Of a stretch of DNA of 32,437 bases, positions 1-32,437 are shown piece by piece (within the stretch, counting starts at the first letter, position 1; each line of letters opens with the position of its first letter). The notes under the pieces are model-generated. The model was given only the letters and a program-made list of their open reading frames with translations. It did no database searches and was not told the DNA's origin. The translations under genes and the position numbers were made by a program. This DNA comes from Limosilactobacillus avistercoris (GTDB lineage Bacteria > Bacillota > Bacilli > Lactobacillales > Lactobacillaceae). The stretch is taken from assembly GCF_014836425.1 (NCBI RefSeq), contig NZ_JACSQW010000022.1, positions 1-32,437 of the forward strand. The letters run 5' to 3'.

Positions 1-24
1 AGCGCCTTGAGACGCTGGCTTTTC
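1..24 (+). terminator. Partial terminator hairpin cut by the window edge
   Basis: The window opens inside a hairpin: AGCG at 1-4 pairs with CGCT at 13-16, followed by GGCTTTT. If the bases just outside are AGCC, the stem would extend to AGCCAGCG/CGCTGGCT followed by T's, an intrinsic terminator for a rightward gene lying left of the window. This depends on sequence I cannot see. Confidence 0.35.
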
Positions 25-48
25 TGATCGGCTTATAGCCGTTGTACA

Positions 49-71
49 AACCACCCGTTTTACGGGTGGTT
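49..71 (-). terminator. Hairpin downstream of the D-lactate dehydrogenase gene
   Basis: ACCACCCG (50-57) and CGGGTGGT (63-70) form a perfect 8-bp GC-rich stem just past the stop codon of the leftward dehydrogenase gene. Only a short T-run follows on the minus strand, so termination may be weak. A hairpin of this shape also occurs at ends of IS200/IS605-type elements, but no transposase or TnpB is present here. Confidence 0.5.
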
Positions 72-75
72 ATGA

Positions 76-1068
76 TTATTGAATTTCATGTGGTGATTTT
101 TTACCGTCCAGCACTGCAAGGGTGTCTTCGAGAGAAAAGTCGACCATGTTCTTTACGGCAAGGTTAGTGAAAAATGCGATGTGGGGAGTGAGGATAACGT
201 TATCCATCGTGTGGAGTTCCTTGACTAACGGCGCGTCATCCAGTCCCTTGTTAGTCCGGTCGGTCATGACAACCTCATTTTCGCCTTCAAAGGTATCCAG
301 GGCTGCAGCAGTGATCTCCTTGTTCTTTAAGGCGGCAACAAGGTCAGCGGTGTTAACTACGGGGCCCCGACTGGCATTCACTAGGCCAGCGCTTGCCTTC
401 ATGATTGCAAAATCCTGTGCAGTTAATAAGCCCTTTGAAGTTGGATTCAAATCAACGTGGAGGGAGACGACATCTGATCGCCGAAGTAATTCTTCCTTCG
501 AAACGTATTCGACGGTTTCTTTCATTTCTTCACGTGGCTTGACATCGTAACCGATAACGGTAGCGCCAAGGGCATGGAGGAGTTTGGCGAGGACCCCACC
601 AATTCGCCCAACACCAATAATCCCAATTGTTGCGGTGTGAATTTCGAGTGCCTGTTCGTCGCTGAACCAGCGGTAATCATTTTGAGCCACCTGACTATCA
701 AAGCGGTATGACTTTCGTAAAAGACGGAAGATTTGCATCAAGGCGTGTTCAGCAACGCTTCTTGGGGAGTAAGCTGGAACATTGGTAACAACCAGGCCAC
801 TTTCGTGTGCTTTATCAATATCTACCATATCAAAGCCGGCAGTCCGGGTAGCGATTTGTTTAATGCCGTTTGCCTTTAGCTGGGTGTAGATATCATCTGG
901 CAATTTACTCCGTTGCTGAATAACCAACCCGTCAACATCCTTAGTCAGTTCAACCGCATCATCAATTAACTTTGGAGTGGTAATAATTTCAACGTGGTGT
1001 TCCTTCGCAAATTCGTTAATTGCTGCTTGTTCGTCATCCCGAACACTGGTCATTAAAATTTTAGTCAT
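76..1068 (-). CDS. ldhD: D-lactate dehydrogenase family D-2-hydroxyacid dehydrogenase
   Basis: A 330-residue NAD-dependent D-2-hydroxyacid dehydrogenase, the family's usual length, expected to reduce pyruvate (or a related 2-oxoacid) to the D-hydroxyacid in the cytoplasm. Visible motifs are the Rossmann loop GVGRIGG followed by an acidic YD, and the catalytic trio: Arg in NASRGP, Glu in FEGENE and His in TPHIAF. RTAGFDMVDID and NVPAYSPRSVAEHA are typical substrate-domain segments. The frame is open further upstream, but ATG at 1068 is chosen because GGAGG lies 7 bases before it and homology starts with MTKILM. It follows the antiporter gene by 19 bases, so the two are co-transcribed. Whether it prefers pyruvate or bulkier (branched or aromatic) 2-oxoacids cannot be read from the sequence. 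Confidence 0.9.
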   Translation of the reverse strand: MTKILMTSVRDDEQAAINEFAKEHHVEIITTPKLIDDAVELTKDVDGLVIQQRSKLPDDIYTQLKANGIKQIATRTAGFDMVDIDKAHESGLVVTNVPAYSPRSVAEHALMQIFRLLRKSYRFDSQVAQNDYRWFSDEQALEIHTATIGIIGVGRIGGVLAKLLHALGATVIGYDVKPREEMKETVEYVSKEELLRRSDVVSLHVDLNPTSKGLLTAQDFAIMKASAGLVNASRGPVVNTADLVAALKNKEITAAALDTFEGENEVVMTDRTNKGLDDAPLVKELHTMDNVILTPHIAFFTNLAVKNMVDFSLEDTLAVLDGKKSPHEIQ

Positions 1069-1087
1069 TGTATTTCCTCCTCTAGGA

Positions 1088-2512
1088 TTAGTCTGTCGCA
1101 ATTTCATTTGCTGAGGATGATGAGCTGGATGGGAGTTTAACCAGGGCACCCGCAATGATAGCAATGATTGTTACTAAGAATGGGAAGAATGCCCATGGAA
1201 TAAAGGCGAATGGGTTAATCTGAAGAGTAGTGGCGATGAAGACACCAGAAACACTCCATGGCACAATTGCATTGACGGCAGCCCCGGCGTCATTCAAGAT
1301 CCGGGTAAAGTCTTCACGCTTCAAGCCTAATTTATCAGCTGCAGGAAGGAATGATTGTCCCGGTAAGATAATTGCGAGGTAGTGTTCACCGACCATCAAG
1401 TTAACTCCAATGCAAGTCAGAGCGGTAGCGAAAGTTAACCGACCAGGAGTCTTAACGATTCCTGCAAGGTGGTTGATGATTGTGCTGATGATGTTGAATT
1501 TAATTAACAAACCACCAAGAGCAAGGGCAAAAAGAATAAGGGCTAATGAGGTAAGCATACTGGAGATTCCTCCTTTAGAGAGGAGGGTGTCAATTGTCTT
1601 GTCACCAGTATGGGAAACAAACCCAGTCATGATCGTGTGCGTAATTGTTGAAATACTAGTGCTTGGGCTGTGAATCCAGCCGAGAAGAACAGCAAATAGG
1701 GAACCGAGACCGAGTGAAGGAATAGCGGGAACTTGGAAAATAGCAAGAATGATTAGGAGGAGGACCGGAAGCAATGCCCAACCTGAAATCCAGAAGCCGT
1801 TAGCGAGACCATTCATCATTTGGTGAACGGCGGCTAAGCTAACATTCTTAGAATTTAAGCCGAGGAAGGTGTAGAGGACGACGCAGATTGCCCAGGCAGG
1901 AATATCGGTTACCAAGAGGGCCTTGATGTGCTTGTAGATGCTAATGTCACCGACACTGGCTGCAAGGTTGGTTGTCCCGGAAAGTGGTGAAATGTTGGAA
2001 CCGCAGAAGGCCCCGGAAACGATTACCCCAGCAGTCAGACCAGGATTGATGTGGAGGGTAGCACCGATACCAACGAAGGCAATTCCCATTGTGGAAACGG
2101 TCGTGAACGAACTCCCACAAGCAATCCCGACCAGAGTACAAACAATAAAGACGGTTGGTAAGAAGAATTTAACTGAAATAATTTCAAAGCCGAAGTACAT
2201 GATTGTCGGAATTGTCCCGGAGAAAATCCAGGTAGCGATCAGAACCCCGATCGAGAGGAAAATAATCAGTGGATCGACACCGGCACGAAGGCCACTACGC
2301 ATTCCGTCCATTACCGTTTGCCACTTGAAACCACGAAGGTGACCGTAGATGGCTAACAGGACAAAGGAAATGAAGAGTGGTGCCTGTGGTTCTTGGCGCT
2401 TAACGATAATCAAGTAACCAAGAATGCAGAGAATGACAGCAAGAATAAGTAAGCTTTCACCGAAGCTTAAGACGGGTTCTGGTTTATTAGTTGATTTTTT
2501 AAGTAATTTCAT
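1088..2512 (-). CDS. NhaC-family Na+/H+ (or malate/lactate-type) antiporter
   Basis: A 474-residue polytopic membrane protein with about 11-12 hydrophobic segments. It has features of the NhaC antiporter family: GIACGSSFTTVSTMGIA, the GAFCGSNISPLSGTTNLAAS loop, and the late segment LNDAGAAVNAIVPWSVSG. NhaC relatives exchange Na+ for protons; the MleN branch exchanges lactate and malate with H+/Na+. Being first in an operon with a D-lactate dehydrogenase makes a lactate- or acid-coupled role attractive, but this is inference. ATG at 2512 has AAGGAG about 9 bases upstream. No convincing -35/-10 pair lies directly before it. The upstream 400 bases are a repeat mosaic, and beyond that lies a leader with terminators pointing at this gene. 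Confidence 0.85.
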   Translation of the reverse strand: MKLLKKSTNKPEPVLSFGESLLILAVILCILGYLIIVKRQEPQAPLFISFVLLAIYGHLRGFKWQTVMDGMRSGLRAGVDPLIIFLSIGVLIATWIFSGTIPTIMYFGFEIISVKFFLPTVFIVCTLVGIACGSSFTTVSTMGIAFVGIGATLHINPGLTAGVIVSGAFCGSNISPLSGTTNLAASVGDISIYKHIKALLVTDIPAWAICVVLYTFLGLNSKNVSLAAVHQMMNGLANGFWISGWALLPVLLLIILAIFQVPAIPSLGLGSLFAVLLGWIHSPSTSISTITHTIMTGFVSHTGDKTIDTLLSKGGISSMLTSLALILFALALGGLLIKFNIISTIINHLAGIVKTPGRLTFATALTCIGVNLMVGEHYLAIILPGQSFLPAADKLGLKREDFTRILNDAGAAVNAIVPWSVSGVFIATTLQINPFAFIPWAFFPFLVTIIAIIAGALVKLPSSSSSSANEIATD

Positions 2513-2579
2513 AATGGTTCTCCTTAATTTATATTGGGGATGGTGAAGGGGACTGAGGTGTTTTGATTGAGTTTCCTCG

Positions 2580-2778
2580 GGCTGATGTTCTAGGCTACCG
2601 AGTGCCCCGACCGCACGCTCGAGCCTAACTGTTCTAATGCAACTGAGTCAAAATGTTGGAGCGAACCAGAAATTGATTCATCAATTTCGTCTGTGAGCCC
2701 ACGCAAGGATGAGTAGTTTTCTGGCTACCAACTTGTTGGTGACAGAAGCCACTCAGCTACCGCGCTTCGATTGAGTTG
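2580..2778. repeat. Mosaic of palindromic intergenic repeats
   Basis: Non-coding stretch with repeated modules. A GTTCTA..C.AC.GAGT unit appears at 2587-2602, 2631-2648 and again at about 2779-2795. GAAATTGAT/ATCAATTTC (2669-2688) is a perfect 9-bp hairpin. TTCTGGCTACCAAC pairs imperfectly with GTTGGTGACAGAA (about 2719-2752). No ORF with a ribosome site is visible. The layout suggests nested insertions of small palindromic elements between the antiporter gene and its upstream leader. Confidence 0.55.
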
Positions 2779-2910
2779 GTTCTAGGCAACCGAGTCAAAA
2801 CGTGCTTCGCCCGATTTCCCTAGAGCTAGCAACCTCCTTCCTAGGCGCAAGACGCCTTCGTCAGGAGAAATTGCTAGCCTTCCGGAAACTCTTTGGGGCG
2901 AAGGCACTCT
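2779..2910 (-). repeat. Long-hairpin dispersed repeat, copy A
   Basis: About 130 bases that reappear in inverse orientation at 15419-15551. Over the core of about 110 bases I count roughly seven to nine differences. The element folds on itself: GCTAGCAA..TCTCCT pairs with AGGAGG.TTGCTAGC, and outside that TGCCTTCGC..AGTTTCC pairs with GGAAA.TCG.GCGAAGCA. It has no coding capacity, so it is a MITE- or REP-like structured repeat. A shared GCTAGC..TCT..GGAAA..GC..AGCA module is also found inside the different element at 8859-9034. Confidence 0.75.
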
Positions 2911-2913
2911 ATA

Positions 2914-2961
2914 AGAAAAGCCCCAGCTAGATGACGTTCGTGGGTCAATCTAGTTGGGGCT
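2914..2961 (-). terminator. Leader terminator T3 (leftward)
   Basis: AGCCCCA.CTAGAT at one side pairs with ATCTAG.TGGGGCT on the other (2919-2961). On the minus strand it is followed by TTTTCTTAT. It is the third of three terminator-like hairpins after the small leader ORF. Its loop carries CACGAACGTC, complementary to the 3' arm of terminator T1. Confidence 0.8.
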
Positions 2962-2985
2962 CCCTGTAAAGAAATATAAAGTAAG

Positions 2986-3025
2986 GAAAAACACACCTTT
3001 GCTAGATTGGGGCACCTAGCAAAGG
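2986..3025 (-). terminator. Leader terminator T2 (leftward)
   Basis: CCTTTGCTAG (3025-3016 on the minus strand) and CTAGCAAAGG (3005-2996) form a perfect 10-bp stem with a 10-base loop, followed by TGTGTTTTT. The loop and 3' arm, GCCCCAATCTAG, can alternatively pair with parts of T3 (CTAGATTG or TGGGGC). Confidence 0.8.
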
Positions 3026-3032
3026 CCTCATT

Positions 3033-3079
3033 AAAAACAACCCTGCTTAGGCACGAACGTCAATGTCCGTACCTAAGCA
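3033..3079 (-). terminator. Leader terminator T1 (leftward), overlapping an alternative hairpin
   Basis: TGCTTAGGTACG and CGTGCCTAAGCA form a 12-bp stem with one G-U pair (3044-3079), followed by GGGTTGTTTTT on the minus strand. Its 5' arm is also the loop and 3' side of a competing hairpin, TGTCTGT/ACGGACA (3079-3085 with 3064-3070), which starts right after the leader stop codon. The two cannot coexist, as in an attenuator. Confidence 0.75.
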
Positions 3080-3085
3080 CAGACA

Positions 3086-3145
3086 TTACGCAAAATAAGC
3101 ATAGTTGCGATAATACTTGGTTGTAGTTAATGAGAAATGAGTCAT
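3086..3145 (-). CDS. Predicted 19-residue Tyr-rich leader peptide
   Basis: Reads MTHFSLTTTKYYRNYAYFA then TAA. ATG at 3145 has AAAGGA 9 bases upstream and a credible promoter 30-60 bases further up, so translation is likely. Four Tyr and one Phe codon fall in the last ten residues, and the codons for RNYAYFA contain a CGCAA/TTGCG hairpin. The stop codon abuts an antiterminator-like hairpin and three terminators. This is the architecture of a ribosome-stalling leader (amino-acid or antibiotic attenuation). The first downstream gene in this direction is the NhaC-type antiporter, about 575 bases away. I do not recognise the peptide, and its target and effector are unknown. Confidence 0.6.
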   Translation of the reverse strand: MTHFSLTTTKYYRNYAYFA

Positions 3146-3177
3146 TTTGAATGTTCCTTTCGTTTGATGATGTTTTT

Positions 3178-3206
3178 ATTAAATCACTCTCATTTAAATT
3201 AATCAA
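3178..3206 (-). promoter_or_regulatory. Promoter of the leader RNA
   Basis: On the minus strand TTGATT (3206-3201), a 17-base spacer, then TTTAAT (3183-3178). Each hexamer is close to the vegetative consensus and the spacing is ideal. It lies about 33 bases upstream of the leader ATG. Confidence 0.6.
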
Positions 3207-3317
3207 GTTTTAATTTTAAAAAGTTGAATTTTAATTATTAGAGAAATGCAATCAAGCAGATTTTTCGTATTAATAATTGGGGACTGATTTCCCCAAATTA
3301 ATGATGAGAGGTGACTT

Positions 3318-4246
3318 ATGGATAAGGAAAAGTTAAACGAGTTATGGCAGAATGCAGGACTAACTAATGATTTCATCTTTAGCAAGGTGTTCTTGGATCC
3401 GCAGATTACTTTAGAATTGCTACGGCGGATTTTTCCAGAATTGATCATAAAAAAGGTGAAACTCCTTAATAGTCAGCAAGAATTAAAGAATGCACCAGAT
3501 GCCAAGGGAGTGCGTTTTGATATTTATGTGGAAGATGAGCAGCATGACCGCTTTGATATTGAAATGCAACTTGTAAATCATCACAACCTCCCGCAACGGG
3601 CATGTTTTTACCAGGCTAATTTGGCAAGTAGTGCGTATGAAAAAGGAACGAACTATAGCCAAGCAAATGACTCTTACGTGATTTTCTTTTGCTGTTTTGA
3701 TCCATTTGGCTTAGGAAACCAACAATATGAAGTCGAACGAGTAATCAGACAATACCCAAGTTATCCATACCGTGATGGTGAGAAAACAGTCTTCTTCAAT
3801 GTCCCTAGTCTTCGCCATGAAGTAGGCCAAAGCTCCAGAATTTTCTTGATGTATTGGCTAACCGAAAAGTTGATACTGAAGATCAGTTTGTCGTAAAATT
3901 AAGGGAAAGAATCGCGTTTGTTAAGCAGGATCGGAAATAAAGGAAAGAGTATATGCAACGGACATTATACGAAATGGACATTGAAAATGATCGCAAACGA
4001 GCCGTCGAAGAAGGGAAATGTCAAGGATTACACCAAGGTTTAGAAGAAGGAAAGCAGCAAGGTATCGAACAAGGCGTCCAACAGGGACATCAACAGGGCC
4101 TTAATGATGAACGGTTAGCGTTAGTAAAAGACCTGATTAATAGTGGTCAAAGTAAGGAGCAGGCGCTTCAGTTCCTAACTCAAATTCGTAAGTTACCGGA
4201 AAATAAAGCAGAAAAGTATTATCACCAAGCTAAAAATAACGATTAG
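3318..4246 (+). pseudogene. Broken Rpn-family recombination-promoting nuclease / putative transposase
   Basis: The first 170 or so codons (ATG at 3318, GAGAGGTGA before it) encode the PD-(D/E)XK Rpn fold: NDFIFSKVF, GVRFDIYVED and DIEMQ, with a candidate D..ExQ-type nuclease core. Around 3820-3835 the frame shifts: the family's expected NFLDVLANRKVDTEDQ appears in the +2 frame, while the original frame runs to a stop at 3896. In the new frame a TAA at 3938-3940 interrupts again. After it the C-terminal part resumes (MQRTLYEMDIENDRKRA), followed by the typical Gln/Gly/Glu repeat region EGKQQGIEQGVQQGHQQG and a helical tail ending at 4246. At least two lesions make it inactive as a full-length protein. 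Rpn proteins promote RecA-independent recombination and are common in lactobacilli. Confidence 0.85.
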
Positions 4247-4275
4247 CCTAGTTAAAAACGAATAATATAGAATAA

Positions 4276-5232
4276 AAACAGGCCTCAAAGCGAGGTAAGA
4301 CAGTAGTACCTCACACTGATCCAGTTCCAGAAAATTGCAAGACTCCAACAGGTAAGCCAATTGATGGTACTACTGATACAACTACTCAAACCGCCAAGAT
4401 TTACCGTGATGCAATTTACGATGATGTCACTGGTAAGTTAACTAACTTGAGCGCTTGGTCAACTGGTAAGTGGGACGCTTACACTCCAGATCAAGTTCCT
4501 GGTTACCATACCGAAATCATGGAAGGGCAGACACCACTTAGTTCGATTGATGAACAAACGGTAACTGCTGCTACGCCATCAGTTGTGATTACTGTTACCT
4601 ATGTTCCAGACTCAGTAACGCCACCGGTAACGGAAAACGCAACTGAAACAGTACGGTTCGTTGATCAAGCAACTGGTCAAACAGTTGGTAGTAAGGACTA
4701 CTCCGGTAAGCTTAATCAAACTCTTCCGGTAAGCTTTGAACTTCCAGAAGGTTACAAGCTCGCCGAAGGTCAAGAGTTGCCAACTAAGATTACGATTAGT
4801 AATGGGGTAATTACCATTGAGGTTGTGGCTGATACTTCGACTAACCCAGATCAGCCAACTACTCCATCTCAACCGGATCAACCAGGTAAACCTGATAATC
4901 CAGGAAATCCAGGTCAACTAACTACTCCACCGCAACCAGCCCAACCTGGTGAAACGGGAGGACAACCGGTAAGTCCAGATGAGGATGGCAATGGTAATCC
5001 AGGTGAAAACGTTAATGTTCCAGTGGACAATAACCAAGTTCCTGGCCACATTGCTAACGATCAATCGCTTACTTCTCAAATCGCTCACCACGTTAACGGT
5101 ACAAACAAGCAGGCTCACCAATGACCACAAACTGGTAATGGAGCAAACGAAAGGGCATCCACTCTTGGATTCCTCTTCGCCGGGCTCGCAAGCATCTTTG
5201 GCTTGACTGGACGCCGCAAGAAGAAGCATTAA
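4276..5232 (+). pseudogene. 3' remnant of a mucus-binding-type LPXTG surface protein
   Basis: One frame is open from 4276, just after a TAA, to 5121. It encodes a mid-domain fragment (KTPTGKPIDGTTDTTTQTAK, YRDAIYDDVTGKL) as in large adhesins, a MucBP-like repeat (ETVRFVDQATGQTVGSKDYSG), then a Pro/Gln/Gly-rich wall spacer (QPTTPSQPDQPGKP). A TGA at 5122-5124 sits where the Leu of LPQTG should be. The same frame then continues PQTGNGANERASTLG, a hydrophobic span FLFAGLASIFGL, and the RRKKKH tail to TAA at 5230-5232. Signal peptide and most of the adhesin are missing and no start with a ribosome site is seen. The remnant lies 30 bases from the broken Rpn gene. Two hairpins follow it. Confidence 0.88.
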
Positions 5233-5272
5233 AATTAGGAGAAGGTTGAGTTAATTCTCCTTCATAAAAATG

Positions 5273-5318
5273 ACCCTCAGTGTTCATTAATTCGGACACT
5301 GGGGGTTGTTTTGTCTTA
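5273..5318 (+). terminator. Terminator after the adhesin remnant
   Basis: ACCCTCAGTGT pairs with ACACTGGGGGT, followed by TTGTTTTGTCTT. A smaller hairpin, AGGAGAA/TTCTCCT at 5237-5262, precedes it. Survival of an intact terminator supports this being the native 3' end of the adhesin gene. Confidence 0.85.
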
Positions 5319-5453
5319 AAGATTAGCTTTTTTTAAAGAAGACGAGGATTACTCCTGAATTCACATATTCTTCATAGCCACCATGCTATAATTCCCCTAC
5401 TAAAGCGCTGGTAACTTATTTGAAAATAAAATTTTAGAAAGAAGGGATGAATA

Positions 5454-5999
5454 GTGGCAATTTACATTCGGCGAGCACAGGAAAAAGATCTTACAGAAAT
5501 TATCAGGTTAATTGAAGCTGGCAAGAAAGTACTAAATGACCGAGAAAACCCGCAATGGCAAGATGGACACCCAACTGTAGCGATGATGAAGGATGATATT
5601 GAACATGGCTATAGCTGGGTATTAATTGATGACAAGCAGGTTGTTGGGACAGCAGTTCTCCAACTGCGGGCTGAGCAAAATTACGCTGAAATCACGGATG
5701 GTCAATGGGCAAAGTCGGATGAACCGTATGCAATTATTCATCGTCTAACCATTGATCAAACAGCCGATAGTCAACATCTGGGTAAGTTCTTTCTATCAAA
5801 TTTGATTACAGTTGGCTACCTTCAAGGTGTCCGCAATTTCCGTTACGACACTCACCTGAAGAATGTTTCAATGCAAAAGCTTGGTGAGGGAATGGGCTTT
5901 GTCCAACGAGGAACTGTTTACATTAAGGATGATACGGATCCAGAACACCTCGGCTATGAATTATGCCTTGAAGATGAGCAAGCAGTTGCGGAAGAATAA
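5454..5999 (+). CDS. GNAT-family N-acetyltransferase
   Basis: A 181-residue cytoplasmic acetyltransferase of the GNAT fold, which uses acetyl-CoA to acetylate an amine. The N-terminal IRRAQEKDLTEIIRLI matches the first strand and helix. HRLTIDQTADSQHLGKFFLSNLI fits the acetyl-CoA binding strand and helix, with a degenerate pyrophosphate loop (usually Q/RxxGxG/A). DTHLKNVSMQKLGEGMGF is the usual C-terminal block. The GTG at 5454 is the start that fits the GAAGGG site at 5441-5446 and the homology; the nearby ATG at 5447 is in another frame. A TATAAT box lies at 5387-5392 without a clear -35. A 36-codon ORF follows after 18 bases. The acceptor substrate is unknown. Confidence 0.85.
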   Translation: MAIYIRRAQEKDLTEIIRLIEAGKKVLNDRENPQWQDGHPTVAMMKDDIEHGYSWVLIDDKQVVGTAVLQLRAEQNYAEITDGQWAKSDEPYAIIHRLTIDQTADSQHLGKFFLSNLITVGYLQGVRNFRYDTHLKNVSMQKLGEGMGFVQRGTVYIKDDTDPEHLGYELCLEDEQAVAEE

Positions 6000-6017
6000 C
6001 GAAAGGTGGAGAATCTA

Positions 6018-6128
6018 ATGAGAAATTGGCAACGGAAATTATTCCGGTCTGCGGCAGCCTTGGTTGCCCAAACTGTCGCGACAAAGGTTGTATACCGTTT
6101 ATTTAAGACTAAACCTGGTCGACGGTAA
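6018..6128 (+). CDS. Small cationic protein of 36 residues
   Basis: ATG at 6018 has a strong AAAGGTGGA site 8 bases upstream and starts 18 bases after the acetyltransferase stop, so it is probably the second gene of that operon. The product begins MRNWQRKLFR and ends RLFKTKPGRR. An Ala/Val-rich middle (SAAALVAQTVATKVVY) could form an amphipathic or short membrane-inserting helix flanked by basic ends. A good terminator follows directly. I do not recognise a family; the context and ribosome site, not homology, support it as a real gene. Confidence 0.6.
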   Translation: MRNWQRKLFRSAAALVAQTVATKVVYRLFKTKPGRR

Positions 6129-6139
6129 AAGAACCTAAG

Positions 6140-6186
6140 AGTGACTTCTAGTATTTCCTTGTAAATATTGGGAGTCACTTTTTATT
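6140..6186 (+). terminator. Terminator after the acetyltransferase operon
   Basis: A stem anchored by AGTGACT (from 6140) and AGTCACT (to 6179) is followed by TTTTTATT. It lies 12 bases after the small ORF stop, closing the two-gene unit. Confidence 0.8.
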
Positions 6187-6341
6187 ATGAATTCACTGCC
6201 TGAAAAATTACCATTTTATCTCAGCAAAAATAGAGAAGTTTGATTATTTTGGTAATAAATATTGAGCATCTACCCTTTTAAATGTTATTAATAAAGGCAA
6301 ACTTGTTGGTAGTTGCACTTTATTATTGGGAGGGCATTACT

Positions 6342-6440
6342 ATAAAACATAATAGTAATAAAATTGTTGCTTTAGTTGCCGGACTGACAGCTGTTGCTTC
6401 AATGTTTAGTGTAACCACGGTAAACAAGTATTTTAATTAA
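6342..6440 (+). CDS. Possible small hydrophobic peptide with a non-standard start
   Basis: The frame encodes KHNSNKIVALVAGLTAVASM then FSVTTVNKYFN before TAA at 6438-6440: a basic N-terminus and one hydrophobic helix, like a small membrane peptide or a free signal sequence. A strong GGGAGGG (6328-6334) stands 7 bases before an ATA at 6342, where ATG would be expected. Either ATA is used poorly, or it is a decayed ATG. The true start may instead be TTG at 6303 or 6306, with AAAGG 5 bases ahead, giving about 46 residues. A clean terminator follows. Evidence is limited to layout and codon character. Confidence 0.4.
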   Translation: MKHNSNKIVALVAGLTAVASMFSVTTVNKYFN

Positions 6441-6471
6441 TTACACTTAGAATGGTAATTTTAACTTAAGT

Positions 6472-6504
6472 AAAAGGACCAGCGAATTTCGCTGGTCCTT
6501 TTAT
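6472..6504. terminator. Bidirectional terminator
   Basis: AAAAGGACCAGCGA and TCGCTGGTCCTTTT form a near-perfect stem with T's on both strands. It can end the small rightward ORF and the leftward corA gene, whose stop codon begins at 6508. Confidence 0.9.
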
Positions 6505-6505
6505 A

Positions 6506-7432
6506 TTAACGATAGCTCTTTCGTTTAAGGTAAATGCTAATAAGAATTGCGAGAAAAAGCGAAAAGCCAAGAATAAGCCAGAAGCCCACGTGGCTATCCT
6601 TCCAGGGAAGACCACCAACGTTCATTCCCATAAATCCGGAAACTAGTGCAGCAGTGGCAATGACCAAGCCTGCTGAGTCAAGGAATTTCATGAGGTTGTT
6701 TAACCTCGAATTCATCATTTCTGTAAATAAACCACTAATTGAGTTAAGAAGATCACGAAAAATATGGATCACTTTAGTAAGGCGTCGTTGCTGGATCGCT
6801 AGTTTGGAGACTAGTGCCCCCACATTACTGGTATTGATTTGTGGATCGTTAAGAAAAGCTTCAATTGTTTCTACCTGGTCATTCATTGTGTGTTCAAAGA
6901 AGACCAATTTTCGGGTTAAGTTAGTTAGTTGTCGCAGCTCGTTGTTGCCAAATGAATTTTGTGCCGCAGCATCAAGCCGGTCGATAATTGGTTTATATGA
7001 TGTTAAGGTAGCCATTAATTTATTCTGACATTGCAGAACGTACGCGGCAACAAACTCAATAATGTTGTTTTCCCTTCCAATTAATTCTTGATCTGGTCCT
7101 GCATTATTAGTACATATAATCAGGTGATCTCGATTAAAGATCATAATGACAGGGGTTAATTGTTCCTCGATTTTAGTTGCTTCTTCGATAAAATCATAAA
7201 CTACTAAAAGATGGGCATCTGGTAAGAATTGACTAGTAATCTTGTGGTACCGTGAAACCTCTTCAGGTGAAGAATGGTAGGCAAAGGTAAGTGGGTCGAG
7301 ATCGAAGGTACGGCAAACTTGTTCTAGTTCTCGCTGACTTGCCCGTGAGAGAAGAACCAAGTTGGAGTCCTGCAGTCGTTGAGTAGGCTCCTCTTTAGCT
7401 CCTTGAGAGGAAAAATGGTATTTTCTCAGCAT
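6506..7432 (-). CDS. corA: CorA-family divalent cation transporter
   Basis: A 308-residue CorA/2-TM protein that forms a pentameric Mg2+ (or Co2+/Ni2+) channel. It has a soluble N-terminal domain (1-230), a long helical region, then two C-terminal membrane spans at about 253-272 and 283-302. The signature GMN motif is at 269-271 (FMGMNVGGLPW), ahead of the second span, and the tail is basic (KRKSYR). ATG at 7432 is preceded at very short spacing by AGGAGGTGA. It is a single gene, with a shared terminator downstream. No M-box-like leader is evident in the 220 bases upstream. Confidence 0.9.
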   Translation of the reverse strand: MLRKYHFSSQGAKEEPTQRLQDSNLVLLSRASQRELEQVCRTFDLDPLTFAYHSSPEEVSRYHKITSQFLPDAHLLVVYDFIEEATKIEEQLTPVIMIFNRDHLIICTNNAGPDQELIGRENNIIEFVAAYVLQCQNKLMATLTSYKPIIDRLDAAAQNSFGNNELRQLTNLTRKLVFFEHTMNDQVETIEAFLNDPQINTSNVGALVSKLAIQQRRLTKVIHIFRDLLNSISGLFTEMMNSRLNNLMKFLDSAGLVIATAALVSGFMGMNVGGLPWKDSHVGFWLILGFSLFLAILISIYLKRKSYR

Positions 7433-7573
7433 GATTCACCTCCTGATAGTTACTTAAATTTTTGGTAAGCTAAATCTAACATATATGGACTTAAAGTGGG
7501 GGGAACGGGCTCAACCTTAACGGACATCTTAGTCGTTTAGGGAATCCTTTAACTTTTCTTCCTTCTTTTTATG

Positions 7574-7596
7574 ATGAATGATTAATAATTATTCAT
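7574..7596. promoter_or_regulatory. Candidate MarR operator: 23-bp inverted repeat
   Basis: Half-site ATGAATGATTA is mirrored by TAATTATTCAT around a single central A, with one mismatched pair. It lies just upstream of the -35 of the marR promoter (7603), where autoregulators of this family often bind. Low-complexity A/T content makes chance a possibility. Confidence 0.5.
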
Positions 7597-7602
7597 TTTT
7601 TG

Positions 7603-7630
7603 TTGCATTTACAATAAAAGTCACTATAAT
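7603..7630 (+). promoter_or_regulatory. Promoter of the marR operon
   Basis: TTGCAT (7603-7608), a 16-base spacer, then TATAAT (7625-7630), followed by AAGGAGA and the ATG at 7655. Confidence 0.75.
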
Positions 7631-7654
7631 GTAATTAGTAAGGAGATATTTATC

Positions 7655-8107
7655 ATGATTGACATTTTGCGCGAAGTTGGGATGATCGAGCGAGCACTTG
7701 ATTCAATCGCCAATAGAGAGTTTAAGCAGTTTAACTTATCGAATCTTCAGTTCCTCTACGTGGTGCGAATTTATGAGCATCCGGGGATCATTGCTGAGCA
7801 GCTTGCCAACTTGATAAAGGTCGATCGGACAACTCTTGCCCGTGCTGTTCGGCGGTTAGAGAAGCAAGGTTATGTTTACCGGGAAAATGATCCCGAGAAC
7901 AAGAAGATCAAGCACCTCTACGTTACCGAAAAGGGGAAGGAGATTTATCCTTTCATTATGCGGGAAAATACTCACTCCAATGAGGTTGCCTTGAAGGGGT
8001 TCACCACCGAAGAAGCACAGCAGGTCCATGATTACTTAGTCCGGATCCGCCAGAATATTGATTCTGACTGGAATTTTGTAAAGCATGGTGGCAAAAGAGA
8101 ATATTAA
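7655..8107 (+). CDS. MarR-family transcriptional regulator
   Basis: A 150-residue winged-helix regulator of the MarR family. The DNA-binding region is PGIIAEQLANLIKVDRTTLARAVRRLEKQGYV (about 45-76), with the wing YRENDPENKKIKHLYVTEKG. N- and C-terminal helices would form the dimer interface. MarR proteins typically repress their own operon until a phenolic or oxidative ligand releases them. The start at 7655 has AAGGAG 9 bases upstream. The B3/B4-domain gene follows after 17 bases, so the two are probably co-transcribed and co-regulated. The ligand is unknown. Confidence 0.9.
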   Translation: MIDILREVGMIERALDSIANREFKQFNLSNLQFLYVVRIYEHPGIIAEQLANLIKVDRTTLARAVRRLEKQGYVYRENDPENKKIKHLYVTEKGKEIYPFIMRENTHSNEVALKGFTTEEAQQVHDYLVRIRQNIDSDWNFVKHGGKREY

Positions 8108-8124
8108 TTAAAGGAGCGATTGAG

Positions 8125-8844
8125 ATGGATCAAGTTACTGTTGATCAAGGCTTTTGGGATCTCTTCCCAGACGCCCAAGTAAATATTTTGTACGTTGATG
8201 GGATCGATAACCACGATAATGACGAGAACTTAGCTGAACGGCGTAAGCTACTTCACAACGCTACTGATGAAGCGCAAAAGTTCTTAACTAACGAAACATT
8301 TCGTTTAAACCCTGTTGTTGATCAATGGCGTAAAGCTTACCAACAATTTAAGAAGAAGAAGGGTGCCCGTGCATCAATCGAAGCATTATTAAAGCGGGTT
8401 GACCAAGGACGAACATTTGATCCAATTGATCCAATGGTTGATGTTTACAACAGTGTTTCCATGACTTACGGTGTTCCAGTTGGAATTGAAGACCGGGATA
8501 AGATTTCCGGTGACATGCACCTTGGGATTGCTAAGGGTGGCGAACCATTCCAACCAGTTGGTGCCGATAAGGATGAACCAGCTCTTGAAGGCGAAGTAAT
8601 GTACTACGATAATGAAGGTGCAGTTTGCCGTTGCTTGAACTGGCGTGATGCCCAACGGACAATGTTGACCCAAGATTCTAAAAATATTGTGGCGGTTATT
8701 GAAGCCATTAATCCGGAACAAATCCAACGGGCTAACGAAGCAATGGACGAATTATCGAAGCTTATCCAACACTACTTCAAGGTTGAACCTAGCCAAGTCT
8801 TCCACCTTACTAAGGACAACCCAACAGCAGTAGTGCCAAAGTAA
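8125..8844 (+). CDS. B3/B4 tRNA-binding-domain protein
   Basis: A 239-residue protein resembling the stand-alone B3/B4 domain of the phenylalanyl-tRNA synthetase beta chain (COG3382 type). It shows FDPIDPMVDVYNSVSMTYGVPVGIED, GDMHLGIAKGGEPFQPVG and EGEVMYYDNEGAVCRCLNWRDAQRT, characteristic of these proteins. In the synthetase this domain lies next to the editing site; in free-standing form its role is not established, though tRNA or amino-acid binding is assumed. AAGGAG precedes ATG at 8125. It is the second gene of the marR operon. A palindromic repeat element begins 15 bases after its stop. Confidence 0.85.
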   Translation: MDQVTVDQGFWDLFPDAQVNILYVDGIDNHDNDENLAERRKLLHNATDEAQKFLTNETFRLNPVVDQWRKAYQQFKKKKGARASIEALLKRVDQGRTFDPIDPMVDVYNSVSMTYGVPVGIEDRDKISGDMHLGIAKGGEPFQPVGADKDEPALEGEVMYYDNEGAVCRCLNWRDAQRTMLTQDSKNIVAVIEAINPEQIQRANEAMDELSKLIQHYFKVEPSQVFHLTKDNPTAVVPK

Positions 8845-8858
8845 AAAATAAATGATAC

Positions 8859-9034
8859 AAGGGAGTGAGACAGAACTAGCTTGCTAGTTCGTTTTTCGAC
8901 GCGAAGCTAGCCTCTGGAAACCCCCGCAAGCACAAAGAGGGCTCTAGTGTTCGGATTTTCCGAACACTAGAGCCCCTTTGTGTACTGCGCTGTAGTATTT
9001 TTAACTGTGTAAATAATTTATGTCACAGCCCCTT
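8859..9034. repeat. MITE-like element with imperfect terminal inverted repeats
   Basis: The ends AAGGGAGTGAGACAGAA (8859-8875) and, reversed, AAGGGGCTGTGACATAA (9034-9018) match at 13 of 17 positions. Inside are AACTAGC/GCTAGTT (8874-8889) and a near-perfect hairpin of about 23 bp, with arms 8931-8954 and 8960-8982 (CACAAAG..GGGCTCTAGTG). There is no ORF. The hairpin lacks a T-run, so it is structural rather than an obvious terminator. A GCTAGC..GGAAAC..AGCA module is shared with the other repeat family in this window. Confidence 0.6.
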
Positions 9035-9087
9035 CTTATTTTTAAAAGATGACTGGTGATGAAGGACTCTCAGCCTGACGCTCTTTC

Positions 9088-9096
9088 TGGTATAAT
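9088..9096 (+). promoter_or_regulatory. Extended -10 promoter of glyA
   Basis: TGGTATAAT has the TGn extension and a perfect -10. No good -35 is seen at the usual distance. It lies about 40 bases before the glyA start. Confidence 0.6.
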
Positions 9097-9139
9097 CAAT
9101 TTAGTAATATTGCACTGGATTTATTAAGGAGTGGTATTG

Positions 9140-10378
9140 ATGGAGTACGCAGGAAAATCACCAGAATTATGGGCAGCAATTAAAAATGAAGAACAGCGTC
9201 AACAAGAGACGATTGAGTTGATTGCTTCTGAAAATATTGTTTCCAAGGAAGTGCGTGAAGCTCAGGGTTCCGTTTTAACCAATAAGTATGCCGAAGGGTA
9301 CCCGGGTAAGCGTTACTATGGTGGGTGCCAATACATCGATCAAGTCGAACAGTTGGCAATTGACTATGCCAAAAAGCTATTTGGTGCCGAATACGCAAAT
9401 GTGCAACCACATTCTGGTTCACAGGCTAATATGGCGGTCTACCAAGCTCTCCTCAAGCCCGGCGATAAGATCCTTGGAATGGGGATGGATGCTGGGGGAC
9501 ACCTAACCCATGGTGCCAAGGTTAATTTTTCCGGCAAGGTTTACGAATCTTACAGTTATGGACTAAATCCAGAAACAGAAGAGCTGGACTTTGATCAGAT
9601 CGAACAACTCGCCCTTGAGATTAATCCAAGTCTGATCATCGCGGGGGCTTCAGCCTACAGCCGGATTATTGATTGGCAAAAGTTCCGTGAGATTGCGGAT
9701 GAAGTTGGTGCATACTTGATGGTCGACATGGCCCATATTGCTGGACTTGTCGCTACTGGTGCTCACCCAAATCCAGTCCCGATTGCGGATGTTGTCACGA
9801 CTACTACCCACAAGACATTGCGTGGTCCGCGTGGTGGAATGATCCTTTCTAAGTCACCAGAAATTGGTAAAAAGATTAATTCGGCCCTCTTCCCTGGAAC
9901 CCAGGGTGGCCCACTAGAACATGTAATTGCCGGGAAAGCTCAAGCATTTTATGAGGATCTTCAGCCACAATTTACCGATTACATTAACCAGGTAGTTAAG
10001 AATGCTGCTGCCATGGCTGATGAATTTAATCAGTCAGAGAATATTCGAGTTGTTTCTGGCGGAACTGAAAATCACCTTCTAGTAATTGATATTACGAAGA
10101 CTGGGATCACCGGTAAGGATGCCCAAGATCTATTAGATGAAGTCCATATTACAACCAATAAGGAATCAATCCCTAATGATCAACGGAGTCCATTTGTTAC
10201 TAGTGGATTGCGGATCGGAACACCAGCTGTTACTAGTCGGGGATTTAAAGAAGATGATGTGCGGCAAGTAGCCGATTTGATCATTAAGTTATTGAATAAT
10301 GCTGATGACGAAGCGGTTAAGGCAGAAGTTGCTAAGCAGGTTCATGAATTAACCAGTAAGCACCCAATTACCGAATAA
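9140..10378 (+). CDS. glyA: Serine hydroxymethyltransferase
   Basis: A 412-residue PLP enzyme, of normal length, that interconverts serine plus tetrahydrofolate with glycine plus 5,10-methylene-tetrahydrofolate, supplying one-carbon units. Seen are [53 protein letters not shown] and the cofactor lysine in [14 protein letters not shown] (Lys225). The frame extends to a GTG at 9131, but ATG at 9140 is chosen because AAGGAG ends 9 bases before it and homology starts at MEYAGK. It is monocistronic, with a weak GAATAAG/CTTATTC hairpin over its stop region. Confidence 0.97.
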
Positions 10379-10429
10379 GTGAGTTGAGCTTATTCGTGAT
10401 TTGCATAGGTAATAATAAAAAGAAAGCAT

Positions 10430-10458
10430 TTTCATTTATGGCTCTTCTTTCCTATAAT
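10430..10458 (+). promoter_or_regulatory. Promoter of the alcohol dehydrogenase gene
   Basis: TTTCAT (10430-10435), a 17-base spacer and TATAAT (10453-10458), with GAAGGGAG and ATG at 10494 downstream. The -35 is weak. Confidence 0.5.
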
Positions 10459-10493
10459 AAAGGGGAATGTTAAAAACGAAGGGAGTCTGCATA

Positions 10494-11522
10494 ATGAAAA
10501 AGGCATTTTTTGCTAAAGCAGGACAGATGGAACTAAAGGACGTCGAAAAGCCGAGGATTCAGGCTGCTGATGACGTAATTTTGAAGATTGTTCGGACATG
10601 TGTTTGTGGTTCCGACCTTTGGTACTTCCGGGGAATTAACCCAGTTAAGGGTGGCGAAGAGAATTCTGGTCACGAAGCCTTGGCAATCGTTGAAGAAGTT
10701 GGGGATGACATCACAACTGTTAAGCCGGGTGACTTTGTGATTGCACCATTTACTCATGGTTGTGGGCACTGTACCGCATGTCGGGCAGGCTTTGATAGCC
10801 ATACCGACAACTTCAGTAATGGTGTTCAGGGAGAATATTACCGGTTCGCTCATGGTCAATGGTCACTAGTTAAGGTTCCTGGTCAACCAAGTGATTACAG
10901 TGAAGGGATGTTGAAGTCACTGTTAACTCTTGCTGACGTAATGGCTACTGGTTACCATGCTGCTCGAGTAGCTAACGTTAAAGCAGGTGATACCGTTGTT
11001 GTAATGGGTGACGGTGCTGTTGGTCTCTGTGCAATTATTGCCGCTAAGATGCGGGGCGCTAAGAAGATTATTTCTACCAGTCGCCACGCCGATCGTAAAG
11101 CTTTAGCTAAGGAATTTGGTGCAACTGATAATGTTGCTGAACGTGGGGACGAAGCCGTAAAGAAGATCATGGAATTAACCCATGGTGCTGGTGCTGACGC
11201 CGTTCTTGAATGCGTTGGAACTGAACAATCTACTGACACTGCAATGAAGGTTGGTCGCCCAGGCGCAATTGTTGGTCGGGTTGGCTTGCCTCATACTCCA
11301 AAGCAAGACATGACCACACCATTCTACAAGAACACCATTGTTGCCGGTGGTCCTGCATCCGTGACTACTTATGACAAGGCAGTTCTTCTTAAGGCAGCCC
11401 TTGATGGTGAAATTAACCCTGGAAAAGTCTTTACCGAGACCTTTACCCTTGATCAAATTCAAGAAGCTTACCAAGCAATGGCTGACCGTCAAGTTATTAA
11501 GTCATATGTGGTAATAGATTAA
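10494..11522 (+). CDS. Zinc-dependent MDR alcohol dehydrogenase
   Basis: A 342-residue medium-chain dehydrogenase. The catalytic zinc site is CVCGSDLWYFRG with NSGHEALA. The coenzyme fold has VVMGDGAVGLCAI, with STSRHADR following the second strand, suggesting NADP(H) preference (inference). The structural-zinc lobe HGCGHCTACRAGFDSHT keeps three cysteines, but the fourth is replaced, with a neighbouring His that might substitute. ATG at 10494 has GAAGGGAG 8 bases upstream; an in-frame start 27 bases earlier lacks a site. A strong terminator follows. The substrate is unknown. It is single-gene and distinct from the truncated dehydrogenase at 16.1-17.1 kb. Confidence 0.88.
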   Translation: MKKAFFAKAGQMELKDVEKPRIQAADDVILKIVRTCVCGSDLWYFRGINPVKGGEENSGHEALAIVEEVGDDITTVKPGDFVIAPFTHGCGHCTACRAGFDSHTDNFSNGVQGEYYRFAHGQWSLVKVPGQPSDYSEGMLKSLLTLADVMATGYHAARVANVKAGDTVVVMGDGAVGLCAIIAAKMRGAKKIISTSRHADRKALAKEFGATDNVAERGDEAVKKIMELTHGAGADAVLECVGTEQSTDTAMKVGRPGAIVGRVGLPHTPKQDMTTPFYKNTIVAGGPASVTTYDKAVLLKAALDGEINPGKVFTETFTLDQIQEAYQAMADRQVIKSYVVID

Positions 11523-11540
11523 GCTGAAATCAATCTTTCT

Positions 11541-11597
11541 AAATCGCCCTTTACCTCGTCAAAGCGTTATTCTTGACGAAATGAAGGACGATTTTTA
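11541..11597 (+). terminator. Terminator after the alcohol dehydrogenase
   Basis: A long imperfect stem: AAATCG.CCTT and CTCGTCAA pair with TTGACGA and AAGG.CGATTT, followed by T's (to 11597). Confidence 0.85.
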
Positions 11598-11630
11598 TAT
11601 TGTAGACGAAGAGAGAAAGGAGGGTGGTCG

Positions 11631-12311
11631 ATGCGTCGTTACTTTTTGATTCTCCTGGCCATTTTTACAGTAGGTATAGTTAGTCAACCGGTATTGGCAG
11701 ATGATGGTTCATCATTACCGACAAACTATTTTAGTCAAGACGCTGAAGATAATAGTACAAGTGATTTCAGCTTTAATGATCCTAACCAGACGCCAAGTAC
11801 TAAGAAATTAGCGATTCCTCGTGATACACCGACACCTCTTGAAGGAGTTCGGTGGCGAAAGAAGACGATCAGGATTTATATGCGGACGACTGATCTCCAC
11901 TTGAAGAATGCATTTCGGAATGCGGTCAAGAAGTGGAACAAAGTTAAAGCAATCAAAATCAAGTGGACAAAAGATGAGGATAAGGCGAACATCATTGCAG
12001 CAGATGGCGATCTTTCAGCTAATAGTTCTACAAATAACGGAGTCGGGTACCAAACCGCGCAATTAGGTGAAACGAAGACTGAGTACAATCCAGATACTCA
12101 TGAACTTCATAAGGCAACTTCAATTCTGGATCCGTACCAGTTAGATTACACAAATCCTAATTTTCGGAGTGAAGTTGCGCAACACGAATTGGGGCATGCC
12201 TTAGGATTAGCCCATGCTCCAGAGTACGAACATAGTGTGATGGTGTCACGAAATATCCGTACCGGGATTACTAAAAATGACCGGAAGAGTATTCAGTTAC
12301 TTTACCAGTAG
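11631..12311 (+). CDS. Secreted matrixin-like zinc metalloprotease
   Basis: A 226-residue exported protein. Residues 1-23 form a signal peptide (RRY, then LILLAIFTVGIVS, cleavage likely after VLA). After a Ser/Asp/Asn-rich linker comes a compact catalytic domain with WNKVKAIKIKWTKDEDKANII and the extended zinc motif HELGHALGLAH (His185, His189, His195), followed by a Met-turn in HSVMVSR. This is the M10/matrixin type found in many lactobacilli. The substrate is unknown and no pro-domain cysteine switch is seen. The very strong AAAGGAGGGTGG site precedes ATG at 11631. It lies between terminators and the copper promoter, so it is probably monocistronic. Confidence 0.88.
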   Translation: MRRYFLILLAIFTVGIVSQPVLADDGSSLPTNYFSQDAEDNSTSDFSFNDPNQTPSTKKLAIPRDTPTPLEGVRWRKKTIRIYMRTTDLHLKNAFRNAVKKWNKVKAIKIKWTKDEDKANIIAADGDLSANSSTNNGVGYQTAQLGETKTEYNPDTHELHKATSILDPYQLDYTNPNFRSEVAQHELGHALGLAHAPEYEHSVMVSRNIRTGITKNDRKSIQLLYQ

Positions 12312-12317
12312 TTTTGT

Positions 12318-12371
12318 GTTGACAAACGTAAACAATGATTTACAATATAATTAAAGATTACAAGCGTAAAC
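12318..12371 (+). promoter_or_regulatory. Promoter and paired operator-like sites of the copper operon
   Basis: A promoter TTGACA (12319-12324), 16 bases, TACAAT (12341-12346). Two inverted-repeat sites surround it: GTTGAC-AAAC-GTAAAC (12318-12333) and GATTAC-AAGC-GTAAAC (12356-12371). Their half-site is close to GTTTAC, and a third overlapping arrangement is GTAAAC-AATG-ATTTAC. They sit over the -35 and after the -10, as repressor sites would. They do not match the classic CopY box TACAnnTGTA. No regulator gene is nearby. Confidence 0.55.
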
Positions 12372-12393
12372 GATAAAAGTGGAGGAAGTTATT

Positions 12394-12765
12394 ATGACAC
12401 AAATCATTGTTTTAATTATCGCTGTTGCTTTAATTCTTGGTATTATTTGGTGGTTCTTTGGTAAGCACGCGGAAAGTAGTGAGACTGCAAAGGTTAATGA
12501 TCAACACCAAACAGCAACGGTTGTCGTTCATGGTGGTTACTCACCAGAAAAGGTTGTCCTGAAGAAGGGAATTCCAGCAACCGTTAACTTTGAAATGAAG
12601 GATGGGACTGCTTGCTTATCTCACGTTGTTTTCAGTAAGTTAGGAATCGATAAGGATTTGACGAAGAAGCCAGTAACGTCAATCAATATCCCAACTGATA
12701 AGGCGGGTGAATACAACTTTGCTTGTGGGATGGACATGTTCCACGGAAAGGTGGTTGTTAAGTGA
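12394..12765 (+). CDS. Membrane-anchored cupredoxin-domain protein
   Basis: A 123-residue protein with one N-terminal membrane helix (IIVLIIAVALILGIIWWFF, about 3-22) and an extracytoplasmic cupredoxin domain. Candidate copper ligands are His in CLSHVVF, Cys in NFACGMDMFHG and the Met/His nearby, a plastocyanin-like pattern of a type found with copper ATPases. It probably hands copper to, or receives it from, the ATPase encoded next. ATG at 12394 has GGAGGAAG 6 bases upstream. The stop TGA overlaps the ATPase start. It is first in a two-gene operon. Confidence 0.87.
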   Translation: MTQIIVLIIAVALILGIIWWFFGKHAESSETAKVNDQHQTATVVVHGGYSPEKVVLKKGIPATVNFEMKDGTACLSHVVFSKLGIDKDLTKKPVTSINIPTDKAGEYNFACGMDMFHGKVVVK

Positions 12766-14693
12766 TGAAACTATCTAGTATCCAACGCTTTTGGATTTCA
12801 TTTATCTTAACCATCCCGATGATTATCCAAATGCTCGCAATGCCATTTCATTGGATGATGCCGGGATATAATTGGATTGCGTTTGTTACCACTACGCTAG
12901 TAATGCTGATTGCGGCATTGCCTTATTGGACAAGTGGCTGGATGGCATTTAAAAATCATCATGCCAATATGAATACTTTGGTTGCGATTGGTACAGGAAT
13001 TGCTTACTTTTACAGTATCTTTGCGATGGCAACTGGACGCGAAGTCTACTTTGAGAGTGCTGATTTTATTGCGGTCTTTGTATTGCTCGGTGACACAATG
13101 GAAGAACGGATGCATAATAACGCTTCGAATGCCTTAAAAAAGCTATTAGACTTGCAAGTAAAAGAAGCGGACGTTCTCCGGGATGGTAAATTTGTCCAGG
13201 TCCCACTAAGCCAGGTGAAGAAAGGTGACATCATCCGGGTTAAGCCGGGGCAAAAGATTCCGGTTGATGGTGTTGTTACTAAGGGAACAACAACGGTTAA
13301 TGAGTCAATGGTGACTGGTGAAAGTATGCCAGTAAGGAAGAAGGTTGGCGACACCGTTATTGGTTCGACAATTAATGGTGATGGGGCAATTGAGTTTAAA
13401 GCTACCAAGGTTGGCAATGAAACTGTCCTTGCCCAAATTGTTGAAATGGTTAAGAAGGCCCAAACCAGCCATGCACCAATTCAAAACCTGACCGACCGAA
13501 TTTCAGGTATTTTTGTTCCAGCTGTTTTGATTATTGCAATTATCACCTTTGTTGTTTGGTTCGTCTTTCTTGGTGCTAGTGCGGTTAATGCGATGCTGTT
13601 CGCGGTGGCAGTTATCGTGATCGCCTGTCCATGTGCACTTGGGTTGGCAACCCCAACTGCTTTGATGGTTGGAACAAGTCGCGCAGCCAAGATGGGTGTT
13701 TTGATTAAGGACGGTCAAGCACTTGAGGAGATCAATGCAGTTAAGACAATTGCTTTTGATAAGACCGGGACAATTACTGTCGGCAAGCCAGTTGTTACTG
13801 ATGTTGTTGGTGATCAAACACAGACGCTACAAGTTGCGGGAAGTTTGGAATCGTCATCTGAACACCCGCTTGCTAAGGCAGTTGCTGAGAAGAGTGAAGA
13901 GGATCAGGTCAAGCTCCTTCCGGTTACTGACTTTAAGGCAGTAGAAGGCCAGGGAGTAACTGCAAAGGTTGATGGTCAAAAGGCGTTTGTCGGCAGCTTG
14001 AAGTTAGCGGAAGATACCCAAATACCGCAAGAATTTAAGGAGCAAGCAAGTAAACTCCAGAATGAAGCTAAGACAGTAGTTTATGTTGGCCTTGGAAATA
14101 AGGTTATTGGTCTGATTGCAATTCAGGATACGCCAAAGAAGAGTTCAGCAACCGCAATTGCCCAATTAAAGGCTCGAGGATTGCGGACGGTAATGATTAC
14201 TGGTGATAATGAGCAAGTTGCTAAGGCGATCGCTAAGCAAGTCGGCATTGATGATGTAATCGCTGGGGTAATGCCAAATCAAAAGTCAGCGGTCATTGAA
14301 TCATTGCAAAAGGATGGTCAAAAAGTGGCATTTGTCGGTGATGGGATCAATGATGCGCCTGCTTTAACAACCGCAGATGTTGGGATTGCAATGGGCTCAG
14401 GAACTGATATTGCGATTGAGTCAGGAAGCATTGTGTTAGTTCATAATGATTTGCGCGGGGTCGTTCGGGCATTATCAATTAGTCAGAAGACCTTTAACCG
14501 GATTAAACTCAACCTTTTCTGGGCATTAATCTACAACGTTATCGGGATCCCGATTGCTGCTGGTGTCTTTGTTGGTTTTGGCTTAACGTTAAGTCCAGAA
14601 ATTGCGGCACTTGCAATGGCATTTAGTTCCGTTTCTGTTGTAACTTCTTCATTGCTACTAAATTGGACGAAAATAGAAGACGCTGGCGACTAA
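12765..14693 (+). CDS. Copper-translocating P1B-type ATPase
   Basis: A 642-residue heavy-metal pump lacking N-terminal metal-binding domains, so close to the short CopB/CopA-like forms. In order: membrane spans at the N-terminus, the actuator motif VTGES, the transport motif CPC at 288-290 (IACPCALGLATPTAL), the phosphorylation site DKTGTIT (Asp332), the SSEHPLAKA nucleotide motif and the hinge GDGINDAP (about 525-532). CPC with the SEHP motif indicates Cu+ (or Ag+) export. The start overlaps the preceding TGA; ATG at 12765 or the adjacent GTG at 12762 both fit the AAAGGTGG site. No clear terminator follows before the efp promoter. Confidence 0.93.
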   Translation: MKLSSIQRFWISFILTIPMIIQMLAMPFHWMMPGYNWIAFVTTTLVMLIAALPYWTSGWMAFKNHHANMNTLVAIGTGIAYFYSIFAMATGREVYFESADFIAVFVLLGDTMEERMHNNASNALKKLLDLQVKEADVLRDGKFVQVPLSQVKKGDIIRVKPGQKIPVDGVVTKGTTTVNESMVTGESMPVRKKVGDTVIGSTINGDGAIEFKATKVGNETVLAQIVEMVKKAQTSHAPIQNLTDRISGIFVPAVLIIAIITFVVWFVFLGASAVNAMLFAVAVIVIACPCALGLATPTALMVGTSRAAKMGVLIKDGQALEEINAVKTIAFDKTGTITVGKPVVTDVVGDQTQTLQVAGSLESSSEHPLAKAVAEKSEEDQVKLLPVTDFKAVEGQGVTAKVDGQKAFVGSLKLAEDTQIPQEFKEQASKLQNEAKTVVYVGLGNKVIGLIAIQDTPKKSSATAIAQLKARGLRTVMITGDNEQVAKAIAKQVGIDDVIAGVMPNQKSAVIESLQKDGQKVAFVGDGINDAPALTTADVGIAMGSGTDIAIESGSIVLVHNDLRGVVRALSISQKTFNRIKLNLFWALIYNVIGIPIAAGVFVGFGLTLSPEIAALAMAFSSVSVVTSSLLLNWTKIEDAGD

Positions 14694-14723
14694 TTTTTAA
14701 TTTTGGCTAACTTGGTGAGATAG

Positions 14724-14858
14724 GTGTGATACAATAAGAATCGAATGCTTTATGAGCAAAGTTACGAACGAAGCCGTGAAAACGGGATCAATACGATCCT
14801 GGATCATACTCTCACTGTGAGAGCGTAGTTCAAAAATATCATGAAGGAGTTTTTAGTT
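14724..14858 (+). promoter_or_regulatory. efp promoter and structured 5' leader
   Basis: TGATACAAT at about 14727-14735 is an extended -10. The roughly 115-base untranslated leader holds hairpins GGATC-AATAC-GATCC (14785-14799) and CTCTCAC-T-GTGAGAG (14809-14823). A possible closing helix is GAAC (14765-14768) with GTTC (14828-14831). It matches no riboswitch I recognise. Confidence 0.45.
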
Positions 14859-15416
14859 ATGATTCAAACAATCGATCTGAAAAAAGGGATGGTTTTTGAA
14901 CGCGGTGGCAAGTTGCTCCGGGTTCTCCAAATCAACCACCACAAGCCAGGTAAGGGTAACACTTTGATGCAAATGGACATCCAAGACGTACGGACTGGTT
15001 CCATTGTGCACACTACTATGCGTCCATCCGAAAAGGTTGAACAAGTTAACGTTGATAAGCGTCAAGCTCAATACCTTTACGACCAAGGTGATTCTTCCGT
15101 ATTCATGGACATGGAAAACTATGATCAATACGAAGTTTCTGCTGATCAATTAGGTGACGACAAGAAGTACTTGGTTGAAAACATGAAGGTTACTGTTAAC
15201 TTCGTTGATGGTGAAATCGTTGGTATCGAATTGCCAACCACTGTTGAACTTGAAGTTGCTGATACCCAACCAATGATCAAGGGTGCCACTATTGATGGTG
15301 GTGGTAAGCCAGCTACTATGACTACTGGTTTAGTTGTTAACGTTCCTGCATTTATCAAGAACGGTGACAAGTTAATCATCAACACCACCGATGGCTCCTA
15401 CAAGTCACGGGCATAA
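14859..15416 (+). CDS. efp: Elongation factor P
   Basis: A 185-residue EF-P, which binds between the P and E sites of the ribosome and relieves stalling at polyproline. The three beta domains are recognisable: KPGKGNTLMQMDIQDVRTG in domain I, and the signature VVNVPAFIKNGDKLIINTTDGSYKSR at the end. The tip of the loop carries Lys32 (HHKPGKGN), the position modified in Bacillus EF-P. ATG at 14859 has GAAGGAG at spacing 9; a further in-frame ATG at 14841 overlaps that site and is discarded. It is monocistronic, followed by repeat copy B and a terminator. Confidence 0.97.
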   Translation: MIQTIDLKKGMVFERGGKLLRVLQINHHKPGKGNTLMQMDIQDVRTGSIVHTTMRPSEKVEQVNVDKRQAQYLYDQGDSSVFMDMENYDQYEVSADQLGDDKKYLVENMKVTVNFVDGEIVGIELPTTVELEVADTQPMIKGATIDGGGKPATMTTGLVVNVPAFIKNGDKLIINTTDGSYKSRA

Positions 15417-15418
15417 TT

Positions 15419-15551
15419 AGAGTGCCTTCGCTCCAAAGAGTTTCCGAAAGGCTAGCAATTTCTCCTGACGAAGGCGTCTTGCGCCTAAGAAGGAGGTTGC
15501 TAGCTCTAGGAAACTCGAGCGAAGCATGTTTCGGCAATGCTGCCGAGAACA
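15419..15551 (+). repeat. Long-hairpin dispersed repeat, copy B
   Basis: Inverse-orientation counterpart of 2779-2910, starting at the efp stop codon. Internal complementarity: GCTAGCAA..TCTCCT with AGGAGG.TTGCTAGC, then TGCCTTCGCTC and GAGTTTCC with GGAAACTCGAGCGAAGCA. A further GGCAAT/GCTGCC-type palindrome closes the right end. It does not code for protein. Confidence 0.75.
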
Positions 15552-15552
15552 C

Positions 15553-15592
15553 AAAAGAGGTCGACAAAAATATTTTGTCGACCTCTTTTATT
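15553..15592. terminator. Bidirectional terminator between efp and the phosphatase gene
   Basis: AAAAGAGGTCGACAAAA and TTTTGTCGACCTCTTTT form a near-perfect 17-bp stem with T's on both strands. Confidence 0.92.
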
Positions 15593-15661
15593 ATCCTCTT
15601 TATTGGATCTTCATTTATTCAGAAAGTTGGGGATTCGGTTTCAGAAAATCTATTCAGTGAG

Positions 15662-16129
15662 TTATTTATTTAATTCATTTTGGAATTTTTTCAGCCAGTT
15701 TGTTAATGCTTCACTTAGACTATTGTAGGTATCTTGAAATTTATGGGTAATCCACGGATCAACAATGTAGTGGTCTGCTTTACCAGGAGTGGCTTCGTAT
15801 ATTCCATGAACTTTTTTGGCTAGTCCTGCTGGTGCCATGGCTTTAGCATCAGCAACGTTCATTTGATCCATTGCAATAATGTAATCAGCATCGTAATAAT
15901 CTTGGAGGCTAAGTTGACGAGCAATCATTCCGTCATCTTGAATGTTATGCTGATCTAAAATGGCTTTTGTCCTGCTATCTGCTGGAGAACCTTCAGCGAT
16001 GTTACTTGTTCCAGCTGAATCAACTGTAATTTGATTACTTAAACCAGCTTCAGTGACCATTTGTTTAAACATTGCTTCAGCCATCGGTGAACGACAAATA
16101 TTACCGAGACAAACAAAAATTACTTTCAT
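15662..16129 (-). CDS. Low-molecular-weight protein tyrosine phosphatase
   Basis: A 155-residue phosphatase with the P-loop CLGNICRS (Cys7 nucleophile, Arg13) at the N-terminus. It also has the conserved VDSAGTSNIAEGSPAD segment and the general acid in VDPWITH (Asp124). Such enzymes remove phosphate from protein tyrosine; arsenate reductases share the fold but lack this exact acid loop. ATG at 16129 has GAGGTG 6 bases upstream. It lies 15 bases downstream of the truncated dehydrogenase and probably belonged to its operon. Since the dehydrogenase has lost its 5' end and promoter region, how this gene is now transcribed is unclear. Confidence 0.93.
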   Translation of the reverse strand: MKVIFVCLGNICRSPMAEAMFKQMVTEAGLSNQITVDSAGTSNIAEGSPADSRTKAILDQHNIQDDGMIARQLSLQDYYDADYIIAMDQMNVADAKAMAPAGLAKKVHGIYEATPGKADHYIVDPWITHKFQDTYNSLSEALTNWLKKFQNELNK

Positions 16130-16144
16130 CTTGGCACCTCATCT

Positions 16145-17140
16145 TTATTGAAGATCAGGGTTAATCTTAATCACTGGTTTGATTACTTCACCCTTGGCGG
16201 AGTCATTGAATGCTTGATTAATGTTTTCAAAGTCGTATGTTTTGATTAACTTGTCAAACGGGAAACGACCTTCTTGATAGTACTTTACAAGTTGGGGGAT
16301 GAATGATTGTGGTTGACTATCCCCTTCAACCACACCAGAAAGCTTCTTGGATTCCAATAGAAGATCGTTCATCAGGTTAAGCTTAATCTCACCACCAACA
16401 CCGACAAGGACACATTCGCCAGCTGGGGCAAGAGAGTGAATTCCAGAAAGGATTACTCCAGAATTACCAATGGTGTCGATAACATAAGTAACTCCACGTG
16501 GCACGGCTTTACGAATTGCTTCTTCAGTATCTTCAACTGAATTATCAATTACTTCGGTTGCACCAAGTTCACGGGCAAGATCAAGGTGGTTACCATTTCG
16601 GTTAACGGCAATGATGTGTTTCATGTTGGCAACCTTAGCAGCCATTACAGCAGAAAGGCCAACTGCACCAACACCAAGGATTGCAATTGTGTCTTCTGGT
16701 TTTGGCTTCAGGTAGTTAAGGACAGTTCCAGCTCCAGTTTGAATTCCACAACCGAGTGGTCCCAAAAGGTTGATATCAACGTTTGAGTCAACCTTTACCA
16801 CGTTATGTTCATCAGCAACAACGTGATCTGCAAATGATGATTGGCCGAAGAAGGTGCTGATATCTTGACCGTCTGGCATGTGAAGACGGTGGGAGCCGTC
16901 ATAGTTAATCCCGGAGAAATTTAATTCATTAAAATGTTCACACATCCCTGGGTGACCGTGTTCACAATTATAACAATGACCACAGTAACTAAATGAGAGG
17001 ACGACATGATCCCTGGGCTGAACACTTGTAACGTTTTTACCAACCTTCTCGACAACACCGGCACCTTCATGGCCTAATGCAACGGGAAGGGGAGTAGTTG
17101 CACCATCACGTCCAATAGCATCCGTATGGCAGCCCTTCCT
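16145..17140 (-). pseudogene. 5'-truncated zinc alcohol dehydrogenase (aryl-alcohol dehydrogenase type)
   Basis: From about residue CHTDAIGRDG onward this is a good MDR dehydrogenase: GHEGAG, the four-cysteine structural zinc lobe CGHCYNCEHGHPGMC, GCGIQTGAG with the second zinc cysteine, and GVGAVGLSAV for NAD. The 30-40 N-terminal residues expected before the CHTD cysteine are absent. The frame instead continues into sequence antisense to a LysR gene, up to an ATG-like codon at 17182 without a ribosome site. The break lies between about 17126 and 17150. Loss of the first beta strands probably abolishes function, although the zinc ligands remain. It ends 15 bases before the phosphatase gene. 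Confidence 0.85.
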
Positions 17141-17686
17141 CAAGAGATTAATACCTTTATCAGCGAAGAAGGGGTGGAGCATTTAGTATCGGATGTGATG
17201 CTGGGAAGCCTTGATTGTGCAATTATTTTAGATAACTATGGCTTTAATTATGATTATTCCAAAATGGGGCTGGAAGCAATACCGATCCACCAGGATAAGA
17301 TGGTGATGGGAATTAGCGAACGCCTTGGCCAACAAGAAAAGATTGACTTGGGGTTAATTAAGAAAATGCCGGTTGCTTATTATAGCAATGAAGATTCAGT
17401 TTACCTCAAGCATGCTTTTATTAATAGTTTACGAGGGGTAGTAAAGCCGTTAGAAGTTTTACGGGTTAATTCGTACGAGCAATTGCAGTTATTAGTTGGC
17501 TCTGGGCAGGCGCTTTCTTTTTATCCCCAAAAATTAATTCAGTGTTTACAGCGTCCGGTAGAACGTATTGATTACTTACCATTAAAGACTAATGCCGAAC
17601 AGAACTGTGAGTTCAAACTAATCTATAAACGAGTATCAAAGGCTCCGGGATTAAAATTAGTTAGAGATTATTTTCAGGAGAATTGA
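17126..17686 (+). pseudogene. 5'-truncated LysR-type regulator (effector domain only)
   Basis: The frame encodes the second part of a LysR substrate-binding domain: FISEEGVEHLVSDVMLGSLD followed by CAIILDNY, then KMPVAYYSNEDSVYLKHAF, VNSYEQLQLLVGSGQALSFYP and a C-terminal RVSKAPGLKLVRDYF. The winged-helix N-terminus and roughly the first 110 residues are missing. The apparent ATG at 17126 is only the reverse of the His codon in the dehydrogenase CHTD motif, and no ribosome site precedes it. Homology starts at about 17145-17150. It must once have been divergent from the dehydrogenase it probably regulated; a deletion removed both 5' ends. Its TGA lies inside the -35 of the next cassette. Confidence 0.85.
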
Positions 17687-17712
17687 CTTCGAACGAATGT
17701 TCTTGTACCCTA
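17683..17712 (+). promoter_or_regulatory. SOS (LexA) box within the cassette promoter
   Basis: CGAACGAATGTTTC at 17690-17703 matches the Gram-positive LexA/DinR consensus CGAACRNRYGTTYC at all 14 positions. TTGACT (17683-17688) is a -35 candidate directly before it, and TACCCT (17707-17712) a weak -10 at 18 bases. The box would thus lie between the promoter elements, an ideal repression position. GGAGGAA and the ATG at 17735 follow. Confidence 0.75.
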
Positions 17713-17734
17713 GTAGGGTTAGGAGGAACGGAAA

Positions 17735-18751
17735 ATGGAGAAGTTGGTTACTTTAACCTATCAGCGACGAATTGCAATTTTAAGCCAATTAACTGCTGAG
17801 CAGGTAGCAGCATTGAATGAATTTACCCGCTATGCTTTGTTATCTCAGTTTCATACGTGGCATTATTTAAAGAATACTGATTGGGAATTTGCCGGCCTGG
17901 TCATCGATCCGTATTATGAACGGGCTAGTAGTCACCGTGGAGAAAATCTATATTGCGACTGCGGGCGACGGTTAAAGAACCAATTCATCCTTCGTTCTAG
18001 GTCATCCGGGAGACAGTTAAAATTAGGAATTACCCATTTTCAACAGCACGCTAGTATTCCGGAGAAGGTCGCTAAGGAGATTCAAGCTGGAGTTAACGAA
18101 ATTCACTTATACATGGATAGCATTTTACAGCGCTATGTTGCTGGACACTCATTTCCCCATGCTGCATTTGATTATGCGGTTAAACATGGTGGCTTTACTA
18201 ACCGTGAAAGTACGATCCTATACCAACGTTGTCAGTTATTTGCAAACGTTGACTTACCGCTTTACCAAACCGATGAATTAGCGTTACGACAACTAGTCCG
18301 TGAATTAAAAAATGGCACTCGTCCTCGATTAACCAGAAAGCAAATTCTGCAGTTAAAAGAAACAATCGCAACAGATTGGCGACAACTTGAGCAACAGTTG
18401 ACGTTAATTCAATTTCAATTAAGTGAAGCTGGTGTGACAGGTCAAGATCTTCACCGGATTAAAAGTAACGGGATTAACTATGCTCTCCAGCGGCGGAAGA
18501 GTCGTTTCTTAATTCACCAGTGGAAGGAGATCACTGACCTAACCTTAAATAAGGCCCGTGCTCAACTCGCAATTAAGTTACGTGAGTTAGCCTTTTACGC
18601 CTTAATATTAGGGGATGAAGAAAAATTCAGCTTGCAACAAACACAAATTTGTCAATCTTTAGCAGCTCATCATATTAGCGTTAAGGGATCCCGGTCATTC
18701 GGTGTCCGTGAAGCACAGAAGATTATTGAAGAACTTTCCGATGCTAGTTAG
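17735..18751 (+). CDS. Uncharacterised protein with a Cys/His cluster, first gene of the HerA cassette
   Basis: A 338-residue, soluble, basic and Gln/Leu-rich protein that I cannot place in a named family. Residues 1-50 are helical. At 72-108 lies LYCDCGRRLKNQFILRS followed by LKLGITHFQQHASIP, giving C74-x-C76 and H101-x3-H105. This is a possible zinc site, distantly reminiscent of the CxxC..HFxH finger of CoiA-like proteins. The rest is predicted largely helical, with a possible coiled region around 185-240. It has no visible nuclease or ATPase motif. The start has a strong AGGAGGAA 7 bases upstream. The HerA-type ATPase gene follows after 48 bases, suggesting a functional pair. The SOS box upstream points to damage control (inference). 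Confidence 0.8.
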   Translation: MEKLVTLTYQRRIAILSQLTAEQVAALNEFTRYALLSQFHTWHYLKNTDWEFAGLVIDPYYERASSHRGENLYCDCGRRLKNQFILRSRSSGRQLKLGITHFQQHASIPEKVAKEIQAGVNEIHLYMDSILQRYVAGHSFPHAAFDYAVKHGGFTNRESTILYQRCQLFANVDLPLYQTDELALRQLVRELKNGTRPRLTRKQILQLKETIATDWRQLEQQLTLIQFQLSEAGVTGQDLHRIKSNGINYALQRRKSRFLIHQWKEITDLTLNKARAQLAIKLRELAFYALILGDEEKFSLQQTQICQSLAAHHISVKGSRSFGVREAQKIIEELSDAS

Positions 18752-18799
18752 GGCGTGTAAAATAAACATAGAAATTAAAAGATTGATTGGGGCAAGTTA

Positions 18800-19978
18800 A
18801 TGATGACAGAAAACTTTTTTGCGATTAGTAATGGCCAACCACTTAATGATGTAACACCTTTAGTAGCTCATCATTTATTGGTGGTCGGCCAAACGGGTAG
18901 TGGGAAAACAACGACGACGTTATCATTACTCGACCAATTACAACATGCCAATTACACGACGATTATCCTTGATCCGACAGGTGAATACTCAAAACTCCCC
19001 AATTCGGTTACCTATAAGCTAGGTGAAAATGCTTATCTAGAGGCTAGCCGGTTAAGTGCTCACCAACTGCGTGAAGCACTCCAGATTCAGGGAAATCAGC
19101 TTTTAAATGATAAATTAGCGCAAGCTGTGGATGCATTACGGATCCAACAGAACCTGGTTCAATCAAAGCAACCTTACGTTAAAATTGGGGTTCCGATTGC
19201 AACTTATCAAAAACAACTTGCAAGGCTAAGTGATTGGTCACGCTCTTTTGCCCCCCAGAACTTAGCTGCCCAGTTAATTGAGGAGTTTGTGGTTCCATTT
19301 GCTGACGAACGTGCTGATTACTCCCTTCTTGGCCAACAGTATGATCGGCAAACAATTAACCATGAATGGAATCTGATTGCGACCCTCCGCCAGCGCTTAG
19401 CAAGTGATGCTTTTCGAATGCTTTTTGATCCCGATCCACATCCGGGACTGTTTAAGACAGAATTAAACTTTGTCATTAAGATGTTTCTTGAGCACCGGAG
19501 CAGCCACCGGACGTTAGTAATTGATCTTTCAGCATTAAAACGATACGAAGAGAGTCAACGAGTAGTTATTTCGTTACTACTCAAGAACCTTTTGACGGCA
19601 CGTTTACAAAAGCCAAATAACTTCCCGGTAAATATTGTCCTGGATGAGGCTCACCGGTACTTACCAAAGGATGAACATCAATTAGCCGATAACGGGATTT
19701 TTCAGATTCTTCGTGAAGGGCGAAAAGTTGGCTTATCAATGACATTGACAACCCAGTCACCCCTTGATCTTCCCGCTCGCTTACGGTCGCAGTTCGCTAA
19801 CCTCTTATTGCACCACATGACGAGTCCGGAAGAACTATCCAGTTTAGCCATTGCGGATGAGGTGAATTTGAGTAAAATTAGTAAGCTTTCAACTGGTGAG
19901 GCGTTGCTCTTGCTAGCCAATGAGTCACAGAAGAAGATTAAAGTTAACCTGCCAAAATGGTGGGATAAGCAAGCATGA
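18800..19978 (+). CDS. HerA-type (DUF87) DNA-translocating ATPase
   Basis: A 392-residue ATPase of the HerA/FtsK superfamily. Walker A is VVGQTGSGKTTTT (about 29-40), IILDPTGEY follows as in HerA, Walker B is NIVLDEAHRYLP (about 278-289), and the sensor/arginine region is LREGRKVGLSMTLTTQSPLD. HerA proteins are hexameric dsDNA translocases that work with a nuclease (classically NurA) in end resection, and with diverse effectors in phage defence. No NurA is present; candidate partners are the protein encoded before it and the endonuclease two genes on. Two adjacent ATGs (18800, 18803) follow only a weak TTGGGG site, so expression may be modest or coupled. Confidence 0.88.
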   Translation: MMTENFFAISNGQPLNDVTPLVAHHLLVVGQTGSGKTTTTLSLLDQLQHANYTTIILDPTGEYSKLPNSVTYKLGENAYLEASRLSAHQLREALQIQGNQLLNDKLAQAVDALRIQQNLVQSKQPYVKIGVPIATYQKQLARLSDWSRSFAPQNLAAQLIEEFVVPFADERADYSLLGQQYDRQTINHEWNLIATLRQRLASDAFRMLFDPDPHPGLFKTELNFVIKMFLEHRSSHRTLVIDLSALKRYEESQRVVISLLLKNLLTARLQKPNNFPVNIVLDEAHRYLPKDEHQLADNGIFQILREGRKVGLSMTLTTQSPLDLPARLRSQFANLLLHHMTSPEELSSLAIADEVNLSKISKLSTGEALLLLANESQKKIKVNLPKWWDKQA

Positions 19979-19991
19979 TAGGAATGAAGAA

Positions 19992-20843
19992 ATGAAAGTA
20001 CAAAAACAAGGACCGACACCATTTGTAAAGTGGGTCGGTGGGAAACGCCAATTATTAACAGAATTAGAACAATACTACCCACAAAACTTTCACCGTTACT
20101 TTGAACCCTTTATCGGTGGGGGCGCTAATTTGCTGAATCTCTTACCAAAGAGTGCCGTGATTAACGACTTTAATGAAGAACTAGTGAATGCTTGGCAAGT
20201 AGTTAAGGACCAGCCAGATGAATTAATTAATTTAATTGAACAGCATGCTAGTAATGATAGTAAGGAATACTATTTGGATATTCGCTTAGCCGACCGTGAT
20301 GGGCGTCTTTCCCAAATGTCTCCAGTTGAACGTGCTGCCCGCTTTATTTACCTAAATAAGGCAGGATTTAACGGCCTGTGGCGGGTTAATTCTAAGGGAC
20401 AGAATAATGTTCCCTATGGTGCCCATAAGGCTGTTAATGTCCCAGTTGATGCAATCCGTAATGATCACCAATACTTAGCCAGCAACGATGTTAAAATCCT
20501 TCAGGGTGATTATCGGGATGCAGTGGTAGAAGCTAAAGAAAATGATTTCGTTTATTTTGATCCGCCATACATTCCTGTGAACCAGACTGCAGCATTTACT
20601 AGTTACACGAAGAATGGTTTTGGTTTAGCACAACAGGAGGAGTTACGTGACTTAGCCCTAGAATTAGCTAACCGTGGTGTCAAAGTGATGCTATCTAATT
20701 CTGATGTGCCATTGATTGAACAACTTTACACTGATCAGCAATTCCACATTTACCACGTTCAAGCACGCCGTAGTGTTAATTCAAAGGGGAATAAGCGTGG
20801 TAAAGTTGGCGAGGTAATTATTACAACTTATGGAGAAAAGTAA
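19992..20843 (+). CDS. dam: Dam-family DNA adenine-N6 methyltransferase
   Basis: A 283-residue D12-class adenine methyltransferase. Motif X is PFVKWVGGKRQLL (10-22), motif I FEPFIGGGA (37-45), then NKAGFNGLWRVNSKGQNNVP and catalytic motif IV DPPY at 190-193, followed by FTSYTKNGF. The pattern is that of Dam and M.DpnIIA, making GATC the likeliest target, though related enzymes methylate GATATC and other sites. The frame is open upstream into the ATPase gene, but ATG at 19992 fits homology and an AGGA site and leaves 13 bases after the ATPase stop. Its TAA overlaps the start of the endonuclease gene (TAATG), so it is the modification half of a restriction-modification pair. Confidence 0.92.
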   Translation: MKVQKQGPTPFVKWVGGKRQLLTELEQYYPQNFHRYFEPFIGGGANLLNLLPKSAVINDFNEELVNAWQVVKDQPDELINLIEQHASNDSKEYYLDIRLADRDGRLSQMSPVERAARFIYLNKAGFNGLWRVNSKGQNNVPYGAHKAVNVPVDAIRNDHQYLASNDVKILQGDYRDAVVEAKENDFVYFDPPYIPVNQTAAFTSYTKNGFGLAQQEELRDLALELANRGVKVMLSNSDVPLIEQLYTDQQFHIYHVQARRSVNSKGNKRGKVGEVIITTYGEK

Positions 20844-21484
20844 TGATAGAGAACGGTACTGGTGGGGCTAATACTAACCGTAATGGCCTTACTTTTGAAA
20901 AACAGACTGATTTAGCACAACATTTAAAAAATGATTTTAATGGAAGGTATGTATTAGCAGAATACCCAATTGAAGATAAGAATATGGTTAAAAAAGCTGC
21001 AAAGGATCATCGCTTCCTGGTACACGATCAACTTAATGATGAGGATATTGGTGTCATAACGAAGCAATTTCAGTTCTATAACGTATTAAAACAGGTCTAT
21101 GGAATTAAAAACATTCACCATAAATTCTGGAAACCGGATGAGGCTTTCTTTAATTTTAAACGGCGAACGGTCTTTATCGTGGAGAAAAAATACCAAAATG
21201 GTTCTGGATCCGTAGATGAAAAATTATTTGGCTTTAACGCTAAAAGAGTGCTTTATCAAGAGCTATTTAACCGTCAAATGAACGAACCAGTTGTTCCGGT
21301 TGAGTTTATTGCAATGTTTAACCGTTCATGGTGGCTAGATGGCCAGACTTTAGATAAAAATACCGGTAAGGTAAGAAAACAGCAATCAGTTGATTATCAT
21401 GATTACTTTGATAGCTTACGGAATAATGGTGTCCGAATCATGTTTGATCGCTATGAGGACTGGTTTTTAGGCTTAAGTGATTGA
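20843..21484 (+). CDS. PD-(D/E)XK-type restriction endonuclease
   Basis: A 213-residue protein whose start overlaps the methyltransferase stop by one base, implying translational coupling of methylase before nuclease. It begins with GTGGANTNRNGLTFE, a motif I associate with type II nucleases. The candidate active site is PDEAFF (98-103), then FIVEKKYQ, giving D99 with E114-x-K116. The following GSGSVDEKLFGFNAKR is conserved-looking and basic. It is probably the cognate restriction enzyme of the Dam-like methylase, cutting the same site when unmethylated. It is not obviously similar to DpnII or MboI by eye, so the target is uncertain. A strong terminator ends the cassette about 100 bases later. 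Confidence 0.82.
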   Translation: MIENGTGGANTNRNGLTFEKQTDLAQHLKNDFNGRYVLAEYPIEDKNMVKKAAKDHRFLVHDQLNDEDIGVITKQFQFYNVLKQVYGIKNIHHKFWKPDEAFFNFKRRTVFIVEKKYQNGSGSVDEKLFGFNAKRVLYQELFNRQMNEPVVPVEFIAMFNRSWWLDGQTLDKNTGKVRKQQSVDYHDYFDSLRNNGVRIMFDRYEDWFLGLSD

Positions 21485-21582
21485 ATGATCAAAATAATAA
21501 TTTATAAATAAAATAGGACAAAATTATCATTTTATGGTATAACTAATTATGGATTGTTTTATCCAATTAATTACTTTGAATC

Positions 21583-21626
21583 ACAAAAAGGGTGACGATG
21601 TTTTAAATCGTCGCCCTTTTTGTTTT
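21583..21626 (+). terminator. Terminator of the HerA/R-M cassette
   Basis: AAAAAGGGTGACGAT pairs with ATCGTCGCCCTTTTT, followed by GTTTT. The complementary A-run upstream could allow it to act leftward as well. Confidence 0.9.
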
Positions 21627-21709
21627 AAATTATTAATGTTTATAGGCAGTTGAATGAAGTTAATGATAGTATAGAAAACAGGTTGAATTATTTTGGGTGG
21701 TGGTAGTTA

Positions 21710-23053
21710 GTGATTGAAATTTTTAACCATAAATATTCGTTTCCAAAGATCTTAACTTGGGGATTTTTAACCATTATTTTTATGGGGACGATCTTGTTAT
21801 CTTTGCCGATTGCAACGCGCTCTGGCTATAGCTGTGATTTTATGACAGCTATTTTTACTTCCACTAGTGCAACCTGTGTAACGGGGTTAACGTTGGTCAC
21901 GACAGCAGCCTATTGGTCATTCTTTGGTCAAGTAGTAATTATGATCTTGATGGAAGTTGGTGGACTGGGGTTCATGACGTTTGCGGTCATGATGTCCCTA
22001 CTAATTCATCAACGAATGAGAATGTCGACCCGTCTATTGACACAGGAAGCATTAAACTTAGAACACCTTTCTCAATTGAATGTGGTGAACCTGATTATTC
22101 GGTTATCAATTATTATTCAAATTGCGGGAATGGGTCTGCTATTTATTGATTTTTATCCACGCTATGGCTTAAAGAAGGGATTATGGTTTAGTATCTTCCA
22201 TTCAATCTCAGCCTTTTGCAATGCGGGCTTTGATTTGACTGGTAATAGTTTAGAGGATTACGCTAATGATCCATACATGTTAACGGTAATGGCAATTCTA
22301 ATCATTGCTGGTTCGTTTGGCTTCTTGGTTTGGCAAGATCTCTTACGTTATCCCAAACGCCACCGTCTCTCACTCCACACCCACCTTGTTTTAAGGACAG
22401 GTGCAGTAATCTTTTTGATCTCACTGGTTGTTTATTTCCTTACTGAACATAACTTAAGTCAGTTTAGCGGTGAACTATCCTATCCTAAACGTTTAATTAA
22501 CACTGTCTTTATGGCAATTACGCCGCGAACCGCTGGATTGATTACTGTTCCCTACACGAAACTTAGTGCTGCGGGAATTAGCACAACGATTATTTTAATG
22601 TTTATTGGTGGTGCTCCGGGATCAACAGCCGGGGGGATCAAGACAACAACGATTGGGTTATTAACGCTACAGAGTATTGCGACACTACGGGGACAACGTG
22701 AGACAACGTTTGCTCATCGGCGGTTTACTGATAAGAATGTCTTTCGGGCTTTAACCTTGTTGTTTGTTGCATTTGCCATCTTGATGGTTGCAATATTAAT
22801 ATTAGTCGAAACTCAAGCACTTCCACGGCATGATTCATTAACTTATGTTACGTTTGAAGCAACGGCAGCTTTTGGGACAACGGGAATTTCCCTCGGAATT
22901 ACGCCAAGTTTAAACTTTATTGGCAAAATAATTATCATGTTCCTAATGTTTATTGGCCGGGTAGGAATCTACACCGTAATGTATTCAATTCTGAACGCCC
23001 AGCCTAAGCAACGAGAATACAGGTATCCAAAGGAGGGTGTCTTAATTGGTTAA
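21710..23053 (+). CDS. ktrB: KtrB potassium channel/transporter subunit
   Basis: A 447-residue membrane protein of the Trk/Ktr/HKT family with four M1-P-M2 repeats. Filter-like loops are visible at TSTSATCVTGL, HSISAFCNAGFDL, AITPRTAGL and ATAAFGTTGISLG, and the gating-loop region GGAPGSTAGGIKTT is typical. It forms a dimeric K+ pathway, Na+-coupled in many bacteria, gated by the KtrA ring encoded next. GTG at 21710 is used with GGGTGGTGG upstream. The gene overlaps ktrA by eight bases. No c-di-AMP riboswitch is evident upstream. Confidence 0.93.
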   Translation: MIEIFNHKYSFPKILTWGFLTIIFMGTILLSLPIATRSGYSCDFMTAIFTSTSATCVTGLTLVTTAAYWSFFGQVVIMILMEVGGLGFMTFAVMMSLLIHQRMRMSTRLLTQEALNLEHLSQLNVVNLIIRLSIIIQIAGMGLLFIDFYPRYGLKKGLWFSIFHSISAFCNAGFDLTGNSLEDYANDPYMLTVMAILIIAGSFGFLVWQDLLRYPKRHRLSLHTHLVLRTGAVIFLISLVVYFLTEHNLSQFSGELSYPKRLINTVFMAITPRTAGLITVPYTKLSAAGISTTIILMFIGGAPGSTAGGIKTTTIGLLTLQSIATLRGQRETTFAHRRFTDKNVFRALTLLFVAFAILMVAILILVETQALPRHDSLTYVTFEATAAFGTTGISLGITPSLNFIGKIIIMFLMFIGRVGIYTVMYSILNAQPKQREYRYPKEGVLIG

Positions 23054-23714
23054 GCGTGAGAGCTATGCTGTGATCGGTTTGGGACAGTTTGGTTCATCTA
23101 TTTGTGAATCACTTGTTCAGGCGGGTCAAGAAGTCCTGACCATTGATAATAACGAAGAGGTAATTAACGAATATTCTGACTCAGTAATGAGAGCGGTGAT
23201 TGCGGATGCCCAGGATGAAGATGTTCTTCGTGATCTAGATATTGGTAGTTTCGACCATATTTATGTATCGATTGGGAAAAACGTTGAAGCAAGTATTATG
23301 GTAACGCTGATCGCTAAGGAACTTGGGGCTAAGGATGTGATTTGTCGGGCTGAAAATGCCAATCACGCTCGGGTCCTAGAGAAAATTGGGGCAGATCAAG
23401 TTGTCCGGCCTGAGCATGATCTAGCAAAGCGACTGGTTTTCCAGCAGTTAAACCCTGGTGTTGTTGACTATGTTCAACTTAGCAAGGAAGTGACACTGGC
23501 TGAGGTAAACATTAACAATCCAAAGTTTTTCGGGAAGACTCTTGATGAACTTGACTTCCGCAATCGCTATAATGTCAATGTGATTATTATCGTGGACGCA
23601 AATGACCAGGTTAACCAAATGCCCCAAGCAAATGACGTCATCAAGCCACACGATAAGGTGACTGTCGTTGGTGACCTAAAAGATATTAAAAAGCTCAATA
23701 GTATTGTGGCTTGA
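23046..23714 (+). CDS. ktrA: KtrA regulatory subunit (RCK/TrkA domains)
   Basis: A 222-residue cytoplasmic protein with a TrkA-N (RCK) nucleotide-binding fold: YAVIGLGQFGSSICESL, the acidic end TIDNNEE, then ICRAENANHARVLEKIGADQVVRPE. A C-terminal TrkA-C domain (about 140-222) often binds c-di-AMP in Firmicutes. It forms the octameric ring under KtrB and opens it with ATP/ADP exchange. TTG at 23046 is the start: AAAGGAGG lies 8 bases upstream, inside the ktrB coding sequence. A methyltransferase gene follows after 17 bases. Confidence 0.93.
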   Translation: MVKRESYAVIGLGQFGSSICESLVQAGQEVLTIDNNEEVINEYSDSVMRAVIADAQDEDVLRDLDIGSFDHIYVSIGKNVEASIMVTLIAKELGAKDVICRAENANHARVLEKIGADQVVRPEHDLAKRLVFQQLNPGVVDYVQLSKEVTLAEVNINNPKFFGKTLDELDFRNRYNVNVIIIVDANDQVNQMPQANDVIKPHDKVTVVGDLKDIKKLNSIVA

Positions 23715-23731
23715 TAAAAAGAAGGTAGATT

Positions 23732-24325
23732 ATGAAAATACTATTAACCATTATTGTTATTTTAATCTTGTTAGTTATTGGCACTTACTGTAATACCTTA
23801 TTCCGGGGACGTCCTTTAATCTGGAAACAGGTCCTAAGTCAATTAATGATGCCTACGGATTCACAAGTTGCGATCCTCGGGTTAAACTACGCTGGTTTGT
23901 TTATTGACATTGCTAAAATGCTTAAAGCTCCCGGTAAGGTCACTGGGGTAAACATTGGTAATGACAATGTGATAAAACAGGAGCAGCAACGGATTAAGGA
24001 TCATCAGGTTGCTGATCGGGCAAAGTTAGTTGATGGTAGTTTAGTAAATTTACCGTTGGAAAGCCGTCACTACGACTATGTTCTCTCAGCATTTACTTTC
24101 CATAGTGTTAGTCCTGCAATTAATCGCGGACGAGCAATTCAGGAGGCTGCTCGGGTAATGAAGCCTGAAGGGACACTTGTAATTGTTGACTTTGGTGACC
24201 TTCAGCAGTATCGTCCACTCCTCCATCGGCTTGGTTTCCAAAATGTGCGGATAATTCCTACCGGCATGGATGGCTGGTGGGGCGGTCCATGGTTGAAGAC
24301 AGGTATTTTGGTAGCAAAACGATAA
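23732..24325 (+). CDS. Membrane-anchored class I SAM-dependent methyltransferase
   Basis: A 197-residue protein with an N-terminal membrane helix (KILLTIIVILILLVIGTY) and then a UbiE/type-11 methyltransferase fold. VAILGLNYAGLFIDIAK corresponds to motif I (degenerate glycines), VTGVNIG to the adenosine-binding strand, and DYVLSAFTFHSV and EAARVMKPEGTLVIVDFG to motifs III-IV. The substrate is unknown. It is the third gene of the ktr operon, with AGAAGG before ATG at 23732 and a terminator after. Weak motif I glycines leave some doubt about activity. Confidence 0.8.
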   Translation: MKILLTIIVILILLVIGTYCNTLFRGRPLIWKQVLSQLMMPTDSQVAILGLNYAGLFIDIAKMLKAPGKVTGVNIGNDNVIKQEQQRIKDHQVADRAKLVDGSLVNLPLESRHYDYVLSAFTFHSVSPAINRGRAIQEAARVMKPEGTLVIVDFGDLQQYRPLLHRLGFQNVRIIPTGMDGWWGGPWLKTGILVAKR

Positions 24326-24337
24326 AAAAGTAAATGA

Positions 24338-24387
24338 AAAGTCCTTAGCAGTTCGACTAATTTTGAACACTAAGGACTTTGTTATTT
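24338..24387. terminator. Bidirectional terminator between the ktr operon and the YeiH pseudogene
   Basis: AAAGTCCTTAG pairs with CTAAGGACTTT, with T's on both sides. It ends the rightward ktr operon and the leftward yeiH-like gene. Confidence 0.85.
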
Positions 24388-24400
24388 TAAATTAAATCTA

Positions 24401-25430
24401 TTAGAAGAATAGTTTACTCATGATAATCATAAAGATCAGCAGGCAAGTTGAACTAATTACAGCAGCACCAAAGACGGCACCACCACGTTTGAAGATCACC
24501 TTAAAGTTAACGGAAATTCCAAGAGCTGCCATTGCCATTCCCAAGAAGATGTAGGCTGCTTGAACAAGGCCATCAATCAATCCTGCAGAAAGTGGTAAGA
24601 ATGTTCCAAGAATACTGGTAAGGATAAAACCACCAAGGAACCAGGGAATTGGAAGCTTTTTTGGTGCTTGTTCGTGCTCCTCAATACTTTCCCGAACTAG
24701 TCGCCGTTGGTACCAGTAACCAACAATGAGAGCCACTGGAGCCAGGAGAAGGACCCGGGAAAGCTTCATGATTAAGGCATTATCTAGGCTAGCTTCACCA
24801 AAGGCCCCTCCGGCAGCAACTGCGTGGGCAATTTCGTGGAGCGATCCCCCAGCAACAATCCCAAATTGGGGATCAGTAAGGCCGAAGAAGTGGTTTAAGG
24901 CCGATTTCAACTAGTGTAAAGACCGTTCCCATTACACAAACAACCGCAACTGCAAGAACTTCATTTTCGCGTTTTCGTTCTTCATCAGTAGTTTCAATTT
25001 GTGGTGAAACTCCCATTACGGCAGCGGCACCACAAATCCCACAGCCACAGGCAGAAAGAATTGCTAGCTCATCTTCTGCACCGAACTTGCGACTTAACCA
25101 GTATGTCAGGCAGATCGTCCCGGTAACACCGATCATGGCTACCAGGATAGTTTTAACTCCGGCTTGGGCAAGGGCTTCAAGATTTAGTCGAAAACCCAGT
25201 AGGATAATTCCCAGCCGTAAAAACTTGTTTGAAATAAAGCCCATTCCTGACTTTGCTTCTGTTTGAAGTTTGCTTGGTGTTAATTGCATTGCAATCCCCA
25301 GTAGCAAGGCGATTACTAAAGCACCAATTAGGTTAACATACGGTAATTTAGCTAAAAGAACTCCGGCAACCGCACAGATTAGGGTCATGATTGCGGCTAA
25401 CCAGAAGCTCTTAGTTTTTATAATTGACAT
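24401..25430 (-). pseudogene. Frameshifted YeiH-family putative sulfate exporter (UPF0324)
   Basis: The first 180 codons from ATG at 25430 encode the N-terminal half, with GALVIALLLGIAMQ, FLRLGIILLGFRL and LSACGCGICGAAAVMG. The frame then ends after VEIGLKPLLRPY at 24873. The second half continues in another frame as FGLTDPQFGIVAGGSLHEIAHA and on to 24401. Removing one base at about 24884 (minus-strand CTTCTTCGGCC to CTTCTTGGCC) restores the family's expected PLLGLTDPQFG. So a single-base insertion in a short CTT-rich tract inactivated a roughly 340-residue, ten-span membrane protein, unless it is a sequencing error. All other landmarks are intact, so the damage is recent. Confidence 0.88.
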
Positions 25431-25514
25431 TATCTAATAAATTCCCTCTCTTTAATCCTGTATAACTTTAGCAGATTCATGAGCATAAACAAGAGGATTG
25501 GGTAATAAAAATTA

Positions 25515-25529
25515 ATGTAAACGATTACT
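25515..25529. promoter_or_regulatory. Catabolite-responsive element (cre) upstream of the hydrolase gene
   Basis: ATGTAAACGATTACT matches WTGNAANCGNWNNCW at every position. It lies about 75-85 bases before the hydrolase start and between two divergent genes, so CcpA could act on either. Confidence 0.6.
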
Positions 25530-25601
25530 TAGATGATTTTCCTTGCAGACGCTTTTAAAAAGCAAGAAAATAAGGGTGTTACTAAAAAAGGAGCGATATT
25601 A

Positions 25602-26312
25602 ATGGATATTCAAAACGTTTCACTATTTCAATCTTATTCTTCCCTTGATGTTTACCACAGTAATAGTGATGAACCGCTTCCTGGAGTTGTCATCATCCCC
25701 GGTGGCAGTTACAACAAGATTATGGAGCGCGATTCCGAGCGGGTAGCAATTACCCTTGCTAGTCACGCTTTTCAGGCTTTTGTCGTTCGTTACCCGGTGG
25801 TTGAGCATAAGGACTACCAGGCGGCCAAGTCTGCTGTTGCCCAAGCATTTGATCATATTGTTGCCCATGCGCAAGAATTAGACGTTGATGTTAACCGCTT
25901 GGGAGTTCTTGGCTTTTCAGCTGGCGGCCAACTAGCTGCTGCATACGGTAATACCGCTCACACAAAGGCCAAGTTTGTAGGTTTAGGTTATCCGGTAACT
26001 AAGCCAACAATCGATCAACGGATGGGCGTTACTACAGAAGATGTTACTCGGTTAGTTAACAAGACAACGCCAGCAACATTTATCTGGGGATCGTTTAATG
26101 ATGAACTAACCCCATTTGATGAACACATTCTCCCTTACGTCCAGGCATTAAGGGAGAATGATGTTCCGGTAGAACTTCATGAATTTAGTACAGGAAACCA
26201 CGGCCTAGCATTAGCAAACGAGTATACGGGAATCGTAAATAATAACCGGACGGATGAACATATGGCGCTTTGGTTCCCACTATTTTTAGATTGGCTAAAG
26301 AGACTTGGCTAA
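25602..26312 (+). CDS. Alpha/beta hydrolase (BD-FAE / acetyl-esterase type)
   Basis: A 236-residue cytoplasmic alpha/beta hydrolase. PGVVIIPGGSYNKI holds the oxyanion glycines, GFSAGGQLAA the nucleophile Ser, FIWGSFNDELTP the acid Asp and STGNHGLALA the catalytic His. Relatives are acetylxylan and carbohydrate esterases and small-ester hydrolases; the substrate is not predictable. The frame runs upstream, but ATG at 25602 has AAGGAG at spacing 9 and matches the family's N-terminus. A good cre site upstream suggests carbon control. It is monocistronic. Confidence 0.87.
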   Translation: MDIQNVSLFQSYSSLDVYHSNSDEPLPGVVIIPGGSYNKIMERDSERVAITLASHAFQAFVVRYPVVEHKDYQAAKSAVAQAFDHIVAHAQELDVDVNRLGVLGFSAGGQLAAAYGNTAHTKAKFVGLGYPVTKPTIDQRMGVTTEDVTRLVNKTTPATFIWGSFNDELTPFDEHILPYVQALRENDVPVELHEFSTGNHGLALANEYTGIVNNNRTDEHMALWFPLFLDWLKRLG

Positions 26313-26349
26313 ATTATTAATTTCCTGTGGGTTAGGGACCAAACTGGAA

Positions 26350-26358
26350 TGGTATAAT
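26350..26358 (+). promoter_or_regulatory. Extended -10 promoter of the peroxidase gene
   Basis: TGGTATAAT, a perfect extended -10, lies about 42 bases before the ATG. No convincing -35 is present. Confidence 0.6.
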
Positions 26359-26399
26359 ATATTGGAGATAGATAATATCTTTAGAAAGGGAGTAATTAA

Positions 26400-27344
26400 A
26401 TGGTAATGAATCCTAGCAAGTCTCAAGACGTCTGGAAAGATGCCGGTGAACATGTCCAATTTACGGTCCTTGAGTTAAACCGCAAAGATCAAGCAAAAGA
26501 ACAAGAGGCAATCCAAGAGTTTGTTGATCGCTACCAAGCAATTATCCGCTCATTAAGGATCCGGGATAATAAAGGTAATTTAAAGACCGCACTTGGATTT
26601 AGTAGTGACGCGTGGGATTATCTTTTCCCAAATGCTCCTAAGCCTAAAGAACTTGAGCCTTACCAGACCCTTTCTGGTGAAAAATACACGATGCCAGCAA
26701 CCAAAAGTGACATTTTCCTCCATATCCGGGCAAATGACGAAGCTGTTGTTTATGAATTGCTTCGCCAGTGTCGTCTTTTTCTGAAGGACTTCACCACAGT
26801 AGTTGATGAAACAAAGGGCTTCCGTTACTTTGAAGGTCGAGCAATTATCGGTTTCATTGACGGGACAGAAGCTCCTCAAGTTGAAGATGCTGCCCACTAT
26901 GCCATCATTGGGGATGAAGACCCATTCTTTGAAAATGGCTCTTACGCCTTTGCTCAAAAGTGGCGTCACCACATGGACATTTGGAACCAACTTACAACCG
27001 AGGATCAGGAACGTGCTGTTGGTCGAAAGAAGTTTAGCGATCTTGAACTTGAAGATGGCGAAAAGTTTGCCAACGCTCATAACGTTGCCTCACAAGCAAA
27101 AATTAACGGAGTAGAACAAAAGATCGTCCGGATGAACGTTCCTTACTCTGATCCAGTTGCCGGCAATACCGGAACCTACTTCATTGGTTACTCACGTTAT
27201 TGGAAGGTCACCAAAACGATGCTAGAGAACATGCTAAAGAAGAATGATTACCTTCTTTCATTCTCCGATATTCTTTCTGGCCAACTATTCTTCATCCCTT
27301 CTCGGCCATTACTTGAAAAGATAGCTGACGGTGAATTAAATTAA
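26400..27344 (+). CDS. DyP-type haem peroxidase
   Basis: A 314-residue dye-decolourising peroxidase that uses haem to reduce hydrogen peroxide with a broad organic donor. It contains the hallmark GFIDGTE (GxxDG, 151-155, catalytic Asp154), a candidate proximal His in NAHNVAS (His227) and the distal Arg in IVRMNVPYSDP (Arg244), and lacks a Tat signal, so it acts inside the cell. The start ATG at 26400 has GAAAGGGAG 7 bases upstream; a second ATG two codons later is possible. Haem must probably be acquired from outside, as lactobacilli generally do not make it. A terminator follows. Confidence 0.93.
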   Translation: MVMNPSKSQDVWKDAGEHVQFTVLELNRKDQAKEQEAIQEFVDRYQAIIRSLRIRDNKGNLKTALGFSSDAWDYLFPNAPKPKELEPYQTLSGEKYTMPATKSDIFLHIRANDEAVVYELLRQCRLFLKDFTTVVDETKGFRYFEGRAIIGFIDGTEAPQVEDAAHYAIIGDEDPFFENGSYAFAQKWRHHMDIWNQLTTEDQERAVGRKKFSDLELEDGEKFANAHNVASQAKINGVEQKIVRMNVPYSDPVAGNTGTYFIGYSRYWKVTKTMLENMLKKNDYLLSFSDILSGQLFFIPSRPLLEKIADGELN

Positions 27345-27357
27345 ATTATTTGACAAA

Positions 27358-27421
27358 TAAAAAAGCTAACGATTTGCTTCCAAACCAATTTATTTGGGAA
27401 GTGCTCGTTAGCTCTTTTTTA
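27358..27421. terminator. Bidirectional terminator
   Basis: AGCTAACGA (27364-27372) pairs with TCGTTAGCT (27405-27413), with an inner CTTCC/GGGAAG stem and T-runs on both strands. It serves the peroxidase gene and the leftward dehydrogenase pair. Confidence 0.9.
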
Positions 27422-27432
27422 TAAACATTAAT

Positions 27433-28323
27433 TTATTTCTTCAGAAAATCAGGATCTTCAAATTTTGGGTTTGGATAGTGATAGAACCCTTGACCAGATT
27501 CTTGACCAACATGTCCGGCATCAATCATTTCTTTTAACTTTTGCGCAATGACTTGGTGGATCTCATCTTTGGTAGTCTGGTAGGCGTTTAATTCCATTTG
27601 ATATGGGGTCCGTAAACCGACCATATCAAGGATCATGAATGGGCCCATTGGTGAATGGGTGGAAATCATCCAATCTTTATCAATTGTTTGGGGATCAGAA
27701 ACGCCATTTGCCCATAATTGCATTGCAGAAGCAAGGAGGGGCATGAGAACAGCATTAAGGACATAACCATGTTGTTCTTTATGGAGTTCGATTGGAACCA
27801 TCTTAATTTCCCGAGCAAATTCAACTACTTCTTGGTAGACAGCAGGATCGGTTTGGTTGGTTCCCATGATTTCAGCGACGTTAAACCGCCAAATCTTATT
27901 AGCAAAGTGCATGTGCAGAAACTTGCTTGGTCGATCAACAAATTTTACTAATTGACTAGGAACAAAGGATGAGGAGTTGCTAGCGAAGACTGTTTTTGCA
28001 GGAGCAACCTTAGAGAGTTCGGCATAGAACTTTTCCTTCAGTTCAAGTGACTCTGGAAGGGCTTCGATAACATAGTCTGCGGCCTTCACCGCTTCTTTAA
28101 GGTCAGTGGTAATTGTAGTGATATTGTCTAACCCAGCTTGAAATTCTTCATCGCTGAGGTTTAAATCCCTCTGGTAATCAGACTTTAGTGCGTTAATTCG
28201 GCTTTCAGCGGTATTAATATGGTGATTATAGACGGTAACCTTAAAACCACTGAGGGCAATCTGGTAGGCAATCTGGCTACCTAAGACCCCGGCACCGGCG
28301 ACAGTAATATTTTTAAATGACAT
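27433..28323 (-). CDS. 3-hydroxyacyl-CoA dehydrogenase family protein (paralogue 2)
   Basis: A 296-residue NAD-dependent dehydrogenase of the HCDH family, with GAGVLGSQIA for NAD, then DYVIEALPE, the catalytic Ser in FASNSSS, and HMHFANK carrying the His. The C-terminal helical domain includes GYVLNAVLMPLL and GPFMILDMVGL. Relatives act on 3-hydroxybutyryl-CoA, carnitine or other 3-hydroxyacids; lactobacilli lack a full beta-oxidation route, so the real substrate is open. It follows paralogue 1 by 16 bases in the same operon and shares roughly two thirds of its residues, the result of a tandem duplication. A shared terminator follows. Confidence 0.85.
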   Translation of the reverse strand: MSFKNITVAGAGVLGSQIAYQIALSGFKVTVYNHHINTAESRINALKSDYQRDLNLSDEEFQAGLDNITTITTDLKEAVKAADYVIEALPESLELKEKFYAELSKVAPAKTVFASNSSSFVPSQLVKFVDRPSKFLHMHFANKIWRFNVAEIMGTNQTDPAVYQEVVEFAREIKMVPIELHKEQHGYVLNAVLMPLLASAMQLWANGVSDPQTIDKDWMISTHSPMGPFMILDMVGLRTPYQMELNAYQTTKDEIHQVIAQKLKEMIDAGHVGQESGQGFYHYPNPKFEDPDFLKK

Positions 28324-28339
28324 AGTGACGTGCTCCCTT

Positions 28340-29227
28340 CTACTTCTTTAGAAAATCAGGATCAGCAAATTCTGGATTTGGGTAGTGGTAGAATCCTTGA
28401 CCTGATTCCAGTCCTTCGTGACCAGCGTCAATCATTTCCTTTAGCTTATCGGCAATCAGCTTAAACTCTTCTTGGTGACGTGCCTTATAAAGGTTATCGA
28501 CAATGTTCCAAACCGTCCGTAAGCCAACATCATCAAGCATCATGAATGGGCCAACGGGTGAACCAGTAGAAATCATCCAATCCTTGTCGACGGTGTGAGG
28601 ATCTGCAACGCCTTTTACCCAAAGGGCCATGGCACTAATTACAAATGGGATTAAGAGTGCATTAAGGACGTATCCTGGCTGCTCTTTATGGATCGGAATT
28701 GGTACCATCTTAATTGCGTGAGCAAAGTCAACAACTTCTTGGAAAACCTTCGGATCAGTTTGCTTAGTCCCCATGATTTCAGCGACATTGCATTTCCAAA
28801 TCTTATTAGCAAAGTGCATGTGGAGGAACTTTGCCGGCCGGTCAACAAACTTAACTAGTTGACTTGGCACCATAGTTGAAGAATTGCTGGCAAAGACGGT
28901 CTTTGCTGGAGCTAACTGTGAGAGTTGTTTATAGAAATCTTCTTTGATTTCTAGCTTTTCTGGTAAAGCTTCAATTACGTAATCCGCATCCTTAACTGCT
29001 TCACTAAGATCATTTGTGAAAGTAAGGCGATCAAGACCAGCATTGAATTCTTCTTCGCTCAGGACTAAGTCTTTTTGGTAGCTTTCCTTTAATGCATTAA
29101 CTCGTTTCTGAGCAGCATCTGGATTGAGGTCATAAGCAGTTACGTTAAAACCGTTTAGTGCCGTTTGATAAGCAATTTGGCTTCCTAAAACACCTGTCCC
29201 GGCAACCGTTACGTTTTGAAATGCCAT
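28340..29227 (-). CDS. 3-hydroxyacyl-CoA dehydrogenase family protein (paralogue 1)
   Basis: A 295-residue paralogue of the following gene, and the first in the operon. It has GTGVLGSQIA with AYDLN at the second strand end, FASNSST, HMHFANK and GPFMMLDDVGL. Differences in the C-terminal substrate region (RTVWNIVDNLYKAR versus RTPYQMELNAYQTT in paralogue 2) suggest the copies have diverged in specificity. ATG at 29227 has GGAGG 9 bases upstream. A cre-like site overlaps its promoter region, so CcpA repression is likely. Confidence 0.85.
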   Translation of the reverse strand: MAFQNVTVAGTGVLGSQIAYQTALNGFNVTAYDLNPDAAQKRVNALKESYQKDLVLSEEEFNAGLDRLTFTNDLSEAVKDADYVIEALPEKLEIKEDFYKQLSQLAPAKTVFASNSSTMVPSQLVKFVDRPAKFLHMHFANKIWKCNVAEIMGTKQTDPKVFQEVVDFAHAIKMVPIPIHKEQPGYVLNALLIPFVISAMALWVKGVADPHTVDKDWMISTGSPVGPFMMLDDVGLRTVWNIVDNLYKARHQEEFKLIADKLKEMIDAGHEGLESGQGFYHYPNPEFADPDFLKK

Positions 29228-29280
29228 TATATCAGCCTCCTACAATAAAACTAACAATACAACTTCATGTTTATCGTACC

Positions 29281-29295
29281 ATAAAAGCGCTTTCA
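29281..29295. promoter_or_regulatory. cre-like site at the promoter of the dehydrogenase pair
   Basis: ATAAAAGCGCTTTCA differs from WTGNAANCGNWNNCW at one position and is nearly palindromic. On the minus strand it runs directly into TGGTACGAT, an extended -10-like element, so a bound CcpA would block the promoter. Confidence 0.55.
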
Positions 29296-29316
29296 GTAAC
29301 ATTGTTTACTGGTGAT

Positions 29317-29356
29317 AAAAAAATGGCGAAAGCAATTGCTTTCACCATTTTTATTA
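29317..29356 (-). terminator. Terminator of the sucrose phosphorylase operon
   Basis: AAATGG.GAAAGCAATT and its mirror AATTGCTTTC.CCATTT (29321-29350) form the stem, with a long T-run on the minus strand. Confidence 0.88.
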
Positions 29357-29420
29357 TTTTCACCGAACATATTAATTGATGTTAATTGGAAAGGGATTAT
29401 TATTCGGCTTATTTTTTAAA

Positions 29421-30878
29421 TTACTTTTGGCTCATTACTTCTTCACCGTTAGCAGTGATAGTAAAGGTCTTGTTAGCAGCATCTGCATCTAAGACAGCAA
29501 CGTTCTTGCCGTCCTTGTCCTTCCGAGTAATCTTGATAGTAGTTTCAGTTGGGGTTTCAACATCGATTGAACCATCAAGGTCAAAGGCAGCAAACTTGTT
29601 CCGCCATGAGAGAAGCTTCAAGAGGTTAGCAACAACTGGACGTTGAACTTCCTTGGCAACTTCTTCCTTAGTGTAGTAGTGACGGTTGATGTTCCGACCT
29701 TCCTTAGTCTTTTCAAGTAAGTCAAGGTCGTTTGAACCAGCCAATAAACCAACGTAGTAGATCATTGGAATACCAGGTGCAAAGACTTGGATAGCACGGG
29801 AAAGAAGGTAAGCATCATCATTGTCACCCAATGCTGAGTAGTAAGTAGAGTTGATTTGGTAAATATCAAGGTTGTGGTATTCAGCACTTGAGTACTTCCG
29901 CTTAACGTTAGCACCAACCTTGTATAATTCGTTAGAAGCATAATCAATTTCATCATCAGTTAAGATGTCCTTAGCATCAACAACACCGATACCATCATGA
30001 GTATCAAGGGTAGTGAATTGCTTCATTGGTGACATCTTCAACCACTTGGCAAGGCGGTTAGTTTTACCGGAGTAGAGAGTGTAAAGAGTGGTCATTGGTA
30101 ATGCAAAGTCGTAAACGAAGTAACCATGGTCAGAAATCTTTTCTGGAATAGTGTAGTGTTCGTGGATTTCTGGCAAAATATCAGCCTTGTATGGAGCAAG
30201 AATATCACGAACTTCATTTAAGAGGTCCCAAATTTCTGGTTCAACGAAGAAGTCATTAGTGTCAACCTTCTTCACAGCGTAGGCAAAGGCATCCAAACGG
30301 ATTAAGTCGGCACCGTGCTTAACCATGTCAGTTAAGGTTTGCTTGAAGAATTCTTGAGCAACCTTACTCTTAACGTTGATATCAATTTGTTCTTCACCGA
30401 ATGTGTTCCAAAGGTGTTCCTTAGTACCATCATCGAAGTCGATTTCTTGTTCAGGGGCCTTGTCCTTCCGCTTGTAAATCATATCAATATCTTTTTGGGT
30501 AGGATGACCTTTACCAGCAGCTTCCCAGAACTTTTCCCAACGAATGAAGAAATCGTTGTACTTAGAATCATCATGGTTCTTCTTAAAGTCTTGGTACATT
30601 ACTGACTTCTTGGAGATGTGGTTGATCATGAAGTCAAACATTAAGTAGTAGTCTTCACCTAAGGCTTCAACATCATCCCAGTTACCAAATGCTGAATCAA
30701 CAACATCATAACGGTATGGTGCGAAACCACGGTCACCAGTTGATGGGAAGAATGGAAGTAAGTGAACACCACCGATAGCATCACCGATGTAGTTCTTAAG
30801 GACTTCATGAGTTTCCTTAATGTTCTTAGCCATTGAGTCAGAATAAGTAATTAACATTGCTTTGTTTTGAATAGGCAT
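29421..30878 (-). CDS. gtfA: Sucrose phosphorylase (GH13_18)
   Basis: A 485-residue cytoplasmic enzyme, close to the family's usual length, that splits sucrose with phosphate to glucose-1-phosphate and fructose, saving ATP. Landmarks are [19 protein letters not shown], the nucleophile in RLDAFAYA (Asp196), the acid/base in LPEIHEH (Glu237) and the transition-state stabiliser in DTHDGIG (Asp295). ATG at 30878 has AGGAGG upstream. It is second in an operon after an MFS transporter (28 bases apart), whose control region carries LacI-type operators. Related enzymes using sucrose-6-phosphate or glucosylglycerate have different loops; sucrose is most likely here. Confidence 0.95.
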
Positions 30879-30906
30879 AGTGAAAAATCCTCCTAGTTAA
30901 TTTTAA

Positions 30907-32124
30907 TTAAGCTTTTTGTGCGTGACGACTTGCAAAGAAAATGATGATTCCGATTAGAATCAAGACAACACCATAAACCGGGAATGGAGCTGCAAGACCA
31001 AGACCACTTAATGGTTGACCAAGCAGATTGTTTGTCCATTGACCAATAGTTGGTGAGAAGAATGAACCAAAGTTAAATCCAATCAAACATAATGATGTAA
31101 CTAATGGTTGACGGTTGGCAGGTGCCAAGTCAGGAAGTAAGTTGAAGATTAATGGTGAAACTAATTGAAGTGGGAACCCAATTAAGAGTAATCCAATAAC
31201 CATTAATACGAAGTTATGACCGGCAAAACCAAAGAGGAAGTTTGAAAGGGCCATTAAGCCGAGGCCAAGGTAAACAGTTCCGAAGCCAAGACGCTTATTA
31301 ATTGGTCCGTAGCAAATTCCACCAAGAGTTGCCCCAATCAACATCAGTGAAAGGAACATTGATGAGCCAGTGTATTGTTCACCATTGATGGCAACAGACA
31401 AACCAGGGAAGCGGTTTTCCATTCCCACGTAGTCAACAACCAATAGAAAGGCAAACAAAACAAGAAGGTAAACAACTGGGCTAATCTTTGTGATTTCTTG
31501 TGGCTTTTCATCTGTTAACTCTTCAGCTAAGTCATCTTCGGCAATATTGTCGTCTTGGGCTTTACTGTCATCTGGAACCCGCATTGCGAAGAAGAAGAGA
31601 GCAACGAATGCAAAGGCGTAAACAAGGAATGATGCATGCCAACCGGCATAGTTAAGAAGTAAACCGGCAACAGCAAGGGTACATGCTTGACCAATTTGTT
31701 CAGCAGCGGCCCGCCAACCAAGCATTTGAGCCCGAGTTTCACCTTGGTACCAAACTGAGATTAAGGAAATAGCTTGGGAGTTATATAACCCATACCCGGC
31801 ACCCAAGATTAGGCGAGAAATCAAGATGATGATGTAGTTACTAATAAACATTGGAACCAACCCGGCAATCCCGACGATGGTAACACCAGTCATGATGATC
31901 TTTTTGTCAGAAATGTTAAACCATTGTTGAAGTAATGGTGAAAGGACAACGAAAATCATTACCGCAAATGAAGGAGTAGTAACCAAGTACTCCGATTGTG
32001 GTTGACTGATTCCTAATGCAGCCTTTAATTGAGGCAGTGAACCTTGAATGGCATAGGCACTAGTAACCATGAAGGAAACTGATAAGAAAGCGAGTTTGGT
32101 AACCATTGAATTTTTGTTATTCAT
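30907..32124 (-). CDS. MFS transporter, probable sucrose/glycoside importer
   Basis: A 405-residue major facilitator protein with about 12 spans, two six-helix halves and a charged cytoplasmic loop between them (SKAQDDNIAEDDLAEELTDE, about 192-211). SRLILGAGYGLYNSQAISLI and GWRAAAEQIGQA lie in the first half. Position before sucrose phosphorylase under a shared promoter makes it the likely uptake route for the phosphorylase substrate, without PTS phosphorylation; this is inferred from context. The ATG at 32124 has GGAG unusually far upstream (about 14 bases), so translation may be weak. A second in-frame ATG six codons on has no better site. Confidence 0.88.
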   Translation of the reverse strand: MNNKNSMVTKLAFLSVSFMVTSAYAIQGSLPQLKAALGISQPQSEYLVTTPSFAVMIFVVLSPLLQQWFNISDKKIIMTGVTIVGIAGLVPMFISNYIIILISRLILGAGYGLYNSQAISLISVWYQGETRAQMLGWRAAAEQIGQACTLAVAGLLLNYAGWHASFLVYAFAFVALFFFAMRVPDDSKAQDDNIAEDDLAEELTDEKPQEITKISPVVYLLVLFAFLLVVDYVGMENRFPGLSVAINGEQYTGSSMFLSLMLIGATLGGICYGPINKRLGFGTVYLGLGLMALSNFLFGFAGHNFVLMVIGLLLIGFPLQLVSPLIFNLLPDLAPANRQPLVTSLCLIGFNFGSFFSPTIGQWTNNLLGQPLSGLGLAAPFPVYGVVLILIGIIIFFASRHAQKA

Positions 32125-32154
32125 AGTTCAATTTACTCTCCATATATTCAATTT

Positions 32155-32225
32155 TGATAAACGCTTATCATTTAGCTTGTGTGAATAATATACAATGGCA
32201 ATTTTTGAATGTCAAACGTTTATCA
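32155..32225 (-). promoter_or_regulatory. Promoter of the MFS-gtfA operon bracketed by two LacI-family operators
   Basis: On the minus strand: TTGACA (32215-32210), 17 bases, TATATT (32192-32187), a near-ideal promoter. Operator 1, TGATAAACGTTTGACA (32225-32210), covers the -35. Operator 2, TGATAAGCGTTTATCA (32170-32155), lies just after the transcription start. Both are near-palindromes with the central CG typical of LacI/GalR-family regulators. The regulator gene is not in the window; it may lie to the right. Confidence 0.8.
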
Positions 32226-32437
32226 AAGAAAATGTAATCATTTTCATTGTTATTAAATTGGTATATTATGAAAATGAAAATGAAAGCTTATGAGAATGCG
32301 AAAGCAGAAGTTTTTGTTATGAAAGTGAAAAAGTGAATAAGTAAAAAATATTTTTTAAACGGCAGATTGCAATAAATAACTTGAACAAATTTAGTGACGT
32401 AGATTAAGCAAGAAGATCTCAATTGGTGATCGCCAGT
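32226..32437. other. A/T-rich stretch without a supported gene
   Basis: Only a possible rightward extended -10 (TGGTATATT, about 32259-32267) is seen. This would suit a divergent gene, perhaps the operon's LacI-type regulator, beyond the window edge. No ORF here has a ribosome site. Confidence 0.4.

Follow-up and report, generated by a model that had tools for sequence, protein, structure and literature searches.

In a 32,437-nucleotide stretch of DNA from Limosilactobacillus avistercoris (hereafter, the window), a four-gene operon was found to be headed by a gene, designated P1, whose promoter carries a conserved LexA box, and P1, the HerA-like ATPase, and the restriction-modification (R-M) pair encoded in this operon were shown by comparison with relatives to be inherited separately, as an assembly of parts and not as a single machine. 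As listed in Table 1, the four plus-strand open reading frames (ORFs) and their order, given in a preliminary description of the locus, were confirmed from the sequence, and their spacing is tight, with 48 nt between P1 and HerA, 13 nt between HerA and Dam, and a 1-nt overlap (TAATG) between the Dam and nuclease genes.

Table 1. Features of the P1 operon in the window
Feature	Position	Strand	Remarks
Promoter-operator	17684-17712	+	TTGACT, 17-nt spacer with LexA box, TACCCT; read from the sequence
LexA box CGAACGAATGTTC	17690-17702		Inside the promoter spacer upstream of P1
P1	17735-18751	+	338-aa ORF
HerA-like ATPase	18800-19978	+	392-aa ORF
Dam-family N6-adenine methyltransferase	19992-20843	+	283 aa if translation starts at the ATG of 19992; 19920 is the start of the mechanical ORF
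Putative type II restriction endonuclease	20843-21484	+	213-aa ORF
Intrinsic-terminator-like hairpin	21583-21623	+	17 pairs; precedes ktrB

The same description had placed these genes between one promoter and one terminator. The promoter, together with its LexA box, proved to be conserved and the hairpin is real, but the latter may either serve the operon or belong to the ktrB leader, because the stretch that holds it also precedes ktrB in locus L052, where the R-M pair is absent.

The window alone made a weak case for the LexA box, because one box was found against 0.21 expected and 18 of 100 shuffled sequences also reached one. Moreover, the -10 element (TACCCT) was poor, and a consensus promoter scan of the window did not report the P1 promoter. 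Among 18 orthologous P1 loci, an exact box was present in six, a box with a single mismatch in ten, and none in the remaining two (G017/L043 and G021/L052), the former being a record in which the genes abut with zero intergenic bases. The boxes sit within promoter-like spacers of 17-18 nt, so that the arrangement of the window recurs at 16 of the 18 loci, and the loci sharing the box differ in their upstream neighbours. Since the promoter search script retained the best pairing of promoter and box and is thereby biased towards a find, the unselected checks are the count over the 18 loci and a background of 921 other mechanical ORFs; the latter yielded 9 exact sites and 68 sites with at most one mismatch, figures raised by the inclusion of four loci fetched for holding a box. 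Outside the ortholog group, none of 24 P1-domain genes had an exact box and two had a one-mismatch site (L202 at -38 and L217 at -200). Elsewhere in this genome, reading by eye showed a one-mismatch box upstream of a LexA-family gene and an exact box at a ParE-like gene. PF01726 passed its cut-off twice in the genome (the better match, with E = 5.1e-19, lying in a frame of 213 aa), although this family also matched 10 of 14 control genomes, archaea included, and is therefore not strict by itself. Because the box occupies the promoter spacer at 16 of the 18 orthologous loci, the SOS control previously proposed for the gene combination appears, as regards P1, to be well supported by sequence conservation.

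P1 comprises an N-terminal modular domain of approximately 187 aa, which contains a CxCG motif (C74 and C76) followed by H101, and a C-terminal half predicted to be helical. Searches with P1 gave nothing above the cut-off in Pfam or NCBIfam, no PADLOC match, no PHROG passing E = 0.1, and no match in a fold search, and the pLDDT of residues 62-78 was under 50. P1 is a member of an unnamed family of modular build that carries the CxCG...H/C motif, and this motif by itself suggests a zinc-type protein.

The second gene product was confirmed as a HerA-type ATPase by its match to DUF87 (Pfam, E = 1.4e-16) and by the presence of both P-loop and DEAH motifs, a core that it shares with the HerA-NurA and HerA-Sir2/DUF4297-type systems. 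Its residues 21-380 aligned to positions 170-552 of the 579-position HerA profile, and since the alignment begins at position 170 and the open frame spans 399 aa, the protein probably lacks the N-terminal HAS barrel, which docks NurA according to PMC9960219. It would differ from both types of systems in lacking this barrel, and it also differs from them in having no neighbour constant across lineages. Likewise, the Pfam families NurA, SIR2, and DUF4297 gave no match in P1, Dam, the nuclease, or a LysR fragment. The protein also matched the mad8 ATPase profile of the MADS system (E = 1.2e-24, residues 24-384); no other MADS component was detected among the five proteins scanned, save for a match of 0.014 of HerA itself to mad3.

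The overlapping third and fourth genes, previously read as an R-M pair, stood up to the profile searches. The methylase matched TIGR00571 (E = 5.2e-81), with DpnM (2dpm, 307.7 bits) as the closest solved relative. For the nuclease, the sole Pfam family up to E = 1 was PDDEXK_11, a weak match (24.9 bits; cut-off, 23.7), and neither a DpnII-family Pfam match nor a solved relative was found. The PD-(D/E)XK-like residues P98, D99, E114, and K116 (PD...ExK) were invariant in five sequences, of which the other four are 85-87% identical to the window nuclease. Since Dam is nearest to DpnM, the two genes probably encode a type II R-M system for GATC whose nuclease represents an undescribed family. It resembles DpnII-type GATC systems in its DpnM-like methylase of the Dam family and in the overlap of the nuclease gene with the methylase gene, but differs from them in that the nuclease shows no match to the DpnII family and the operon holds no second methylase gene. 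Avoidance of GATC was not seen in the window, which has 158 sites where 101 were expected. In the one record read of seven plasmid records, the Lactiplantibacillus plasmid NZ_CP017960, a related methylase-then-nuclease pair was found, with a nuclease about 50% identical and P1 absent beside the pair; this plasmid is not among the 13 records with HerA.

In 50 Limosilactobacillus genomes, some of which are just 66-86% complete, P1 was present in 16 (counted at E below 1e-100, which leaves out weaker P1-domain matches in G031, G041, and G049 and a second one in G027), HerA in 35 (E ≤ 1e-30, including partial or broken copies such as the partial one of G024 and the two ORFs of G037/L124), and the nuclease in four. 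A HerA count of 50/301 takes in one longer, distant HerA (G523, 555 aa in L200). P1 and HerA co-occurred in eight genomes and were adjacent in five of these, which accords only in part with the earlier suggestion that the two were cotransferred with the R-M pair, as each also occurred alone, P1 in eight genomes (one of which, G027, retains a HerA remnant) and HerA in 27. The preliminary description had suggested that the locus may be one module in which HerA and its partner process restriction-made ends, and had named as contrary evidence that the first two genes be common without R-M and have a known housekeeping role; the former is largely what was found. Since P1, HerA, and the nuclease are distributed separately in the genus, the single-module reading is unsupported.

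The explanation that we prefer, with a likelihood somewhat under an even chance, is that an accessory, DNA-associated P1 under LexA repression heads the operon and that further conflict genes were added behind it; the function of P1 as an accessory defence or DNA-binding gene is what we infer here. DNA damage, whether it comes with an incoming phage or plasmid or as broken DNA, would activate RecA and lead to LexA cleavage, upon which P1 would rise and, by read-through, HerA, Dam, and the nuclease as well. The Dam/nuclease pair by itself would protect and cut DNA, probably at GATC, while HerA may act as a stand-alone DNA translocase with no nuclease docked via a HAS barrel. P1, as a putative zinc-type nucleic-acid-binding protein, may aid the adjoining system or act on the same incoming DNA, and a single complex of the four proteins would not be required. 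Speaking for this explanation are the conservation of the box, the separate distribution of the parts, the HerA core with no HAS barrel by sequence, the match of Dam to DpnM, the defence systems that precede some P1-domain genes, and the low dN/dS of the four genes together with the fast protein change of P1 (both described below). Against it are the many Limosilactobacillus P1 loci with neither HerA nor R-M adjoining, a defence link that is not general, the scarcity of boxes at P1-domain genes outside the ortholog group, the low pLDDT around the motif, the negative fold search, and the abundance of GATC in the window. Having a LexA-type promoter before a restriction cassette would also allow a link from damage to restriction to be tested directly in a commensal of the gut.

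It is possible, albeit rather unlikely, that P1 instead serves ordinary SOS repair or DNA maintenance and that HerA and the R-M pair are passengers behind its promoter. P1 is chromosomal, its LexA box is conserved, and it is kept in many Limosilactobacillus loci with neither HerA nor R-M adjoining; furthermore, dN/dS was low for all four genes where dS was finite (the ratio cannot be defined where dS is saturated, and becomes rough once dS exceeds about 1). However, the ortholog is absent from 34 of the 50 genomes (some incomplete), which is unusual for core repair, P1 showed the fastest protein change among the four genes, and its family members adjoin several kinds of defence systems.

These neighbours, which also speak for the preferred explanation, bear on a wider proposal, which we regard as doubtful, that P1 founds a general family of zinc-type companions joining anti-invader systems that are interchangeable (type II R-M in this case and, elsewhere, BREX, MTase-helicase-GIY-YIG, MTases-helicase, and type IIG), and that P1 has gained a LexA link in Limosilactobacillus, through which DNA damage raises the whole defence operon, restriction included. 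At one site of seven L. salivarius megaplasmids, which represent a single homologous site and not seven independent events, a P1-domain gene follows BREX, an MTase-helicase-GIY-YIG system, or an MTases-helicase system. In G070, it is preceded by genes for an MmeI-like MTase, a ResIII helicase, and a T5orf172 (GIY-YIG-type) protein, and in G041, a type IIG-like enzyme and a 236-aa gene are followed by a doubled P1 domain. The defence link is not general outside these loci: ten scanned neighbours of other P1-domain genes included no recognised anti-phage family, those of L057 and L058 were metabolic or peptidase genes, and no listed defence system adjoined the P1-domain genes of one Enterococcus and one Paenibacillus plasmid. 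One NucS_C-like and one LXG protein were observed among the ten. If proteins of the P1 family do assist restriction and BREX systems of several unlike kinds, they would make up an accessory layer common to bacterial defence systems and missed by the catalogues searched (Pfam, NCBIfam, PADLOC, and PHROG), which hold no P1 model.

It is improbable that P1 is a transcription regulator tuning the adjoining system by means of its zinc motif and a C-terminus resembling a winged helix, like that of its DUF3895 relatives. The N-terminal CxCG...H/C domain of P1 recurs in DUF3895 proteins encoded on Bacillus and Paenibacillus plasmids, DUF3895 matched the C-terminal end of four of ten scanned relatives (two, L203 and L204, above the Pfam cut-off), and one relative fuses PriCT_1 and HTH to the P1 domain. 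In P1 itself, however, the Pfam scan returned neither DUF3895 nor HTH, and no DUF3895 end was detectable; in addition, the intact L. salivarius members are frames of about 780-1,140 aa, large for a regulator. DUF3895 was not mentioned in any paper of the literature searched.

It is very improbable that all four parts make up one defence machine, with HerA and P1 processing the ends left by the restriction enzyme, since P1 and Dam stay where HerA is only a remnant (L031) or split into two ORFs (L034), P1-HerA occurs without R-M in L037 and L052, HerA is found without P1 in more than half of the genus genomes, and the related plasmid pair has neither P1 nor HerA beside it, even though the complete, tightly spaced P1-HerA-Dam-nuclease order is seen in the window, L032, L033 of L. 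vaginalis DSM 5837, and L035 (gene lists for unnamed loci being mechanical ORFs).

The four-gene arrangement given in the preliminary description, in which P1, a 338-aa Cys/His-motif protein, precedes a HerA-like ATPase and an R-M pair of Dam methylase and nuclease, was borne out by the coordinates, the spacing, and the hairpin as read here. P1 is separated from HerA by 48 nt and HerA from Dam by 13 nt, and Dam and the nuclease overlap by 1 nt. A promoter scan of the window gave promoter-like hits on the + strand at 17889 and 18649, both within P1, and at 21501, with none from 18676 to 21501; as the scan total of 8 fell below the 11.0 of shuffles, these hits speak neither for nor against internal promoters. 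Judged by its relatives, the window belongs to Limosilactobacillus; the closest named locus was L031 from L. fastidiosus, with P1 at 90% and the downstream potassium-uptake gene ktrB at 97%.

Features of the four-gene operon in the window
Feature	Coordinates	Remark
P1	17735-18751	same strand as other three
HerA-like ATPase	18800-19978	same strand as other three
Dam methylase	19992-20843	same strand as other three
Nuclease	20843-21484	same strand as other three
Terminator-like hairpin, 17 pairs	21583-21623	downstream of four genes

Immediately upstream of P1 lies a 186-aa LysR substrate-binding piece (17126-17686), in which no HTH was matched; since its cluster mates are mostly 283-297 aa, it may be a truncated gene. 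Before ktrB, a stretch at 21529-21709, conserved in the related loci L031-L035 and L052 and kept in L052 despite the absent R-M pair, holds a -10 resembling TATAAC, ACTTTGAATCAC, and a hairpin resembling a terminator. The potassium-uptake gene may have its leader or attenuator in this stretch, in which no Rfam family was found at gathering scores.

The reading of P1, HerA, and the R-M pair as a single defence module was not supported by their distribution. Among 50 genus genomes (own genome counted), P1 orthologs were found in 16, HerA in 35, and the nuclease in 4; P1 and HerA occurred together in 8, P1 without HerA in 8, HerA without P1 in 27, and neither in 7. Where both were present, they were adjacent in five genomes and, by coordinates, about 12-18 kb apart on the same contig in three. 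One conjugative plasmid of Lactiplantibacillus plantarum bears a relative of the R-M pair, its nuclease 49.5% identical, with no P1 beside it; this plasmid is absent from the 13 HerA-bearing plasmid records. From these separate co-occurrence counts and the plasmid R-M pair without P1, it follows that P1, HerA, and the R-M pair are three separately assorting parts. The complete operon was found at the window, L032, L033, and L035. L031 retains P1, Dam, and the nuclease, with HerA reduced to its last ~63 residues, at the end of a 117-aa ORF having a different N-terminus (L031:11059-11412, between P1 and Dam); L034 retains P1 and Dam, with HerA split in two ORFs and no match to the nuclease. L037 and L052 carry P1-HerA without R-M, and at the remaining P1 loci neither HerA nor R-M adjoins P1. 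This HerA was matched in 50 of 301 family genomes (E<=1e-40) at many sites, and no constant neighbour was found across lineages at these loci, some neighbours recurring inside one lineage.

The dN/dS values of the four operon genes were 0.04-0.14 in pairs with finite dS, and the parts look, from these sequences, old and constrained inside the R-M-bearing clade. P1 diverged fastest, the dN between the window and L032 being 0.30 for P1, 0.15 for HerA, 0.10 for Dam, 0.09 for the nuclease, and 0.05 for ktrB. Because Dam matched DpnM, the GATC methylase of DpnII-type R-M, more strongly than E. coli-type Dam (307.7 versus 148.8 bits), the comparison points to GATC as its predicted specificity. The nuclease has PD...ExK residues and matched PDDEXK_11 weakly; neither a solved-structure relative nor, at E 1e-5, a phage relative was found. 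GATC is over-represented across the window (1-32437), with 158 observed versus 101 expected and 125 in the largest shuffle.

In HerA, the Walker A (GQTGSGKT), DEAH, and adjoining motifs were invariant among five sequences. Since the alignment to the full-length HerA profile begins at position 170 and the reading frame is extendable by 7 codons at most, the HAS barrel is missing by sequence; in Deinococcus HerA, NurA binding is mediated by this barrel (PMC9960219). The nearest published idea found for this HerA was that of HerA/FtsK-based capture systems, which are thought to feed DNA into associated nucleases (PMC12839542).

A LexA-type box, CGAACGAATGTTC, is located at 17690-17702 inside the 17-nt spacer of TTGACT-N17-TACCCT, and the window box alone is weak evidence, with 0.21 expected by chance in the window. 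Among 18 P1 loci (16 genus genomes, matched to named loci by inference from coordinates and identity, and two further named species), the box was exact in 6, had one mismatch in 10, and was not found in 2. The boxes sit within promoter-like spacers of 17-18 nt, and are kept despite lineage-specific differences in the genes preceding P1. As background, 921 further mechanical ORFs from the loci examined, searched over the span -250 to +40 around the ORF start, gave 9 exact and 68 at-most-one-mismatch sites. The presence of the box in 16 of 18 P1 loci strengthened the earlier proposal of putative SOS control for P1. One boxless locus belongs to genome G017, a record in which genes adjoin with no intergenic bases over long stretches (loci L043 and L130), as if coding sequences had been joined end to end instead of assembled normally. 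At 53 HerA loci without adjoining P1, no exact box was found in the stretch of up to 500 bases upstream of HerA, and one of them (L102) had a one-mismatch site at -122. In the window's genome there is a LexA-family gene, preceded by a box with one mismatch; a ParE-like gene there has an exact box, both boxes having been read by eye. Two LexA-type boxes in this genome, one with a mismatch and one exact, lie 27 bases apart, close to where a guanylate-kinase-like ORF begins (L213:4357-4395).

P1 is the most interesting part of the locus: the gene is unclassified, its LexA box is conserved, and its family is seen repeatedly next to several defence systems. A modular domain makes up the N-terminal ~187 aa of P1; it occurs in single or doubled copies, in frames spanning roughly 270-1,140 aa, fragments excepted. 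In a 14-row alignment, the invariant residues include C74, C76, and G77, and H or C stands at position 101, a pattern that would be expected for a putative metal site. P1 was matched in 14 of the 398 class genomes sampled, own genome counted (E<=1e-5). DUF3895 was matched at the C-terminal end in 4 of 10 scanned relatives, exceeding the cut-off in 2, and a 696-aa frame (L055:5865-7952, G136) combines PriCT_1, an HTH, and the P1 domain.

Seven L. salivarius megaplasmid loci (L148, L149, L222-L226) were read and, since flanking genes such as QueH, DUF1836, and DegV are common to them, show one homologous site with interchanging systems. Six carry a P1-domain gene pair, the second gene being split into two frames in UCC118, and S39 has a single remaining frame of 396 aa; all lie downstream of, and on the same strand as, the preceding defence system. 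This system is BREX-1 in ZSA5 (directly), H1 (transposase interposed), and Ren (three listed genes interposed), a DNA methyltransferase-DEAD helicase-GIY-YIG set in BNS11, ZLp4b, and S39, with MmeI-annotated pieces in the latter two, and several site-specific methyltransferase genes plus a helicase in UCC118. At L149, L222, and L224, the defence system is followed as well by an AAA ATPase and by a protein containing a zinc finger. At other P1-domain loci, none of 10 scanned neighbours belonged to a recognised anti-phage family, most other neighbours being without annotation, and no listed defence system was found beside the P1-domain gene on one Enterococcus and one Paenibacillus plasmid. Separate cases were G070, with an MmeI-like methyltransferase, a ResIII helicase, and a T5orf172 gene before the P1-domain gene, and G041, with a type IIG-like 1490-aa enzyme and a 236-aa gene before a doubled P1 domain. 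On pBS72, a plasmid from B. subtilis, genes of the caspase family and for TIR lie three and four genes upstream of a P1-domain gene.
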